From Rhodococcus sp. IEGM 1409 (GTDB lineage Bacteria; Actinomycetota; Actinomycetes; Mycobacteriales; Mycobacteriaceae): a stretch of 64,000 nucleotides of DNA. The notes under the pieces are model-generated. The model saw only the letters and a list, made by a program, of their open reading frames with translations, made no database searches and was not told the origin of the DNA. Positions within the stretch are counted from its first letter, which is position 1; every line of letters starts with the position of its first letter. The stretch is from contig NZ_JASHKN010000009.1 in the NCBI RefSeq assembly GCF_030056735.1, positions 1 to 64,000 on the forward strand. The letters are read 5' to 3'. The position numbers were made by a program, and so were the translations under genes. Of this stretch, positions 1 to 64,000 are shown one piece after another.

Positions 1-143
1 AGCAGCACCCGCGACCGGCGAACACCACCTTCAAAACCTGAGAACAGCTTCTCAGACACAACAGAACACGGCCAGGCTCCGCATCGGACATCAGCACCCG
101 ATACGGAGCCCACAGGCCGTGACGCATCCACAACTTACGGCGT
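1..143. other. Left-edge intergenic sequence with two inverted repeats
   Basis: No supported gene. Two hairpins are visible: CTGAGAA/TTCTCAG at 38-55 with a 4-base loop, and a larger one at 75-110 whose 13-base arms (GGCTCCGCATCGG and CCGATACGGAGCC) differ by one mismatch around a 10-base loop. They lie just past the stop of the minus-strand PucR gene and may end its transcription, but neither has a clear T-run. A short open frame ending near base 39 could be the tail of a plus-strand gene outside the window; this cannot be judged. Confidence 0.4.
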
Positions 144-1424
144 TCACGCGGGGCGCAAGACCGATCTACCCAACAACTCACAAACCTGCAGGGCCAGAGC
201 GAGATCCAACTTGTCTCGGCCCGCAGCGACAGGATCACCGAGAGCCTTGTTGATGCGATACTTCACCGTATTACGGTGCAAGTTCATGTAATTGGCCGTG
301 TGCAGATGACTTTCTCCATGGGCGAAATACACGCTCAGCGTCGTCCGCAAGGATGCAGCAGAAGGCGTGTCTTCCGCCAACGGGCCAAGTACCTCCCAGA
401 CCCACGACTTCGTAGAATCGATGTTCTCCGAAAGGAGAGACACCACGGCTACGCCTCGATCCCCGAAACTCACCACGGGGCGCTGCGGCGTATCCGGCAC
501 GGCAGCAACGGAATAGGCGGCATTGGCCTGTTCGTGAGATCGTTTGAACCCTTCGACCCCTGACCCTGGCAGTCCGATTGCCACCCGCGCGCCACCGTCC
601 AACGGCACTGCCGCCGCGAGAACTTCCGGATCCGCCGCAGGCACCCGGCGACCGAAGGGCAGCCACGCCCACACCGTGCGTCGATCGATGGCGGTGATGA
701 TCGGCGGCTTGTCTGCTCCCGCCGCCGCGCCGAGATCGCGTACGAGTCGGTCCAGCGTGTTGATGCCCATGACGTCGGCATCCCACGTCGACCAGACCAC
801 CAGGGCGACGTGGTTCTGACCAAGGCGGTATCCGGTCTCCGCTTCGAAAGCAGCGGTATCTGCGTTGGTGCCGGACAAGAGCGCGTGGATCGCGGCCGAA
901 TGGAGGTTTCCCTGCGCCGCCATCCATCGACTGCGTTCCCGCTCGTATGCGTCGAAAACATAGAGCGTGATCCAGTCGATGTAGCTGTAGACCACGTCCG
1001 AAGTGTGTTTCAGGACAGCCAATGTGAGTCGTGCCGGAATGTCCAGTGTGCTGATCTCGTCGTGACAGATCCGCATCAGATCGCCTTGGCCCATGTGGTA
1101 GGCGCGAACGAGAGAGTTGGACGGAACGTCCCGCTGCGCCAGCCGCAGAGCGTATTCCACTGCGGCAGTCGTGGGTTGGAGATGATCGATCGGAATGTCG
1201 TTGGCCAATACGTGGATGATCGTCGTGATGTTTCCCTGAACGCTCGCTTCGAGCATTTCGAGCAAATTGGCATCTGCGTCCAACTGGTCGATTTCGTGAG
1301 CCATCATGATGGCCATCTCACGCGCGATATCGGCGCTGCGCGCGTCGAGTCGTCGGGCCAATTCGGCCACCACGGCAAGCACTTCCGGCTCCGCGGCTGC
1401 AGGCACCCGGGCGAGGCGCCGCAT
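144..1424 (-). CDS. PucR-family transcriptional regulator
   Basis: Predicted 426-residue DNA-binding regulator of the PucR/CdaR type. The C-terminus carries the family helix-turn-helix (NLHRNTVKYRINKAL, about 40 residues from the end); the N-terminal half is a helical sensor-like region and the middle resembles the GGDEF-like linker of the family. An ATG at 1424 is chosen because AAGGAG lies upstream at good spacing; a longer open frame to 1568 would overlap the upstream oxidoreductase. It is last in a minus-strand run with an acyl-CoA ligase, a DUF3556 protein and a FAD oxidoreductase, so it may control them. Ligand unknown. One of three PucR-type regulators in this window. Confidence 0.85.
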   Translation of the reverse strand: MRRLARVPAAAEPEVLAVVAELARRLDARSADIAREMAIMMAHEIDQLDADANLLEMLEASVQGNITTIIHVLANDIPIDHLQPTTAAVEYALRLAQRDVPSNSLVRAYHMGQGDLMRICHDEISTLDIPARLTLAVLKHTSDVVYSYIDWITLYVFDAYERERSRWMAAQGNLHSAAIHALLSGTNADTAAFEAETGYRLGQNHVALVVWSTWDADVMGINTLDRLVRDLGAAAGADKPPIITAIDRRTVWAWLPFGRRVPAADPEVLAAAVPLDGGARVAIGLPGSGVEGFKRSHEQANAAYSVAAVPDTPQRPVVSFGDRGVAVVSLLSENIDSTKSWVWEVLGPLAEDTPSAASLRTTLSVYFAHGESHLHTANYMNLHRNTVKYRINKALGDPVAAGRDKLDLALALQVCELLGRSVLRPA

Positions 1425-1459
1425 TGCTCCGGCGCCTCGCTCCTTGTGCGATGGGCTAC

Positions 1460-2893
1460 TCACAGAACTTCCGCGCCCTTCCTCCGCAGGTACTTCAGAG
1501 CCGATTCGGCCGCGTTGTACCCACACATTCCATGCGCTCCGGCGCCCGGCGGGGTCGAGGCCGAACACAGGTACGTGCCCGCGATCCCAGTGCTGTACGG
1601 ATCGACTGCAATACGCGGACGCAAGACAACTTGCAGCTCGGTGTTGGCACCTCCGATGATGTCGCCGCCTACCTGATTCGGATTGTCCTGTGCCAGATCA
1701 GAGGTACTTCGACTCGACGTCGCGACGATCTGTTCCCGGAACCCCGGTGCGAACCTCTCGATCTGACGAATTGTCGCCTCCGTAGCATCGCCGGCGTAAC
1801 CGTGAGGCACATGGGCATAGGCGTACAACGGATGAATGTTCCCGGCAGAGCGGGTGGGATCAGCCAGGTATTGCTGACCGAGGAGTACAAACGGTCGGTC
1901 CGGCATACGGCCTGAATTCGTGTCGCGCTCAGCTGCCACGATCTCCTCGAAACCACCTGCCAGATGGACTGTTCCGGCCCGAGCGCAATCCGGATTGGTC
2001 CACGGCACATGGCCTTCGATGGCGAAATCAACCTTGAAGGCCCCGGGGGCCTGCTTGAACTTTCGGTAGGCCTTCGCCACTCGAGCGGGAAGACGATCGC
2101 CCAGGATTTCGAGCGCACTCCCCGGATTGACGTCCAGCAGAACAACATCGGCGTCAGGAATCTCGGAGGCCGTGCGTATCCGAACGCCGGTGTCGATCTT
2201 GCCGCCGTGATCGAGGAGCATCGCGGCCATGGCGTCGGTGATCGAACGCGAACCTCCCTCGGCGACCGGCCACCCGTAGCGGTGACCAGCCGCCGTGATC
2301 ATCAGCCCCACTGCCGACGTAGCCGGACGGTTGAGCGGATAGAAAGCGTGCGCGGCGACCCCGCCGAACAATGCTCTGCCCTTCTCCGTCTTCCACAGTT
2401 TCGCGGTGACGGTTGCCGGAAGTAGTGCTCGCGGGCCGAAAGCCGCAAGCCGCAACGGATGGCGCGGAACGTTGACGATCGGGCGCATCAGGTCGGACGC
2501 CAGAGCGTCGAACCCCGCCGACAAGTCACCGAACATTCGTTGCCATCGCTGCCCGTCCGGGCCCAGCCCCGCCGCGGTCTGCTCCAACGAGCGGTACAGA
2601 ACACCCGCGTCGCCGTTGTCGAGCGGATGCGCACAGTCCACCTCTGCCCATCGCCAGATCAGCCCGTATCGCTCGAGGTCCAGTTTTGACAGGTACGGCG
2701 AGCCGATGCCCATCGGGTGAAACGCCGAGCAGTGATCGTGGATCAACCCCGGCACGTCGATCGGACCGGAGCGGGTGCCTCCGCCGATCTGGTCGGCGGC
2801 CTCGAGCACCTGCACGTCCACACCGCTACGTGCAAGGTGTACCGCGGCAGCGAGCCCATTGGGCCCGCTGCCGACGACTACGGCCTTTGTCAC
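1460..2893 (-). CDS. FAD-dependent oxidoreductase, phytoene desaturase-like
   Basis: A 477-residue flavoprotein. The N-terminus has the dinucleotide-binding fold VVVGSGPNGLAAAVHLA followed by an acidic residue after the second strand (VLEAADQIGGGTRSG), and the C-terminus has the amine-oxidase/carotenoid-desaturase style FAD contact (CSASTPPGAGAHGMCGYNAA). This places it among the NAD(P)/FAD-dependent phytoene dehydrogenase-like proteins common in rhodococci and mycobacteria. Substrate unknown; the neighbouring acyl-CoA ligase and membrane protein suggest a lipid or hydrophobic carboxylic acid. It starts with GTG inside the stop of the DUF3556 gene (GTGA, 4-base overlap), so the two are translationally coupled. 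Confidence 0.85.
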   Translation of the reverse strand: MTKAVVVGSGPNGLAAAVHLARSGVDVQVLEAADQIGGGTRSGPIDVPGLIHDHCSAFHPMGIGSPYLSKLDLERYGLIWRWAEVDCAHPLDNGDAGVLYRSLEQTAAGLGPDGQRWQRMFGDLSAGFDALASDLMRPIVNVPRHPLRLAAFGPRALLPATVTAKLWKTEKGRALFGGVAAHAFYPLNRPATSAVGLMITAAGHRYGWPVAEGGSRSITDAMAAMLLDHGGKIDTGVRIRTASEIPDADVVLLDVNPGSALEILGDRLPARVAKAYRKFKQAPGAFKVDFAIEGHVPWTNPDCARAGTVHLAGGFEEIVAAERDTNSGRMPDRPFVLLGQQYLADPTRSAGNIHPLYAYAHVPHGYAGDATEATIRQIERFAPGFREQIVATSSRSTSDLAQDNPNQVGGDIIGGANTELQVVLRPRIAVDPYSTGIAGTYLCSASTPPGAGAHGMCGYNAAESALKYLRRKGAEVL

Positions 2894-4737
2894 TTACTCA
2901 CCTCTTGCTCGCTACCGCTGAGCCTCGTACGCATCTTCGGTTCGGAGACAACCTGCGGATCTGTTGCCGCGCGGTCGGCCCGTACGTCCAGTGTCCACTG
3001 AACATCGAACGGAATGGGCCCGTTCGGCAACCACGGTTGTTCGGCAACTGCGTCGGCGACCTTGAACGTCCCCCGTTCGACGACGCCGAGAGCCGCATCG
3101 ATCACCTGGTACTCCTGCGTTCCCTTGTGGATGGGCTGCGATTCGATCCAGGTCACCAGGAACTCACCGGGTGCGAAGTTGCAGCGACGCTGAATGGCGG
3201 CGATCAGCTTCGCGTCGTGCAGGTGGCCGTCACCGAAGTTGAAGGCGACGATGGAGTTGCACATGAACTCGGCTTCCCGCAGCGAGTACGTGTTGATGTC
3301 CTCGCCGAGGTGCCTGATCATCAGAGAGAACAGCGCACGCCCTTGGCTGTGCATGGAACGCCAGCCCAACAACTGATGCAGAACGACGTCGGACACGTCC
3401 TCGGGGTACATCGTCATCAACTGATTGCGGGTATCCGGCGACGGACGCTTGATGTACTGGTCGATCTTGGCTTCGGCGCCCGGCGCGAAAGCCCACGTCG
3501 CAGATGCCCAGTTGCCGGCGTACTGACGCATCGACGGCAGGAACGACACCAGATCGGGTCGAAGGTTTCCGAGAATCGGGAAGAAGGCAAGGGCTGCAAC
3601 AATTCCCGCGGTGATCCACGGTGACGACATGGCGCCGAGTCCGTAGCCGTCCCACGCCGGGAATCCGAGGAACAGGAAGACCGCGGCGTAAGCGAACAGA
3701 AGATTCCATTCGAGTGGGACGGCAAGCGGGAAGGTCGACGCGATGAACAGGTGGAATCCGACCATGAGGATCACGGCAAGGATCGTGAGGGTCTTGTTCG
3801 TCGAGAACAGCAGTATCAACGGGGTGACGATTTCGACCATCGTTCCGGCCACGTGTGCGACGCCGCCGCCCAGGTGCGAAGGCCGCAGATCCTCCGGGAA
3901 GTTCCGGTAGTGCGCACGCTTGATCTTCTTCGACGGGATCCACGGCGTGTTGCTGAGCATCGGGGGAACCACCAGCGAGAAGTGGCGACCGAACTTCGAG
4001 ACACCGGCACCGATCCACACCATGACGATCAGCAGTTTGAGTGCCAGGATCATGTCGACGAAGGGCAGGAACGTGAAGAACAAGATTGCCGGCAGGTACT
4101 GCTCGCTACGTGCAGCGATGAAGGGCACCTTGTCACGCAACCCGAGAATCACCATGAGTACCAGGAAGGAGTACAAGACCGTCGGGCGTACCAGTCCGGC
4201 ACTGTCAGCGAAGGCCGAATCGATTCCGGCGGTCTGCACGCCCGGAAGTACTGCCGCAACAAGAAGATTCGCAACTGCGGCAACGTAGATGAATACGTCG
4301 AACATCGTGCGGGTGTCACCCGAGGTGAGCGGCACCTTGCCCGGCCACGGTGGCAGGCGAATGGTGCCGGGGCGGGTCCAGTAGAGAACTCCACCAGTCA
4401 TCGGTTTGAAGTGGCCGGCGAGCGGGCCCCAGGATCCTGCCAAGCCCAGCATCTCGAGCATCATCGTCCAGATGATGAGTTTCTGGTAGATGATCGGCTG
4501 GTTCCACCACGATCCGATGTCGAACCACGAGAGGCCGGAAGTCAAAGTGGCAACAGCGGTTCCAGCTGCCAGGTAGAGAAACAACAATTTCATGATGTAG
4601 ACGGTGTGGACCATCTTCGGCGTGCCGAAGCCGTAATCCACCCAGTGCGTGGACATGTCACGCAGACGCTCGAGAAACGGCTTGTCCATGAACGTTGCCG
4701 GATCGACGGGAGGGAAGTTTCCTTCTTTGAATCCCAT
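2890..4737 (-). CDS. DUF3556 transmembrane protein
   Basis: A 615-residue integral membrane protein matching the DUF3556 family of mycolic-acid actinobacteria, whose function is not established. The first ~390 residues hold about ten hydrophobic segments (for example MKLLFLYLAAGTAVATL and IVTPLILLFSTNKTLTILAVILM); the last ~200 are mostly soluble, with a segment rich in Trp, His and acidic residues (VSDVVLHQLLGWRSMHSQGRAL). The order acyl-CoA ligase, DUF3556, FAD oxidoreductase, PucR with an 85-base gap and then a 4-base overlap looks like an operon. Role in envelope lipid chemistry is inference from the neighbours only. Confidence 0.8.
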   Translation of the reverse strand: MGFKEGNFPPVDPATFMDKPFLERLRDMSTHWVDYGFGTPKMVHTVYIMKLLFLYLAAGTAVATLTSGLSWFDIGSWWNQPIIYQKLIIWTMMLEMLGLAGSWGPLAGHFKPMTGGVLYWTRPGTIRLPPWPGKVPLTSGDTRTMFDVFIYVAAVANLLVAAVLPGVQTAGIDSAFADSAGLVRPTVLYSFLVLMVILGLRDKVPFIAARSEQYLPAILFFTFLPFVDMILALKLLIVMVWIGAGVSKFGRHFSLVVPPMLSNTPWIPSKKIKRAHYRNFPEDLRPSHLGGGVAHVAGTMVEIVTPLILLFSTNKTLTILAVILMVGFHLFIASTFPLAVPLEWNLLFAYAAVFLFLGFPAWDGYGLGAMSSPWITAGIVAALAFFPILGNLRPDLVSFLPSMRQYAGNWASATWAFAPGAEAKIDQYIKRPSPDTRNQLMTMYPEDVSDVVLHQLLGWRSMHSQGRALFSLMIRHLGEDINTYSLREAEFMCNSIVAFNFGDGHLHDAKLIAAIQRRCNFAPGEFLVTWIESQPIHKGTQEYQVIDAALGVVERGTFKVADAVAEQPWLPNGPIPFDVQWTLDVRADRAATDPQVVSEPKMRTRLSGSEQEVSK

Positions 4738-4822
4738 GATGTGCTCCTGAAATACGGAATGTGGGCATGACGGATCGACTCGACGGACGTCGTCGAGTTG
4801 TGCTGGTACTACTGGGAAGGGA

Positions 4823-6307
4823 CTAGTGAGCGGGAGTTGCGCTCAATGCTCGTCTCATTCCAGGTTTGTCGATCTTGCCCACCGGGTTTCGGGGAAGCGT
4901 GTCGACGACGTAGATCGCCACTGGCACCTTCACTCGGGTGAGCAAGGCCGTGACATGTTCGAGCAGTTCGTCTTCGGTGACGGGTGCATCAGGGTAGGCA
5001 ACAACATAGGCAACTGGCACCTCTCCGTAGACCTGGTGCGGGGCCCCGATGACGGCGGCTTCCAGCACGGAAGGATGTGTGGCGAGCGAGTTTTCGATCT
5101 CCTTGGGGTAGATGTTCTCGCCCCCGCGGATGATCATGTCCTTGATGCGGTCCACCAGCGTCAGGTAGCCGTCCTCGTCGAGGACACCGACGTCACCGGT
5201 GTGCAACCAACCGTCCTTGACGGTCTTCGCGGTCTCCTCCGGCTTGCCCAGGTAGCCGCGCATCACGTTGTCGCCCTTGATGACCACCTCTCCGGCGGTG
5301 CCGACGGGCGCAAAGGTTCCGTCCTCGGCGAGAATCGCAATCTGCTGGCCGGGCAGCGCCGGTCCGACCGTGCCGAGTTTGCGCACACCCTCGACAGGAT
5401 TGCAGGCCGACGCACAGGTCCCTTCGGTAAGTCCGTACCCCTCCACGATCACGAAACCGAAACGCTGCTCAGCGCGTTCGAGGAGTTCCTTGCTGATCGG
5501 GGCCGCACCACACACGGCGAACCTCAAAGAGGACGTGTCGACCGACGCGTCTTCCGGCTGTGAGGTCAGCATCGCGTAGATTGCCGGCACCGCCGAGAAA
5601 TACGTGGGACGAAGCCGCGCAACGTCGCCGAAGAATCTCGACACCGAGAACTTCCCGGTGACACTCACCTGTCCGCCGACGAGCAAGGGCGTCAAGACGC
5701 TGACGCAGATCGCGTTGACATGGAACAGCGGCAGGATCAGCAGGCAGTGATCTGCGCCGGTGACACCGATGTTCTTGCCCATCGACGAAGCCATGGATTG
5801 CAGGTTGGCATGCGAGAGCATGACACCCTTGGGCCGTCCGGTGGAGCCGCTGGTGTAGATGAGCAAAGCCAGATCGTCTGCTGCAACATCGATTCCGGGC
5901 CGGGGATCCGTCGGCGGCACTGTCGCCAAATCGTCGACGACCAACACTGCACGGCCACCCGAGGGCGCGTCGGCAGTGGCGGTGATGACCAACTCGGCAC
6001 CGGAGTCCGCGATCTGGTAGTCCGCTTCGTTCGCAGTGAACATCGGATTGATGGGTGTAGCTGCAGCACCGATGCGCCAAGCAGCCATGATCGCGATCAG
6101 CAACTCGACGCGATTGGGCAGCATGATCGCCACCACGTCACCGAGTCCGATTCCGAGTCCGGCCAATTGCGCGGCAACGGCTTCCGTGCGATCTGCGAAC
6201 TCCTCATACGTGAGTTCGACGTGGTCGTCCCGCAGGCACGGCTTCTTCCCGTACTTCTCTGCAAGATCCCAAGCCAGATATCCGATGTCCGCCACGAGAG
6301 TCAGCAC
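4823..6307 (-). CDS. Acyl-CoA synthetase (AMP-binding, FadD type)
   Basis: A 494-residue member of the adenylate-forming superfamily, expected to activate a carboxylic acid to its acyl-CoA using ATP. Visible motifs: the P-loop YTSGSTGRPKGVMLSH, the A5 motif VEGYGLTEG, the hinge DRIKDMIIRGGENIYPKEIE, and the C-terminal catalytic lysine in NPVGKIDKPG. Length is normal. GTG at 6307 is taken as start; a second GTG four codons later (6295) sits about 11 bases after AAAGG and is equally plausible. Probably first gene of the operon running down to the PucR gene. Chain length and substrate cannot be read from sequence. Confidence 0.88.
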   Translation of the reverse strand: MLTLVADIGYLAWDLAEKYGKKPCLRDDHVELTYEEFADRTEAVAAQLAGLGIGLGDVVAIMLPNRVELLIAIMAAWRIGAAATPINPMFTANEADYQIADSGAELVITATADAPSGGRAVLVVDDLATVPPTDPRPGIDVAADDLALLIYTSGSTGRPKGVMLSHANLQSMASSMGKNIGVTGADHCLLILPLFHVNAICVSVLTPLLVGGQVSVTGKFSVSRFFGDVARLRPTYFSAVPAIYAMLTSQPEDASVDTSSLRFAVCGAAPISKELLERAEQRFGFVIVEGYGLTEGTCASACNPVEGVRKLGTVGPALPGQQIAILAEDGTFAPVGTAGEVVIKGDNVMRGYLGKPEETAKTVKDGWLHTGDVGVLDEDGYLTLVDRIKDMIIRGGENIYPKEIENSLATHPSVLEAAVIGAPHQVYGEVPVAYVVAYPDAPVTEDELLEHVTALLTRVKVPVAIYVVDTLPRNPVGKIDKPGMRRALSATPAH

Positions 6308-6427
6308 CTTTCATTCGTATGTGACTCAAAACACTATCGGTGTCCCGTGGTCGAAGAAACGGTCCCAGGAGATCAACTTGTCCAGGTTCTTTGTTCCCGG
6401 AGCACAACGCCGCATGTGCGGCGCACG

Positions 6428-7321
6428 TCAGATCAAAGGCTGATGCAACACCTCGTGAGCGCGTCGGGTCACCACCTCGGAGATCCGGCGCAAGACGGGC
6501 GACGACAGTTTCCACTGCTGCCAATACAGCGGAACGTCGTCCACGAAGTCCGGATCGAATCCGATCAGCTCCCCGGAACGCTCGTCGTCGCCTCGCTGCA
6601 GGTCCGGAATCAACCCCCAGCCGTATCCCCGCCGAACCGCGTCCGCAAAATCTGCCGACGAAGGAACAAGATGGCGGGGCGGATCGACGGGATGGCCGAC
6701 TTTTTGATCGAGATACCGATCCTGCAAGAGATCCTTCCGATTGAACACCACCAGCGGCGCGGCCGAAAGAGATTTGGCCGTAACACCATCCGCAAACCAA
6801 CGACGGCAGAACTCCGCGCTCGCCATCGGCCGATACCGCATTATTCCGAGCCGACTGGAAGAACACCCTTGAATCGGCGACGCGACCGACGTGACAGCGG
6901 CCATGACCGAGCCGTCGCGCAACAGTTCGGTGGTGTGGTCTTGATCGTCGAGGTGGAAGTCGAAACTGACCTCGTGCGTGAACTCCGCCAGAGCACCCAG
7001 AACCCAGGTGGACAGCGAATCGGCGTTGACCGCGATAGAGACGCGGGCGAATGTTCCCGAACCATTTTCAAGGCCGAGTTCTCGCACGGTATCGCGCGAG
7101 AGGGCATCTATCTGACGGGCAAGACGCAAGACTTCCCGTCCGGAATCGGTAACCCTGATGGGTTTGGTGCGCTGCACCAGGATCCGGCCCACAGAGGTCT
7201 CGAGAGCTTTGATCCGTTGACTGACCGCGGACGGCGTGATGTGCAACTTTCGCGCCGCCGCGTCGAAGGTCCCTTCGTCGACCGCAGCGTGCAATGCCCT
7301 CAGTTGCTCGAAATCCAGCAT
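6428..7321 (-). CDS. lysG: LysR-family regulator of LysE (LysG/ArgP type)
   Basis: A 297-residue LysR-type regulator. The N-terminal helix-turn-helix (FDAAARKLHITPSAVSQRIKALE) is followed by the effector-binding domain; the start MLDFEQLRALHAAVDEGTFD and the VGRILVQRTKPIRVTDSGREVL stretch (read here as two pieces) are typical of the ArgP/LysG subgroup. It is divergent from a LysE-family exporter with only 75 bases between the starts. In Corynebacterium LysG activates lysE in response to basic amino acids such as lysine and arginine; the same circuit is inferred here from gene order and family. Confidence 0.88.
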   Translation of the reverse strand: MLDFEQLRALHAAVDEGTFDAAARKLHITPSAVSQRIKALETSVGRILVQRTKPIRVTDSGREVLRLARQIDALSRDTVRELGLENGSGTFARVSIAVNADSLSTWVLGALAEFTHEVSFDFHLDDQDHTTELLRDGSVMAAVTSVASPIQGCSSSRLGIMRYRPMASAEFCRRWFADGVTAKSLSAAPLVVFNRKDLLQDRYLDQKVGHPVDPPRHLVPSSADFADAVRRGYGWGLIPDLQRGDDERSGELIGFDPDFVDDVPLYWQQWKLSSPVLRRISEVVTRRAHEVLHQPLI

Positions 7322-7396
7322 AATCTGAAGCTACCCTGATGCATCCTAAGAATCATTAGCTGGACTGATTGACATCTGGGCGGCAGGCTCGACAAC

Positions 7397-8017
7397 ATGC
7401 TCAGCACCACCGACCCTGCGTCGGCCCTCGTCGGTTTCGGAGTCGGACTCTCTCTGATCGTCGCAATCGGCGCACAGAATGCATTCGTTCTTCGCCAAGG
7501 CCTGACGCGCTCGCACGTACTCCCGATCGTCGCAGTCTGCGCCGTCTCAGACGCAATTCTGATCCTTGCAGGCATCAGCGGAATCGGGGCCCTCCTCGAA
7601 CACGCACCGTCACTGATCACGTTCGTTCGCATCGCCGGTGCCCTTTTTCTTCTCAGCTATGCAATCTTCGCCGCCAAACGAGCACTTCGACCGCAGACGT
7701 TGGCACCGGATCAACATGGCAACGGGTCGAGGCTTACCGCCGTCACGATGGCATTGGCACTCACCTGGTTGAATCCACACGTCTATCTCGACACCGTTGT
7801 GCTGATGGGTTCAATTGCCAACGGTCGCGGCGAGATCGGGCGGTGGTGGTTTGCAGTCGGCGCCGTCACCGCAAGTGCAGTCTGGTTCAGCGCCCTCGGT
7901 TACGGCGCGCGTCTACTTACACCGCTTTTTGCAAAACCCAGCGCCTGGCGGGTTCTCGACGCTCTGATCGCCGTGATGATGACAGTTCTCGGAATCAGTC
8001 TGCTCACCGAATTGTGA
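7397..8017 (+). CDS. lysE: LysE/ArgO-family amino acid exporter
   Basis: A 206-residue inner-membrane protein with about six hydrophobic segments. The N-terminal GFGVGLSLIVAIGAQNAFVLRQG is the family signature (IGAQNAFVLRQG), and LTWLNPHVYLDTVVLMG is the second conserved half. Expected to export basic amino acids driven by the membrane potential. Length matches LysE/ArgO proteins. It is transcribed divergently from the LysR regulator; the 75-base gap must hold both promoters and the LysR binding site. Confidence 0.88.
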   Translation: MLSTTDPASALVGFGVGLSLIVAIGAQNAFVLRQGLTRSHVLPIVAVCAVSDAILILAGISGIGALLEHAPSLITFVRIAGALFLLSYAIFAAKRALRPQTLAPDQHGNGSRLTAVTMALALTWLNPHVYLDTVVLMGSIANGRGEIGRWWFAVGAVTASAVWFSALGYGARLLTPLFAKPSAWRVLDALIAVMMTVLGISLLTEL

Positions 8018-8040
8018 CGCGGCGGTACAACCCGCGATAT

Positions 8041-8065
8041 AACCCTCCCGGAATCGGGATGGGTT
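8041..8065 (+). terminator. Hairpin after lysE
   Basis: AACCC-T-CCCG / CGGG-AT-GGGTT form a short interrupted stem around GAAT, 24 bases after the lysE stop. There is no T-run, so it may only slow or mark the 3' end. Confidence 0.35.
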
Positions 8066-8133
8066 ACCGTCCAAGGTGAGGAAGGCTCAATTCACCTGCC
8101 GAAAGTTGTGACCATCAGGTAGGGCTGATCACG

Positions 8134-9456
8134 ATGACCGAGGACGATGTCGCCGCCGAACCGCGTGACTCCAAGCGCGGGCTAGGTTTGCTGTGTCTAC
8201 TCGCTGCGGTCGCCGGCGTCGCGGTCGGATTTGTCGGCGGCGCGTTCCGATGGTGTCTGATCCGGGCCGACGAACTTCGTCAGACGATCGTGAACTGGGC
8301 ACATCACGTTCCGTATGTCGGGTGGCTCGTGCCGGTCGTCCTGGTGGCCTTGTGCACCGCCCTTGCCGTGCTGATCGTCAGACGAGTACCCCTCGCAAAG
8401 GGGAGCGGTATCCAGCACGTAGAGGCGGTGTCCCGCGGTGAAGCGAGACCGCCGGGAATCGATCTCGTACCCGCCAGATTCATCGGCGGCCTCTTGGCGA
8501 TCGGCTCGGGTCTGGTTCTCGGCCGCGAAGGCCCTACCGTCCACATGGGTGCGGCAATCGGAGCAGAAACGGGACGATGGGCCCGCCTTACCGAACCTGA
8601 CATCGCCATGCTGCAAACGTCCACGGCCGGAGCAGGACTCGCCGTCGCGTTCAACGCGCCGATCGCCGGCGCACTGTTCGTCTGCGAGGAGGTGACGCAC
8701 TCGTTCCGGCTGCGTACCGTTCTGCCAACGCTTTTCGGTGTTTCGGTCGCGGTGGGTTGTGCACGACTTGTCATCGGCGATCAACCCGATTTCGAGGTCG
8801 GCACTGCGCCCACACCTCAACTCGCACTCTTGCCACTGTTTGTCGTCTTCGGAATCCTCACGGGACTACTGGGTATCGCGTACAACCGCTTGATTCTGGG
8901 ACTACTCGATATCGTTGCACGACTCGACAGGATCCCGCCGACAGTCATCGGCGCAACGATCGGCGCCGTCATCGGCCTGACGCTGTTCCTCGACCCACTG
9001 GCCAGTGGGGGCGGCGACGTTCTTGCACAGACAATCGTCGGCGGAAGGACCTTCGTTCTGCCGATTCTGCTGCTGTACTTGGCAGTTCGGTTCTTCACGG
9101 GCCCGCTGTCATACGCCGCTGGAACTCCCGGCGGACTCTTTGCTCCCCTACTCGCACTCGGCGCACTGTGGGGGTCGATCTTCACCGGACTGTCGAGTTT
9201 CGTGCCCGGAGTAGGCGCCGGACTCACGATCACCATGGCCACCGTAGGCATGGCCGCGTTTTTCGGCGCCGTAGTACGCGCACCGTTCACCGGCATCGTG
9301 ATCGTGGTCGAGATGACAGCGGTGACGTCGACGCTGGTCCCGATGCTCGCGGCCACGGCCGCAGCGGTATTCGTCGCTACCTTGGCAGGGTCGGCCCCCA
9401 TCTATGACAGTCTCCGAGAACGGATGTTGGAAGCGTGGCGCCGACCTCTGGGATGA
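8134..9456 (+). CDS. ClC-family chloride channel/antiporter
   Basis: A 440-residue polytopic membrane protein of the ClC family. Selectivity-filter motifs are in order: GSGIQHVE (a variant of GSGIP), GREGPTVHMG with the gating glutamate, the FNAPIAGALFVCEE segment that includes the internal proton-path glutamate position, and AGTPGGLFAPLLALG (GxFxP). Having both glutamates points to a Cl-/H+ exchanger rather than a passive channel. No C-terminal CBS domains. The GSGIQ change in the first filter motif could alter anion preference. It stands alone between lysE and a small DUF4440-like gene. Confidence 0.9.
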   Translation: MTEDDVAAEPRDSKRGLGLLCLLAAVAGVAVGFVGGAFRWCLIRADELRQTIVNWAHHVPYVGWLVPVVLVALCTALAVLIVRRVPLAKGSGIQHVEAVSRGEARPPGIDLVPARFIGGLLAIGSGLVLGREGPTVHMGAAIGAETGRWARLTEPDIAMLQTSTAGAGLAVAFNAPIAGALFVCEEVTHSFRLRTVLPTLFGVSVAVGCARLVIGDQPDFEVGTAPTPQLALLPLFVVFGILTGLLGIAYNRLILGLLDIVARLDRIPPTVIGATIGAVIGLTLFLDPLASGGGDVLAQTIVGGRTFVLPILLLYLAVRFFTGPLSYAAGTPGGLFAPLLALGALWGSIFTGLSSFVPGVGAGLTITMATVGMAAFFGAVVRAPFTGIVIVVEMTAVTSTLVPMLAATAAAVFVATLAGSAPIYDSLRERMLEAWRRPLG

Positions 9457-9504
9457 TCACGATCGACATCGTGCTCGCCGTAATATGTACACAGAGGAGC
9501 ATCC

Positions 9505-9894
9505 ATGACCCCACGAACCGACGTCGGGGAAGTCCTCGCCCTGGAGCGGGAATTGCAAACTGTCGAATGCAGGCGCAACCGCGCACGTGTGCTCGCATTG
9601 CTTGCCGACGACTTCATCGAGATAGGCGCGTCGGGCAGCGTCTGGGACCTCCCGTCGACCGTAGAATCACTGCGGAACGAACCGATCGACGGCGACGGCA
9701 TCGAAGTTCACAACATGACCGGTCGAATCATCGACGACGGATACGTTCTCACGCAGTGGGATTCAGTTCGTGGCATGCGTCGCGCGCGGCGCACATCCTT
9801 GTGGCGTCGAGCACCGAACGGTTGGCAATTGGTACACCATCAAGGCACCCGCTCCCCTGATTGCACACTGTTCAACCTGCGAACAGCCCTCTAG
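9505..9894 (+). CDS. DUF4440/SnoaL-like small protein
   Basis: A 129-residue protein of the NTF2-like fold type, close to DUF4440: an N-terminal helix (VLALERELQTVECRRNRARVLALLADDFIEIGASG) in the usual position, then alternating strands ending in LWRRAPNGWQLVHHQGT, a typical closing strand pair. A start at 9505 follows AGAGGAGC. Catalytic or binding role unknown. Its stop TAG and the stop of pobA on the other strand share the four bases CTAG at 9891-9894, so the two genes converge with no spacer. Confidence 0.75.
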   Translation: MTPRTDVGEVLALERELQTVECRRNRARVLALLADDFIEIGASGSVWDLPSTVESLRNEPIDGDGIEVHNMTGRIIDDGYVLTQWDSVRGMRRARRTSLWRRAPNGWQLVHHQGTRSPDCTLFNLRTAL

Positions 9895-11078
9895 GTCAAG
9901 GGCGTTCCGACATAGTTCTCGGCGATCAATGTTCGTCCGGCCACCGAGCGCGTGACCATGTCCAACTCAGCCAACTGACGACGATGCCCGAAACCGCTGT
10001 CGTCCGGCAAGCGATGGAGCATCGACGACATCCACCACGAAAAGTGCTGCGTCCGCCACACACGCGGCAACACCGTTTCGGTGTACCCGTCCAACATCTT
10101 TCGGTCGGACGAGGCGAAGAAACTGTCCATGGACTTTGCCAGGGCGTAGACGTCCGCAATCGCGAGATTCATTCCCTTCGCGCCGGTCGGCGGCACAGTG
10201 TGCGCCGCATCTCCTGCAAGAAACAGGTTGCCGTGCTGCATCGGCTCACACACGAAACTGCGGAACTGTAGGATCGACTTCTGAAAAATCTTGCCGTCCT
10301 TGATCTCTGCGCCCTCACCGTCGACCCGCATGTGCAGCTCGTCCCAGATTCTGTCGTCGGACCAGTTGTCCACGGAGTCGTCCGGGTCGACCTGAAGATA
10401 ATGACGCTGCACCTCGGGTGTCCGTGTGCTGATCAGTGCAAACCCACGCTCGTGGTTGGCGTAGATCAATTCTTCCGATGACGGCGGCGCCTCGGCCAGG
10501 ATGCCGAACCACGCGAAGGGATACTGCCGGAAATGATCCGTGCGGACCGACGGTTCGGGAATCAGCTTTCGCGATTCGGTGCGTGACCCGTCGCAACCGG
10601 CCACCAGGACGCACTCGAGCTTCTGGTCGCTTCCGTCCGAGTCGACGAAAGTAATACTCGGGCGATCTGACTCGTGATCGTGTACTCGCGCGTCGGACAC
10701 CCCGAAACGAATGTCCCCGCCGTCGGCGAGGCGTCGCGAAATCAGATCCTTGAGCACCTCGTGCTGCGGATACACCGTGACTGCGCGCCCGTCGGTCAGT
10801 TCGTCGAACGCGATACGGTGCCCTCGCCCACCGAATCGCAACTCGATTCCGTGATGTTCGAGACCCTCTCGCTTCAGTCGGTCACCGAGTCCGGTCTCGA
10901 CCATGAGATCAACGGTGTTCTGTTCGAGCACACCCGCACGAATGGTGCCTTCTACCTCGTCACGGGTGCGGCATTCCAGGACGATCGAATCGATCCCCTT
11001 CAGATGCAAGAGATGCGAGAGCATCAACCCGGCGGGACCACCACCGACGATTCCGACCTGGGTGCGCAACGAAGACAT
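9891..11078 (-). CDS. pobA: 4-Hydroxybenzoate 3-monooxygenase
   Basis: A 395-residue class A flavoprotein monooxygenase that converts 4-hydroxybenzoate to protocatechuate using NAD(P)H and O2. Motifs: GIVGGGPAGLMLSHLL (FAD ADP-binding), the family segment RTRDEVEGTIRAGVLEQNTVD near residue 40-60, GCDGSRTESRK (DG motif), and FLAGDAAHTVPPTGAKGMNLA (GD motif). Length equals that of characterised PobA proteins. It lies downstream of, and on the same strand as, an IclR regulator, with a perfect 15-base palindrome in the 98-base gap. Protocatechuate ring-cleavage genes are not in the window. Confidence 0.93.
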   Translation of the reverse strand: MSSLRTQVGIVGGGPAGLMLSHLLHLKGIDSIVLECRTRDEVEGTIRAGVLEQNTVDLMVETGLGDRLKREGLEHHGIELRFGGRGHRIAFDELTDGRAVTVYPQHEVLKDLISRRLADGGDIRFGVSDARVHDHESDRPSITFVDSDGSDQKLECVLVAGCDGSRTESRKLIPEPSVRTDHFRQYPFAWFGILAEAPPSSEELIYANHERGFALISTRTPEVQRHYLQVDPDDSVDNWSDDRIWDELHMRVDGEGAEIKDGKIFQKSILQFRSFVCEPMQHGNLFLAGDAAHTVPPTGAKGMNLAIADVYALAKSMDSFFASSDRKMLDGYTETVLPRVWRTQHFSWWMSSMLHRLPDDSGFGHRRQLAELDMVTRSVAGRTLIAENYVGTPLT

Positions 11079-11149
11079 ACAGAGAACTCCTGAGGTGAGT
11101 GGCGATTGAGACCACCCTCAACCACGACCGCTCCCCTGAACAGCTGCAA

Positions 11150-11164
11150 TTTCACTCAGTGAAA
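11150..11164. promoter_or_regulatory. Palindrome upstream of pobA, probable IclR operator
   Basis: TTTCACTCAGTGAAA is a perfect inverted repeat (7-base arms around a central C) 72-86 bases upstream of the pobA start. A related palindrome abuts the start of the IclR gene, and another lies upstream of the aldehyde dehydrogenase at 14349-14363. Confidence 0.55.
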
Positions 11165-11176
11165 GACCGAAAATGA

Positions 11177-11929
11177 CTAACGAAGCCCGCCGCCACCAAG
11201 CCCGCGTGATATTCCGCGAGCAGCCGCGGCCAAGGCCGGTAGTAAAGGAGCCGGATCCTGCTCCACCGGAACAACTGTCGATACCGCTGCGACAACATTG
11301 CCCCCGGCTTCGCGGACCGGAGCGGCGACGGCAAGGGTTCCGACGTTCAGATACTCACGACACACCACGAAACCGTTGCGTCTGATCTCGTCGAGAGTTG
11401 CTCTCAAAATCCGCTCGGACGTAATGGTTTTGGGAGTGAACGCCTCGAGACCGGCTCGGAGGACGTCGTCGAGAAGCTCGGTTCCGCCGTGCGCCAGGAG
11501 AATCAATCCACCACTGGACGCATGCAACGGCAACCTACCGCCGGCGCGGCCGACCACGGTGACGGCGCTACGCGAGGACAAGCGCTCGAGGTACAGAGCC
11601 TCGGTACCCTCACGGACAACCAACTGCACGTTCTCCCGGGTGACCTCGTACAGGTCTTCGAGGAACGGCAACGCCACCTGCCGTAGGCCGTGAGCGCCGG
11701 GAGCAAGAGCGCCGATCTCCCACAATCGGACTCCGACCTGATATTTGCCGTCGCTCCGACGCTCGAGGGCGCCGGCAGCCACCAACTGCCCACACAGTCG
11801 ATGGACGGTGGGCAGCGGCAGATCGGTGCGGCGACTGATCTCCGATTGAGTCAACCGAGGAGACGTCGCATCGAAGGCACCGAGCACCACAAATGCCCGG
11901 CCGATCAACGAACGGTCGCCTGATGCCAT
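11177..11929 (-). CDS. IclR-family regulator, probable control of pobA
   Basis: A 250-residue regulator with the IclR layout: N-terminal winged helix (LTQSEISRRTDLPLPTVHRL) and a C-terminal effector domain (RENVQLVVREGTEALYLERL, LPLHASSGGLILLAHGG, REYLNVGTLAVAAPVREAGG). IclR proteins such as PobR and PcaR govern 4-hydroxybenzoate and protocatechuate genes, and the next gene on this strand is pobA. No Shine-Dalgarno sequence is seen; instead a 13-base palindrome (11930-11942) touches the ATG, compatible with a leaderless message and autoregulation. The exact effector is unknown. Confidence 0.85.
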   Translation of the reverse strand: MASGDRSLIGRAFVVLGAFDATSPRLTQSEISRRTDLPLPTVHRLCGQLVAAGALERRSDGKYQVGVRLWEIGALAPGAHGLRQVALPFLEDLYEVTRENVQLVVREGTEALYLERLSSRSAVTVVGRAGGRLPLHASSGGLILLAHGGTELLDDVLRAGLEAFTPKTITSERILRATLDEIRRNGFVVCREYLNVGTLAVAAPVREAGGNVVAAVSTVVPVEQDPAPLLPALAAAARGISRGLGGGGLR

Positions 11930-11942
11930 TCACACAGTGTGA
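11930..11942. promoter_or_regulatory. Palindrome at the IclR gene start
   Basis: TCACACAGTGTGA is a perfect palindrome centred on one A, directly adjacent to the ATG of the IclR gene. It resembles the pobA-upstream palindrome in its CAC.CAGTG core, so autoregulation is likely. Confidence 0.5.
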
Positions 11943-11978
11943 CTGACATCAGGCGAAACGCGTTCAGGCGGTGCGGAG

Positions 11979-13346
11979 CTACGCGGAGTGCGCCAATTCC
12001 GGTTCGCGTTCGGTCACCGGCGGCGCGGCCTCGATCTTCATCGGCTCCTGCGCGTAATGGAAGTGCGGACGACGGTGGCCGATGAACGAACCGAACCACG
12101 ACATCACAGCGACGTACCGGTTGCGGAAGCCCACCAGGTACATCACGTGCACGGCCAGCCACATGAACCAGGCGATCGTGCCCTTGAACTCGACCTTGCG
12201 GACGCGACATACAGCGCTGAATCGGCTGATGATCGACATGCTGCCCTTGTCGAAGTACTTGAAAGGCGTGCCGGCCTTGACCTTTCCGTTCACAGTCTTC
12301 GCGGCGTGACGGCCACCCTGCATCGCGACGGGCGACTGGCCCGGAAGACCGTTCAGCGAAGTCATGTCGCCGATGGCAAAGACATTGGCAAACCCGCCGA
12401 CGGTCAAGTCCGGATTGATGAGCAGACGACCTGCGCGGTCACTGTCACAACCGGTTGCCTCGCCGAGCACTGCGGCGAAGTCGTTGGCGCGAACACCGGC
12501 TGACCAGATGACGGTCTCGGCGTCGATGCGCTTCTCTTCCTTGGTCTTTGCCGAAGAGACGGTGACACCGTGCTCGTCGATGGCGGTGACCATGGTGTTG
12601 AGGACCACCTCGACACCCGACTTCTCGAGCGAGGCCTGCGTGTACTCACTGAGCTTGCCGCCGAATGCCGGAAGCGCAACGCCGGCGCCTTCGACCATGG
12701 TGACCGTGACCTCGTCGGCACTGATGTTGTTGATGGCCTTCGCAAAGTAGCGACGCGCCAGTTCCTTGATCTGTCCGGCGAGCTCGACGCCGGTCGCGCC
12801 TGCACCCACGACAACGAAGCTGAGCAGGTTGCGGCGAACCAGCGCGTCGTTGGTGGTGTGGGCTTCTTCGAAGCAGCGCAGGATCTGCTTGCGCAGTACC
12901 TCGGCGTCCTCGACGGTCTTGAGCTTGTAGGTGACCTTCTCGAACTCGTCATGACCGAAGTACGCCTGCGTGGCACCGGTGGCTGCGATGAGCGAGCGGT
13001 ACCCGAGCGTATGGCGGGTGCCCGAGGCTTCGTAGACGACGGTGTTCTCTTCGGCGTTGACCTCGACGACGCGGCCGAGGCGCACGTCGGCGTTGGGGTA
13101 CTTCTGCAGGATCGTGCGGATGGGCGGAGCGACCTCGCCGGCCGACAGAACACCCGTCGCCACCTGGTAGAGCAGCGGCTGGAAGAGGTGCTCGGTGGTG
13201 GCGGAGATGAGGACGAACGGCGTCTTGGACTTCGCGAGGGTCTTGGCCGCGGCGAGGGCTCCGAATCCCGAACCGACGATCACTACCTGAGTCTGCTCGT
13301 GTCCAGTCGCGTCGATGTCTGCGCGACCCGCAGCTGTTCTATCCAC
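11979..13346 (-). CDS. ndh: Type II NADH dehydrogenase
   Basis: About 455 residues, a single-subunit, non-proton-pumping NADH:quinone oxidoreductase. The FAD motif VVIVGSGFGALAAAKTLA and the second dinucleotide motif FVVVGAGATGVELAGQIKEL (NADH site) are in place, with FAIGDMTSL before the C-terminus. The hydrophobic C-terminal stretch TIAWFMWLAVHVMYLVGF is the membrane anchor typical of actinobacterial Ndh. I favour GTG at 13346, seven bases after AGGAG; an in-frame TTG at 13361 lies upstream of that site. Divergent from a LysR gene with a 14-base palindrome in between. Confidence 0.92.
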   Translation of the reverse strand: MDRTAAGRADIDATGHEQTQVVIVGSGFGALAAAKTLAKSKTPFVLISATTEHLFQPLLYQVATGVLSAGEVAPPIRTILQKYPNADVRLGRVVEVNAEENTVVYEASGTRHTLGYRSLIAATGATQAYFGHDEFEKVTYKLKTVEDAEVLRKQILRCFEEAHTTNDALVRRNLLSFVVVGAGATGVELAGQIKELARRYFAKAINNISADEVTVTMVEGAGVALPAFGGKLSEYTQASLEKSGVEVVLNTMVTAIDEHGVTVSSAKTKEEKRIDAETVIWSAGVRANDFAAVLGEATGCDSDRAGRLLINPDLTVGGFANVFAIGDMTSLNGLPGQSPVAMQGGRHAAKTVNGKVKAGTPFKYFDKGSMSIISRFSAVCRVRKVEFKGTIAWFMWLAVHVMYLVGFRNRYVAVMSWFGSFIGHRRPHFHYAQEPMKIEAAPPVTEREPELAHSA

Positions 13347-13409
13347 AACAAGTCTCCTCAACCAAATTGAAAGTATGACTATTACGGTATGGACTGATCA
13401 TGGGTCCGG

Positions 13410-13423
13410 TCCAGCTAGCTGGA
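13410..13423. promoter_or_regulatory. Perfect palindrome between ndh and LysR gene
   Basis: TCCAGCTAGCTGGA is a perfect 14-base palindrome in the 124-base divergent region between ndh and the LysR gene. A candidate operator for either gene; LysR proteins usually prefer T-N11-A sites, so another factor is possible. Confidence 0.4.
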
Positions 13424-13470
13424 GTATTCGCAAGACTGTTATCTCGATTGCTCATAAGTAAGCTGTCCTC

Positions 13471-14361
13471 ATGGACTTCCGCCAACTCAAGTACTTCCTC
13501 GTCGTGAGCGAGGAACTGAGCTTCAGTCGAGCTGCCGAGCGCTGCTTCATCTCGCAGTCGGCGATCAGCCACCAGGTCGCGCGACTGGAGAAGGAACTGG
13601 GCGCGACGCTCTTCGAACGCTCCACCCGAGCTGTTCGCCTGGCCCCGGCAGGATCGCGGCTGGTGCCCATCGCGCAGCAAGTCCTCAGCCTCGAAACGAT
13701 GGCGTACTCCGTCGCACGCGACCCCAGAGCCCGGATCCGGATCACCGGAAACATGAGCTTTGCCACTCAGACGCTGGACGCCATCGCGCACGTGCGCGAA
13801 CTTCATCCCGACCTGGACGTCGAGTTCGTCATCAAGAGTTTTGCCCACCGCATGGACGCCGTAGCCTCCGGTGACGCGGACATCGCACTGATTCGCGGCG
13901 GCGTCGACCGCCCCGGGCTCGAGCCTTTGGACCTCGGCGTGGAGGACCTCTTGGTCGTCATGTCGAGCCGGCACCCCTTGGCCGGTCAGCAAAGCGTCGA
14001 CCTCAACGATCTGGCCGCATATCCCCTGCTCTTGCCGCCACGCCAAAGTCAGGTGCTCATCCACAAGGTGGTCGAGGACGCGTTCCGCGAAATCGATCGA
14101 CGCGTACAACTGGGCCCCGCAATTCCGAGCGATCACACCGCCACGCTGGACGTGATCACCAACCCTCGCGCCTGGACCCTGCTGTATTCGATCACCGCAG
14201 GCGAATCTCCGCGTGCTGGAATCAGCTTCATGCGAGAATCGCACGGCCGCTTGCGAATTCCGGTGTCCGGGGTGACCCGCAGCGGTATTACCTACTCCAC
14301 CGAGTTCGCCGATCTGATCCAAGCACTCAAGGACGCGATGAACCCGTCTTTCACTGAATGA
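13471..14361 (+). CDS. LysR-family transcriptional regulator
   Basis: A 296-residue LysR-type regulator with the N-terminal helix-turn-helix LSFSRAAERCFISQSAISHQ and ARLEKELGATLFERSTRAVRLA linker, then a substrate-binding domain. Followed 92 bases later by an aldehyde dehydrogenase on the same strand and preceded divergently by ndh, so both are possible targets. The stop codon lies inside a TTTCA-N5-TGAAA palindrome (14349-14363). Effector not identifiable. Confidence 0.85.
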   Translation: MDFRQLKYFLVVSEELSFSRAAERCFISQSAISHQVARLEKELGATLFERSTRAVRLAPAGSRLVPIAQQVLSLETMAYSVARDPRARIRITGNMSFATQTLDAIAHVRELHPDLDVEFVIKSFAHRMDAVASGDADIALIRGGVDRPGLEPLDLGVEDLLVVMSSRHPLAGQQSVDLNDLAAYPLLLPPRQSQVLIHKVVEDAFREIDRRVQLGPAIPSDHTATLDVITNPRAWTLLYSITAGESPRAGISFMRESHGRLRIPVSGVTRSGITYSTEFADLIQALKDAMNPSFTE

Positions 14362-14363
14362 AA
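14349..14363. promoter_or_regulatory. TTTCA-N5-TGAAA palindrome upstream of aldehyde dehydrogenase
   Basis: TTTCACTGAATGAAA spans the LysR stop codon, 91-105 bases before the aldehyde dehydrogenase start. It shares the outer arms and the leading TTTCACT with the palindrome upstream of pobA, suggesting that the same IclR factor could bind. Confidence 0.42.
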
Positions 14364-14453
14364 GTGTGATGGCGATAGGCCTCCTCACAGAGCAACGTGG
14401 TGGGTAACCATGTGATGCGGCGCGCAGTCGCATCCCTTTCCCGAGGAGCGGCC

Positions 14454-15917
14454 ATGTCGAGTTTGTTGAGCGAACCTGTGTGGGAATCGAAGATCTTCGA
14501 CGGTGAATGGGTCCGCGGTAGCGCCGACGATCGCATTGTCGTCGAACCGGCCACGGGCAAGCAGTTGACGACAGTGGGCATGGCAACCCCCGACGACGTG
14601 GCAGCCGCTGCAGCAAAAGCGACTGCAGCTCAGAAGGATTGGGCAGCACGCCCCTACACCGAACGCGCCGCCGTTCTTCGCCGCGCCGGTCACCTGTTCG
14701 AGCAGTACGCCGACGAAATCGGCGAATGGGTGATTCGTGAGGCCGGCAGCATCCCGGCCAAGGCCGGACTGGAAACCCATACCGCTGCCGAAGAGTGCTA
14801 CAACGCCGCAGCCCTGGCCGCACACCCGGTGGGTGAGGTACTGCGCTCGGAGCAACCTCGGCTGAGCTTCTCTCGTCGCGTACCCGTCGGAACTATCGGC
14901 GTCATCGCACCTTTCAACTTTCCGATCATCCTGTCGATTCGTGCAGTCGCTCCCGCACTGGCACTGGGCAATTCGGTGATACTCAAGCCAGACCCGCGCA
15001 CGGCGATCTGTGGCGGTGTGGTTCTCGCTCGCATCTTCGAAGAAGCCGGCTTGCCCGCCGGGGTGTTCAGCATGCTGCCGGGCGGCGCTGACGCCGGTGA
15101 GGCAATCGTGGTTCATCCGAGCGTTCGCGTCATCGCATTCACCGGGTCGACCCGGGCAGGACGCGCTGTCGGCGAACTGGCGGGCCGTCACCTCAAACGC
15201 GCGCATCTGGAACTCGGCGGCAACAATGCGCTGATCGTCATGGACGACGTCGACCTCGAAAAGGCTGCATCTGTCGGCGCTTTCGGATCGTTCATGCACC
15301 AGGGGCAGATCTGCATGACCACCGGCCGTCAACTGGTCCACGAAAGTATCGCCGCCGACTACACCGCACTCCTTGCCGAACGCGCCGACAAGCTTCCGGT
15401 AGGCGACCCGTTCACCGGTCAGGTCGCACTCGGCCCCATCATCGACGCCAAACAACGCGACCACATCCACTCCCTGGTCACCGGAAGCATCGCGGCCGGA
15501 GCAAAACTGGCTGCCGGTGGTACCTACGAGGATCTCTTCTACCGGCCCACTGTGCTGGCCGACACCCCACTGACCGCGCCGGCTTTCGCCGACGAGGTCT
15601 TCGGGCCGGTCGCACCGGTGACCTCTTTTGCCACCGTCGAACAAGCCGTCGCCATAGCCAACGATTCCGAATACGGATTGTCGCTGGGCATTCTGACCTC
15701 CGACGCCATGCGCGGACTCGAACTCGCCCAACAGATCCCCACCGGCCTCGTACACATCAACGATCAGACGGTCGGCGACGAAGCCGTCATCCCGTTCGGC
15801 GGCATGGCGTCTTCGGGTAACGGTGGCCGCGTCGGCGGTATCGGCGCAAACCTCGACGCCTTCACCGAAACGCAGTGGGTGACGGCCCAGAGCACACTCC
15901 CGGTCTACCCCTTCTAG
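14454..15917 (+). CDS. Benzaldehyde-type NAD(P)-dependent aldehyde dehydrogenase
   Basis: A 487-residue aldehyde dehydrogenase, oxidising an aldehyde to its acid. ATG at 14454 follows GAGGAG; a longer frame from 14397 lacks a ribosome site. Key residues: Asn in IAPFNFPIILSIRA, the glutamate of HLELGGNNALIVMDD, and the catalytic cysteine in FMHQGQICMTTGRQLVHE. The ending EAVIPFGGMASSGNGGRVGG is typical of the benzaldehyde/vanillin dehydrogenase subgroup. The aromatic substrate is inferred from subgroup and from the pobA-like operator upstream; it is followed by an MFS transporter. Confidence 0.85.
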   Translation: MSSLLSEPVWESKIFDGEWVRGSADDRIVVEPATGKQLTTVGMATPDDVAAAAAKATAAQKDWAARPYTERAAVLRRAGHLFEQYADEIGEWVIREAGSIPAKAGLETHTAAEECYNAAALAAHPVGEVLRSEQPRLSFSRRVPVGTIGVIAPFNFPIILSIRAVAPALALGNSVILKPDPRTAICGGVVLARIFEEAGLPAGVFSMLPGGADAGEAIVVHPSVRVIAFTGSTRAGRAVGELAGRHLKRAHLELGGNNALIVMDDVDLEKAASVGAFGSFMHQGQICMTTGRQLVHESIAADYTALLAERADKLPVGDPFTGQVALGPIIDAKQRDHIHSLVTGSIAAGAKLAAGGTYEDLFYRPTVLADTPLTAPAFADEVFGPVAPVTSFATVEQAVAIANDSEYGLSLGILTSDAMRGLELAQQIPTGLVHINDQTVGDEAVIPFGGMASSGNGGRVGGIGANLDAFTETQWVTAQSTLPVYPF

Positions 15918-16071
15918 TCCGACAAACACCGAGCTAGTCCGACAAATACCAGGCGCATCCCAGGGGCTCACTGACCAGCATTGACGGGATCGATCTCGCG
16001 GACTTACCATCCAGAGAAAATTACTTCGCCACATTAAGCATTTTCTCTTGTAATTCCCGAGAAGGACCCAC

Positions 16072-17577
16072 TTGACGAATTCAGTGACGACCGACAGTGC
16101 TACGCAGCCAACGGTCTGCGACACCCCGGATGTATCCGTCGTAGCATCACCGCGCCGCGAGGCCATCATCATCGGGGCCCTCAGCCTGGCCGCGATGATC
16201 GTCTCGATGATGCAGACGCTGCCCGTTCCGATTTTGGGACGCATTCAGTCCGATCTGGGCGCATCGTCGGCTGGCATCAGCTGGGTGACGACGGCAACCC
16301 TGCTTTCCGCTGCCGTCTTCACTCCCCTGTTGGGCCGCTACGGCGATCAGCACGGCAAGAAGCGCACGCTGGTCGGCGTTCTGATCGTCATGGTCATCGG
16401 TTCGATCGTCGCCGCGCTGGCACACAATCTGCCACTTCTCATTCTCGGACGCGTCCTACAGGGAACCGCCACCGCCATCTTCCCGCTGGCTCTTTCGGTC
16501 CTACGCGAAGAGGTTCGCCCACACAAGCTTCCCGGCGCGATGGCATTGGTCAGCGGAACTCTTGCATTCGGCAGCGGCCTCGCCCTCGTGGCCACCGGAC
16601 TGCTCACATCGGCTCCGGATGCCGACTACCGCAACGCCTTCTGGATGGCAACCGGGTTCGCGTTGCTGGCCTTGATCGCCGTCATCACGCTGGTGCCGGC
16701 AACCAAGCACAAGAGCGGCGGCCGCGTCGACGTCATCGGTGCACTGAGCCTGGGCGCTGCACTCCTCCTGCTCTTGTTGTCGATTTCGCAAGGCCACCAA
16801 TGGGGTTGGTTCTCGCCCTTGACCATCGGTGTTTTCCTGGCCTCGATCGTGATGTTCGCAGTCTGGGTCTGGATCGAGAGGATCGTCGACGAACCACTGG
16901 TCGACATGCGGATGTTCGTCCACCGGCCTGTGATGATGGCGAATCTGGCGGGGGTCATGGTGGGCTTCGGAATGTTCGCCAACTTCCTGGGCATCTCCTA
17001 TCTCGCACAGCTTCCCCGCGCCCTCACGGGATACGGATTCGACGCCAGCATTCTGCGTGCGTCGGTGGAATTCCTACTGCCGGGAGCGATTGCCTCGCTG
17101 ATCGCAGCACCGATCGGTGGGCGCCTCATCAGAGTGCGCGGGCCACGCTTCGTCCTGGGACTCACCGCGATCTGTGGTGCGGTGCCGTTCGCCTGGCTCG
17201 CGTACGACCACACGCACACCGCCTCGGTCATCGGGGCCGGCATCGTGATCGGCGCCGCCGTCAGCCTGGGTTACGCGGCCATGCCCGCGATCATCATGTC
17301 GAGTGTTCCGCATCGCCAGAGTGGAATAGCCAACGGCATCAACTCGATCTCCCGTTCCACCGGTAGCGCCATGGGCAGTGCAGTGGTGACCACGATTCTC
17401 GCCTCGATGACCATCGCGAACCTGCCCGAGGGTGTAGCCGCGCTGCCCAGCGAATCCGCCTTCACCGTGACGTTCGTGACCGCCGCCGTGGCCTTCGCCC
17501 TCGTCGGTTTGGTCGGGTGGCTTGGTCTGCGCCCGGCACGTTCCCCAGCCCCCGCAGAACAACCTCCCGCTGCGTGA
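16072..17577 (+). CDS. MFS transporter, drug:H+ antiporter-2 type
   Basis: A 501-residue transporter with about 14 hydrophobic segments, as in the EmrB/QacA group. The A-motif region reads LLGRYGDQHGKKRTLVGV and the C-motif region PGAMALVSGTLAFGSGLALV. TTG at 16072 follows AAGGA at seven bases; a GTG three codons in is an alternative. Typical substrates are hydrophobic drugs or organic acids; the aldehyde dehydrogenase upstream hints at an aromatic compound but the 154-base gap allows separate control. Confidence 0.85.
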   Translation: MTNSVTTDSATQPTVCDTPDVSVVASPRREAIIIGALSLAAMIVSMMQTLPVPILGRIQSDLGASSAGISWVTTATLLSAAVFTPLLGRYGDQHGKKRTLVGVLIVMVIGSIVAALAHNLPLLILGRVLQGTATAIFPLALSVLREEVRPHKLPGAMALVSGTLAFGSGLALVATGLLTSAPDADYRNAFWMATGFALLALIAVITLVPATKHKSGGRVDVIGALSLGAALLLLLLSISQGHQWGWFSPLTIGVFLASIVMFAVWVWIERIVDEPLVDMRMFVHRPVMMANLAGVMVGFGMFANFLGISYLAQLPRALTGYGFDASILRASVEFLLPGAIASLIAAPIGGRLIRVRGPRFVLGLTAICGAVPFAWLAYDHTHTASVIGAGIVIGAAVSLGYAAMPAIIMSSVPHRQSGIANGINSISRSTGSAMGSAVVTTILASMTIANLPEGVAALPSESAFTVTFVTAAVAFALVGLVGWLGLRPARSPAPAEQPPAA

Positions 17578-17622
17578 GATCGGTGGTACCGCAGGGTGTT
17601 AGGCGCACCGTAGCCTGCGCAG

Positions 17623-17970
17623 ATGGCAGGTGAGACGCTCTACGTGATCGACCGGATAGTCACGAATCCCGGATGTGGGAAGAAGTTTGTCGACGAATTT
17701 CGCGCCGGCTACCTGCCGAATGCTAGTCGCCGCAACCTGACTCTCGACAACATACTTGTCAGTCCGCCGCTGTGGTCCGCGGACGAGTCCAACATCGTCA
17801 CGATCACGTGGACCGTCGAAGGGACCGCCGGTTGGTGGGCGATGACTCGTTCGAGCCGCGGTGACACCACTTTTAGGCGATGGTGGGACGCAATGGCTCC
17901 GCTCATTGCCGAACGAAGCCGCACCATGGCTGCCACTGCCGACGACGTCGAGGGACTGGTCGATGTATAA
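17623..17970 (+). CDS. Small protein, possible dimeric alpha/beta-barrel fold
   Basis: A 115-residue protein without a named family that I recognise. Its pattern, a first strand LYVIDRIVTNPG, a helix KKFVDEFRAGYLP, a strand NILVSPPLW and a strand NIVTITWTVEG followed by W-rich WWAMT and a helix, resembles Dabb/NIPSNAP-type ferredoxin-like folds. It overlaps the next gene by eight bases (ATGTATAA), so the two are translationally coupled and probably act together. Confidence 0.65.
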   Translation: MAGETLYVIDRIVTNPGCGKKFVDEFRAGYLPNASRRNLTLDNILVSPPLWSADESNIVTITWTVEGTAGWWAMTRSSRGDTTFRRWWDAMAPLIAERSRTMAATADDVEGLVDV

Positions 17971-18634
17971 CGTCACAAGGGTGGTTTTTGCTGCCGACAG
18001 CACGGACTCGGACGGCTGGGCCGATGCGATGAACACCATTGCAGCCATGGCAAAACTTTCGGGATCAGTTCGCCATCTCGTCACCGCCACACTGCCCGGC
18101 GTCATCAACGGCGGAGATCTGATCATGCATCTCCAGTTCGAGGACGAAGCGTCATGGCAGGCCGCTCGAGGGGCCGTTGACGCCGGGCTTCACCACGACG
18201 CCGTCGAGCGCTTTCACGGCGCCGAGTACGCTTCCGGAACCGAGGGTCGCTCGCGCGCCACCGGACCGAACGGGGTGTACCGAGCGCTGCTCATTCGCGT
18301 TGCACCCCATACCCCCGAGGACGCGATCGAACGCTTCGAAAGTGACTTGCTGAAGATGCCCGGGCATATCTCGTCAATCACTGCCTGGCGTCTCAGTCGA
18401 GTGAGCGCGGCGACCGGCGCAACATCTGCATGTGACGAAGCACCGTGGACCCACGTGTGGGAGCAGGAGTTCACCGATCTCGAGTCACTGCAGACCCAAT
18501 ACCTCGACCATCCGATCCATTGGGGCGTCGTTGATCGATGGTTTGACCCCGAATGCACCGAAGCCATTGTGCGGGAAAGAATCTGTCATACCTTCGGCGA
18601 ATTGAGCGACGAGATCCTACCGAGTGACGGCTGA
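17963..18634 (+). CDS. Dabb (stress-responsive alpha/beta barrel) domain protein
   Basis: A 223-residue protein. The C-terminal half matches the Dabb fold: YRALLIRVAPHTPEDAIERFE as first strand and helix, SITAWRLSRVS, then WTHVWEQEFTDLESLQTQYL followed by DHPIHWGVVDRWF, the family's usual closing motif. The N-terminal half (MYNVTRVVFAADSTD) looks like a second copy of the same fold. ATG at 17963 lies in the stop of the preceding gene. Members are often small decarboxylases, cyclases or of unknown role. The 3' end overlaps the convergent hydrolase by 18 bases. Confidence 0.72.
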   Translation: MYNVTRVVFAADSTDSDGWADAMNTIAAMAKLSGSVRHLVTATLPGVINGGDLIMHLQFEDEASWQAARGAVDAGLHHDAVERFHGAEYASGTEGRSRATGPNGVYRALLIRVAPHTPEDAIERFESDLLKMPGHISSITAWRLSRVSAATGATSACDEAPWTHVWEQEFTDLESLQTQYLDHPIHWGVVDRWFDPECTEAIVRERICHTFGELSDEILPSDG

Positions 18635-19546
18635 CGCCTCGCGGATCATCGCCCAAACTTTCCGGCGTGCCGGTTCCGTGAGCGACAACGACGGAATAGT
18701 GAGGAACCCGTGAAACAGCCCGTCGAAGCGATGATGCTGCACTGGGACGCCGGCCGAGGCAAGCAGTTTCGCGTACTCGTCGCCGGACGAGCACGGCGGA
18801 TCCAGCTCAGCTGTCACGATGACGGCCGCGGGAAGATCGGCGAACGACTCTGCCCGAGTAGGTATCACCCGCACGTCATCTCGGCGCTCGGGCGCATATT
18901 GGTCCCAGTACCACTTCATGGCAGTGGTGGTGTTGTAGTGATCGGTGCCGTAGAGACGGTAGGACTCGGTCTCGAAATCGTCGTCGACCACGGGATAGAT
19001 GAGAACTTGCGCCGCAACCGCCGGACCTCCACGATCGCGGGCGGCGATGGCAACTGTCGCAGCAAGATTGCCACCGGCGCTGTCGCCGGCAAGCACGATC
19101 CTGCTCGGGTCTGCGCCGTACTTTGCCGCGTGCTTCGCTGCCCACTCCACTGCGGCATAGACGTCGTCGTGTGCTGCCGGTGCGGGATGTTCAGGGGCCA
19201 GACGATAATCGACGGAGACCACAACGGCGCCGACACCTTGCGCCATGGACCGGCAGAATTCGTCATGGCTGTCCAGGTCGCAGAACACGAAGCCTCCGCC
19301 GTGAGCGAAGACGATCAGCGGAATGGCGTCGGAGGAAGTGTGCGGGCGGTAGACGCGCATCGACATATTTCCCCCGGGGCCGTCGATTGCGAGATCTTCG
19401 ACCGCACGCATATCGGGAAGCCGTTCCAGCGGGACTCGTCGATTCCGAAGCAGAGCACGTAACTCCGACGGCTCGAAGCTGGTGACGTCCGGAAATGCGG
19501 CGTTGAGCGTGGCCAGCATCGTGACGACTTCCGCGTGAATTGTCAT
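18617..19546 (-). CDS. Alpha/beta hydrolase of the HSL/lipase (Lip) family
   Basis: A 309-residue esterase/lipase. The oxyanion-hole motif HGGGFVFCDLDSHDEF and the nucleophile elbow VLAGDSAGGNLAAT mark the hormone-sensitive-lipase group; the acid and histidine are expected in the region ending FDGLFHGFLTIP. ATG at 19546 follows AGGAG at good spacing; an open extension to 19675 has no ribosome site. No signal peptide, so cytoplasmic ester hydrolysis is likely. Stands alone between a convergent Dabb pair and the terC gene. Confidence 0.87.
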   Translation of the reverse strand: MTIHAEVVTMLATLNAAFPDVTSFEPSELRALLRNRRVPLERLPDMRAVEDLAIDGPGGNMSMRVYRPHTSSDAIPLIVFAHGGGFVFCDLDSHDEFCRSMAQGVGAVVVSVDYRLAPEHPAPAAHDDVYAAVEWAAKHAAKYGADPSRIVLAGDSAGGNLAATVAIAARDRGGPAVAAQVLIYPVVDDDFETESYRLYGTDHYNTTTAMKWYWDQYAPERRDDVRVIPTRAESFADLPAAVIVTAELDPPCSSGDEYAKLLASAGVPVQHHRFDGLFHGFLTIPSLSLTEPARRKVWAMIREASAVTR

Positions 19547-19661
19547 GGGCACTCCTGATCTCGGACGTCGGGCATTCGCCAAGGTAGATCGCCCCCGGCC
19601 GAGTGAGAACACACCTTCCCGATCAGTGGTCTGTTTTATCGCGAGAGTCGTGAGAAACGAG

Positions 19662-19695
19662 AAGGGAGACCACACCTCGTTGTGTGGTCTCCCTT
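19662..19695 (-). terminator. Rho-independent terminator after terC
   Basis: A perfect 14-base stem (AAGGGAGACCACAC and its complement) around a 6-base loop, 27 bases after the terC stop. On the minus strand it is followed by a pyrimidine-rich TTCTCGTTTC stretch. Pairing is symmetric so it may act both ways. Confidence 0.75.
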
Positions 19696-19721
19696 TCCGA
19701 TTCGGTTCAGCCGATCAGGTG

Positions 19722-20807
19722 TCAGCTCCTACTGCGAGCATCCACCTTGTCGTCGTCATCATCGCGATCGCCGGCCGCGAGTTCGATGCCGGAAGCCTCT
19801 GCCGCGGCATCACTTCCTGCCTTCTCGAGCTCGACCGGAGTGTCACCGGACGCAACCTCCTCGGCGTCAGGCGCTTCCGGTAGCGGTTTCTTGAGGCTCA
19901 GGATGATCGAGCCTGCCAACACCACGATGATTACCGCGAGGCTGACCAGTGAGGGAATCTCGGGGATCGACGTGCTGATCACCTTGTGGCTGGCCTGCAT
20001 GATCAGCTTCACACCGATGAAGGCGAGGATGATCGACAGACCCTTGGACAGGTAGTGGAACTTCTCGAGCAGACCCGAGAGCAGGAAGTACAGGGCACGC
20101 AGACCCAAGATCGCAAACGCGTTGCTGGAGTAAACGATGAACGGATCGTCACTCACTGCCAGCACTGCCGGGACGCTGTCGACTGCGAACACGAGGTCGG
20201 CGGCTTCGATGGCGACGACGACGGCGAACAGCGGTGTTGCGACGCGCTTTCCGGCTTCCTTGACGAAGAACTTGGTTCCTGCGTATTCCTCACGGACCGG
20301 CATGATCTTGCGAAGCAGGCGAACTGCCAGCGACGTTCCCGGATCGAAGCTCTCGTCGTCGTCCTTGAGCAGCTTGTATGCGCTGTAGAGCAGGATCGCG
20401 GCGAAGACGAACAGCACGGCCGTGAACTTGCTGACCACGGCAACGCCGGCGGCGAGGAAGATGCCGCGGAAGATCAGGGCGCCGATGACACCGAAGAACA
20501 GCACGCGGTGCTGGTACTCACGGGGCACCTTGAAGTAACCGAAGATCAGGGCGAACACGAAGAGGTTGTCGACGGAGAGACTCTTCTCCAACAGCCAGGC
20601 TGTAGTGAATTCGACGCCCGAGTTCACCCCCAAGGTCAGGGTGACAACCACCGCGAACACGAGAGACAAACCGACCCAGAGTGCACTCCACCAGGCTGCT
20701 TCCTTGAAGCCGATGACGTGCGCGCCGCGGTGGGCGAGCAGATCGATGAGCAACATGACGACGATGACTGCGGCGAACGCGGCCCACGCCCACATGGGAA
20801 CGTTCAT
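19722..20807 (-). CDS. TerC-family integral membrane protein
   Basis: A 361-residue membrane protein of the TerC/Alx family, associated with metal (manganese) export or tellurite resistance. Conserved acidic membrane motifs are present: LLEKSLSVDNLFVFALIFGYF and AIEAADLVFAVDSVPAVLAVS. About eight to nine membrane spans; the C-terminal ~65 residues are a hydrophilic, Asp-rich tail ending DRDDDDDKVD. ATG at 20807 (MNVPMWAWAAF) is chosen over a 105-residue upstream extension with no coding look. The 5' leader contains a strong hairpin. Confidence 0.88.
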   Translation of the reverse strand: MNVPMWAWAAFAAVIVVMLLIDLLAHRGAHVIGFKEAAWWSALWVGLSLVFAVVVTLTLGVNSGVEFTTAWLLEKSLSVDNLFVFALIFGYFKVPREYQHRVLFFGVIGALIFRGIFLAAGVAVVSKFTAVLFVFAAILLYSAYKLLKDDDESFDPGTSLAVRLLRKIMPVREEYAGTKFFVKEAGKRVATPLFAVVVAIEAADLVFAVDSVPAVLAVSDDPFIVYSSNAFAILGLRALYFLLSGLLEKFHYLSKGLSIILAFIGVKLIMQASHKVISTSIPEIPSLVSLAVIIVVLAGSIILSLKKPLPEAPDAEEVASGDTPVELEKAGSDAAAEASGIELAAGDRDDDDDKVDARSRS

Positions 20808-20860
20808 CGCTGACCACCTACCCGAATGGCACTGATGACTGTGGTCACGGGGCGCTCCTT

Positions 20861-20899
20861 CACTGGGTTCGGACGGCCGTCTCGCCGTCTCCTCCAGTG
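20861..20899 (-). promoter_or_regulatory. Structured 5' leader of terC
   Basis: Reading toward terC, CACTGG and CCAGTG close a stem enclosing an inner ACGGC/GCCGT stem, 54-92 bases before the start codon. TerC genes elsewhere are often under a manganese (yybP-ykoY) riboswitch, but I cannot match its conserved core here, so only a structured leader is claimed. Confidence 0.35.
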
Positions 20900-21032
20900 T
20901 TCCTTGCCGACTTCTATCCATCCCCGTCGAAATATCGACGACTTTTACACCCAAAATTGCCGAAACCATGCAATCTGAAAGTGCCGGGGTCGAAAGCGCC
21001 ATAGGAAGGCATCCTGTTCTAGCCTGGCAAGC

Positions 21033-21380
21033 ATGAGCACCTCGCTGTACTACTCCGCCGTCCGCACCACACCGCTGACCGACGACGAGAAGGCCGAAGT
21101 CGACCGACTCGTCGCCGTCCACAACGACGAATTTCCGTTCGACTACGAGGTCCTGGACCTCTACCCGTCGGATATCCCCAACACTTTGCTCAACGGTTCG
21201 ACCAAGATCTCGAGCGATCCGACCGAGGTAATCCCTTCGCTCGTCTACTGGTTCAACGCTCTGACCGAGCTTCGCAGAGCAGTGCCGGATGCAGGCTGGG
21301 ACGTTTCACTCGACGACACCCCTGCCGATTGGGATGACAACTCCGGCTACTCACTCCCCGGACTCGACGAGATGCAGTAG
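21033..21380 (+). CDS. Conserved hypothetical protein (acidic, 115 aa)
   Basis: A 115-residue soluble, acidic protein (many Asp/Glu, few Lys/Arg), start ATG at 21033. No recognised domain. The sequence has a regular helix (LTDDEKAEVDRLVAVHNDEF) and a conserved-looking middle (VIPSLVYWFNALTELRRAVP). Divergent from terC with 225 bases between. The third-position GC bias fits a real gene. Function unknown. Confidence 0.65.
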   Translation: MSTSLYYSAVRTTPLTDDEKAEVDRLVAVHNDEFPFDYEVLDLYPSDIPNTLLNGSTKISSDPTEVIPSLVYWFNALTELRRAVPDAGWDVSLDDTPADWDDNSGYSLPGLDEMQ

Positions 21381-21384
21381 CGAA

Positions 21385-22617
21385 TCACCCGGCCGGCAAG
21401 ATGCCGACCCCGTAGCTCTCCAGAGCGATGAGAGCCAACTCCGTCGGCAGGCGTCGATCGTCGACGCTGCGACCTAGTAGCGTTTCGGCCTGATCGAGTC
21501 GATACCGCACAGTGTTCTTGTGCAAGCCGAGCGCCGCGGCCGTAGCGGCTGCGGTGCAATTGTTCTCGTAATAGACCCGGACGGTGTCACGGAGACGCGT
21601 CGTGACGCTGTCCGCGCCGGCCAGGCCCTTCAGTTCCCGAGCCACCAACGCACGCAATTCGCCCAGATCTTCGGTAAGCAGACAGGGAACCTGAACGTCC
21701 TCGTAGACGGTAACGGGCGAAGAACCCGTCGACCGGACTGCGACGCGCTGCGCGGCGAGCGCCTCGCGATGACTGCGAGCGAATCCCTCCATTCCGTAAC
21801 CGCTAGCCCCCACTGCGACACGAAGATCCGCATTCCGAGCATGATCGAGCGACGCCCACTCCAGGTGGTCGAAATGCGCGACCCACGACCACACTTCGCG
21901 CGCACCCGAAGGTAGCGTCAGCACACGCTCGCCGTTCGACTCATCCACCAAGGAACGTGCATACGAGTCCAACCGGGCCAGTACGTCTGCAGCCGGGTCG
22001 GTGTCGTCCGTCCAGAGAACAAACGCAGTGTGGTGGCGCCGCATCGGGTAGTCGAGAATCTGCGAAACCTCTTCGGAGTGAAGAGCTTCGCCGGCGACAA
22101 TCGCGTGCACCGTCTCAGATCGACGCGCAAAAGCGCCGCGCGCCAAGCTCTCCCGCTCCTTCGCGTAAGTGGCCACCAACAATTCGGTGGTCACCTCCAG
22201 CCATCGCATCGCCGAACCCCACACCCGAACGAGAAGTGCGCGTTTGAGTTCCGGACCGATCGGGAGTGCCTCGATCGACTCGTCGACGAAGCCCAGCATC
22301 GCGAGGCGTCCGGCGCCGTAGATCTTGAGCAGGACTCGAAGATCCATACCGCGCCTGGCAACGGTGAGCGCAAGCGCAACCGACTCCGCCGGCGGCGTGA
22401 CCTCCTGGGAACCGCCCGCGATCGCGGCCACGATGACGCGGAGCTGCGCCGCGGTGCTTGCATCCACATCGCGTCGTAGCTCCCTGTCCGCTGCGACTTC
22501 CGGATTGGCCACGGCAATGGCGTCGTCGATGCGTTGGACAAAACCATCGATCACCTCCGGCTGGAGATAGATGGGTGCGAGATTTGCAATCCAGCCGTCC
22601 AACTCCGATGTGTCCAT
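21385..22617 (-). CDS. PucR-family transcriptional regulator
   Basis: A 410-residue PucR-type regulator. The C-terminal helix-turn-helix is AAALGLHKNTVRYRLDQAETLLG; the N-terminal half (residues 1-150) is helical, and the central part carries the degenerate GGDEF-like region. ATG at 22617 is preferred, nine bases after GGAG, over GTG at 22641. It is divergent from an SDR gene; the shared upstream region holds a perfect TTGTGAC-N3-GTCACAA palindrome, so it probably controls that SDR and itself. Confidence 0.85.
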   Translation of the reverse strand: MDTSELDGWIANLAPIYLQPEVIDGFVQRIDDAIAVANPEVAADRELRRDVDASTAAQLRVIVAAIAGGSQEVTPPAESVALALTVARRGMDLRVLLKIYGAGRLAMLGFVDESIEALPIGPELKRALLVRVWGSAMRWLEVTTELLVATYAKERESLARGAFARRSETVHAIVAGEALHSEEVSQILDYPMRRHHTAFVLWTDDTDPAADVLARLDSYARSLVDESNGERVLTLPSGAREVWSWVAHFDHLEWASLDHARNADLRVAVGASGYGMEGFARSHREALAAQRVAVRSTGSSPVTVYEDVQVPCLLTEDLGELRALVARELKGLAGADSVTTRLRDTVRVYYENNCTAAATAAALGLHKNTVRYRLDQAETLLGRSVDDRRLPTELALIALESYGVGILPAG

Positions 22618-22657
22618 ATCCGCCTCTCCGATTCGTGACACCGATTCGCGGCCCCAA

Positions 22658-22674
22658 TTGTGACTTTGTCACAA
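22658..22674. promoter_or_regulatory. Palindrome between PucR and SDR genes
   Basis: TTGTGACTTTGTCACAA has perfect 7-base arms around TTT, 41-57 bases upstream of the PucR start. The spacing is one base short of the CRP/GlxR consensus (TGTGA-N6-TCACA), so a PucR site is the simpler reading. Farther on, CTCACTGCA occurs twice before the SDR start. Confidence 0.5.
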
Positions 22675-22799
22675 ACCTGGCGTTTGAGTTCGGGCATGAA
22701 GCCCTAGTAACCCGGTTTCGGCTGGTCCACAATCACATCTCACTGCAGATTCACCTCACTGCAACCCCACCCCCCTATCTTTTGGAGACACTGGAGCAA

Positions 22800-23627
22800 A
22801 TGAACAAGCCTTTCGACGGTCAGGTAGTGGTCATCACCGGCGGCGCCCGGGGCATCGGGTACGCCACCGCGAAGCGGCTCATCAGCCTCGGTGCGACGGT
22901 CGCGATCGGCGACATCGACGAAGACACTTCGACGCAGGCGGCGCAGGATTTGGGCATCCGCACGTTCGGGCGCCTCGACGTCACCGATCCCGCCTCGTTC
23001 TTCGACTTCCTCGACACCGTCGAAGGTGAACTCGGCCCGATCGACGTACTGGTCAACAATGCGGGCATCATGCCCGTCGGCCGGATCGTCGACGAGGACG
23101 ACACCGTGACCAGACGCATCATCGAGATCGACGTCCTCGGCGTGATCACGGGAACCAAGCTCGCGTTGCGGCGGATGCTGCCGCGGGAGCGCGGGCACGT
23201 CATCAATATCGCTTCGCTTGCCGGCGAACTCCCCTGCCCGGGTTTGTCGACCTACTGCGGCGCCAAGCATGCAGTCTTGGGATTCACCGATTCGGTCCGC
23301 AAGGAAGTTCGTGGCACCGGAGTGCACGTCTCGTCCGTGTTGCCGACGCTCACCAACACCCAACTCACCTCGGGCACTTCGGGAATGAAGGGATTCCGCG
23401 AGGTTCAGCCGGAAGAAATCGCCGAAGCCGTCGTCGGCTTGATCACCAAACCTCGACCACGCGTGCGCATTACGCGAGCGTCCGGACTACTCGTCCAGGC
23501 GCAAGGGTTCTTCCCCCGGCGACCGTACGAGGCATTGAGCCGCCTGTTCGGCGTCGAAACGCAGTTTCTCGGCGACGTAGACACCGCAGCGCGCGCTGCC
23601 TACGAGGAGCGTGCCCGCGCAAGCTGA
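22800..23627 (+). CDS. Short-chain dehydrogenase/reductase
   Basis: A 275-residue SDR. The cofactor motif is VVVITGGARGIGYATAKRL, the structural motif VNNAGIMPVG, and the catalytic Ser...Tyr-xxx-Lys is INIASLAGE...YCGAKHAV. ATG at 22800 is the first codon consistent with the fold. The C-terminal 60 residues (FFPRRPYEALSRLFGVETQFL) are an extension seen in mycobacterial SDRs of unknown substrate. Flanked by two PucR regulators; its stop directly abuts the convergent stop of the second one at 23627/23628. Confidence 0.87.
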   Translation: MNKPFDGQVVVITGGARGIGYATAKRLISLGATVAIGDIDEDTSTQAAQDLGIRTFGRLDVTDPASFFDFLDTVEGELGPIDVLVNNAGIMPVGRIVDEDDTVTRRIIEIDVLGVITGTKLALRRMLPRERGHVINIASLAGELPCPGLSTYCGAKHAVLGFTDSVRKEVRGTGVHVSSVLPTLTNTQLTSGTSGMKGFREVQPEEIAEAVVGLITKPRPRVRITRASGLLVQAQGFFPRRPYEALSRLFGVETQFLGDVDTAARAAYEERARAS

Positions 23628-24839
23628 TCAGATCAGCTCGGCGGCAGGCCAATCGAGCAGCTTCGCGCCCAGTACAGCTGCGTGCAGCGCGAAGCTGTCG
23701 TTGGGGTCGTTGACGTTCTGGCCGGTGAGTTCGCGGATGCGGTCCAAGCGGTACGTCACCGCGCGGACAGACAGATGCAGGTCTCGGGCGGTCTTCGCCG
23801 TGTTGCCGCCGGCGGAGAAGTACGCAAGCAGTGTGTCGATCATCGGCTCAGCGCCGCCGCGCGCCTCGAGCAGTGGTGTGAGAAGCGTCTGGATCAGGTC
23901 GGTGACCGCTGGTCTGTCGTTGACCAGGACGCGGTAGACCAACAGATCGCGGGCGTCGATGATCGGTGCGTTCAGCGACAGTCGCTGCGCCAGGTCGAGT
24001 GCGTCGAGTGCTTCCCGGTAGGACGCCACCACGCCCGAAGCGGTGGCGCGCGGGCGCCCGACTGCGATCTGCCAAGTGCCGTCCAATGCGCGTCGCTGCA
24101 ACTGCACTCGCCCGTCGTCATCGGTTACGGGTCCGAGAGCCGACCGAATGCCGGCCAACACATGGTCGACGGCATCGCGGTCCGGCGCCGCGAAAACGAC
24201 GACCAGTTTGCCGCTCTTGCTGGCAACCAGCGCGTCGGCGTCACCCTTGCTGCCCAGAACGGCACGTTCGACAGCCCGAACCAAGAGGTTGTCGTCGGTG
24301 AACTCGCGAGCAGCGTTCACTACCGCCACGGCATGCGGACCACTGAGGTGGAGACCGAATCCTGAAGCGCGACCCAACAATCCGACGACGTCAGCGCCGC
24401 CGGTCAACAAGTCGTCGACGAACTCGCGGCGTGCCGATACCTGCGAGCGAACCAGCGATCGCCTGGCCAACTGGAATCCTTCGGCCAATTCGGCCACGGC
24501 ATCGTCGACGGCGCGCAACATGACTTCGCCGGCCGCCACGACGGCATTCGGATCCGATTGTGCCGCAACAACAGCGGGAAGCTCACGCCACAGGCGCCAG
24601 GCCGAGGAGAGATACAGATCGAGCAGGGCTCGCAGAGCCACACCCTGCTGCGCTGCTTCTTCACCGCGGGCGCGGAAACGGTGCAGCTGACGACGCTGAA
24701 GCGGTTTCCCATCACAGACAGCTTCGCTGAGCACGTCGAGGAAGTCGCCCAGCAGTTCGACGGGGAGGCCACCGGCATCGTCCGCCCCTGCAGCAGCGAC
24801 TCGGCGTATGGCGTCGTCAGGTACCCCGGTTCGGCTCAC
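23628..24839 (-). CDS. PucR/CdaR-type transcriptional regulator
   Basis: A 403-residue regulator with the C-terminal PucR helix-turn-helix (GNTAKTARDLHLSVRAVTYRL) preceded by a long sensor region. The family signature DRIRELTG follows it. GTG at 24839 is the likely start. It sits downstream of the CoA-transferase gene (37-base gap, same strand) and convergent with the SDR. A role in regulating the acyl-CoA metabolism genes around it is inference. Confidence 0.85.
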   Translation of the reverse strand: MSRTGVPDDAIRRVAAAGADDAGGLPVELLGDFLDVLSEAVCDGKPLQRRQLHRFRARGEEAAQQGVALRALLDLYLSSAWRLWRELPAVVAAQSDPNAVVAAGEVMLRAVDDAVAELAEGFQLARRSLVRSQVSARREFVDDLLTGGADVVGLLGRASGFGLHLSGPHAVAVVNAAREFTDDNLLVRAVERAVLGSKGDADALVASKSGKLVVVFAAPDRDAVDHVLAGIRSALGPVTDDDGRVQLQRRALDGTWQIAVGRPRATASGVVASYREALDALDLAQRLSLNAPIIDARDLLVYRVLVNDRPAVTDLIQTLLTPLLEARGGAEPMIDTLLAYFSAGGNTAKTARDLHLSVRAVTYRLDRIRELTGQNVNDPNDSFALHAAVLGAKLLDWPAAELI

Positions 24840-24876
24840 CCTCGCATTCTCTCACTGTGCGCGGCCTTGCCTGGCG

Positions 24877-26430
24877 TCAGGAAAGCCGCATCGAACCCGT
24901 GTCGATGTAGCGCTGATGAAACGCGAATACCTCACCCAGAAGGTGCGGCGTCTGCCCGGCACCCGGTTGAGCGTCGGCGCGAGCGATGTAATCGTGGAGG
25001 AGTGGCCGGAACTCCGGGTGAGCACACTTGTCGACGATCAGGCGTGCGCGGCGCCGCGGTGACAGGCCTCGCAGATCCGCCAGCCCCCGCTCGGTGACCA
25101 ACACCTGAGTGTCGTGCTCGGTGTGGTCGACGTGCGGAACCATCGGCACGATCGCCGAGATCTCACCACCTCGGGCCGTCGACGGGCTCAGGAACATGGA
25201 CACGTAGCCGTTGCGGGCGAAGTCCCCCGAGCCGCCGATTCCGTTCATGATCTTCGTCCCCATGACGTGCGTCGAGTTCACGTTGCCGTAGATGTCGGCC
25301 TCGAGCATCCCGTTCATGGCGATGATTCCGAGTCTGCGCACGATCTCGGGGTGGTTGCTGATCTCCTGCGGACGGAGCGTGATGTGGTTGCGATAGAAGT
25401 CGATGTTCGCAGTCAGTTCCTCGATGCCTTCTTCGGTGAGCGCCAAAGCCGTCGACGACGCGTGCGCGACGGTGCCGTCCTTGATCAGCTTCAGCATCCC
25501 GTCCTGGATAACCTCGGAGTAGCAGGTCAAGCCGCGATACGGGCCGCGATCGAGACCTCCGAGCACCGCGTTGGCGACATTGCCGATGCCCGCCTGCAGC
25601 GGAAGCAACGTATCGGCCGGCATCCGTCCGGCGTGCACCTCGAAGTCGAAGAATTCCAGTACGTGCCCGGCGATCGCCTCGCTGACGGCGTCGGGTGCAG
25701 AGAGTGGACTCGCGCTGTCGCGGCAGTTGGTCTCGACAACGGCCACCACTTTGGTCGGGTCCACTCGGAACGTAGTCTGGCCGATCCGGTCCTCGACGCG
25801 AATGATCTCGAGCGGCTTGCGATGTGGCGGCAACGCAGTGCCGTAATAGACGTCGTGAATACCCTCCATCGCCTCGGGCACCCAGGAGTTGACTTCGAGG
25901 ATGACCTTGTCGGCGACGTCGAGCCAGGTCTTGTTGTTGCCGATCGACGCGGAGGGAATCAGTTCACCTGATTCGGTGATACCGGCGACCTCGACCACCG
26001 CGACGTCGACATTGCCGTAGTAGCCCTCCCACACCTGCTGAGCCACGTGGGAGAGATGGATGTCGACGTAGTCCATGCGACCGTCGTTGATCCGGCGACG
26101 TGCGGTGGCCTCGGACTGATACGGCATGCGCAGCGCGATTCCGTCGACTTCGGCGAGCAGCCTTTCGGTCTCGGTGGACACCGAAGCGCCGGTCAGGAGA
26201 TTGATCGTGAAGTTCGATCCGGTGCCGCGGGTCTGGTAAATGCGCTCGGCCAGGGCCGGAATGACAACCTTGGGTGTACCGGCGCTTGCGAAACCGCTGA
26301 TCGCGACCGTGTCGCCCGGGTGAATGAACTTCACAGCGTCGGACGCGGACATCACCTTCGACGCAAAGGCTGTGGCGCGAATGCGGTTGGAGGTGGCTTT
26401 GTGTCCGGTCTCACCGAAGGTTGAACTCAC
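24877..26430 (-). CDS. Acetyl-CoA hydrolase/succinyl-CoA:acetate CoA-transferase family protein
   Basis: A 517-residue class I CoA-transferase. The two halves of the family are visible: GDTVAISGFASAGTPKVVIPA at the N-terminus and LLPLQAGIGNVANAVLGGL in the middle, followed by TCYSEVIQDGMLKLI, whose glutamate is the expected covalent acyl carrier. Further conserved segments are MNGMLEADIYGNVNSTH and NGIGGSGDFARNG. It should move CoA between succinyl-CoA/propionyl-CoA and acetate. Start is GTG at 26430. It lies 82 bases after the acyl-CoA ligase gene on the same strand. Confidence 0.88.
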   Translation of the reverse strand: MSSTFGETGHKATSNRIRATAFASKVMSASDAVKFIHPGDTVAISGFASAGTPKVVIPALAERIYQTRGTGSNFTINLLTGASVSTETERLLAEVDGIALRMPYQSEATARRRINDGRMDYVDIHLSHVAQQVWEGYYGNVDVAVVEVAGITESGELIPSASIGNNKTWLDVADKVILEVNSWVPEAMEGIHDVYYGTALPPHRKPLEIIRVEDRIGQTTFRVDPTKVVAVVETNCRDSASPLSAPDAVSEAIAGHVLEFFDFEVHAGRMPADTLLPLQAGIGNVANAVLGGLDRGPYRGLTCYSEVIQDGMLKLIKDGTVAHASSTALALTEEGIEELTANIDFYRNHITLRPQEISNHPEIVRRLGIIAMNGMLEADIYGNVNSTHVMGTKIMNGIGGSGDFARNGYVSMFLSPSTARGGEISAIVPMVPHVDHTEHDTQVLVTERGLADLRGLSPRRRARLIVDKCAHPEFRPLLHDYIARADAQPGAGQTPHLLGEVFAFHQRYIDTGSMRLS

Positions 26431-26512
26431 GCCACCAGATTAAACAGGGCACGTCGAAGCGATTTACGGGGATAACCCAGACAGAATCACTCCGACGTGC
26501 TATGCGATCCGA

Positions 26513-28156
26513 TCAGCTGACGACGCCGTACACGCCCTCGCCGACCAAGCTCGCGATCCGATACTTCTGGATCTTGCCCGACCCTGTCAGTGGGAACGCC
26601 TCCGCGCTGAACCATTCCTTGGGCGCCTTGTGGCGCGCCAGTCGTTCGGTGCAGAACTCGACCAGTTCGGCGGCAGTCGGTTGGTCGGACTCGTCCTTCC
26701 AGCGGATCACGGCAACCACCCGCTCACCCCACACCTCGTCGGGAACACCTACGACCGCCACATCGAGGATCTTCGGATGCGTGAAGATCACGGACTCGAC
26801 CTCACGCGGATAGATGTTCTCCCCGCCGCGGATGATCATGTCCTTGAGTCGACCGGTGACCCGGACGTATCCACGTTGATCCATCGCCCCCAAGTCGCCG
26901 GTATGCAACCAACCGTCCTTGTCCACGGTGGCGGCCGAAGCCTCGGGATTGCGGAAGTACTCGGTCATGACGAGGTACCCACGAGCGCAGATCTCACCCT
27001 GTTCGCCGAGTGGGACGCTGTCCCCGGTCACGACGTCGGAGATCTTCACCTCGACCTGTGGCAACGCGAGGCCTACCGTCTCCGACTTGTCTTCGGGGGT
27101 GTCGGCCGGACTGGTCTGCGTGATCACGGGGCTGGCCTCGGTTTGTCCGTACACGATGCTGAATCCCGCACCGAATGCCGACTCCACCGTGCTGACGAGT
27201 TCGGGCGGTACCGACGATCCACCGGATACGACCACTGAGCACGCCGAGAAATCGCGGCTCGCGAAGGTGTCGTCGTTGACCATGGCGATCAGCATCGTCG
27301 GTACTCCACTGACGACGTCAGCGTGAAAGCGTTCCGCCGCATCGAGAACCGCAGTCGGATCGAAGTACTGGATCAGGCCGATGGACATTCTTCGCTGTGC
27401 GGCACCGAGAACCAGGATGCCGCATCCGGCAGTGTGGAACAGCGGCATGGCCGAGACAACCGAACCCCGTTCGGGGAATTGACCTCTCCGACTGACAAAA
27501 TCGGCATTGTTGACCAATCCTCGATGATGCAGCAATGCACCCTTGGGCACACCGGTGGTTCCCGACGTGTACTGAATCTGCGCGTTGTCGTCAGGAGAGA
27601 CTTCCGGCAGTGCGCCTCGCTCGCCCGTCCAACCTCGAACCTGACGATCCCAGTCTTCGAAGTTGACTGCCAGAACCTCCTGTCCTGCAATCGAAATTGC
27701 CTCGGATGCAACCGCTGCCATGTCACCGCCGCGGAACTTTCCGGCGTGGAAGAGCCCGCGGGACTGGGACTGCGACAGGACGTACGCCAGTTCCTCCTCT
27801 CCCAACGCCGGATTGGCAGTCACCAGAACCATTCCGGCGAGCGCGGCGCCGTATTGCAGAATCATCCACTCCGGAACGTTCGGAGCCCAGACGGTGATCC
27901 GATCTCCGCGATCGAACTGTGACAAGAGGTAGTGTGCGCACCCCTCCGCTTCGTCCAGTAGTTCCGCAAACGTCCACGTGCGATCGGTTTCGGCAGCCCC
28001 GGACAACGAATGCGATTGCACCGGAACTACTTCTCTGATTGCCATCAGATTCGGAGAGTCCGCGGCGCACTCTCGCAGCAGCCCGCCCACCGTTTGCTCC
28101 GCAATCGGGTCCGACATGTCAGCGGGGAAGTACGACGTTTCGAGAACACTGCTCAT
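26513..28156 (-). CDS. Acyl-CoA synthetase (AMP-binding)
   Basis: A 547-residue adenylate-forming ligase. Motifs: IQYTSGTTGVPKGALLHH (P-loop), SIVYGQTEASPV, RLKDMIIRGGENIYPREVES and the C-terminal lysine in PLTGSGKIQKYRI. It resembles FadD-type medium/long-chain or branched acid ligases. It is 14 bases downstream of an enoyl-CoA hydratase-like gene, which itself follows a TetR regulator, making a probable three-gene TetR-hydratase-ligase operon for breakdown of an unidentified acid. Confidence 0.87.
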   Translation of the reverse strand: MSSVLETSYFPADMSDPIAEQTVGGLLRECAADSPNLMAIREVVPVQSHSLSGAAETDRTWTFAELLDEAEGCAHYLLSQFDRGDRITVWAPNVPEWMILQYGAALAGMVLVTANPALGEEELAYVLSQSQSRGLFHAGKFRGGDMAAVASEAISIAGQEVLAVNFEDWDRQVRGWTGERGALPEVSPDDNAQIQYTSGTTGVPKGALLHHRGLVNNADFVSRRGQFPERGSVVSAMPLFHTAGCGILVLGAAQRRMSIGLIQYFDPTAVLDAAERFHADVVSGVPTMLIAMVNDDTFASRDFSACSVVVSGGSSVPPELVSTVESAFGAGFSIVYGQTEASPVITQTSPADTPEDKSETVGLALPQVEVKISDVVTGDSVPLGEQGEICARGYLVMTEYFRNPEASAATVDKDGWLHTGDLGAMDQRGYVRVTGRLKDMIIRGGENIYPREVESVIFTHPKILDVAVVGVPDEVWGERVVAVIRWKDESDQPTAAELVEFCTERLARHKAPKEWFSAEAFPLTGSGKIQKYRIASLVGEGVYGVVS

Positions 28157-28170
28157 CTCACATCCACTTT

Positions 28171-29052
28171 CTATCGAGGAGGGGTGTCGGACGCGGGGAG
28201 CGGCCCGCCTCCGTCTGGAATCTTGCGCCCGGAATCGCGGTACTGCACCGCGGCGTGAAATCCGTCGCGCTCGGCAAAATCCTTGAACCAGCGCCCTTCT
28301 GGAGAGTGACGCGTAATTCCGTCGAACAGGGTTGCCAGCACCTGGGTGCCCTGCAACCCCATGTTGTCGTACGCCTGATTGATCATCATCTTCTGCATAG
28401 CCAACTGATTGAGCGGGACGCCGGCGATGCGATCCGCCAAAGCCTCCACCGCCGAGTCCAATTCCTCAGCCGGCACCGCTTCGAGCGCCAAACCCCACTC
28501 GGCCGCAGTGACACCGTCAATAGTGTCTCCCGTCAACAACATTCGCTTGGCGCGCTGGGCTCCCAGTCGGTACACCCACATCGCCGTAGTCGGACAACCC
28601 CAGACGCGTGCAGGCGGGTATCCGATGCGGGCGTCGTCGGCCATGATCAGCATGTCGCAGGACAGCGCGATGTCGCTCCCGCCTGCGATTGCGTAACCCT
28701 GAACCTTGCAGATCGTCGGCTTGAGCGATCGCCAGAGCGTGAAGAAGTCGTCGGTATTCTGCTTCATCCCCCGAAAGTCCTTGATGGGGTCCCATACCGG
28801 GCCCTGGTTCCACTTTCCGTCGAGGTCTCCTTCGGCGAATTTCTTGAGGTCGTACCCGGCACAAAACGCCTTGCCCGCACCTTGCAAGATGATCACGCGA
28901 ACATCGTCGTCGTCGTTGGCTGCTGCCACTGCATTTCGAATGTCCGACGGCATCCGGTCGTCGATCGCATTGAGCCGATCGGGGCGGTTGAGCGTGATAT
29001 ACGCTTTACCACCCGAGGTCTCGTACTTCAGGGTCGCAAAATCCGTCATCAT
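28171..29052 (-). CDS. Enoyl-CoA hydratase/isomerase family protein
   Basis: A 293-residue crotonase-fold protein. Oxyanion-hole segments are GKAFCAGYDLKKFAEGD and QGYAIAGGSDIALSCDMLI. The expected catalytic-glutamate region reads YPPARVWGCPTTAMWVYRLG, where the usual glutamates of hydratases are replaced, so reaction type (hydratase, isomerase, hydrolase or other) is open. Start ATG at 29052 or the next codon. Placed between the TetR gene and the acyl-CoA ligase on the same strand. Confidence 0.82.
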   Translation of the reverse strand: MMTDFATLKYETSGGKAYITLNRPDRLNAIDDRMPSDIRNAVAAANDDDDVRVIILQGAGKAFCAGYDLKKFAEGDLDGKWNQGPVWDPIKDFRGMKQNTDDFFTLWRSLKPTICKVQGYAIAGGSDIALSCDMLIMADDARIGYPPARVWGCPTTAMWVYRLGAQRAKRMLLTGDTIDGVTAAEWGLALEAVPAEELDSAVEALADRIAGVPLNQLAMQKMMINQAYDNMGLQGTQVLATLFDGITRHSPEGRWFKDFAERDGFHAAVQYRDSGRKIPDGGGPLPASDTPPR

Positions 29053-29094
29053 CGGTCCTGTCGACAGAGCACACCTCGATCGGAACGAGTTGCG

Positions 29095-29688
29095 CTAGTT
29101 CTGGGTGAGGAGCAGGCGAACTACGCCTGCCCATTGACTGATCGAACGACGTGCAGAGGCGTCGCTCTTCTGCACTGCCCGGGACAGCGCCAAACCACGG
29201 AGCATCAGCACCGTCAGATCTGCAATCTGCGAATAGTTCTCGGAAGCAACAATTTCGGGACCGAAAGCGTCGTGGACAACTCGCTGCAGATCCCGTCCGG
29301 CGACGCGCTCCGATTCTCGGAGAACCTCTGCCAACCCCGGATCCGTCCGAGCTGCGGACCATAGTTCGAGTTCCGCTTGAAACGGCGGCCGAGTCAACGC
29401 CGAATACAAAGCGGAGATCGAGTTCTCGATCGTGTCCACCGACGGATCCTGCCGAGACATCGCCGCTCTTACCGCCGCCTCGTTCCGCACGACGATGTTC
29501 GACACCAACGCCGCAGTCAACTCCTGCATGTTCGGAAAGTGGTGCAGCAGAGCGCCACGACTGACCCCAGCAGCGGTCTGCACCGACTGCGTCGTCAACG
29601 ACGAATACCCGTCAGCAATCAGTAAATCCGTTGCTGCGTCGAGAATTCGGTGGCGTGTCGCTTCGCGCTGCACATCACGCAGGGTCAC
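29095..29688 (-). CDS. TetR-family transcriptional regulator
   Basis: A 197-residue repressor-type protein. N-terminal helix-turn-helix: RILDAATDLLIADGYSSLTTQ and AAGVSRGALLHHFPNMQEL. GTG at 29688 is chosen because GGAGG lies seven bases upstream; an ATG at 29739 falls inside a palindrome and has no ribosome site. The palindrome (29731-29748) then sits 43-60 bases upstream, as expected for an autoregulated operator. Likely controls the downstream enoyl-CoA hydratase and acyl-CoA ligase. Confidence 0.83.
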   Translation of the reverse strand: MTLRDVQREATRHRILDAATDLLIADGYSSLTTQSVQTAAGVSRGALLHHFPNMQELTAALVSNIVVRNEAAVRAAMSRQDPSVDTIENSISALYSALTRPPFQAELELWSAARTDPGLAEVLRESERVAGRDLQRVVHDAFGPEIVASENYSQIADLTVLMLRGLALSRAVQKSDASARRSISQWAGVVRLLLTQN

Positions 29689-29730
29689 CGTCACACCTCC
29701 AGCTTCTCGAGTGGCATGGCTCACAGTTTC

Positions 29731-29748
29731 ACAGTCCATTTAGACTGT
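29731..29748. promoter_or_regulatory. TetR operator candidate
   Basis: ACAGTC-CATTTA-GACTGT: perfect 6-base arms around a 6-base AT-rich centre, between the TetR gene and the divergent kinase gene. Confidence 0.5.
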
Positions 29749-29800
29749 CAATAGGTCTCGGCTCCGCGCGTACGCTCGGGGAACCCGACCCGCATACAGG

Positions 29801-30499
29801 ATGGAGCTTCGCGTGGAGACCACTCCGCCGACCGTCTCACTGACGCTCGATGAACTTGCCTCACGAGCTGATTCCCTGATCACCGACAACCGCCGGCACA
29901 TTCTCGGCATCACGGGAGCACCGGGAGCCGGAAAATCGACGGCATCACAGGCAATTGCACGGAAACTGGGTTCTCGTTGCGCCATCGTCGAGATGGACGG
30001 TTTTCATCTTGCCAATCGGGAACTCGACAAGCTGAGCAGGCGTGAGCGCAAAGGCGCTCCGGACACCTTCGACGCCGGCGGATACGCGGCTCTACTACGC
30101 CGACTCCAAGCCTCGGATACCACTGTTTACGCACCCGCCTTCGATCGCGAGATCGACGAATCAATCGGCAGTGCAACCGCCGTCGATCCACATACACCGT
30201 TGATCGTCACCGAAGGGAACTACCTCCTCCTACCGGCCGATGGGTGGCCGGAAGTGCGTGCGGCACTCGACGAGGTCTGGTATCTCGACGTTCCGGAGGC
30301 AACTCGCACGGAACGCTTGGTGAAACGCCACAGCCGCTTCGGAAAGAGTTCCGGAGCGGCTGCCGAGTGGGTGAGACGGGTGGATCAACCGAACGCCGAC
30401 CTGATCAGGGCAGTCAGGTCACGTGCGGATCTGATCGTCGAGATCGTGCCTGCACCTTCTCGTCAACCAGCTCGCCATCCTGCATCACCCCGAAAATGA
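29801..30499 (+). CDS. P-loop nucleoside/sugar kinase family protein
   Basis: A 232-residue kinase of the uridine kinase-like P-loop group. Walker A is GITGAPGAGKSTASQAIA; VEMDGFHLANRELDKLSR and KGAPDTFDAGGYAALLRRL follow the pattern of FrcK/PanK-like kinases, and ERLVKRHSRFGKS is the arginine-rich lid. Either ATG 29801 or GTG 29813 may start it; the latter has GGAG at six bases. The substrate could be a nucleoside, fructose or pantothenate; sequence alone does not decide. A LacI-type regulator fragment follows, suggesting a former sugar locus. Confidence 0.78.
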   Translation: MELRVETTPPTVSLTLDELASRADSLITDNRRHILGITGAPGAGKSTASQAIARKLGSRCAIVEMDGFHLANRELDKLSRRERKGAPDTFDAGGYAALLRRLQASDTTVYAPAFDREIDESIGSATAVDPHTPLIVTEGNYLLLPADGWPEVRAALDEVWYLDVPEATRTERLVKRHSRFGKSSGAAAEWVRRVDQPNADLIRAVRSRADLIVEIVPAPSRQPARHPASPRK

Positions 30500-30544
30500 C
30501 CGTGCGCAGGGATGAAGACGCAGTTCACGCACGCTTTTCAATGA

Positions 30545-30564
30545 CAATACGTACGTTCGTATTG
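30545..30564. promoter_or_regulatory. Inverted repeat ahead of the LacI remnant
   Basis: CAATACG-TACGTT-CGTATTG, perfect 7-base arms, 46 bases after the kinase stop. Could be a leftover operator or promoter element of the decayed regulator downstream. Confidence 0.4.
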
Positions 30565-30639
30565 AACTCGTTTCGTTGAGGATCCTGTCAATTGTTTTTC
30601 ACGTTGAAGCTCGAGAGTTGCGCAGCACCGAGCCACCGA

Positions 30640-30927
30640 TGTACTGACGCCGAGGCAGGGACTCGCCACCATGGAACAACTCGGGCAGCATACGATCTCG
30701 GCCTGTCGATTCCTGGAAGCGTCTTGATTGCGCAGGACAGCGACGAACCTGCCCTGCTGATTTCCGATCCCACGATCACCGCACTCCATTTCTTTCCCCA
30801 AGAGCAAGCGGCATTGGCTGTGAATGCGCTGCTGACCCTGATCGACGGCGACGAACCCGCAGCACAGAGCCATGCACGTAGCGAAGTACGCGTGCGAGCA
30901 AGCACGCCAATTTCACTGACACCATGA
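30640..30927 (+). pseudogene. C-terminal fragment of a LacI-family regulator
   Basis: The last ~85 codons read as the end of a LacI-type effector domain: RAAYDLGLSIPGSVLIAQDSD, a helix-strand pair, then ITALHFFPQEQAALAVNALL and the family ending SEVRVRASTP. Intact LacI proteins have ~330 residues with an N-terminal helix-turn-helix, which is absent here; the upstream 60 codons of the open frame are not LacI-like. It is therefore a truncated remnant. A sugar-kinase-like gene lies just upstream. The fragment boundary at 30640 is approximate. Confidence 0.7.
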
Positions 30928-31017
30928 ATTCACTCGGCACCGATAGACTGATTTCCGAATTATCGTCCGTCACACGCCGAGAGGAATCAGGTCATCGCGC
31001 ACCGCTCCCGCGACCGC

Positions 31018-31884
31018 TTGGCCGGGTACCTCGCCGTAGCACTCGCCTGTGTTCTCACTCTCCTCCTGTCTGTCAGCAGTGCGGCAGGTCTCGACCGAGA
31101 AGTCGCTCCCGTACGCATCGCCTACTCCGCAACCGCAGACACGTTCGGCGATCTGTATCTTCCAAGCGGATCCGACGGCGACCTGCCGGTCGTAGTCCTG
31201 ATCCACGGTGGCGGTTGGGCTCAGAAAAGCAATCTCGAATACGCGGGCGCTTGGGCAAAAACCTTGACCCCGTATGGAATTGCGGTCTGGAACATCGAAT
31301 ACAGGCGTGTAGGCGGACAAGGCGGTTGGCCGACCACGCTCTCCGATACCGTTGCTGCAACCAACGCCCTGGCCGGTGTTGTTCAGGAAAGAGCTTCCGG
31401 GCGACTGGATTTGAGCCGTGTACACATCGCCGGCTACTCCGCGGGCGGACAGCTTGCCGCCTGGGTCGCGTCGCGATCACAACAGGGTGCAGACGCTCCG
31501 GAACCAGACCTCAGCGTGGCGGTTCGCTCGGCAACGATCATGGCCGGTGTCTTCGACATGACGCTCGCCGCAACCGCGGGCAAAGATCGATTTGTTCGAA
31601 ATCTTCTGGGCGGCATGCCCGTCGATCATCCGGACCGTTACCGCATCGCATCACCGATCGAACACCTCCCCACCGGTCTTCCTGTCACGGCGATCCACGG
31701 ACTCGGTGACAAGGTCGTGTCGATCGAACAGAGCCGACGCTATGCCCGTGCCGCCCGAGCAGCAGGCGATGTGGTCGATCTGATCGAACTACCCGGCGTC
31801 GGCCACGGCGAATTCGGGAACCCGACAACCAACGCCTGGGCTATCACCAAGCAAGCAATAATCGACCACGTAAACGCCTCTTGA
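31018..31884 (+). CDS. Secreted alpha/beta hydrolase (BD-FAE/esterase type)
   Basis: A ~288-residue esterase with an N-terminal export signal (hydrophobic GYLAVALACVLTLLLSVSSAAG). The oxyanion motif LIHGGGWAQKSN, nucleophile elbow IAGYSAGGQLAAW, an aspartate in GLGDKVVSIEQ and histidine in PGVGHGEFG complete the catalytic set. TTG at 31018 is the first clear start, but it leaves no positively charged n-region; the upstream in-frame sequence (HRSRDR) would supply one, raising the chance of a non-canonical start near 30994 behind AGAGGA. Likely acts outside the membrane or in the envelope. Confidence 0.82.
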   Translation: MAGYLAVALACVLTLLLSVSSAAGLDREVAPVRIAYSATADTFGDLYLPSGSDGDLPVVVLIHGGGWAQKSNLEYAGAWAKTLTPYGIAVWNIEYRRVGGQGGWPTTLSDTVAATNALAGVVQERASGRLDLSRVHIAGYSAGGQLAAWVASRSQQGADAPEPDLSVAVRSATIMAGVFDMTLAATAGKDRFVRNLLGGMPVDHPDRYRIASPIEHLPTGLPVTAIHGLGDKVVSIEQSRRYARAARAAGDVVDLIELPGVGHGEFGNPTTNAWAITKQAIIDHVNAS

Positions 31885-32220
31885 GCAGGTAAAAGCACCC
31901 CTTGTGATCACGATCGCCCGATAAGGAATTAGCTGAAAGCGCATCGATGACGTACGGTGGGGTTATCAGAGGGCAGCCGTCAGTCAGGCAGCCGGTCGCT
32001 TCGCCCGGAACAACAGTTCCAGTATTCGTTCCAGGGGCAGACTTCCAGTTCCGTGCAAATCCGCGCCTTTGATCACTACGCACTTTCATCAGTCCCGCAG
32101 ATTGTTGACCAGGCCGAAGGCTCCGACGGGGTCCGCCGCCAATCGCGTACCGACTGCACCAGTATCAACTTGCGCTACACACCGCACAGGTCCAAAACCT
32201 GCGTGGTTCAAAGGAATACC
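31885..32220 (+). other. Long leader without a clear gene
   Basis: A 336-base gap between the secreted hydrolase and the small helical protein gene. An open frame runs in phase into the latter from 31957 but its product looks non-coding and no ribosome site precedes it. I see direct repeats GTCAGTCAGGCAGCC-like around 31977-31995 and several GTTCC repeats (32007-32050), but no riboswitch that I can name. Confidence 0.4.
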
Positions 32221-32586
32221 TTGATCAACACCATGATTCACCCCGACAACACGAACAACCAGACGAACAGCAACACGACAAACGGTCTACGGATCCCGAC
32301 AACTTCGGGCCGGATCCGCGAGCGTGGGATCGAAATCGTCTGCACCCTCTACCGTTGCAGCACCGACGAAGCTGCCGACCTGCTGGTCCGACATTCTCAG
32401 ACCAACAACCTCAAGGTCGCCAGCCTGATCAAGGCGCTTGTCGCCCTGATCGACGAAGACACGTCCGGCACCGGATATGGAAGCAACAATGCGTTGGCGT
32501 CTCACTTCTGGCTGCGTGAGATCAGGAATCTCAGCCAGGCACACCGACGCAGCGATCACTTTCATCGCCATCTCGTCGGCGCGTAA
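32221..32586 (+). CDS. Small helical protein, ANTAR-like
   Basis: A 121-residue protein beginning with TTG at 32221, five bases after AAGGA. After an Asn/Thr-rich start (NTNNQTNSNTTNG) it has RGIEIVCTLYRCSTDEAADLL followed by KVASLIKALVALID. The spacing of Ala, Cys-Ser-x-Asp-Glu-Ala and the following helix is like the RNA-binding ANTAR domain found at the end of antitermination regulators. No receiver or GAF domain is attached. If ANTAR, it would bind paired hairpins in leader RNAs; its own long leader is a possible target. Moderate certainty. Confidence 0.55.
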   Translation: MINTMIHPDNTNNQTNSNTTNGLRIPTTSGRIRERGIEIVCTLYRCSTDEAADLLVRHSQTNNLKVASLIKALVALIDEDTSGTGYGSNNALASHFWLREIRNLSQAHRRSDHFHRHLVGA

Positions 32587-32620
32587 CCGGCGCTGAACGA
32601 CAACTGAGCTGAAACGACAA

Positions 32621-32655
32621 CTGGGGCAGTACACGTTTTCCGTGTACTGCCCCAG
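32621..32655. terminator. Strong bidirectional terminator
   Basis: A perfect 15-base stem (CTGGGGCAGTACACG) around TTTTC, between the convergent ANTAR-like and MFS genes. Confidence 0.75.
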
Positions 32656-32670
32656 CGTCGTGTCTGCAGT

Positions 32671-32740
32671 TGTCAGGCGGAAGCCGATTCTCGGTAGTCA
32701 GGCGGAAGCCGATTCTCGGTAGTCAGGCGGAAGCCGATTC
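32671..32740. repeat. 25-base tandem repeat at the 3' end of an MFS gene
   Basis: Unit AGTCAGGCGGAAGCCGATTCTCGGT in two full copies (first base changed in copy one) and one 20-base partial copy (32671-32695, 32696-32720, 32721-32740). The partial copy contains the MFS stop codon and the other two carry the same stop, so the repeat duplicated the gene's last codons (Ser-Ala-Ser-Ala-stop) downstream of itself. The 25-base period does not preserve frame, but this is harmless beyond the stop. Confidence 0.85.
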
Positions 32741-34057
32741 CTTGTTCAGGCCCTGCGGTACACCGTCGGTATCGGTCGCCTCGTCCACATGCTGCGGAGC
32801 GAAGAGCAAGCAGACGATGCTCAGGATGCACATGCCGATCAGCAGTGCGATGACCGGCCAGATGCTGCCGGTGGCCTTGTACATCAGCGTCGACACCAGC
32901 GGTGACAATCCGCCGAAGATAGCGCCGGCACCCTGGTACGCCAACGAGATGCTCGTGTAGCGCGCCTGCGGCTTGAACATCTGCGACAGAACAGCTGCAA
33001 TCGGGCCGTACGTGGCAGCCAGCACCAGTCGCATGACAGCGAAGGTCAGGAAGATCAGGAACACGGATCCGGACTTCAGCACCAAGAACTGCGGTGCGGC
33101 GAGTATTGCGACCGCGGCAAGACCCCAGATGACGACGCGGACGCGTCCCACCTTGTCGCCGAGCCACGCCACTCCGAGAGTCGCGATCAACTCGACCACC
33201 GCCGCGACACTGAGCGCGTTGAGAATCAACGTCTCGGACAAACCGACATCGGGGTCGGTTGCGTACGCCGTGATGAAAGTCGTCACGAGGTAGTAGCCGC
33301 CGACTGCGACGGGCAGAATGCCGATGCCCAGGATGATCGGGCGCCAGTTGGTCACCAGCGCGTACTTGAGCGGCAGCATTTCCGGTACGTCCGCGGACTT
33401 CACCTCGGACTCGAAAACCGGGGACTCTTCGACCTTCAGGCGAACGACCAAGCCGACGAGAATCAGCAGCGCCGAGCAGAGGAACGGCAGACGCCAAGCC
33501 CACTCGCGCAGTGCGTCATCGCCGAAAGTGGAGAGAATGCTGAAGAAACCGGTGGCCAGAAGCGCGCCGGCCGGGTTGCCCAGCTGGGCGAATCCGCCGT
33601 AGAAGGTCTTCTTGTCCTCGGGAGCATGCTCGACGGCCATCAAGACGGCACCGCCCCATTCGCCGCCGACGGCAAAGCCCTGGACGAAGCGAAGAACAAC
33701 CAGGAGCAACGGCGCCCAGAATCCGATCGACGCGTAGGTGGGCAACATGCCGATGAGGAACGTGCCTGCGCCCATCAGCGTCAAAGTCACGACAAGTGCG
33801 GTGCGCCTGCCCATCTTGTCACCGACATGGCCGAACACGATTCCGCCGAGCGGGCGAGCGAAGAAGCCGACGGCGTACGTCGCGAACGCCGCCGCAACAC
33901 CGGTCAGGCGGTCGGTTCCGGGTGGGAAGAAGATGTCACCGAACACCAGCGCGGCCGCCGTGGCATATACGTAGAAGTCGTACCACTCGATAGTTGTACC
34001 GACGAAGGCTGCAAATCCCGCCTTGCGAGCCTTCACGATCTGTTGCTCTCGGTTCAT
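32723..34057 (-). CDS. MFS transporter, metabolite:H+ symporter (MHS) type
   Basis: A 444-residue, 12-span transporter. Family marks: the opening TTIEWYDFYVYATAAALVF, GGIVFGHVGDKMGRRTALV (A motif) and RFVQGFAVGGEWGGAVLMA. MHS members import organic acids or osmolytes such as proline/betaine, shikimate or citrate. It begins inside the stop of the amidohydrolase gene (TAATG, one shared base), implying that it imports that enzyme's substrate. Its 3' end carries a small tandem repeat. Confidence 0.88.
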   Translation of the reverse strand: MNREQQIVKARKAGFAAFVGTTIEWYDFYVYATAAALVFGDIFFPPGTDRLTGVAAAFATYAVGFFARPLGGIVFGHVGDKMGRRTALVVTLTLMGAGTFLIGMLPTYASIGFWAPLLLVVLRFVQGFAVGGEWGGAVLMAVEHAPEDKKTFYGGFAQLGNPAGALLATGFFSILSTFGDDALREWAWRLPFLCSALLILVGLVVRLKVEESPVFESEVKSADVPEMLPLKYALVTNWRPIILGIGILPVAVGGYYLVTTFITAYATDPDVGLSETLILNALSVAAVVELIATLGVAWLGDKVGRVRVVIWGLAAVAILAAPQFLVLKSGSVFLIFLTFAVMRLVLAATYGPIAAVLSQMFKPQARYTSISLAYQGAGAIFGGLSPLVSTLMYKATGSIWPVIALLIGMCILSIVCLLFAPQHVDEATDTDGVPQGLNKESASA

Positions 34058-35772
34058 TACTTTTCCTCGGTGGTCGAAGTGCTCGACAATAGGTGGTTAT
34101 GACCTGAATGTGCGAGTTCGCCGTCGATCCAGGTCTCCCGGACATCGATCTGCGCAATCGCGTCGGCCGGAACCTCGAGAGGATCCGCGCCCAGAATCAC
34201 GAAGTCGGCCCGCTTGCCGACCGAGATGCTGCCCAGTTCCGCTTCACGGCCCAGCGCACGCGCACCATTGAGCGTGTGAGCCTGCAATGCCTGGTCAGCA
34301 GTGATACGGAGTGCATCGGAGCCGAGCTGATGGCCCTGACGCGTCACACGAGTGACGGCTGCCTGAATTGCCTCGAGCGGCTTGGGCTCTGCGACGGGAG
34401 CGTCGGAGCTGATGGTCACGGGGACCTCGGCAGCGATGAACTCACCGAGCGGGTTGAACCGCTCACCCGGAGTACCGATCGCAGCGGTGACGCCCTCGCC
34501 CCAGTTGTAGTAGTGCTGCGGCTGGTTCACCGGGTAGACACCGGCCAGGTTCATCCGGGCGATCTGCTCGGCCGTCGGCAGTCCGCAATGCTCGATGCGG
34601 TGACGCGCGTCGGTGTCGGGATGAGCCTTCTGCGCAGCTTCGATGGCATCGAGCACCATGTCGATGGCCGTCGGCGACTGAGCGTGCGTCGCGGTCTGCA
34701 GACCCACCGAGTGCGCCTTGGCAATCAGCTCCGAGTAGTCCGCCGGCTCGTGGTAGAGCTGCCCGGTGCGGCACGGGTCACCCACGTAACCGTCGGGGAA
34801 GTATGCGGTCCAGCCACCGAGAGTGCCGTCGGCGTAGAACTTGATGCCGCCGAACGCGAGCCGCGAATTGCCGAAGGCGCCGTGCATTCCCGTGTCGATG
34901 ACGTGATCGAGGAGGTGGCTGAGCATGTACATGGAGACCCGGGTCTTGAGCTGATCCTGCTCGGCCAGACGCAGGTACATGTCGAATTCACGACGGGTCA
35001 CCTGGCAGTCACCGATGGTGGTGACGCCACCGGCCAGGAACTTGTCCTGAGCGACCGACAGCTGGCGGAGGTGCTCTTCGGGCTCGTCCTCGAGATGGAA
35101 GTTGGGTCCGTGATGACCAACCTTCACTCCGTTGACGCCGGTGAGGATGTTGCACGCGGCGTCGGACAGCTCGCCCGTCAGCTCGCCGTCTGAATCTCGG
35201 AAAAACTCTCCACCGGCCGGGCTCTCGGTGTTCGCATCGATGCCGTGCTTGTCGAAAGTGAAGGAGTTGACGACGCCGCCGTGACCGCTCGCGTTCATGA
35301 GGTAGACCTCGCGATCGGTGGCGACCTGGTCGAGCTCTTCTTTGAGCGGATGACGCCCTTCGATCAGGTTGCGGTGCTCGTAGCCATATCCGCGAATCGG
35401 GACACCCGCGGGCGCTGTGAGTGCCGCTTCCTGAAGCAGCGCAATGATTCCGGGGATCGAGTGAGCCTTCTCCGGACCGCAGTCCACCCAGCTGAGCATC
35501 TGCCCGTACATCAGCGGGTGTGCGTGCGGATCGACGAATCCGGGGACGACGGTGGCACCCGCGAGTTCGACCACCGCGATCGTGCGAGTGCTCAGGCGAC
35601 GCGCCTCGGTGCGGCATTCCTCGAGTGTTCCCACCGCTGCAAAGCGGTTTCCGAACACCAAGAACGCTTCGGCTCCCGCCGTGCTGTCGTCAACGGTGTG
35701 AATCTTGGCGCCGGTGAAGATCGTGGCGGTGGCGTCGAGCGGCGAGGCTTCGTGCGTGTGCAACTTGCGCAT
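34057..35772 (-). CDS. YtcJ-like amidohydrolase
   Basis: A 571-residue metal-dependent hydrolase. The metal motif is VVPGFVDPHAHPLMYG; RHRIEHCGLPT and VTISSDAPVAEPKP provide later ligands, and the end LGSISVGKRADFVILGADPLE is the usual closing strand set. ATG at 35772 (MRKLHTHEASPLD) is chosen; an upstream extension to 35862 is not protein-like. YtcJ-type enzymes cleave amide bonds of small N-acyl compounds; the substrate is unknown. Coupled to an MHS importer downstream and divergent from a double Lrp regulator, a neat uptake/hydrolysis/regulation unit. Confidence 0.87.
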   Translation of the reverse strand: MRKLHTHEASPLDATATIFTGAKIHTVDDSTAGAEAFLVFGNRFAAVGTLEECRTEARRLSTRTIAVVELAGATVVPGFVDPHAHPLMYGQMLSWVDCGPEKAHSIPGIIALLQEAALTAPAGVPIRGYGYEHRNLIEGRHPLKEELDQVATDREVYLMNASGHGGVVNSFTFDKHGIDANTESPAGGEFFRDSDGELTGELSDAACNILTGVNGVKVGHHGPNFHLEDEPEEHLRQLSVAQDKFLAGGVTTIGDCQVTRREFDMYLRLAEQDQLKTRVSMYMLSHLLDHVIDTGMHGAFGNSRLAFGGIKFYADGTLGGWTAYFPDGYVGDPCRTGQLYHEPADYSELIAKAHSVGLQTATHAQSPTAIDMVLDAIEAAQKAHPDTDARHRIEHCGLPTAEQIARMNLAGVYPVNQPQHYYNWGEGVTAAIGTPGERFNPLGEFIAAEVPVTISSDAPVAEPKPLEAIQAAVTRVTRQGHQLGSDALRITADQALQAHTLNGARALGREAELGSISVGKRADFVILGADPLEVPADAIAQIDVRETWIDGELAHSGHNHLLSSTSTTEEK

Positions 35773-36009
35773 GGTGGGTCCTTCGTCGAGATGGTGGTAC
35801 GCGTGGTGGTGCAGGTCACTGCGTGTTGAGCGAAAACTACGCCCTGACCTGGAGCGATGCAATGCATCAAAGTTTCAGACCAGGCGGTATACAACTTTTT
35901 TGTAGTGGTTTTCGAGCATTTCTGCACTTATTCGCATCCTCCATGGCCGCATGCGACTGTTCTAATAGGAAGCGAGTACAGAAAAATCTCTGGAAAAGTT
36001 GGGACATTC

Positions 36010-36912
36010 ATGACCGTCGATCTCGATTCCAAGCTCATTGCCGCACTTCAGCGCAATGGGCGAGCGACGTACCGCGAACTGTCCGCGGCGGTCGACGCAC
36101 CACGCGCGGCGGTGTCCACCAGAGTCCAGGCACTGCTCGACTCGGGAACGGTGTCGGTGGTTGCCGTCGCACACCCCGAACTTCTCGGACTGAAGGCACT
36201 CGCGCACGTCTCGATCGCAGTGTCCGGACCGATGACTCCGGTGCTGAACGCGTTGATCGAATCCGAGGCCGCCGTGTACATCTCGGCAGTCAGCGGGCAA
36301 TACAACGTGATTGCCGAACTTCGGGTGCCCAGTCACGACGATCTGTACCGCGCCATCGCCGAACTCCGCTCACAGCGTGGCGTTCGATCCGTGAGCACGC
36401 TGGTCTATGTCGACGTCATCAAGGGAATCTTCATGCCCGAGACCGCTTTACAAGCCGACATCCGACTCGATTCGACGGACGTCGCCTTGATCGAACTACT
36501 CGAGCGCAACGGGCGCATGCCATTTCTCGAGCTGGCCGAACACACCGGTCTGTCGCCGAGTGCCGTACGCAACCGCGTCAATCACCTGATCGCGAGCACG
36601 GCACTTCGCGTCGGAGCCGTCGTCAAGCGGCGAGGCGGTGGCCGAACATTGGCGATGGGCATCGGCGTCAACCTGGGCTCACGGGACGACAACGCCGTGT
36701 CGGAGATCGAGTCGCTGCCCGGAATCGAATTTCTCGCCCGAACCCTGGGGCGGTACGACGTGATCGCGACCGTTGCCGCCAACTCCTCCAACGACCTTCA
36801 TGCCCTGTCCGAGCGAATCCGCGGAATCGACGGTGTCAGCGGCTTGGAATCCTGGGCGCACCTCGAGGTTTTCAAGGAGCACTACGCCCGCAGCCTGGAT
36901 GTACGCGGGTAG
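36010..36912 (+). CDS. Lrp/AsnC-family regulator with two tandem Lrp units
   Basis: A 300-residue protein containing two consecutive Lrp/AsnC modules instead of one (~150 residues each). Module one: LDSKLIAALQRNGRATYREL and SVSGQYNVIAELRVPSHDDL-like ligand region; module two: LIELLERNGRMPFLELAEHT, SPSAVRNRVNHL and RTLGRYDVIATVAANSSNDL. ATG at 36010 fits the family; an upstream extension is AT-rich and not coding. Divergent from the amidohydrolase/MFS operon across 237 bases and probably its regulator, responding to an amino acid or its derivative. Confidence 0.85.
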   Translation: MTVDLDSKLIAALQRNGRATYRELSAAVDAPRAAVSTRVQALLDSGTVSVVAVAHPELLGLKALAHVSIAVSGPMTPVLNALIESEAAVYISAVSGQYNVIAELRVPSHDDLYRAIAELRSQRGVRSVSTLVYVDVIKGIFMPETALQADIRLDSTDVALIELLERNGRMPFLELAEHTGLSPSAVRNRVNHLIASTALRVGAVVKRRGGGRTLAMGIGVNLGSRDDNAVSEIESLPGIEFLARTLGRYDVIATVAANSSNDLHALSERIRGIDGVSGLESWAHLEVFKEHYARSLDVRG

Positions 36913-36935
36913 ACGGCAAGTCAGGATAGATAGAG

Positions 36936-36990
36936 AGTCATTGACCCACTTGACCGAGCGCGCTAACCTCGAACAAGTCATTGACCCACT
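36936..36990. promoter_or_regulatory. Direct repeat upstream of GntR gene
   Basis: AGTCATTGACCCACT occurs perfectly at 36936-36950 and 36976-36990, 40 bases apart (about four helical turns), ending 17 bases before the GntR/FadR start. Each copy also contains a TTGACC element. A probable operator pair for autoregulation. Confidence 0.5.
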
Positions 36991-37007
36991 CACCAGAGGT
37001 GGCATAC

Positions 37008-37667
37008 ATGTCCGATTCCGGACGCAAGGTAGACACCGTCGCCGCGACGATCGAGGAGGCCATCGCGTCCGGCCGATGGCCCGTCGGATCAAAACTCCCA
37101 CCGGAGACCGCACTGGTCGAGGAATTGGGAGTCGCCCGAAACACCATGCGCGAAGCAGTGCGGGCGCTTGCACATGCCGGAGTTCTGTCCGCTCGTCACG
37201 GCGGCGGCGTATACGTCACGGCGGCGTCGCCGGTCGAAGGACTACTCGGGCGACGACTCGCCAGAGGTGACGTCCTCGACGTACTGAGCTTGCGACGCGG
37301 ACTCGAGGTCGAAGCCGCGCGACTCGCAGCGCAGCGCCGCACCCCCGAAGACCTCGCGCGGATCCACGCAGCCTGGAACGCCCACCCCGATCACACCGGC
37401 GGGTTCGGCACTACCGAAGCCGGGATGGCCCTGCACCTTTCGATCGTCGAGGCGTCACACAATTCCGCGCTGATCGATGTCTATCGGGGAGTTCTTGCCG
37501 CCGTGGCGGATTCACTGTCCGCCGTGAGCGTCGGTCCGGGATTCCACGTCGACGAGCATCGACCCTTGATCGCAGCCATCGAAGAACGCAACCCCGATGA
37601 AGCAGCGCGCGCGGCAGGCGCAGCGCTCGATACGGTCATCGACGCAGTCGAGAGTAGCTTGTCGTGA
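37008..37667 (+). CDS. GntR-family regulator, FadR subfamily
   Basis: A 219-residue regulator. N-terminal winged helix: GSKLPPETALVEELGVARNTM and REAVRALAHAGVLSARHGGG; C-terminal FCD domain of the FadR group with helix LSLRRGLEVEAARLAAQRRT and metal/ligand-binding histidines in HLSIVEASHNSALI and DEHRPLIAAIEE. ATG at 37008 follows AGAGGTG. It overlaps the methyltransferase start by four bases (GTGA), so the pair is an operon. Effector likely a small carboxylate, by family. Confidence 0.85.
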   Translation: MSDSGRKVDTVAATIEEAIASGRWPVGSKLPPETALVEELGVARNTMREAVRALAHAGVLSARHGGGVYVTAASPVEGLLGRRLARGDVLDVLSLRRGLEVEAARLAAQRRTPEDLARIHAAWNAHPDHTGGFGTTEAGMALHLSIVEASHNSALIDVYRGVLAAVADSLSAVSVGPGFHVDEHRPLIAAIEERNPDEAARAAGAALDTVIDAVESSLS

Positions 37668-38467
37668 ATCGGGGAAACTGGAACGGTGCCACGTATTCAA
37701 CTCTTGCCGAACAACTCTCACCGGCATCGATGGAGGCACTGCGTTCGATCGGACACGTGAACACGGTGTACGACGTCTGCGCCGGAACCGGGAACTTCGC
37801 ACTACCGGCGGCCCAGTCCGGCATGACGGTCGACGCACTCGACCTCTCCGCCGGCCAGCTCGAGGTCGCGCGCGAACGCTGGATTCCCCGCCCCGGTACC
37901 ACCGAACCCACCTTCACGATTGGCGATGCACAATCGTTGCCGTGGCCGGATTCGAGCGCCGACGCCTGCGTCAGCATCTTCGGGATCATCTTCTGTCCCG
38001 ACCCCGCGATCGCTCTCGCAGAAATGATGCGGGTGACCCGGCCAGGCGGAAAGATCTGCGTCGCAACGTGGACGGAAAACGGGTGGGCAGCAGCACTCCG
38101 CAGAGAAGCGGCCTCAGCATGGCAAGACATCACACCACTGCCGACCACATGGCCGAACTCCAGCGAATTCGAGCAGGCAGCAGCGGGATTGGAATCGGTG
38201 AGCTCGGCCTCTCACTTGCTCGAGTGGCACCTACCAGCCGGGTCGGATCCCGTCGAGGAACTGTGCGACCAGGCGCCGGCCTTGAAGAACTTTCGCGCGG
38301 CAGTCAGAGAAACAGGAAGCTGGGCTTCGATGTCAGCGCACCTACGCTCGACGCTTGCGCCCTATCTCAGGTCGAGCGCGACCGGACCCATCGCCACCAG
38401 TGACTACGTCCTGCACGTCGGCACCGTCCCGAACCCCAGGACCGCGCCCCTTCGAACGCGCGGGTAA
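37664..38467 (+). CDS. SAM-dependent methyltransferase (class I)
   Basis: A 267-residue methyltransferase of the UbiE/Methyltransf_11 fold. Motif I is VYDVCAGTGNFALPAAQSG, motif II contains LDLSAGQLEVAR, and the post-motif DAQSLPWPDSSADACVSIFG with the RVTRPGGKICVATW strand completes the fold. GTG start at 37664 within the stop of the GntR gene. The substrate is not identifiable; the long C-terminal part (~120 residues) would shape it. Confidence 0.82.
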   Translation: MNRGNWNGATYSTLAEQLSPASMEALRSIGHVNTVYDVCAGTGNFALPAAQSGMTVDALDLSAGQLEVARERWIPRPGTTEPTFTIGDAQSLPWPDSSADACVSIFGIIFCPDPAIALAEMMRVTRPGGKICVATWTENGWAAALRREAASAWQDITPLPTTWPNSSEFEQAAAGLESVSSASHLLEWHLPAGSDPVEELCDQAPALKNFRAAVRETGSWASMSAHLRSTLAPYLRSSATGPIATSDYVLHVGTVPNPRTAPLRTRG

Positions 38468-38523
38468 CCCGTGGGGCCGGATACGGTCTCTTCACCGTCC
38501 ACCGACCCGAAGAGGCCCGCTCG

Positions 38524-39075
38524 ATGTCAGAATCGAACTCCCTGCCCGAATCGAAACAAGCATCGACGCAAGCGTCGAAACACACCCTGTCCATGACCGT
38601 CCTCATGACACCGGACATGTCCAATTTCTCGGGCAACGTGCACGGCGGAACGATTCTGAAGTTCCTCGACCAGGTTGCCTACGCGTGCGCGAGTCGATAC
38701 GCCCAGACGTACGTCGTGACCCTGTCCGTGGATCGTGTGGTGTTCCGCGAACCGGTGCACGTCGGCGAACTTGTCACCTTCACCGCTTCCGTCAATTACA
38801 CCGGACGCACGTCGATGGAAATCGGAATACGCGTCGAAACCGAAGACATTCTTCTCGGAAAATCTCGACATACCAACAGTTGCTACTTCACGATGGTGGC
38901 AATGGGCAGCGACGGAAAACCCGCTGAGGTACCCCAACTCCGACCGACCGGAACAATCGCGAGGCAACGGTTCGAGGCGGGTCGAAGGCGTCGTGAGCTG
39001 CGAAGAGAGAACGAGCGTCGGGAACAGTCTATCCGGGCCGCAGTTCGGGACTTAACGCCCGAACACGATGACTAA
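38524..39075 (+). CDS. Acyl-CoA thioesterase, hotdog fold (YciA/ACOT7 type)
   Basis: A 183-residue thioesterase. After a hydrophilic start the hotdog domain begins LSMTVLMTPDMSNFSGNVHGG, with the catalytic region GGTILKFLDQVAYACASRYA (Asp expected in the active site), VTLSVDRVVFREPVHVGEL and VNYTGRTSMEIGIRVETED. The final ~35 residues are Arg/Glu-rich (RRRRELRRENERREQ), probably a helical tail. Expected to hydrolyse acyl-CoAs in the cytoplasm. Single gene with its own promoter space. Confidence 0.87.
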   Translation: MSESNSLPESKQASTQASKHTLSMTVLMTPDMSNFSGNVHGGTILKFLDQVAYACASRYAQTYVVTLSVDRVVFREPVHVGELVTFTASVNYTGRTSMEIGIRVETEDILLGKSRHTNSCYFTMVAMGSDGKPAEVPQLRPTGTIARQRFEAGRRRRELRRENERREQSIRAAVRDLTPEHDD

Positions 39076-39086
39076 ATCTTGTAACA

Positions 39087-39104
39087 ATTAAGTTATAACT
39101 TAAT
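39087..39104. promoter_or_regulatory. Perfect AT-rich palindrome ahead of FAD monooxygenase
   Basis: ATTAAGTTATAACTTAAT reads the same on both strands over 18 bases and ends 17 bases before the GTG start. It lies in an AT-rich pocket in otherwise GC-rich DNA and overlaps the probable promoter, so it is a good repressor site; no regulator gene adjoins it. Confidence 0.6.
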
Positions 39105-39121
39105 GCATTAAACTGTTCGGT

Positions 39122-40402
39122 GTGACTTCGAAAGCGCAGGAAAAATATGACGTCGTGATTGTCGGCGCGAGCATCGCTGGATGCGCCGCCGCAATCATGT
39201 ACGCCCAGCAAGGTCTGCGAATAGCGCTTCTCGACGCTCGCTCCGACGCCCGGGCCCACAAGGTTCTGTGTACTCACCATCTACAACCGTGCGGCGCCCC
39301 GATTCTGCAAAGGCTCGGCGCTACGGAAAAACTGCTCGCCCTGGGAATGGTGAAAACCGTTCCGAAGTTCTGGACCCCGTGGGGATGGATCACCCCGGAC
39401 GCCACAGACGTCTCGTCGCCACCTGGATTCAACATCCGAAGGGAGACGCTCGACCCGCTCCTGCGGCAACTCGCGAACGACTACCCGAACGTCGACCTTC
39501 TTCTCGGACATCGCGTTTCCGGGCTGCTGACCAAGAACGGCACCACGGCCGGCGTGTACGGAACCGCAGAGGGCTCGGCTTTCACTCTCGAAGCGAGCTT
39601 GACCGTCGGAGCGGACGGCAAGGATTCGACAGTCGCGCGATCCGCGCGATGCGACTCGGAGACCGTGACAAACGGTCGCTTCAGCTACTTCGCCCAACTC
39701 TCCGGACTCGAACGACCCGACGGAGAATCCTCACTGTCGTGGTTCATGGATCCCGACGTCGCCTATCTGCTCCCCAACGACGGCGGAATCAGCGTGCTGG
39801 TCGTCTTCCCCGCCCTCGACAAGCTCGGCTCGTTCACTGACGACCTGCCTACCGCTTTCCTCGAATACGTCAACGCACTACCCGGCGCTCCGCTGATACT
39901 TCGCGAGCACATCGTAGGGAAGATCGTTGGTACCAAACACTTCTCCACAACCCTCACCGAACCGGTAGGTAACGGGTTCGCACTCATCGGCGACGCCGCG
40001 GCGACCAACGACCCGTTGTGGGGCATCGGATGCTCATGGGCACTCGAGACCGCGCAGATGCTGGTCGACGCAACCGCGCGGATGCTGATGGAGACGACGG
40101 CACACACACTCGATTCACATCGAAACGTGAACGCTGCATTGACCGAATACCGCAGTGCCAGAGCGAGTATGACGAGTCACATCGACTACATGAGCGGTTA
40201 CGCCGGTGGGCGAAAGTTCACCGTATTCGAACGCCTGCTCATCTCCGCAGCCACCCATGACCAAGACGAAGCCCAAAGGTTCTACTTGTTCGGTTCCCGG
40301 TTGATACCCGCCGAGCAGTATCTCTCGGCTCGCTCGGTCGCTCGGGCAGCACAAAAACATCTCAGGCACCGTCTGCGTCGTAGATCTGTGGCCGGGACGT
40401 AA
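39122..40402 (+). CDS. FAD-dependent oxidoreductase/monooxygenase
   Basis: A 426-residue flavoprotein. N-terminal FAD motif VVIVGASIAGCAAAIMYAQQG, an arginine-bearing RRETLDPLLRQLA segment, TVGADGKDSTVARSA (DG motif) and GFALIGDAAATNDPLWGIG (GD motif) identify the group A monooxygenase/geranylgeranyl-reductase fold. Substrate unknown. GTG at 39122 is the start, close behind an 18-base perfect palindrome. It stands alone, so repression by an unlinked factor is likely. Confidence 0.83.
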   Translation: MTSKAQEKYDVVIVGASIAGCAAAIMYAQQGLRIALLDARSDARAHKVLCTHHLQPCGAPILQRLGATEKLLALGMVKTVPKFWTPWGWITPDATDVSSPPGFNIRRETLDPLLRQLANDYPNVDLLLGHRVSGLLTKNGTTAGVYGTAEGSAFTLEASLTVGADGKDSTVARSARCDSETVTNGRFSYFAQLSGLERPDGESSLSWFMDPDVAYLLPNDGGISVLVVFPALDKLGSFTDDLPTAFLEYVNALPGAPLILREHIVGKIVGTKHFSTTLTEPVGNGFALIGDAAATNDPLWGIGCSWALETAQMLVDATARMLMETTAHTLDSHRNVNAALTEYRSARASMTSHIDYMSGYAGGRKFTVFERLLISAATHDQDEAQRFYLFGSRLIPAEQYLSARSVARAAQKHLRHRLRRRSVAGT

Positions 40403-40471
40403 TCTGCCAAGCGTTTTTTCGGCGCCGGCAATGGGGAACCCTCCGATCGCAACCGAGCCGGAGGAGCGACC

Positions 40472-40795
40472 ATGCGTGCACACATCGCCATTCCGAGTGA
40501 ATCGACTTGTCACAGGTACGTAGTCGCTGTCGCCAGCTCCACCTTCGCCGAGTCGGTGATCTGGTGCGACGGTCCCGCGTTCGACGCGGTGATCGTGCTG
40601 GGCAGCGAAATTCCGCAGCACAGCGGCCACCGAGCGGTACTCGCCTGGAATCACTACTTCGGGTGGGCTCTTGGCGTGGAAACCACACCGGATACGTCAT
40701 TCGCCGTTGTCGAATGCCTCGGTATCGGGAGAATGCCGGATCCGGAACTGTGCGCCGACCGCGCCGTCGAGTTGATTGCCCAGGCAGGTAGTTAA
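40472..40795 (+). CDS. Small conserved protein, possibly DUF6292
   Basis: A 107-residue protein with a strong Shine-Dalgarno (GGAGGAG) before ATG 40472. The order VVAVASSTFAESVIWCDG, FDAVIVLGSEIP, GHRAVLAWNHYFGWALGVE resembles the actinobacterial DUF6292 family, though this is from memory of the pattern. Function unknown. Upstream of a DUF2252 gene (80-base gap). Confidence 0.6.
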   Translation: MRAHIAIPSESTCHRYVVAVASSTFAESVIWCDGPAFDAVIVLGSEIPQHSGHRAVLAWNHYFGWALGVETTPDTSFAVVECLGIGRMPDPELCADRAVELIAQAGS

Positions 40796-40875
40796 GGAAC
40801 TCGTCGCGCGGCGCTCAGTCCCGCGGGCATAAGATCGAGCGCGAGTTTCGCACGCCCGACGAAAGAGAGCCCGAC

Positions 40876-42297
40876 ATGGACCCGCTGAGCAGGCCTGCCG
40901 GTCAGCTGGCTCTCGAGAACGAACCAGACGGCAGGGCGACTTTGCGGGCGCGTCAAACACCCCGCACTGAGCGTCGCAAGATCGGGAAGGGCCTGCGCAA
41001 GCGAGTGGCACGATCGTCGCTCGGTGATTGGACGCCACCACCCACCCGCCGTGATCCGGTCGATCAGGTCAACACAGCACACGAGGGAAGACTCGACTGG
41101 TTGGTTCCGATCCGTGTGGGCCGCATGGTCGCTTCACCGTACGGATTCCTTCGCGGTACTGCCGGTTTGATGGCCGAGGACATGGCCCACCTCCCGTCCA
41201 CCAGCATCACACCCGTCATCTGCGGAGATGCGCACGTCGGAAACTTCGGGTTCTACGGATCCCCGGAACGCGAACTTGTCATAGACCTCAACGATTTCGA
41301 CGAAGCGCATCCCGGCCCCTGGGAATGGGATCTGAGAAGGCTGGCCGCGAGCATCTGGGTGGCCGGTCGGCAGAACGGTCTCACCGAAGCTCAGTGTGAA
41401 ACAGCAACAACCTCGTGTGTGTCCGCATATCGCCTCCACCTGGCAAAGCTGTCCGAGCGTCCACTGTTCGATCGTTCCTTCGACCGGGTCGACCTAGACG
41501 GACTCACCGATCACGTCACCGATCCCGGATTGCTGGCCGAGATCCGCCGCGCCGCGGAGCGGGCACGACGGCGTACGAGCGATCACGCGGTTCCCCGGTT
41601 CACCGTCGAGGATCACGGCCGACGCCAGCTACTCGAGAACCCACCGCTCACAACGCGACTCACCCCACAGGACACCGACTTCCTCCTGGAGGGTCTCGAC
41701 GAATATCTCGAAACCCTTGCACCACACTGGCGTCGAGTTGTCTCGGGATACAACGTCATCGACGTGGCGCACCGAGTCGTCGGAGTCGGAAGCGTCGCCC
41801 TGCGAGCCTATGTCGCTCTGTGCGAAGGGAGTATCCCGGACGACGTCATCTTCTTGCAGCTCAAACAGGCTCGCAGATCCGTAGTTGCACCCTTCGTCCA
41901 CGGTGACTCGGCCTGGCACGACCACCAAGGACGGCGCGTCGCGGAATACCAACAAGCACTCCAGACGGTCAGCGATCCGCTACTCGGTTGGTGCACCGTC
42001 GACGACCGTCAGTATTACGTCCGTCAGTTCCGGAACATGAAAGGCTCTGTGGACCTGAACAATATCGACGCAGCAGCGTTGACCGACTATGTCGCGATCT
42101 GCGGTCGCCTCCTGGCGAAGGGACACGCCCGAACCAGTGGCGCGTCACTGATTTCCGGTTACCTGGGAACCTCGGACGCGGTCGATACCGCCCTCACCCG
42201 GTTTGCTCGGCTCTACGCCGATCAGACCGAACGTGACCACGACGCCCTGTGCCGAGCGGTATCTGCCGGCACGATCGCCGCGGAGCCGGGAATCTGA
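40876..42297 (+). CDS. DUF2252 family protein
   Basis: A 473-residue protein of the DUF2252 family, whose fold is related to aminoglycoside phosphotransferase-like kinases. Typical segments: RVGRMVASPYGFLRGTAGLM, TPVICGDAHVGNFGFYGSPE (a phosphotransferase-like catalytic loop), LVIDLNDFDEAHPGPWEWDL (a DFD metal motif) and YYVRQFRNMKGSVDLNNID near the end. Biological role is not established. It ends four bases before the convergent WhiB stop. Confidence 0.87.
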   Translation: MDPLSRPAGQLALENEPDGRATLRARQTPRTERRKIGKGLRKRVARSSLGDWTPPPTRRDPVDQVNTAHEGRLDWLVPIRVGRMVASPYGFLRGTAGLMAEDMAHLPSTSITPVICGDAHVGNFGFYGSPERELVIDLNDFDEAHPGPWEWDLRRLAASIWVAGRQNGLTEAQCETATTSCVSAYRLHLAKLSERPLFDRSFDRVDLDGLTDHVTDPGLLAEIRRAAERARRRTSDHAVPRFTVEDHGRRQLLENPPLTTRLTPQDTDFLLEGLDEYLETLAPHWRRVVSGYNVIDVAHRVVGVGSVALRAYVALCEGSIPDDVIFLQLKQARRSVVAPFVHGDSAWHDHQGRRVAEYQQALQTVSDPLLGWCTVDDRQYYVRQFRNMKGSVDLNNIDAAALTDYVAICGRLLAKGHARTSGASLISGYLGTSDAVDTALTRFARLYADQTERDHDALCRAVSAGTIAAEPGI

Positions 42298-42301
42298 TCC
42301 C

Positions 42302-42559
42302 TCACGCCGCGACGATCCTGCCCTGCTCGAATTTCACTCCACCCCAGATTCCGGTCTGGCCGGTGGCAGAAGCGAATTCACGACATGAATCCGCAATCGG
42401 GCACCTGCTGCACACGTCGGTCGCGTAGTCGTACCCCTCGGACGGAAAAGGAAACCAGCGGTCCGGCTCCGGATCCCCTCTGCACTCCGCATGCCACCAG
42501 GTCCGGTCGTCCGAAATCGGCAGAAGCTCAGCCAGATTCGAGATCTCGTCTGCGTGCAT
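42302..42559 (-). CDS. WhiB-family iron-sulfur regulator
   Basis: An 85-residue WhiB-like protein. Four cysteines typical of the [4Fe-4S] cluster are present: one in WWHAECRGDPEPDRWFP and three in DVCSRCPIADSCREFA (C-x2-C-x5-C), followed by the GIWGG turn. ATG at 42559 lies six bases after GGGAG. The basic tail after GIWGG is short (VKFEQGRIVAA), lacking the usual Arg-rich DNA-binding stretch, so DNA binding may need partners. Immediately downstream of an HNH gene on the same strand. Confidence 0.85.
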   Translation of the reverse strand: MHADEISNLAELLPISDDRTWWHAECRGDPEPDRWFPFPSEGYDYATDVCSRCPIADSCREFASATGQTGIWGGVKFEQGRIVAA

Positions 42560-42578
42560 CACTTGCTCCCTTCGACCG

Positions 42579-43160
42579 TCACGTCCGACTCAATTCACGC
42601 CAGATCTTCTGCTGCACTTTCTCGATGCGCCGAGGCGCCTTTGGTTCCCAGAGCAGCCGCATACCGGCCTCAGCCGGTGTGCGATCCGCTTTGCGCTGAT
42701 TACAGGAACTGCAGCACGCCACCAGATTTCCCCACGTGTTCGGGCCGTTACGGCTTCGTGGCTGGACATGGTCGATTGTCGTCGCCCGGGCGGCGCAGTA
42801 TGCGCACTGACGACCGTCCCGGTCGAAAACACCGGCAAAAGTGGCCCGACTGGAATCGGTGACCGTCACCCGGTGAGCAACGTACACGTACTCGGTGAGC
42901 AGGATCGTCCGAGGCAGTGGGATCTCGATGTGCTTGGAGCGCACCGGAAATATCGGGATCACGTCTTCGGTGGACTGCGCGGAGCCGGTGGCGATCAGGA
43001 CGACCGCACGATCGGAGCTCACTTCACCGAGGTACTCGTACGTGGCGTTGAGTACGTGGACGGACCGGCTCATCCAACTGTGAGAGGCGGCGGCAGGCGC
43101 GCGGTTCGGATTCCGCATGAGAGTTCTCAGTTCGTGTCGAGGAGTGAAACTCCTGGACAC
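42579..43160 (-). CDS. HNH endonuclease domain protein
   Basis: Up to 193 residues. The HNH domain carries two zinc-type cysteine pairs (QCAYCAARATTIDHVQPRS and VACCSSCNQRKAD) with the HNH histidines between. The N-terminal part, VHVLNATYEYLGEVSSDRAVV, is the usual beginning of a chromosomal family in mycolic-acid actinobacteria; on that comparison the true start may be at 43073 (MSRSVHVLNATYE) rather than GTG 43160. Role unknown; such proteins are not linked to a phage here. WhiB follows at 20 bases. Confidence 0.82.
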   Translation of the reverse strand: MSRSFTPRHELRTLMRNPNRAPAAASHSWMSRSVHVLNATYEYLGEVSSDRAVVLIATGSAQSTEDVIPIFPVRSKHIEIPLPRTILLTEYVYVAHRVTVTDSSRATFAGVFDRDGRQCAYCAARATTIDHVQPRSRNGPNTWGNLVACCSSCNQRKADRTPAEAGMRLLWEPKAPRRIEKVQQKIWRELSRT

Positions 43161-43454
43161 GACGACGGGTCAGGAGCAAGTGCGATAAATGGGGAACGGC
43201 ATATATTCAGCGCCACTCTGTACCCCGAACGCGGGATGGGAAATGCCGCGAGGTGAGTGCCCGCGCAGGTGCAACGCTTGCTTCCAGTCGCGCATGCCTG
43301 TCCCTTCCACTTCTTGTTCTCTCTTCACCGGCGATTGCCGGCGCCCATCATCACACGGAAGGCATCCTCAGCGATATTGATTTATCAGGTCGGAGAAGTC
43401 GACCTGGAAATACCGCGGTTTGACGCCGGAACGCGCGGCTTGATCGAATGAGCC
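43161..43454 (+). other. Intergenic region before threonine aldolase
   Basis: No supported gene in 294 bases. A hairpin with 7-base arms CAGGTCG/CGACCTG lies at 43386-43406 and a shorter GCCGGCGATTGCCGGC stem near 43329. Both are upstream of the aldolase and could shape its leader; no known riboswitch is recognised. Confidence 0.4.
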
Positions 43455-44465
43455 ATGACTTCGTCGTACATCGACCTACGCTCGGACACCGTCACCAAGC
43501 CTGACGCGGAGATGCGCAAGGCGATGGCCGACGCAGAGGTCGGCGACGACGTCCTCGATCACGACCCGACCATGGCGGCGCTCGAGGAAGATGTGGCGCA
43601 CACTCTGGGGTTTCCGGCGGCACTGTGGGTGCCGAGCGGATCGATGGGCAACCTGATTGCGCTGATGCTGCACCTTCGCCGCGGCGATCAGTTCCTGGCA
43701 CCGGAGCACTCTCACGTCTTGGGTTCCGAATTGGGCACCGCCGCCTGGCTCGCCCAGGGAATGCCGATGGCACTGCCGCACGACGGCGGACCCGGACGCC
43801 CCAGCCCCGAGACCGTCGTGAAGGCGGCAGGCTCCCCCGGCCCGTATTTCACGTTGAACACCACGCTGCTCTGTCTCGAAAATACTCACAACTTCGCCGG
43901 CGGTGCCGTGATGAATCCGACCGAGTGGACGACACTGGTCGACGCGGCACGATCACGCGGCTTGAAGATTCACCTCGACGGCGCCCGTCTCTGGAATGCC
44001 GCTGCTGCACTTGATGTTTCGCTCACAAAATTGACTTCGGGCGCCGATACCGTCCAGGTGTGCCTGAGCAAGGGACTCGGTGCGCCGGTCGGCTCGATAT
44101 TGGCCGCATCACCCGAATTGATCACCGAAGCCCGAAGGATCCGCAAGATGCTCGGCGGCGGTGTTCGCCAGGGCGGTGTGCTGGCCGCAGCCGGCATCGT
44201 CGCGCTGCGCTCACAATCTCGCCTGTCCGACGATCACGACAATGCGCAGCGCCTCGCGTCGGGGCTTCGTGAACGCGGTTGGGCTGTCGACGAACCCGCC
44301 ACCAACATCGTTCTCGCTGCCACGGCCGATCCGTCGGCCACCGTTGCTCAGCTCGCCGCTGTCGACGTCGGCGCGGTCACCGTTGCCGGGAAGGTTCGGT
44401 TCGTGACACATCGAGACGTGAGCACTGCCGACATCGACGCGGTTCTGTCCAGGGTAACCTTCTGA
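43455..44465 (+). CDS. Low-specificity L-threonine aldolase
   Basis: A 336-residue PLP enzyme that splits threonine (or allo-threonine) to glycine and acetaldehyde. Typical start IDLRSDTVTKPDAEMRKAM, the substrate/PLP region VPSGSMGNLIALMLHLRRG, LCLENTHNFAGGAV, the PLP aspartate in LKIHLDGARLWNAAAAL and the PLP lysine in TVQVCLSKGLGAPVGS. RRIRKMLGGGVRQGGVLAAA follows as expected. Stands alone; ends one base before the convergent flavin oxidoreductase. Confidence 0.9.
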   Translation: MTSSYIDLRSDTVTKPDAEMRKAMADAEVGDDVLDHDPTMAALEEDVAHTLGFPAALWVPSGSMGNLIALMLHLRRGDQFLAPEHSHVLGSELGTAAWLAQGMPMALPHDGGPGRPSPETVVKAAGSPGPYFTLNTTLLCLENTHNFAGGAVMNPTEWTTLVDAARSRGLKIHLDGARLWNAAAALDVSLTKLTSGADTVQVCLSKGLGAPVGSILAASPELITEARRIRKMLGGGVRQGGVLAAAGIVALRSQSRLSDDHDNAQRLASGLRERGWAVDEPATNIVLAATADPSATVAQLAAVDVGAVTVAGKVRFVTHRDVSTADIDAVLSRVTF

Positions 44466-44466
44466 G

Positions 44467-45321
44467 CTATGCCAACAGGGGTTGAACCTCCTGTGCGACA
44501 GAGCGAATGAACTCTCGGACATCCGGTTCGTCAACGGTCGGTTGGAGTACCACGGTGGTTGCACCTGCGTCCACCCATCGCCCTGCTGCTGCCGCAACTT
44601 CGGCCGCGGTGCCCGCGGCAATCGCCTCCTCCGGAGACTCGCTACCGGACGCCGCGGCCTCGGCAAGGGCGCGCTCACGACCGCCGGAACCGAAAGCACA
44701 GATGACGTAAACGACCACCTCGTGATCCTGCGCTCCGATGTGAGCGATCGCCCGACGCACGCCTTCCGGGGTCGTCCCACCCGAGAGCACAGTGCCCTGC
44801 GCCAACTCACCACTGAGCGCCAAAGTCTTTGGCCCCGTAGCACCGACGAGCAACTGCGGCACCTTCTCCGGCGGCCACGCCAGCTTGACGTCCGTGAGAT
44901 TCACATATCGACCGGACACCGTCACCGACTCACCGCGCAGTAGCCGCTCGACTGCTCCGAACTGCTCCCGGAGGAGAGTCAACGGCGATTCGGCCTTGGC
45001 GCCGATCTGCCGCATCCAACTCTGAACGCCGTGACCGAAGCCAACTCGCAGTCGATCCGGATGAACTCTGGCCAGCGCCGAAATCTCCATCGCCGTGATC
45101 GCGGTGTTGCGCATCGGGGTCGGCAGCACGCCGATCGCTACTCCCAGACGCTCACTTGCAGCCAATACAGCTGCAGCAGTGGCTATTCCTCCGCCGAAGA
45201 AGCAGTCCTCCCACAGCCAGATCTCACCGATACCGCTCTCGTCGGCATACCTCGCATGCCGGACAAGGTCCTCCGGGGGCTGTTCCGGGCGCAGGACGAC
45301 GGCAATCCGTGCGGTGCTCAT
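44467..45321 (-). CDS. LLM-class flavin/F420-dependent oxidoreductase
   Basis: A 284-residue luciferase-like (alpha/beta)8 oxidoreductase. Hallmarks: ARYADESGIGEIWLWEDCFF, LGVAIGVLPTPMRNTAITAME, HPDRLRVGFGHGVQSWMRQIG and VPQLLVGATGPKTLALSGE. In this subgroup F420H2 is often the cofactor, but FMN is possible. It begins within the stop of the patatin gene (ATGA overlap), so the two form an operon with an unknown shared role. Confidence 0.85.
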   Translation of the reverse strand: MSTARIAVVLRPEQPPEDLVRHARYADESGIGEIWLWEDCFFGGGIATAAAVLAASERLGVAIGVLPTPMRNTAITAMEISALARVHPDRLRVGFGHGVQSWMRQIGAKAESPLTLLREQFGAVERLLRGESVTVSGRYVNLTDVKLAWPPEKVPQLLVGATGPKTLALSGELAQGTVLSGGTTPEGVRRAIAHIGAQDHEVVVYVICAFGSGGRERALAEAAASGSESPEEAIAAGTAAEVAAAAGRWVDAGATTVVLQPTVDEPDVREFIRSVAQEVQPLLA

Positions 45322-46172
45322 GCCGTCACCAGAAACGCGGTGATCTCGTCGGCGGTTCGACGGCCCTGATCGCGGCCGAGTTCAGCTGCGGGACGCCTGG
45401 TTGTCGGCGAGAGCGAGTTCGTTCCGATCGCTTCGACGACGGCGCGGTCGGCGAAGATCGGCAGCACGCGCGCGGGCGCCATCACATCGATTTCCTCTCG
45501 TAGACTGCCGCCCAGAAGATTCGGGGCGGGGTCGGCTGCGGGTGAAAGAACCACGACCACATCGCAGTCGGCAGCCAGATGAACATTCGAGCCACTCGCC
45601 ATTCCGCCGTCCATGTACCGGTCACCGTCGATCGTGACTACCGGCCACACCCCGGGGACGGCGCAACTCGCTCCAACTGCGTCGATCAGTTCTACGCCGT
45701 CAGCATTGCCGAACACCCTCAACTCACCGGTCTGTGCGTTGATCGCCGGGATGCGCAACTCCCGGTCGGGCCACGAACGATTGGGCAGCCGCGCCTCGAT
45801 GACCGCACGACGCACAGCGGGTTCGACGGTATCGGCTCCCATCGCTGCCTCGCCGAGCAAACAGAGTTGCTCGGCCCGGTCCTGCGATCCTGCGATCGCG
45901 TCGACGAACATCTGACCGAGTACCTCGACATCGACCTTCGGATCGATCTCGCCGGTCGCCTCCGCTGTTTGTGCGGCGAAAAGTTCTTGCAGTGTTGCAC
46001 CGCCTGCAATCTGAGCGCTCACCGTGGAACCTGCGGAGGTGCCGATCAACACGTCCGCCGTCAGCAGCGATGCTGCAGTGTCAGGCGATTTGTCCTGAAC
46101 GCCCAACAGAAAACCTGTTTCCCAGGCGATTCCCGCAACGCCGCCACCGGCAAGTACCAACCCCAATTTCAC
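45318..46172 (-). CDS. Patatin-like phospholipase
   Basis: A 284-residue Ser-Asp dyad hydrolase. The oxyanion motif LVLAGGGVAGIAWETGFL, nucleophile elbow VLIGTSAGSTVSAQ and dyad aspartate in YMDGGMASGSNVHLA are all present. GTG at 46172 (MKLGLVLAGGG) lies eight bases after AGAGG; the open frame continues to 46409 but overlaps the divergent kinase gene. Probably cleaves acyl groups from phospholipids. Coupled to the LLM oxidoreductase. Confidence 0.87.
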   Translation of the reverse strand: MKLGLVLAGGGVAGIAWETGFLLGVQDKSPDTAASLLTADVLIGTSAGSTVSAQIAGGATLQELFAAQTAEATGEIDPKVDVEVLGQMFVDAIAGSQDRAEQLCLLGEAAMGADTVEPAVRRAVIEARLPNRSWPDRELRIPAINAQTGELRVFGNADGVELIDAVGASCAVPGVWPVVTIDGDRYMDGGMASGSNVHLAADCDVVVVLSPAADPAPNLLGGSLREEIDVMAPARVLPIFADRAVVEAIGTNSLSPTTRRPAAELGRDQGRRTADEITAFLVTA

Positions 46173-46235
46173 GCCGTCCACCTCTCGTCGATCACGATCC
46201 GTGCCCGAAGTCGACGTTAGACCTACTCTGAAGTG

Positions 46236-47921
46236 ATGTTCATGCGCAGCGCAAAGACATTTGTTCCCGACGCACTCCGCGGGTTGATCGCATCCACCGA
46301 CGACATCGACTGGAATCCCGACCCGGGATACCTCACTCGCGCGACGCCACTTCCACGCGGACGGGTCGCGCTCGTCTCCGGTGGCGGCTCCGGTCACGAA
46401 CCCATGCACGCCGGATTCATCGGCGAAGGAATGCTCACAGCCGTCTGCCCCGGGTTGGTCTTCAGCTCACCCAATGCACTTCAGATCCACGAGGGATCCA
46501 AGGCTGCCGATGCAGGCGGCGGCGTCCTGCACATCGTGAAGAACTACACCGGCGACGTGATGAACTTCGGTATCGCGCGAGAGTTGCTACGCGAGGACAA
46601 GATCGATACCGACGTCGTACTGGTGGACGACGACGTCGCGACCGAACGCGCAGACGGTAGCGGCCCGGGGCGACGCGGTACTGCGGCAACCATCGTGGTG
46701 GAGAAGGTGTGCGGTGCATCCGCCGCCCGCGGTGACGACCTTGCGGAGGTGACCCGGATCGGACAACACGTCGCGCACTCCGCACGAAGCATGGCCGTCG
46801 CTCTGCGCCCTTGTACTTTGCCGGGTGCTGACGAGCCGTCGTTCGACCTACCGGACGGCCAGATGGAACTCGGTATCGGAATCCACGGTGAACGCGGCAC
46901 AGAGCGTGTGGACGCCTTGCCCGCACCGGAATTGGTGCGCCGGTTGACGGATCCGATCATTGCGTCCCTGAGTCTTGCCGAAGGTGATCGCGTCCTCGCC
47001 GTCGTGAACGGTCTCGGCGCCACCCACCCGCTGGAGTTGCAACTACTCTTCGCCGAACTCGGAGATTATCTGGACGAACAGGGAATTCACATCGAGCGAA
47101 CATTGATCGGAACGTTCATCACTGCATTGAACATGGCCGGGGCATCTATCACTCTTGTTCGCACAGACAAAGAAATCCTCGAATTATGGGACGCACCAAC
47201 AAAAGCGCCCGCCTGGCCGAATGCTATGGCGCGTGAGTACACCGGCATGGGCAAGCGCGAATCATTCGGTCCCACATTCACACCCGACATCTCGCGCACT
47301 GCCGAAAGCAGCTTCGTCGGCGGCTGGATTGCGGACTGGGCCGAGAAGGTATTGGAGCAAGAACCGGCTCTTACCGATCTCGACAGACGAGCGGGTGACG
47401 GCGATTTCGGGACCAACATGGTCGCCGCGCTGGATCAGCTCGATATCTCAGCGATCCGTGACACATATTCCACTGCAACGGTATTCGACGCAGTCTCGCA
47501 GGCATACCTCGGCCACGCCGGCGGCACCTCCGGCGCATTGTTCGGCATCTGGTTCAGGCATTTCTTCCGCGTTGCCGCAGACTCGGCGGACTCCGAACTC
47601 GACCTCGGCGCGATCGCGGCCGCAGCGCGGGCAGGGCTCGACAACATCACTTCGCTCGGCGGTGCACGCGTCGGCGACAAGACAATGGTCGACGCGATAG
47701 TTCCGGCGGTCGAGTCGTTGGAGCAATCCGTGAGCTCGGAAGCCGATCGAGATGCTGCGCTGGCGAGCGCAGCGGAAGCCGCAGCGGGCGGGGCGGAGTC
47801 GACCGAAACCATGCTCGCAAACCGCGGACGTGCAAGTTATGTGGGCGAAGCCGCTCGCGGAGTGGTCGATCCGGGAGCGCTACTCATAGCGTGGTTCTTC
47901 GCTTGTGCAGTGGGGCACTAG
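46236..47921 (+). CDS. Dihydroxyacetone kinase (DhaK-DhaL fused)
   Basis: A ~561-residue ATP-dependent dihydroxyacetone kinase. The DhaK half has ALVSGGGSGHEPMHAGFIGEG, YTGDVMNFGIARELLR and GIGIHGERGTERVD (with the histidine that binds the substrate covalently). The DhaL half has LTDLDRRAGDGDFGTNM, holding the Asp residues that bind Mg-ATP, and GHAGGTSGALFGIWFRHF. Both halves in one chain match the ATP-dependent, not PTS-dependent, form. Starts GTG 46233, ATG 46236 or ATG 46242 are all possible. Feeds glycerol or dihydroxyacetone carbon into triose phosphate. Confidence 0.9.
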   Translation: MFMRSAKTFVPDALRGLIASTDDIDWNPDPGYLTRATPLPRGRVALVSGGGSGHEPMHAGFIGEGMLTAVCPGLVFSSPNALQIHEGSKAADAGGGVLHIVKNYTGDVMNFGIARELLREDKIDTDVVLVDDDVATERADGSGPGRRGTAATIVVEKVCGASAARGDDLAEVTRIGQHVAHSARSMAVALRPCTLPGADEPSFDLPDGQMELGIGIHGERGTERVDALPAPELVRRLTDPIIASLSLAEGDRVLAVVNGLGATHPLELQLLFAELGDYLDEQGIHIERTLIGTFITALNMAGASITLVRTDKEILELWDAPTKAPAWPNAMAREYTGMGKRESFGPTFTPDISRTAESSFVGGWIADWAEKVLEQEPALTDLDRRAGDGDFGTNMVAALDQLDISAIRDTYSTATVFDAVSQAYLGHAGGTSGALFGIWFRHFFRVAADSADSELDLGAIAAAARAGLDNITSLGGARVGDKTMVDAIVPAVESLEQSVSSEADRDAALASAAEAAAGGAESTETMLANRGRASYVGEAARGVVDPGALLIAWFFACAVGH

Positions 47922-47931
47922 CGAGCACTTC

Positions 47932-47963
47932 TGTGCTGTGACTAATCTGGCAGCCACAGCACA
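47932..47963 (+). terminator. Inverted repeat after dihydroxyacetone kinase
   Basis: TGTGCTGTG and CACAGCACA (9-base arms, 14-base loop) directly after the kinase stop. No T-run, so termination is only suggested. Confidence 0.45.
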
Positions 47964-48022
47964 TCGTTTGTGACGGCCCGTGGGCAAAAGCACCGGTCTC
48001 ACACACCAAACAGGAGCAGCCC

Positions 48023-49645
48023 ATGCTGAGCACAATGCAAGACGCCCCCCTCTCCATTGCTCAACTTCTCCGCCACGGTGCCTCCGTTCACGGGGCCTCC
48101 GAGGTTGTCACGTGGACCGAGTCCGGCCCGCGCCGCGTGTCCTACGCAGACGTCGGCAAACGTTGTGCACAGCTTGCGCACGCCCTGCGCGGGCTCGGCG
48201 TCGAGGGTGACGAGCGAGTCGCCACGTTCATGTGGAACAACTCCGAGCACCTCGAGGCGTACCTGACGATCCCCTCGATGGGTGCCGTGCTCCACACGCT
48301 GAACATTCGTCTGTTCCCCGAGCAGTTGATCCACGTCGCCAATCACGCCGAGGACCGCGTGATCATCGTCGACCCGTCCCTGATTCCGCTTCTCGCTCCG
48401 CAGCTTCCGTCGCTGACGACCGTCAAACACATCATCGTCACCGGCTCCTCCACTGCAGGGCTCGAAGCTCCCGAGGGCGTGCAGGTTCACACCTACGAGG
48501 GCTTGATCGCCGATCAACCCACCGAGTTCGACTGGCCCGAGGTCGACGAACTCAGTGCTGCTGCAATGTGTTACACGTCCGGTACCACGGGCGATCCCAA
48601 GGGCGTCGTCTACTCCCACCGTTCGATCTACCTGCACTCCATGCAGGTCTGCATGAGCGACGGCCCCAACCTCGCGCAGGGCGATCGTGCACTCGCGGTG
48701 GTGCCTCAGTTCCATGCCATGTCGTGGGGACTTCCCTACGCCGCGTTCATGATCGGCGCCTCCCTGATCATGCCCGACCGCTTCCTCCAGCCTGCCCCGT
48801 TGGCGGCGATCATCGCCAGCGAGAAGCCGACGTTCGCCGCGGCTGTACCCACCATCTGGCAGGGCCTGCACCTCTACCTCGAGCAGAACCCTCAGGACAT
48901 TTCCTCGATGCGTGAGGTTCTGATCGGCGGCTCCGCGGTACCGCCCGCCCTCATGCACGCATTCGAAGCCGATCACAACGTCTCCGTCCTGCACGCCTGG
49001 GGCATGACCGAAACCTCCCCGCTCGGATCCGTTGCCCGCCCGCCGGCCGGTGTCACCGGCGACGCGATGTGGAAGTACCGCTACTCGCAGGGTCGATTCC
49101 CGGCATCCGTCGAGGCGCGTCTCATCGACGACGACGGCAAAGTTGTTGCACACGACGGAGTTTCCGTCGGCGAACTCGAAGTACGCGGCCCTTGGATCAC
49201 CGGGTCGTACTACGGCGTCGACGCGGAAGACAAGTTCAACGACGGCTGGCTCAAGACCGGCGACGTCGGATCCATCACGGCCGACGGCTTCCTGAGCCTG
49301 TCCGACCGCTCCAAGGACATCATCAAGTCCGGCGGCGAATGGATCTCCTCGGTCGACCTCGAGAACGCCGTCATGGGCCACCCCGACGTCACCGAAGCTG
49401 CCGTCATCGGCGTGCCGGACGAGAAGTGGGACGAACGCCCGTTGGTTGCGGTTGTTCTTCGCGCCGGTTCCGAAACCACCATGTCCGAACTGCAACAGTA
49501 TCTTTCGGACAAGGTTGCCAAGTGGCAGCTCCCCGAGAACTGGGCTGTGGTTCAGGAAGTCCCGAAGACCAGCGTCGGCAAGTTCGACAAAAAGCGCTTG
49601 CGAGCCGACTACCACGAAGGTGGACTCGAAGTCACGCGACTCTGA
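48023..49645 (+). CDS. Acyl-CoA synthetase, medium/long-chain (FadD/AlkK type)
   Basis: A 540-residue fatty-acid CoA ligase. CYTSGTTGDPKGVVYSHRS (P-loop), VLHAWGMTETSPLGSV, DRSKDIIKSGGEWISSVDLE (the variant hinge of the AlkK/medium-chain group) and the lysine in VPKTSVGKFDKKRLR are present. Codon use is strongly biased, suggesting high expression. Flanked by an inverted repeat upstream and a strong terminator downstream, so probably a single-gene unit. Confidence 0.9.
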   Translation: MLSTMQDAPLSIAQLLRHGASVHGASEVVTWTESGPRRVSYADVGKRCAQLAHALRGLGVEGDERVATFMWNNSEHLEAYLTIPSMGAVLHTLNIRLFPEQLIHVANHAEDRVIIVDPSLIPLLAPQLPSLTTVKHIIVTGSSTAGLEAPEGVQVHTYEGLIADQPTEFDWPEVDELSAAAMCYTSGTTGDPKGVVYSHRSIYLHSMQVCMSDGPNLAQGDRALAVVPQFHAMSWGLPYAAFMIGASLIMPDRFLQPAPLAAIIASEKPTFAAAVPTIWQGLHLYLEQNPQDISSMREVLIGGSAVPPALMHAFEADHNVSVLHAWGMTETSPLGSVARPPAGVTGDAMWKYRYSQGRFPASVEARLIDDDGKVVAHDGVSVGELEVRGPWITGSYYGVDAEDKFNDGWLKTGDVGSITADGFLSLSDRSKDIIKSGGEWISSVDLENAVMGHPDVTEAAVIGVPDEKWDERPLVAVVLRAGSETTMSELQQYLSDKVAKWQLPENWAVVQEVPKTSVGKFDKKRLRADYHEGGLEVTRL

Positions 49646-49660
49646 CACGCATTGAATACT

Positions 49661-49699
49661 GAAGGTGGGCAACAGGTTTTCAACCTGTTGCCCACCTTC
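49661..49699. terminator. Strong bidirectional terminator
   Basis: A perfect 18-base stem (GAAGGTGGGCAACAGGTT) with a TTC loop between the convergent acyl-CoA ligase and TetR genes. Confidence 0.82.
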
Positions 49700-49718
49700 G
49701 TTTACGGGCGAGATACTT

Positions 49719-50345
49719 TTACGGTCGATACCCGACCGTATGAAAAGCGATGTCGACGTACTTCTCCGCCAATTGCGACGGTGACATCGGACCGCCGGTC
49801 TGGAACGAACGCGGTAATGACTGAGCCATTCCGAGTACCGCCCGGACGGTCTCTTCGGTATCGGTGACCGAAAAATCTTCTGATGAAACACCGTCGTCGA
49901 CGATCCTGCGCATCAGCAACTCGAGCCGTTTACGGCTGGCGGCGTATCGACTTCGGCTTTCCGGTGAGACATGCCGGATCTCGGTATCCAACGCAGCATG
50001 CCGCGACCGGTGGGTCATGTAGAGAACAATCGCTTCGACTACCAAAGCAAAGCGTCGCACCGGATTTTCGCCGGCTTCCACTTCTGCCGCTTCGGTTCTG
50101 GTATTCAGTTCACTCATCGAGATCTCGAACAAAGCGGCGAGGACGGCTTCTTTGTTCGCGTGGTGATAGTAGAGCGCGGGAACGGTCACCCCGACACGGT
50201 TGGCAATCTGCCGCACCGTCGTGCCGTGGTAACCGTTCTCGTCGAAAAGCTCGAGCGAAGCCGTCAGGATGTCGGTCATCACCAGCGGCGGGAAGGACCT
50301 CCAGTCCACTGCCCCCGAATTCACCGACTCGACCTCTCCAGACAT
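49719..50345 (-). CDS. TetR-family transcriptional regulator
   Basis: A 208-residue TetR protein. Helix-turn-helix: ASLELFDENGYHGTTVRQIA and NRVGVTVPALYYHHANKEAV. The C-terminal ligand domain follows. ATG at 50345 (MSGEVESVNSGAVDW) is preferred; the open frame continues upstream through the SDR gene without coding character. It lies 13 bases behind the SDR and is the last gene of the thiolase-SDR-TetR operon. The palindrome at 52438-52451 is its likely operator, and the ligand is probably an acyl-CoA. Confidence 0.85.
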   Translation of the reverse strand: MSGEVESVNSGAVDWRSFPPLVMTDILTASLELFDENGYHGTTVRQIANRVGVTVPALYYHHANKEAVLAALFEISMSELNTRTEAAEVEAGENPVRRFALVVEAIVLYMTHRSRHAALDTEIRHVSPESRSRYAASRKRLELLMRRIVDDGVSSEDFSVTDTEETVRAVLGMAQSLPRSFQTGGPMSPSQLAEKYVDIAFHTVGYRP

Positions 50346-50358
50346 GTAATAGCCGAAA

Positions 50359-51120
50359 TTAACGCGGTGCCATACGGATTGCTCCGTCGAGGCGGATCGT
50401 CTCACCGTTGAGCATGGGGTTGGAGACGATGTGCGCAGCAAGCGCGCCGTATTCGCTGGGATCACCCAGGCGTGAGGGGTGGGGCACCTGCTGGCCCAAC
50501 GATGCCTGAGCTGCTTCAGGCAGTCCGGCCAGCAACGGGGTCTTGAACAGGCCAGGAGCAATGGTGTTGACGCGGATCAGCAGCGACGCGAGGTCGCGGG
50601 CGATGGGGAGCGTCATACCGACGACGCCACCCTTCGACGCGGAGTACGCAGCCTGCCCGATCTGGCCGTCGTACGCTGCGACCGAGGCGGTGTTGATGAT
50701 GACGCCGCGTTCACCGTCGATGGGTTCGGTCTTCGAAATACGCTCCGCGGCAAGACGAAGGACGTTGAAGGTGCCGATCAGGTTGACGTCGATGACCTTC
50801 TTGAACGCATCGAGGGGGAAGGCGCCCTTCTTGCTGACCGTCTTGACTGCGTTGCCGATTCCGGCGCAGTTGACCGCCACCCGCAGGGGTCCGAGGGACT
50901 CGGCCACGTCGAGTGCAGCGGTGACCGCAGCCTCGTCGGTGACGTCTGCCGCCGCGAAGCGGACCCGATCACCGAGCTCCTTGGCGATGGCTTCACCGTT
51001 CGACGATGGAAGGTCGATGATCACGACGCTCGCGCCGTCGGCAAGAAGGGCTTTGGTGGTGGCCAAGCCGAGGCCGGATGCTCCACCGGTGACGACGGCG
51101 ACGCTGTCGTTGACGATCAT
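50359..51120 (-). CDS. SDR, 3-hydroxyacyl-CoA dehydrogenase type (HSD10-like)
   Basis: A 253-residue short-chain dehydrogenase. [20 protein letters not shown] (cofactor), [33 protein letters not shown] with the Tyr-x3-Lys of YSASKGG, and [16 protein letters not shown]. The sequence [20 protein letters not shown] is characteristic of the 17-beta-HSD10/type II 3-hydroxyacyl-CoA dehydrogenase group, oxidising 3-hydroxyacyl-CoAs. ATG at 51120 follows GAAAGGAACTCTC. The thiolase upstream would carry out the next step of beta-oxidation. Confidence 0.88.
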
Positions 51121-51148
51121 GAGAGTTCCTTTCGAAAGGTTATGTGTT

Positions 51149-52342
51149 TCAGATGCGTTCGATGATGGTGGCGTTGGCCATGCCGGCGCCCTCACACATG
51201 GTCTGCAGACCGTAGCGTCCGCCGGTGGCCTCGAGGTGGTTGACCATCGTGGTCAGCAGACGAGTACCCGAGGAACCCAGGGCGTGGCCGAGAGCAATGG
51301 CGCCGCCCCACGGGTTGAGCTTTGCCGGGTCGGCGCCGAACTCGTGAGCCCAGGCGAGCGGCACGGGAGCAAATGCCTCGTTGACCTCGTACGTGTCGAT
51401 GTCGTCGATGCTCAGACCCGCGCGCGCGAGCACCTTGTGGGTAGCCGGGATGGGCGCGGTGAGCATGAAGATCGGGTCGTCGCCCGCGACGGAGAAGGAA
51501 TGGAAGCGTGCTCGCGGCGTCAGCCCCAGCTTCGACGCCATTTCTTCACTCATGATCAGGGCCGCCGACGCGCCGTCGGTGAGCGGCGACGAGTTACCGG
51601 GAGTGATCGACCACTGTGCCTCGGGGAAACGCTGCGCGTACTTCTCCGAGTAGAACGACGGCTTCAAGCCGGCGAGGCCCTCGGCGGTCGTGGACGCGCG
51701 AACCGTCTCGTCGACGGTGTGCGAGACGGTCTCACCGGCGGCATCGGTCACCGAGATCGGCAGGATCTCCTTGTCGAAGAGCCCCTTCGCCGCTGCCTCC
51801 GCTGCCCGCTGGTGGGACTGCGCAGCGAATGCGTCGAGAGCCTCGCGGTCGAACTTCCACTTCGCGGCGATCAACTCCGCGGAGATGCCCTGATTGACCA
51901 GGCCTTCGGGGTAGCGAGCCGCGATGCCCGGACCGGAAGCGTCCTTCCCCATCGTCGTAGTACCCATCGGGACACGACTCATCGACTCGACGCCCGCCGC
52001 GATCACGATGTCGTATGCACCGGCGATCACGCCCTGCGCCGCAAAGTGCGCAGCTTGCTGACTTGATCCGCACTGGCGATCGATCGTGGTGGCGGGTACC
52101 GACTCGGGGAATCCGGCCGAAAGTACCGCGCTGCGGGTGATGTTGAGAGCCTGCTCACCGGCCTGTCCGACGCAACCGCCGATAACGTCGTCCACCAAGG
52201 CGGGGTCGAGGCCGTTTCGATCGACGATGGAACGCAGAACGTGGGCCATCAGTTCGACAGGGTGCGTCCCGGACAGAGCTCCGCCCGGCTTGCCCTTGCC
52301 TGACGCGATCCGGACTACATCGACGATCACTGCCTTGGTCAT
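51149..52342 (-). CDS. Acetyl-CoA C-acyltransferase (thiolase)
   Basis: A 397-residue thiolase. The acyl-binding cysteine is in [39 protein letters not shown] carries the His-binding region, [20 protein letters not shown] the catalytic histidine, and the ending [19 protein letters not shown] the second catalytic cysteine, in which CEGAGMANA replaces the more common CxGxGxG pattern. ATG at 52342 is placed behind AAGGGAACGAAG. First gene of the operon with an HSD10-like SDR and TetR, a short beta-oxidation module. Confidence 0.9.
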
Positions 52343-52437
52343 CTTCGTTCCCTTCGAGGACGTGCACTGCTGGGGCGGTCCGGCACCCGAGTTTCGTGGC
52401 ACCGAGCGCCGGACCGAGATCGAGGGAGCGCCCTGAC

Positions 52438-52451
52438 TTAGCGCTCGCTAA
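52438..52451. promoter_or_regulatory. TetR-type operator upstream of thiolase operon
   Basis: TTAGCG-CT-CGCTAA, perfect 6-base arms, 96-109 bases upstream of the thiolase ATG. The symmetry and AGCG-N2-CGCT core are typical of TetR-family operators, and a TetR gene ends the operon. Confidence 0.6.
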
Positions 52452-52537
52452 AGGATTACCATCCCGCCAATACACCCGTCAAGGAGAAGCCACGGGCACG
52501 AGGTCGGAATTCAGTACTGAAGTCGCCGAGACAACAA

Positions 52538-52573
52538 AAGTCGCCCCACGCCTGGGCAGGCATGGGGCGACTT
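52538..52573 (-). terminator. Rho-independent terminator of the secreted-protein gene
   Basis: An 11-base stem (AAGTCGCCCCA/TGGGGCGACTT) enclosing a second GCCT/AGGC stem. On the minus strand it is followed by TTGTTGT, giving a T-rich tail after the stop at 52654. Confidence 0.72.
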
Positions 52574-52653
52574 CTCATCGAGCATTGCGAAGCTGCATGT
52601 TCAGCGCACGCTGGAGATCACATCGACTCGGCGTGCGGCACCAGCGCCGCCAA

Positions 52654-53433
52654 TCATGGGTGTAGGTTGGCCGCGCCGCCGTTCGGCGTCAGAACCGAAC
52701 CGATATTCGAGTCGGTTCGCGGCGTGACATCCGTTGCCGAGCACATCGTAGGAGCGTACTGAGTTCCGAACAATGACGCCTTCGACAGGAACGTCATGTA
52801 GTTCTTCGGGTTTGCGTACTTCCCGGCATCACCGTCGGTATTGATGTAAACCGCCGGGTTGGGGGAAGTCGTGACGACCTGAACCGAAGGCAGCGTGAAG
52901 GTCGCGCCGGCGAGCGCAGTCAAACCCGCATCAGAGGTATTCGAGCCGCCCGGACTCGCACCCGCAATCGTTGTTCCGACTCCGCCGTTGAGGGAAAGAT
53001 ACGACCCCGTAGCGTCGGCAGCACCACTTGCGTTTACTCGAGTGACAACCGGAGTGCCACTGAATCCACTACCCGTCCCGGAGACTATGGACGCAGACGT
53101 ATAGGTCGCCGGATCGATCTTGAATACGAGGTTCAATCGATTCAGATTGATGACAGTGGCACCGCCACCACTTGTCGGAACAGTTTGCGAGCCTGGCTGA
53201 ATCGTGTAGGTGCCCGGTGTCGACGACGAGTGCGCAACCGACATGGAGTGAGCCTGCAGCGGCTGGTGAACATTGCCGGCAATGAGCGAAACGGGATCAC
53301 CCATGCAGGCATTGTTGTAATTCGTCGTCACATTGTGGGCCGATGCCGGCACAGTTGCCGCCAACACCAATCCACATGCTGCCGCAGAGATCGCAGCAGC
53401 AGTTCCGGCACGCCGAGCGAGAGATACAGTCAT
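52654..53433 (-). CDS. Secreted protein of unknown function
   Basis: A 259-residue protein with a clear signal peptide: MTVSLARRAGTAAAISAAAC, then GLVLAATVPASAHN with a likely cut after ASA. The mature protein (~227 residues) is rich in Ser, Thr, Gly, Ala and Val, nearly free of Lys and with only two Cys (NNACMGDP and PTMCSATD), which could form one disulfide. A middle segment is strand-rich (TSASIVSGTGSGFSGTPVVT). I do not recognise a family. It is transcribed from the long gap at 53434-54160, where a motif shared with the small-peptide operon lies. Probable cell-wall or extracellular protein. Confidence 0.72.
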   Translation of the reverse strand: MTVSLARRAGTAAAISAAACGLVLAATVPASAHNVTTNYNNACMGDPVSLIAGNVHQPLQAHSMSVAHSSSTPGTYTIQPGSQTVPTSGGGATVINLNRLNLVFKIDPATYTSASIVSGTGSGFSGTPVVTRVNASGAADATGSYLSLNGGVGTTIAGASPGGSNTSDAGLTALAGATFTLPSVQVVTTSPNPAVYINTDGDAGKYANPKNYMTFLSKASLFGTQYAPTMCSATDVTPRTDSNIGSVLTPNGGAANLHP

Positions 53434-54160
53434 TTTGAACCTTTTCTTTCGTTGAGAAACGATTGACGTTCAACAAGATGAAATGTCGCAACTGATTTCG
53501 AATCGCGGCATCATCGCAAAGAAAATCTCCTCCTCCCTACCCGTGGACAGAACGAACTCGGATACAGCGCCATTCCGGGAATGGCGTTTCCCGGAGGCGA
53601 GACAGATTCGAATACCGTTGCAGGACAGTTGAGAGTAGATTTCAGCTCAGAAAGTCCACACATGGTCGGCGGTAGAAAATCGATATAGGGGTAAGCCTCC
53701 GCAGCGATGCAGAACAATCACATCCTGCGTCCAGTGCCGGCGAGAATTCTCGCATCCCGAAACCCTAGAACAGGTACCAGTTTTCTCACTTTGCCGACAA
53801 AGTCAAGGAAAGGCGAATAGTTCATACTTTAGACGCAGCGCCAGGGCCCTTCGCCTCAACTGGAAGTTGGAAAACCGGTCGAGCAGTCGAAAAATACTGG
53901 CAGACAACGCAAATAGATTGGCTCCACGAGAGTTCGATTCTCTCCACGCTCATGTTGCCAGGTGACAATTCGCGGGATCGCGCAACTCAACCTGTCCACC
54001 CGGCCATCCCTTAGTACTTTTGGACGATAGTTTGCAAATTTCGCCCGAAATGTCCGAAATCGGATACTCTTCCGCCACAAGCAATCCAAGCCACACGGGG
54101 ATTCGGACGTGGCACGAATTGACTACCAGCCGCAGGGGGACTTGATCGGGAGGTTAACCG
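53434..54160. other. Long divergent intergenic region
   Basis: 727 bases between the secreted-protein gene (minus) and the lanthipeptide synthetase (plus). No convincing gene: a 68-codon minus-strand frame (53511-53717) starts on TTG without a ribosome site. The region holds the conserved motif at 53765-53785, an AT-richer stretch at 53880-54070 likely to carry the synthetase promoter, and a GGGAGG site just before the synthetase TTG. Confidence 0.55.
53765..53785. promoter_or_regulatory. Shared motif CTAGAAC-N5-CCAGTTTTC, copy 1
   Basis: CTAGAAC-AGGTA-CCAGTTTTC. An 18-of-21 match recurs at 57739-57759, upstream of the small-peptide operon. The core TAGAAC-AG-GTACCA differs by one base from the KstR consensus T-N2-AAC-N2-GTT-N2-A. 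Both copies have the same orientation relative to the minus-strand genes they precede. Confidence 0.5.
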
Positions 54161-56743
54161 TTGGACCTGCGATACGTCGCCTTCACGCGTGCCGACCCGC
54201 ATTACTACGACCGCATCAGAACAGCGGCTCGAACTGACTCACCGCCCAACCAGCACTTCACTCCCGACAGGTCAGTGGATTGGTCGCTCTGGCGACGCGG
54301 TCCCCAAGACGGACCGTGGAACTACTTACAACCGCCTGGCGCCCCGCTACCCGAGCAGGGATGGAAGATTCACTGCTCCGCTACCCAAGCCAATGCACAG
54401 GAACTGCTCGATACTGTTTCCTCGTATTGCGGCCATAACCTGGTGCCGTTCAAATTTCTTCGGACAGCGACAGACCTCATGTTGTCCAACAGCAAGCAGG
54501 CCAATCGGACCTCCAGCGGAAAATTCATCACGATCTATCCGTCGGATGGCGTTGCCACACAACGAGTCATCAGCGACGTGGAGAAGCTCGTCGGGGGTGC
54601 CGACGGGCCGTACATCCTCAGCGATGTGCGATGGAACCGGGGACCGCTCTACCTTCGATACGGCGCGTACCTGCCCCTGGAGACCTACGATTCACTCGGC
54701 GATCGAGTTCCGGCAATCAGACGTCCTGACGGTTCACTCGAACCCGATGTGCGCGGCACCTACTTCAGAACACCCGACTGGGTGAAGATCCCGGACTTTG
54801 TTCGTACGCAACAAGACAAACTCAAATCACCAGGCGAGTTCCCCTTCTCGGTTCGAGAAGCCCTGCACTTCAGCAACAGTGGAGGAATCTACTCTGCGTT
54901 CGACAGCAACGGCGTCAATGTGGTCATCAAAGAAGGCCGGCCCTTCACCGCCCCGGACGCCAACGGCCGGTACGCGATCGACCGCATCCGTAACGAGTAC
55001 GACACGTTGACTCACCTTGCCGACAACCCGTACTCACCTTCTGCGATCAGCTTGTTCGAGCGAGAGGGACACCACTTCCTTGTCACCGAGCGCGCTCCCG
55101 GCACTCCCCTGAATCAGGAAATTGCGCTCCGCTACCCGCTGATACGTGCGGACCAGACACTCGGTTCCCGAACGGAATACAGAACCTGGGCGCTCGACAT
55201 CGCAAAACAGTTGACCACCGCAGTCGAGAGCTTCCACAACGCCGGAATCGTTCATGCCGACCTTCACCCCGGCAACGTCATGTGCTCACCGTCTGGTATT
55301 CGGATCATCGACTTCGAGATGGCCCACAACATCGACGAGCAGCCGCCCCGTTCCACCGGAGCCCCCGGGTACACCGCACCACCAGAGCTGACCGGGATCG
55401 AGGCGGATCGATACTCCTCGGGATGCATCGAGTTGGGACTCTTTGTCCCACTTACTATATTGTTCCCCCTCGATTGCAGCAAGATTCCCGAACTCATCGA
55501 CTTTGCGGTGTCTCGATTCGATCTTCCTCGCGCCTTCCGTGCCTCGCTCTACTCGATGCTCGGCGTACAGCCGCCGGGATCGGAGGATCACCAGCATCGT
55601 TGGGACGCGTCGTCGCGGGAGACCTTGCTACGTACGGGCGCTCTCTTACGCTGCGGAATCCTCGCCTCGCTCGATCTCTCCCGCTCTGATCGACTCTTTC
55701 CCGGCGACATCGCCCAGTTCGAAGTGAACGGCTACGGCATTGCTCACGGCTCGTGCGGAAACCTACTCGCCGATAATCTTCCCACCGACACCTTGGAGTC
55801 AGTTCTGGAATGGACTGAACATCAAGTTGATTCGGATACGCAACCACGGTTCGGCTTCTTCGACGGGCTCGCGGGTGCGGTACACACCTTTCGGCATCTA
55901 GGACGACATTCGACTGCCGACAGATGGGTCGAGACTTTGTGCAGAGCCCCACTCGACGAGCTCGACTCCAGCCTCTTCAGCGGCCTTGCCGGAATCGGTT
56001 GCCTACTGCTCGAGGAATCGGATTCACGACCGATGGTGTCACCCGCTCTCGCTGTCGTGACAGAAACTCTGCGCGAACGAATTTCGTCCGCTCGCACGCA
56101 TGTCCGCGACACCGACGGAACGCCTTGGGCAGTGGCCGGCCGAGGTGGGCTGATGCGGGGACCGAGCGGACAAGCGCTGTTCTGGACTCGCCACTACGAA
56201 CTGAGCGGTAATCCTCGATCGCTGGAACACGCACGCCAGCTCGTCGACATCGATCTGTCTGTGATGCAGATGTGCCCTGACGGATCGATGCAGCTGAGAG
56301 AGGAGCGCCGGACAATGCCGTATCTCGGATCGGGATCCGTCGGTGTCGGGCTTGTGCTCCTACAGCTTCTGCGCCATGTCGACGAACCGCGTTACGCAGC
56401 TGCGGTACGTGCGATATCCCGCGCCACCACAGTCGAATTCACCGCTCAAGCTGGGCTGCTCAACGGTCGAGCTGGATTGATTCTGTTCCTCGGCGAGCTC
56501 TCCACGACCCCCTATGCCGACGCCGATTGCGAAAGCACATTGGCCCAACAGCTACAGTTTCTGGGCTTGCACTCCGTCAAACACCAAGGAAGCCTGCACT
56601 TTCCAGGTGAGCAGAACCTGAGACTCTCGACAGATTGGGCAACCGGATCTGCAGGAATACTGGCATTGCTCCGACATACCGGATCGACAGCTGCCCGACA
56701 GTCGTTTCCACTGATGTGCGCGTCAAACTGCCACATCTCCTAA
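54161..56743 (+). CDS. Class III lanthipeptide synthetase (LanKC)
   Basis: An 860-residue three-domain enzyme that phosphorylates Ser/Thr of a precursor peptide, eliminates phosphate, and forms (methyl)lanthionine or labionin. Residues 1-220: N-terminal lyase domain (ending WVKIPDFVRTQQ). Residues 225-480: Ser/Thr kinase with VVIKEGR (Lys257), HADLHPGNVM (365-374, catalytic loop) and IIDFEMA (DFG equivalent, 383-387). Residues 500-850: LanC-like cyclase with FDGLAG, FSGLAGIG, LLNGRAGLILFL and DWATGSAGILALL; the zinc-binding Cys-His-Gly of LanC/LanL is missing, which marks class III rather than IV. TTG start at 54161 follows GGGAGG at seven bases. Precursor gene lies 136 bases downstream. Confidence 0.93.
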   Translation: MDLRYVAFTRADPHYYDRIRTAARTDSPPNQHFTPDRSVDWSLWRRGPQDGPWNYLQPPGAPLPEQGWKIHCSATQANAQELLDTVSSYCGHNLVPFKFLRTATDLMLSNSKQANRTSSGKFITIYPSDGVATQRVISDVEKLVGGADGPYILSDVRWNRGPLYLRYGAYLPLETYDSLGDRVPAIRRPDGSLEPDVRGTYFRTPDWVKIPDFVRTQQDKLKSPGEFPFSVREALHFSNSGGIYSAFDSNGVNVVIKEGRPFTAPDANGRYAIDRIRNEYDTLTHLADNPYSPSAISLFEREGHHFLVTERAPGTPLNQEIALRYPLIRADQTLGSRTEYRTWALDIAKQLTTAVESFHNAGIVHADLHPGNVMCSPSGIRIIDFEMAHNIDEQPPRSTGAPGYTAPPELTGIEADRYSSGCIELGLFVPLTILFPLDCSKIPELIDFAVSRFDLPRAFRASLYSMLGVQPPGSEDHQHRWDASSRETLLRTGALLRCGILASLDLSRSDRLFPGDIAQFEVNGYGIAHGSCGNLLADNLPTDTLESVLEWTEHQVDSDTQPRFGFFDGLAGAVHTFRHLGRHSTADRWVETLCRAPLDELDSSLFSGLAGIGCLLLEESDSRPMVSPALAVVTETLRERISSARTHVRDTDGTPWAVAGRGGLMRGPSGQALFWTRHYELSGNPRSLEHARQLVDIDLSVMQMCPDGSMQLREERRTMPYLGSGSVGVGLVLLQLLRHVDEPRYAAAVRAISRATTVEFTAQAGLLNGRAGLILFLGELSTTPYADADCESTLAQQLQFLGLHSVKHQGSLHFPGEQNLRLSTDWATGSAGILALLRHTGSTAARQSFPLMCASNCHIS

Positions 56744-56879
56744 TTGTTCGGAAGTTATCACCCCCGGAAGATTGGAGCACAGAATTATCAGGCCAAGAAC
56801 CTGAAATGAAATCAGCACCGCAAGAAAACTCGATCGACAAATCCATCGGCAAAAACGCCGATCAACAAAGGAACTGACA

Positions 56880-56990
56880 ATGGACGCTATCCTCTCCCTT
56901 CAAGACCTTTCAGTCGCCGCCGGCAACGTCGGAGATGCCGGCCAGCTCGATCAGAACGCGGCTATCAGTTCGCTCAGCTTCTTCTGCTGA
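56880..56990 (+). CDS. Lanthipeptide precursor peptide (LanA), 36 aa
   Basis: A 36-codon gene with AAAGGA eight bases before its ATG. The leader begins MDAILSLQDLSVAAGN and contains ILSLQDL, the conserved LxLQ box recognised by class III synthetases (compare ILELQNL of labyrinthopeptin and LFDLQSM of RamS). The peptide ends AAISSLSFFC: Ser30-x2-Ser33-x2-Cys36, the Ser/Ser/Cys arrangement needed for one labionin or lanthionine ring, and similar to SSLSITTC in SapB. The cysteine is the last residue. Only one ring can form, which is unusually small. Located between the synthetase and a strong terminator. Confidence 0.9.
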   Translation: MDAILSLQDLSVAAGNVGDAGQLDQNAAISSLSFFC

Positions 56991-56996
56991 GCTCAG

Positions 56997-57034
56997 GCCG
57001 ATACCTCGGATCAAATCCGGGGTATCGGCTTTTT
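56997..57034 (+). terminator. Rho-independent terminator of the lanthipeptide genes
   Basis: GCCGATACC-T-CGGAT pairs with ATCCG-G-GGTATCGGC around CAA, followed by TTTTTC, seven bases after the precursor stop. Confidence 0.9.
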
Positions 57035-57056
57035 CGAATCTTTATCGCAACACAAA

Positions 57057-57097
57057 ATGCGGGCCGTCTCGTCACCTATCGACGAGCCGACCCGCAT
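57057..57097 (-). terminator. Rho-independent terminator of the small-peptide operon
   Basis: On the minus strand, ATGCGGG...CTCGTC/GACGAG...CCCGCAT form an interrupted stem, followed by TTTGTGTTG, eight bases after the last small gene's stop. Confidence 0.78.
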
Positions 57098-57104
57098 CAT
57101 CAGG

Positions 57105-57206
57105 TTATTCCGCGCTGAACGAGGGAATCATCATGCTTCCCATCACCGCCAAGCCGCTGACATCTCGAAGCGAACCCAGAGCATTACTCAAGAAGGAAAA
57201 AAGCAT
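57105..57206 (-). CDS. Small hydrophobic peptide gene 4 (33 aa)
   Basis: Fourth of four tandem short genes. A near-perfect Shine-Dalgarno AAGGAGG lies ten bases before ATG 57206. The product starts MLFSFLSNALGSLRDVSGLA and ends VMGSMMIPSFSAE; it has one Arg, one Asp and one Glu, many Ser/Gly and hydrophobic residues, no Cys and no signal-peptide pattern. A 43-base gap separates it from gene 3, and a terminator follows. No family recognised; the size and character recall corynebacterial PorA/PorH. Confidence 0.68.
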   Translation of the reverse strand: MLFSFLSNALGSLRDVSGLAVMGSMMIPSFSAE

Positions 57207-57249
57207 TAGATACTCACCTCCTTAAGTCGCGAGTAGTCGGATCGGAAGG

Positions 57250-57363
57250 TCATCCCTTGACCCATCCGTCACTCGACAATGCAGTCAGCATTTCGAAGAG
57301 GCTGACGTGGATCGATAACAGCGACCCGGTGAAAAGAACAAAGACGTCTTCCACGGAACCCAT
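57250..57363 (-). CDS. Small hydrophobic peptide gene 3 (37 aa)
   Basis: AGGAG is eight bases ahead of ATG 57363. The product begins MGSVEDVFVLFTGSLLSIHV and continues SLFEMLTALSSDGWVKG: acidic overall (two Glu, two Asp against one Lys and one His), amphipathic, Ser/Leu-rich. Follows gene 2 after 14 bases. Its frame does not overlap any larger gene, and the ribosome site and stop-start spacing support translation. Confidence 0.68.
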   Translation of the reverse strand: MGSVEDVFVLFTGSLLSIHVSLFEMLTALSSDGWVKG

Positions 57364-57377
57364 TTTCACTCTCCTAT

Positions 57378-57512
57378 CTATTTGAACGGATTGAACGGGA
57401 CGTCGAGACCGAAGTCCACAGAGAGTGCAATCGGCATTGTGATGATGGACTTGAAAGCAGTCAGCATCATGGGCAAGAGGGCCGAAACCGAACCCAGATC
57501 AGATGAATTCAT
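57378..57512 (-). CDS. Small hydrophobic peptide gene 2 (44 aa)
   Basis: AGGGGG lies seven bases before ATG 57512. The product begins MNSSDLGSVSALLPMMLTAF, continues KSIITMPIALSVDFGLDVPF and ends NPFK. It has one likely membrane-active helix (SALLPMMLTAFKSIITMPIAL) and an acidic/aromatic tail. The open frame extends upstream to 57632 but that part overlaps gene 1 in another frame and has no ribosome site. Gap to gene 1 is 11 bases. Confidence 0.68.
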   Translation of the reverse strand: MNSSDLGSVSALLPMMLTAFKSIITMPIALSVDFGLDVPFNPFK

Positions 57513-57523
57513 CTCACATCCCC

Positions 57524-57625
57524 CTATTCGCTCGAGATTCCGGTGAGCCCGTCGATGACGGCCCCACCCGCATCTATTGACCCGTAGGCGAAATTCATAA
57601 TCGCCTGCAAGAACGGAACTAACAT
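57524..57625 (-). CDS. Small hydrophobic peptide gene 1 (33 aa)
   Basis: First of the four. GAAGGAG lies six bases before ATG 57625. The product begins MLVPFLQAIMNFAYGSIDAG and ends GAVIDGLTGISSE: no Lys or Arg, two Asp and one Glu, alternating hydrophobic and Gly/Ser residues. No Cys, so it is not a lanthipeptide substrate. Promoter region with the shared motif lies 114-134 bases upstream. Confidence 0.68.
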   Translation of the reverse strand: MLVPFLQAIMNFAYGSIDAGGAVIDGLTGISSE

Positions 57626-57941
57626 TTCCCACTCCTTCGCAACGGACAGTCGCATGTCGTCGGTAAGAATTTCCTTCACCCGAATGACGGGATCTGGGGC
57701 CGAGCGATCACGATGTGGGTGTAACCGTAGACAAAGTTCTAGAACGCGTGCCAGTTTTCGCGATTTATTTCAATTTTTCCGTCTTAAGTCGGAGATTCGA
57801 CGGCTAACTCATAGGTGAACTAGTCCTTAAGTTCTAAACAAAATGCCGAAAATCGGGGTTTCGCTTGTCGCGCCCATTACAGAATGAACGGTATTGTTTC
57901 ATCATGGGACGCATACACACTTCACCGAACTTCATCCCCCG
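57626..57941. other. Divergent, AT-rich intergenic region
   Basis: 316 bases between the small-peptide operon (minus) and the permease gene (plus). It holds the shared motif at 57739-57759 and an unusually AT-rich stretch (about 57755-57860) for this genome. A short plus-strand frame from 57884 overlaps the permease start and does not look coding. Confidence 0.5.
57739..57759. promoter_or_regulatory. Shared motif CTAGAAC-N5-CCAGTTTTC, copy 2
   Basis: CTAGAAC-GCGTG-CCAGTTTTC, preceded by GTT so that GTTCTAGAAC is itself a palindrome. It matches copy 1 (53765-53785) at 18 of 21 positions and lies upstream of the four small-peptide genes. Confidence 0.5.
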
Positions 57942-58988
57942 ATGATCTACGCGACCTGGAGGCAATGCCGAGGGCAGATCGTATGGTCATTGGCGGTGAT
58001 ATTCCTGCTGATCCTGACAGCCACGATTTCACAGTGGTTCGTCCAGCGTTCGGGCGAGAGTTGGGTTTCAGGGGGCATCTGCTCACGCTGGTACGACGGA
58101 GGTGGCGGTTGCCGCGCCGACACCGCTCTCACCTTGACGACGCTTCTCGCACTCCTACTACCGTTCGTCTCAGGAATGCTGGTCGGCGTAACTACATTCT
58201 CGAGAGACTTCGAGCAGGGGCCCGAGAATCTCGACCTTCGGGAATCCACCAACCTTGTTCGGTGGTATTTCTCGCGGATCCTGGTGGTCTTCGTGCCGGT
58301 CACGCTTGCGATGACTCTCCTCGGTTTGGTGCTCGGCTGGACCCATTCGCTGGGCCGCGGAGCAACCACAACAGATGAAATGAGCTCGTTCTCCTTGATG
58401 GAGTTCCCCAATTTTCATACGACAGGAATCGTCGTCGGCGCCTACACCTTTGTCGCCATGGTCACCGGCAGCGCGGCCGCATTGCTCGTGCGCAACACCG
58501 TCGTCGCGATGGTCACGACTCTTCTCGTGTTCTTGATCGTGCCCGTCGCGTTGAGCGCAATGGTCCGCGAGCACTACGCGTTTCCCGACATTGAAGTCCA
58601 ACCCATCGACGGACGGGCACGTGCCGCGGAATACGCACCGTCTCCGTATCAAAATCTCGACTCGAGGTGGGTCATCGGTGCCGGCTTCGCCGATACGGAC
58701 GGCAACATGATCGACGCCGACTACTCAATGTGCAGGGGCTCAGACAATTCCGATCAGACGCAGCAAGACCGTGAGATCGACGACTGCCTTCGAGAGCAGG
58801 GAATCGATCACTACGCCTTGACCTATCACTCACAGAGCCGGTACTGGCTATTTCAGTTCATCGAGACTGCCGTGATGCTGTTGTGCGCCGGGGTGATGAT
58901 GATGCTCGCACTCTTCGGTGCGCGTGGACTACGTCGACAATCCGCCGAGTGCACGATGTCCGAAATGTTGAAAGTCGCTGAACAGTAG
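57942..58988 (+). CDS. ABC-2-type permease-like membrane protein, no partner ATPase
   Basis: A 348-residue integral membrane protein with about six spans. The start MIYATWRQCRGQIVWSLAVI and the segment LLPFVSGMLVGVTTFSRDFE followed by RWYFSRILVVFVPV match an actinobacterial ABC-2 permease group (W-R-Q-x-R-x-Q at the start; acidic/arginine turn after the second span). A ~100-residue external loop with Cys-rich acidic stretch (MCRGSDNSDQTQQ...DDCL) precedes the last span. No ATP-binding gene adjoins it. ATG 57942 has no good ribosome site; TTG 57894 is an alternative start. Could export or give immunity to the nearby peptides; inference only. Confidence 0.7.
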   Translation: MIYATWRQCRGQIVWSLAVIFLLILTATISQWFVQRSGESWVSGGICSRWYDGGGGCRADTALTLTTLLALLLPFVSGMLVGVTTFSRDFEQGPENLDLRESTNLVRWYFSRILVVFVPVTLAMTLLGLVLGWTHSLGRGATTTDEMSSFSLMEFPNFHTTGIVVGAYTFVAMVTGSAAALLVRNTVVAMVTTLLVFLIVPVALSAMVREHYAFPDIEVQPIDGRARAAEYAPSPYQNLDSRWVIGAGFADTDGNMIDADYSMCRGSDNSDQTQQDREIDDCLREQGIDHYALTYHSQSRYWLFQFIETAVMLLCAGVMMMLALFGARGLRRQSAECTMSEMLKVAEQ

Positions 58989-59044
58989 TAAGTTTCACTT
59001 CGACATCCCTTGTATTCGAAATTTTGTTCGGATGTGATTGCTTC

Positions 59045-59732
59045 ATGGACAGTCGGGAAGCGTGGCAGCTGGATGGTGAAGACCTCGAGAGTGAGGTTCT
59101 GGATCTGGTGCGCGTCCGGCACGAGTTGCAGTCGCGGATGGTCTTGCTGATCGTGGAGATGTTCGCGGTTGCTCCTGCTTGAACCTGTTGTCGCGGATGC
59201 GTTTCACCGGGGTGATGTGGATGCGTTGAAAGCGCGTCAGGTGGCGTTGTTTTGTCAGCATCCGCCGAAGAACATGACCCCGGCGGATGTGGACAAGGCC
59301 CGCGGAATTCTGCTGGGGTTGGCGTCGAAGAACATTGCTGATTGTGATGCGGTGCGGGCGGCGATTCGGCGGATCGAAAAGCAGTACGGAAAACGTGAAG
59401 ACGGCGTTCCGCTCGAGTGCGGCAAGGAAGTGCGGACGGCGACGGTTCCGCAGCGGCGTGCGTTGGCGGTGCGCGATGGTGGGTGTGCGTTTCCGGGGTG
59501 CGGGACACCATCGGGATGGTGCGATGCTCGCCATCTTGTGCACTGGAGTGACGGTGGCCCGACGGATCTCGACAACCTGATCTTGTTGTGTGGTCATCAT
59601 CATCGGACACTGCACCACACCGAATGGCGGGTGGAGATAGGCCCCGATCGGAAGGCGGTGTTCTACCCGCCTATGTCGATCGACCCGCACCAGCACCCGG
59701 TCGGCGGAAACAGCCCACCCACAGCAGCCTGA
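59045..59732 (+). pseudogene. Decayed DUF222/HNH endonuclease gene
   Basis: An N-terminal piece (59045-59182, start MDSREAWQLDGEDLESEVLD) ends in a stop, and the rest continues in another frame from 59169. The C-terminal part is a good HNH domain of the DUF222/REP13E12 type: CAFPGCGTPSGWCDARHLVH, WSDGGPTDLDNLILLCGHHH, RTLHHTEW. Intact relatives have 400-500 residues; here the middle, including most of DUF222, is gone. So an internal deletion with frame change is likely. These genes are common, repetitive and mobile-looking in actinobacteria. Confidence 0.78.
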
Positions 59733-59799
59733 ACGGGCACAAACTGAAGACGTGAGCACCGGGGACGAACCACGCCCCGGCACTGACGTGCGTTGACCC

Positions 59800-60641
59800 T
59801 CAGATCCCAGCCCTACGCACTAGAGCGTCAGTGGCAGAAGGGGATACAACATCAATCGCCCGGAGAAGCCCCGCATATCGCGGATACATCTCGGCGGGGC
59901 GAGTATTGATCGCCCGCAAGATCCACGACGCAGCTTGATCGGCTGTCAGCGCCGGCTGGCTCACGTAATCCGCCGTCGGCGCGATCATCGGTGTTCGTAT
60001 GAGCGGGAATTGCACTGTGGTGACATCGACACCGGTGCCGTGACACTCCGCCCCGAGGCTTCGGCCGAAGGCACTGAGAGCAGACTTCGACGCGTGATAG
60101 GCGCTGAACCTGGGCATGACCCCGGCAGTAACTCCCCAGGTTCCGACGTTGATGATGTGCCCGGACTTCGCCTCGAGCATCGCGGGCAGCAGACGCAACG
60201 TCAGTCGTGTAGGTCCGAAGTAGTTCAGTGCCATGGTGCGCTCGTAGTCGTGGAATCGGTCCACCGAATCCAACGCGGTACGCCGGATCGAGCGACCCGC
60301 ATTGTTGACGAGGATGTCGACCGACCCGAATCGATTCGCGATCGTCTCCGCGAGTTCGTCGACGGCTTCCCGCGGGAGAGGTCCGCAGGCACGATGTGCG
60401 CCCATCCTCCTCTGCGGTGAATCTCGTCCCGCACGTGTTCGAGGTTTTCCTCACCGCGCGCGACCAAGATCATCTCTGCTCCCCGACGAGCCAAGAGGTG
60501 GGCAGTCGCCTCACCGATCCCCGAGGAGGCCCCCGTCAGAACGATCGTCTTGTCGGAGAGCGTGACGCCACGCGACGGAACAAGTGAGCGCAGACGCGTC
60601 GGCGGACTCAATGCAAGATTGCTGAGAATCGATCTGATCAC
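59800..60641 (-). pseudogene. Short-chain dehydrogenase interrupted by a frameshift
   Basis: The N-terminal part (from GTG 60641, GAGG five bases upstream) encodes IRSILSNLALSPPTRLRSLV, then the cofactor motif KTIVLTGASSGIGEATAHLL and ends near GWAHIVPADLSR. The remainder continues in another frame: EAVDELAETIANRFGSVDIL, VNNAGRSIRR, the catalytic HIINVGTWGV and YHASKSALSAFGRSLG. The shift lies near 60375-60385 in CTCTCCCGCGGGAAG. A one-base change restores a ~280-residue SDR of the mycobacterial type. Either a real mutation or a sequencing slip. Confidence 0.8.
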
Positions 60642-60918
60642 GTCGGCCTCGGTTCGATCTTCGCGTGCGATTCGGTGCGAACCCGTCCCTGAACAGCCCA
60701 CTTCGGACGCACCGCGGAAATTACTCAAAAGTAAGTTATGGCGCCGTTTCGGCCGTGTCAAGAATTCGTCGAGATCCAGGAGTACCTGCCACTAGCTTTT
60801 CCTGATACCTCGGGTTACATTAAACCCAGACCGAGTGCCAGCGATCACACAACCGGCCCTCGATTCCACCGAATACCGCGAGAAACACCAGCGGTGACCG
60901 AAACGAAGAGGAGACGCC

Positions 60919-61926
60919 ATGACGCTCACATCGCCGCTCGACAAGCGCGCAGAAGCATCCGACGACTCGTACAACGAGACGCTTCGACTCCTGTCCGAGG
61001 GCTCGGTGCACAAGCACTTCGACCCGTACCTCGACATCGATTGGGATTCCCCCGAGTTCGCCGTCGTCCCCAACGATCGCCGCTGGATCCTGCCGGCCGA
61101 GACAGACCCGCTGGGTGCACACCCCTGGTACCAGGCGCAGTCCGAGGCCAAGCAGATCGAAATCGGTATGTGGCGCCAGGCCAACGTCGCGAAGGTCGGT
61201 CTCCAGTTCGAGAACATCCTGATCCGCGGCATGATGCAGTACGTCTTCACGCTGCCCAACGATTCGGCCGAGGCGCGCTACTGCACGCACGAGTCCGTCG
61301 AAGAGTGCAACCACACGATGATGTTCCAGGAGATGGTCAACCGCATCGGTGCCGACGCTCCCGGCATGAGCCGTCCGATGAAGATGCTTGCACCCTTCAT
61401 CCCCCTTGCTGCGGGTCCGTTCCCCGAACTGTTCTTCGTCGGTGTCCTCGCCGGTGAAGAGCCGATCGACCACATTCAGAAGAGCGTCCTGCGCGCCGGC
61501 GGCCAGATCCACCCGATCATGCAGTCGGTCATGGCTATCCACGTAGCCGAGGAAGCACGCCACATCTCGTTCGCGCACAAGCTTCTGAGCCGTCGCATCC
61601 CGCTGATGTCACGCCCGAACCGGTTTGTCCTCTCGCTGCTGTTCCCGATCGTCATGCGCATTCTCTGCGACGCCATCGTCATCCCGCCGAAGTCCTTCTG
61701 GAAGCAGTTCGACATCCCGAAGTCCGTGAAGAAGGACCTGTTCTGGGATCTGCCCGAATCGCGTCAGACCCTGCGCAACTACTTCGGCGACGTCCGCATG
61801 CTGGCCACCGACACCGGCCTGATGAACCGTGCCTCGCGCTTGGTGTGGAAGGCCTGCAAGATGGACGGCCGCGCATCACGCTTCCGTAGCGAACCTCACC
61901 GCAGCTCGCACAACGCCGCCGCGTAG
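60919..61926 (+). CDS. AurF-like diiron oxygenase
   Basis: A 335-residue ferritin-like non-heme diiron enzyme of the AurF family (p-aminobenzoate N-oxygenase type). All expected iron ligands are visible: Glu98 (QFEN), EECNH at 128-132 (Glu129, His132), the glutamate of GEEP (about 180), and HVAEEARH at 208-215 (His208, Glu212, His215). Strong ribosome site GAGGAG before ATG 60919. Mycobacterial relatives occur widely; substrate unknown. The FprB-type reductase 33 bases downstream is its likely electron source. Confidence 0.9.
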   Translation: MTLTSPLDKRAEASDDSYNETLRLLSEGSVHKHFDPYLDIDWDSPEFAVVPNDRRWILPAETDPLGAHPWYQAQSEAKQIEIGMWRQANVAKVGLQFENILIRGMMQYVFTLPNDSAEARYCTHESVEECNHTMMFQEMVNRIGADAPGMSRPMKMLAPFIPLAAGPFPELFFVGVLAGEEPIDHIQKSVLRAGGQIHPIMQSVMAIHVAEEARHISFAHKLLSRRIPLMSRPNRFVLSLLFPIVMRILCDAIVIPPKSFWKQFDIPKSVKKDLFWDLPESRQTLRNYFGDVRMLATDTGLMNRASRLVWKACKMDGRASRFRSEPHRSSHNAAA

Positions 61927-61959
61927 CTCCCGGACAGTCGAGATCGGACTCATAGCGCC

Positions 61960-63687
61960 ATGCCACACGTAGTCACGCAGTCCTGTTGCAGCGACGCCTC
62001 GTGCGTCTACGCCTGCCCGGTCAACTGCATCCATCCGACGCCGGACGAGCCGGACTTCCTCACCGCCGAGATGCTGCACATCGATCCGCAGGCCTGCGTC
62101 GACTGCGGGGCATGTGTCTCGGCCTGCCCGGTCGACGCCATCGTCCCCGAATCGAAGCTGACCGACCCGCAGCGAGTGTTCCTGTCCATCAACGCGGACT
62201 TCTACAAGGAAGAGCGGCCACGGCCGCTTCTCGCCAAGGTCATCCCGGCAGCTCACGTCGACGAGGGCCGACCGCCGTTGCGAGTTGCGATCGTCGGTTC
62301 AGGCCCGTCCGCGATGTATGCAGCGGACGAGTTGCTGACGCAGCCCGACGTGCAGGTCAACGTCTTCGATCGACTGCCCGTGCCCTACGGCTTGGTCAGA
62401 GCCGGAGTTGCTCCGGATCATCAGAAGACCAAGCAGGTCACCCGCTTGTTCGACAAGATCGCGGCGCAAAAGGGTTTCGAGTTCTACCTCAACGTCGAGA
62501 TCGGCAAGCACATCTCGCACAGCGAACTGCTCGAGAATCACCATGCGGTGCTTTACGCGGTCGGCGCTTCGTCCGACCGGGGTCTCGGCATTCCGGGTGC
62601 TGATCTGCCCGGCACGGCCTCGGCCACCGACTTCGTGGCCTGGTACAACGGCCACCCCGATCACGCCGACGACGTCTTCGACCTCTCGCATCGCCGCGCG
62701 GTCATCATCGGAAACGGAAACGTCGCACTCGACGTCGCTCGCATTCTGACGGCAGATCCCGAGAAGTTGGCGGGTACCGACATCTCGGCTCACGCACTCG
62801 CCGCTCTGCGGAAGAGTCGCGTCGAAGAAGTTGTCATCGTGGGTCGCCGCGGAATCGCGCAGTCCGCGTTCACCGTTCCCGAGTTCACCGGTCTGATGGC
62901 ACTGCCGGACATCGAACTGTCCGTCGGACCCGACGACATGGTTCTCGACTCGGCAACCGAAGAACTGGCAAAACGCGGCGAGCTTCCGCATGCCGTCGAG
63001 CAGAAGTTGCGGCTACTCGAAGCCCTGAAGAACCGCGATCACGTCGACGTCGGCAACAAGCGCATCACGTTGCGCTACCTGCTCACACCGACGTCGATCA
63101 CCGGCGACGACCAGGTCAGTGGAATCGAATTCGCTCGCAACGCCCTTGTCGACGTCAACGGAACGGTGCAAATCGAGGCGACCGGCGATACCGAGACCAT
63201 CGACGCCGGGCTGGTTCTCACCTCGATCGGTTACCGCGGAGTGCCCATCACCGGCGTCCCGTTCGACGAGCGTGGTTCGGTCATTCCGAACGAGAACGGC
63301 CGCGTCCTCGAGGCTCCGAACGGTGATCCCGCCACCGGCGTCTACGCAACCGGATGGATCAAGCGTGGACCGAGTGGGTTCATCGGCACCAACAAGTCCT
63401 GTGCGCAGGAAACCATCAGGATGCTCGTCGACGACTTCAACGACGGCCGCCTGACCAACCCTGTCGCCGACGACTCCGCCGTCGATCGTCTGGTCCGGGC
63501 GCGACAGTCCGACGTCGTCGACCGCGAGGGTTGGCACGCCATCGACAAGGCAGAGTTGGAACGCGGCGCTGCACACGATCGCGTCCGCGAGAAGATTCTC
63601 GATCAGGTGGAGGTCACGTCGATCCTCCAAGCCGCAGCTCGGGTGAAGCCGACTCGTCGATTCGGTCGACCCGTTCGCGCTCGCTGA
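61960..63687 (+). CDS. fprB: Ferredoxin-NADP+ reductase with fused ferredoxin domain
   Basis: A 575-residue fusion. Residues 1-85: a 7Fe/4Fe-4S ferredoxin (SCCSDASCVYACPVNCIHP and QACVDCGACVSACPVDAIVP). Residues ~105-575: adrenodoxin/ferredoxin reductase with FAD motif VAIVGSGPSAMYAADELL, the VPYGLVRAGVAPDHQKTK signature, NADP motif VIIGNGNVALDVARIL with RR in VVIVGRRGIAQ, and the end ATGWIKRGPSGFIGTNK. This is the layout of mycobacterial FprB. It would pass electrons from NADPH, plausibly to the AurF-like oxygenase upstream. Same operon by spacing. Confidence 0.92.
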   Translation: MPHVVTQSCCSDASCVYACPVNCIHPTPDEPDFLTAEMLHIDPQACVDCGACVSACPVDAIVPESKLTDPQRVFLSINADFYKEERPRPLLAKVIPAAHVDEGRPPLRVAIVGSGPSAMYAADELLTQPDVQVNVFDRLPVPYGLVRAGVAPDHQKTKQVTRLFDKIAAQKGFEFYLNVEIGKHISHSELLENHHAVLYAVGASSDRGLGIPGADLPGTASATDFVAWYNGHPDHADDVFDLSHRRAVIIGNGNVALDVARILTADPEKLAGTDISAHALAALRKSRVEEVVIVGRRGIAQSAFTVPEFTGLMALPDIELSVGPDDMVLDSATEELAKRGELPHAVEQKLRLLEALKNRDHVDVGNKRITLRYLLTPTSITGDDQVSGIEFARNALVDVNGTVQIEATGDTETIDAGLVLTSIGYRGVPITGVPFDERGSVIPNENGRVLEAPNGDPATGVYATGWIKRGPSGFIGTNKSCAQETIRMLVDDFNDGRLTNPVADDSAVDRLVRARQSDVVDREGWHAIDKAELERGAAHDRVREKILDQVEVTSILQAAARVKPTRRFGRPVRAR

Positions 63688-63723
63688 TCCACTACAGGTA
63701 AACAGCTACTTTCACGCACACCG

Positions 63724-63753
63724 CCCCGCCTGCAGACTCGTCTGCCGGCGGGG
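63724..63753. terminator. Terminator hairpin after fprB
   Basis: CCCCGCC-T-GCAGAC pairs with GTCTGC-C-GGCGGGG around TC, 37 bases after the stop. No long T-run, but the stem is strong. Confidence 0.7.
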
Positions 63754-63823
63754 CTGTCTGCGTTGAGCCGGCGTCCCACTCAGCGAAAATTTATGCCCGT
63801 CAGCGGCGAAAATCGTGTAATAC

Positions 63824-63837
63824 TGCAACCTGTTCCA
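63824..63837. promoter_or_regulatory. KstR-like operator
   Basis: TGCAACCTGTTCCA fits T-N2-AAC-N2-GTT-N2-A, the consensus bound by KstR, the TetR repressor of steroid/cholesterol catabolism in rhodococci and mycobacteria, at every fixed position. It is 60-73 bases upstream of the DUF35 gene start. Confidence 0.6.
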
Positions 63838-63896
63838 GTAAGCGGCACAGCGGGCCACGATCTCAGGATCCGGCGCGCCAACCAGATGAGGATTGC

Positions 63897-64000
63897 ATGA
63901 GCGAGACTGCAACGCCGGCGCCGAACGGGAGTGTGACGCCTGCAGTAGAGGGTTGGTTCACCACCGGCGACGAACCTGCTCTGATCGGCACGAAGTGCCA
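63897..64000 (+). CDS. DUF35 Zn-ribbon/OB-fold protein, start only
   Basis: Only 34 codons lie in the window. The reading MSETATPAPNGSV, then VEGWFTTGDEPALIGTKC, is the usual beginning of a Zn-ribbon OB-fold (DUF35) protein: WFTTGDEPALIG just before the first Cys of the zinc ribbon. Such proteins accompany thiolase-like lipid-transfer proteins and ChsH-type hydratases in steroid side-chain breakdown. ATG 63897 follows GAGGAT. The KstR-like site upstream supports a steroid-catabolic role. Confidence 0.75.
   Translation, partial: MSETATPAPNGSVTPAVEGWFTTGDEPALIGTKC

Follow-up and report, generated by a model that had tools for sequence, protein, structure and literature searches.

The DNA analysed here (the window) comprises 64 kb of Rhodococcus sp. 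IEGM 1409 (contig NZ_JASHKN010000009.1, positions 1-64,000). On its forward strand it carries lanKC, a gene for an 860-aa class III lanthionine synthetase (54161-56743), followed by lanA (56880-56990), which encodes the 36-aa precursor MDAILSLQDLSVAAGNVGDAGQLDQNAAISSLSFFC. A hairpin with a T run that resembles an intrinsic terminator (56995-57034) comes after lanA, a cassette of four small ORFs occupies the reverse strand at 57040-57846, and a gene for a 347-aa putative ABC-2-type permease lies at 57945-58988 on the forward strand. The lanKC-lanA pair is present in R. erythropolis and its close relatives. Comparisons below refer to R. qingshengii IEGM 1359 (L001), R. erythropolis NBRC 15567 (G002/L002, with its permease region as L061), Rhodococcus sp. 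P-2 (L003) and the genome G012 (L006/L063), and to the sister Rhodococcus genomes G016 (L057), G018, G022 (L056) and G023 (contigs L059 and L065). The IEGM 1409 genome itself (G000) was searched by protein family.

The synthetase and its precursor

The lanKC frame runs uninterrupted for 860 codons from a TTG at 54161 to the stop at 56743, with the ribosome-binding site GGGAGG upstream (54148-54153); in four related species this start codon is GTG. None of the five species compared has a truncated copy of the gene, whose dN/dS between species is 0.18-0.23. Its product matches the NCBIfam class III equivalog NF038151 over nearly the full length (868 bits, cut-off 575) and contains the Pfam domains RamC_N, Pkinase and LANC_like, with the lyase at about residues 43-221, the kinase at about 241-425 and the LanC-like cyclase at about 503-838. 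The best solved relatives by sequence are class III LanKCs (8sao/8sap/8sam, 8w7l, 9ugq). Alignment with 15 relatives showed the lyase signatures QGWKIH, SGKFxTxYP, GPYILSD and RYG to be intact, as are the kinase Lys, the catalytic loop HADLHPGN and the DFE motif. At the cyclase positions that bind zinc in the LanC domains of classes I, II and IV the alignment places Gly and Leu-Asn instead of Cys and Cys-His. This likens the enzyme to ThurKC, a solved class III enzyme in which the ligands are also replaced, by Ser726, Phe770 and Asp771 (PMC10604976). The profile match, the Pfam domains, the intact motifs and the replaced zinc positions all agree with the first-pass annotation, which had described a complete LanKC with lyase, kinase and zinc-less cyclase. 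Assignment to a class IV (LanL) cluster was rejected, as the LanL model NF038150 gave 369 bits only against a cut-off of 650 and the zinc ligands are absent from the cyclase. An AlphaFold model of LanKC built on an alignment of 3-4 sequences had a mean pLDDT of 37, too poor for use.

The precursor gene starts 136 bp 3' of lanKC behind the ribosome-binding site AAAGGA (56867-56872). Its product has a leader recognition box of the LxLQ type, ILSLQDL, at residues 4-10 (56889-56909) and ends in the ring motif S30-S-L-S33-F-F-C36 (S-x2-S-x2-C; 56967-56987). A survey of the whole 64-kb window, counting alternative starts, yielded 1731 candidate frames of 25-80 codons, and lanA was the only one to combine an LxLQ-like box near the start with a C-terminal S/T-x2-S/T-x2-5-C. 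R. qingshengii IEGM 1359 has exactly the same predicted peptide, while R. erythropolis NBRC 15567 and Rhodococcus sp. P-2 have D24E and an extra C-terminal Leu. Each pairwise comparison among four species covered about 25 synonymous and 83 nonsynonymous sites. Synonymous changes numbered 2-7 per pair and nonsynonymous ones 0-1, which corresponds to a dN/dS of about 0.04 or less. The sole fit among 1731 frames and the mostly synonymous substitutions together argue that lanA is genuinely coding and not a chance frame.

Leader boxes equivalent to ILSLQDL were found in relatives as ILEFQEI, VLQFQEI and ILALQDQ. Relatives carry S-x2-S-x3-C where IEGM 1409 has S-x2-S-x2-C, and no intact relative has lost the Cys of the terminal region. 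The lanA of G012, whose lanKC is intact, lacks one base (L063:5418) in the run that reads AACGCGGCA in relatives, so that the core is frameshifted; either a genuine lesion or an error of sequencing may account for this. Against the NCBIfam class III precursor model NF038154 lanA gave a weak full-length alignment of 13.7 bits (cut-off 22), with the precursors of related loci scoring equally low, and it did not match the SapB/AmfS precursor model NF033212. Folding detects the hairpin after lanA (56995-57031) at -30.2 kcal/mol with z = -6.05, and it is kept in all five species, though a consensus terminator scan of the window did not list it. Both the 36-codon precursor, with its ILSLQDL box and C-terminal S-x2-S-x2-C, and the terminator behind it had been noted in the first-pass annotation, and uniqueness, conservation and folding energy bear them out. 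That annotation had also proposed comparing the precursor among relatives that keep the synthetase; it is conserved there with one exception, the frameshift of G012.

The downstream permease and an inserted cassette

The permease gene lies directly 3' of the lanA hairpin in R. qingshengii IEGM 1359, Rhodococcus sp. P-2 and G012 (L063). Since this order is conserved in related species, the permease gene is, as judged from synteny, a member of the class III locus, which thus extends beyond two genes. In the window the gene is displaced by about 850 bp owing to the cassette inserted between it and lanA. The locus had earlier been called unusually compact; this does not hold, as related species keep the permease in synteny and only a strain-specific piece of plasmid-type DNA sets it apart here. 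The accompanying statement that no protease, ATPase or regulator is adjacent is true for IEGM 1409.

A Pfam search of the window permease returned no recognised family. Its nearest other relative (58%) sits in the class III locus of G022, and a paralogue (36%) is encoded in the genome of IEGM 1409 (G000:C55) within an operon of GntR regulator, ATPase and permease. The ABC-2 character of the window permease is drawn from this paralogue, which itself scores 20 bits against the ABC-2 family PF12679, below cut-off, but has a clear ABC ATPase and a GntR regulator beside it. The gene at 57945-58988 is thus most likely an ABC-2-type permease that lacks an ATPase partner, no ATPase gene adjoining it in the window locus, and we infer that the ATPase of the distant GntR operon may serve it. 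The permease is under purifying selection (dN/dS 0.2-0.4) and is fragmented in R. erythropolis NBRC 15567 (L061); with this break and the lanA deletion of G012, neither lanA nor the permease is kept everywhere. An AlphaFold model, again from 3-4 aligned sequences, reached a mean pLDDT of 45, too poor for use. Beyond the permease, at 59043-59732, lies a remnant of an HNH endonuclease (DUF222/13E12-like), disrupted here and intact at 412 aa in R. qingshengii IEGM 1359 and R. erythropolis NBRC 15567.

Among the 28 Rhodococcus species genomes, only that of IEGM 1409 contains the 840-bp stretch (57040-57880) that separates the permease from the lanA hairpin. Positions 57040-57846 are 91-94% identical to stretches on seven Rhodococcus plasmids, including NZ_CP046100.1 and NZ_CP077418.1. 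The four reverse-strand ORFs (57105-57206, 57250-57363, 57378-57512 and 57524-57625) encode hydrophobic peptides of 33-44 aa, each has a good ribosome-binding site, and they are conserved between the plasmids and the window; a hairpin stands at the end of the cassette. Pfam gave no match for the peptides. In size they recall the PorA/PorH cell-wall channel peptides or multi-peptide leaderless bacteriocins, a resemblance by analogy. A role for the cassette as a component of the cluster was rejected on its absence from related loci and its plasmid-like character, and it is most likely an independent element outside the lanthipeptide pathway.

Related loci and the ancestry of the cluster

LanKC was found in 9 of the 28 Rhodococcus species genomes, and outside Rhodococcus an enzyme of comparable similarity occurred in a single genome (Hoyosella) among 401 family genomes searched. 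The sister Rhodococcus genomes G016, G018, G022 and G023 resemble the window in having a LanKC (41-43%) and precursors of 35-36 aa. They differ in an LxFQ leader box, in precursor ends (SALSVALC, SGLSTIFC, SAWSISLC) with x2-x3 in place of x2-x2 spacing, and in that the permease is separated from the precursor by a response regulator and two histidine kinases. In G016, G018 and G022 the locus consists of lanKC, a precursor with an SxxSxxxC end, a LuxR-type response regulator and two histidine kinases; the permease that follows the regulators is intact in G022 and truncated in G016. A transposase-like gene is inserted between precursor and regulators in G016 (L057:7421-8827). These loci are flanked by a thiolase on one side (G016, G018) and by genes for a short-chain dehydrogenase and an MTLT-type protein on the other, and since the flanking genes correspond, the three loci lie at the chromosomal site of the window's cluster. 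The absence of a regulator is consequently a trait of the R. erythropolis lineage and not a rule for the locus, given that sister species carry a response regulator and histidine kinases at the equivalent site. G023 has a full related lanKC on a short contig. On another contig of that genome, near the usual flanks, a truncated lanKC start is joined to the end of a permease, which suggests that its cluster was moved, or deleted at the usual site.

Between the window and the sister species the flanking proteins share 87-94% identity, whereas LanKC shares only 41-43%. The nearest relative found outside Rhodococcus is the LanKC of the Hoyosella subflava plasmid pAS9A-2 (NC_015561.1), at 46% identity. 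Its precursor is also like that of the window, with 36 aa (MTHILALQDQPTDTKLSHEHGETLLSGWSALSIVYC) and a Cys at the end, although the locus is plasmid-borne, has a histidine kinase and a response regulator adjoining and shows x2-x3 spacing. A maximum likelihood tree grouped the LanKCs of the R. erythropolis group with that of pAS9A-2 (support 98/98), apart from the sister Rhodococcus clade; a tree with all Rhodococcus together was rejected marginally (p-AU 0.038). This placement, and conserved flanks around a divergent LanKC, suggest that the lanthipeptide genes of the R. erythropolis group may have been exchanged in place.

The SapB/AmfS (ram/amf) clusters of Streptomyces are likewise arranged with lanKC followed by a small precursor gene and transport genes. 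They differ in having two ABC exporters with ATPase domains and, in two clusters, a response regulator, and their LanKC is only about 38% identical to that of the window. Membership of the SapB/AmfS subfamily was rejected because the precursor does not match NF033212 and the locus has a permease only, with no ATPase gene. The description of SSLSFFC as SapB-like therefore applies only loosely; NF033212 is unmatched, and the x2-x2 spacing departs from the x2-x3 of both the sister clade and Hoyosella. The bacinapeptin and paenithopeptin loci of Firmicutes share with the window a single S-x2-S-x2-5-C core and a protease that is often unclustered, but belong to a different phylum and use M16B proteases (PMC8960859).

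Proposed pathway and product

Gene integrity, family, motifs, coding conservation and synteny are the grounds on which the two-gene pair is called real, and the locus is very probably a class III lanthipeptide biosynthetic cluster in reduced but working form. Catalysis, ring type, leader protease and export route are proposed here by extension from known systems. The class III LanKC mechanism is established (PMC10604976). By analogy, LanKC would bind the 36-aa precursor through its N-terminal ILSLQDL helix, the kinase domain of the enzyme would phosphorylate Ser residues of the C-terminal SSLSFFC, and its lyase domain would eliminate the phosphate to give dehydroalanine, to which the metal-free cyclase would add the thiol of the terminal Cys. 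The expected product is a short, very hydrophobic peptide with one lanthionine or labionin ring at its C-terminus; single-motif class III products are known (PMC8960859). The leader would be removed by an unclustered peptidase, most likely an M1 enzyme of the AplP type. Actinobacterial class III clusters are usually without a clustered protease (PMC7268733, PMC8960859), so its absence here is normal and not unusual. The genes of AplP-type M1 enzymes lie outside the clusters on which these enzymes act (PMC10885120), and the family search of the IEGM 1409 genome found three M1 and two S9 peptidases away from the locus. Export would probably proceed via the downstream permease together with an ATPase encoded elsewhere.

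The absence here of regulators that the sister clade has at the equivalent site, the broken permease of R. erythropolis NBRC 15567, the lanA frameshift of G012 and the strain-specific insertion between lanA and permease could together be taken as signs of decay, the locus being the remnant of a fuller class III cluster (one with a two-component regulator and a complete exporter) whose expression or export the R. erythropolis group has lost. We regard this as unlikely, in view of the purifying selection on all three genes (dN/dS about 0.2 for lanKC, at most 0.04 for lanA and 0.2-0.4 for the permease) and of a lanKC that has kept its full length throughout the five species. Less probable still is a modification by LanKC that differs from a labionin or lanthionine ring, such as dehydration without cyclisation. 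Ala substitutions at Asp771 and Phe770 leave ThurKC able to dehydrate but not to cyclise (PMC10604976), and LanKC has Leu-Asn where ThurKC has Phe770-Asp771. However, the Asp771 position is variable (N, R, H, T, A) among 16 actinobacterial LanKCs, several of which have annotated SapB/AmfS precursors, and the terminal-region Cys is retained by all intact precursors of the relatives. That the lanA frame is incidental and LanKC acts on a precursor encoded elsewhere would fit the sub-threshold NF038154 score, but the conserved position, leader box and ring motif, the strongly synonymous substitutions and the lack of a second such ORF in the 64 kb make this extremely improbable.

For the functional class III cluster favoured here, a surface or signalling role of the SapB type is weakly preferred to an antibacterial one, by analogy, because related loci pair these genes with a LuxR-type response regulator. 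A more specific scenario would have the R. erythropolis group keep a reduced class III system in which a LanKC like that of the Hoyosella plasmid replaced the earlier one at its site, and which makes a single-ring hydrophobic peptide of about 10 residues for the mycolic-acid envelope, with the permease borrowing the ATPase of the GntR operon. Taken as a whole, this scenario is speculative and unlikely.

Genome mining with antiSMASH has reported 136 class III clusters in 616 Rhodococcus genomes (PMC11433410) and a class III cluster without known match in all five R. erythropolis strains compared (PMC10819586), and a conserved lanthipeptide cluster, class not given, has been described in the R. 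erythropolis group (PMC7358434). The published R. erythropolis class III clusters may be the present locus, its LanKC being the sole one found in the genome of IEGM 1409. The open-access (PMC) literature, mostly as titles and abstracts, yielded no characterised class III product from Rhodococcus. The first-pass claim that no such product is described is to that extent upheld, with the qualification that clusters had already been reported (PMC11433410, PMC10819586). The locus thus appears to be real and of a well-known kind, with a product that seems to be undescribed. With one enzyme, one 36-aa substrate and a single ring motif it is among the simplest possible cases for reconstitution, and for this reason could serve to test the choice between lanthionine and labionin. 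The locus also prompts one to ask why a SapB-like peptide system persists in mycolic-acid bacteria lacking aerial hyphae.
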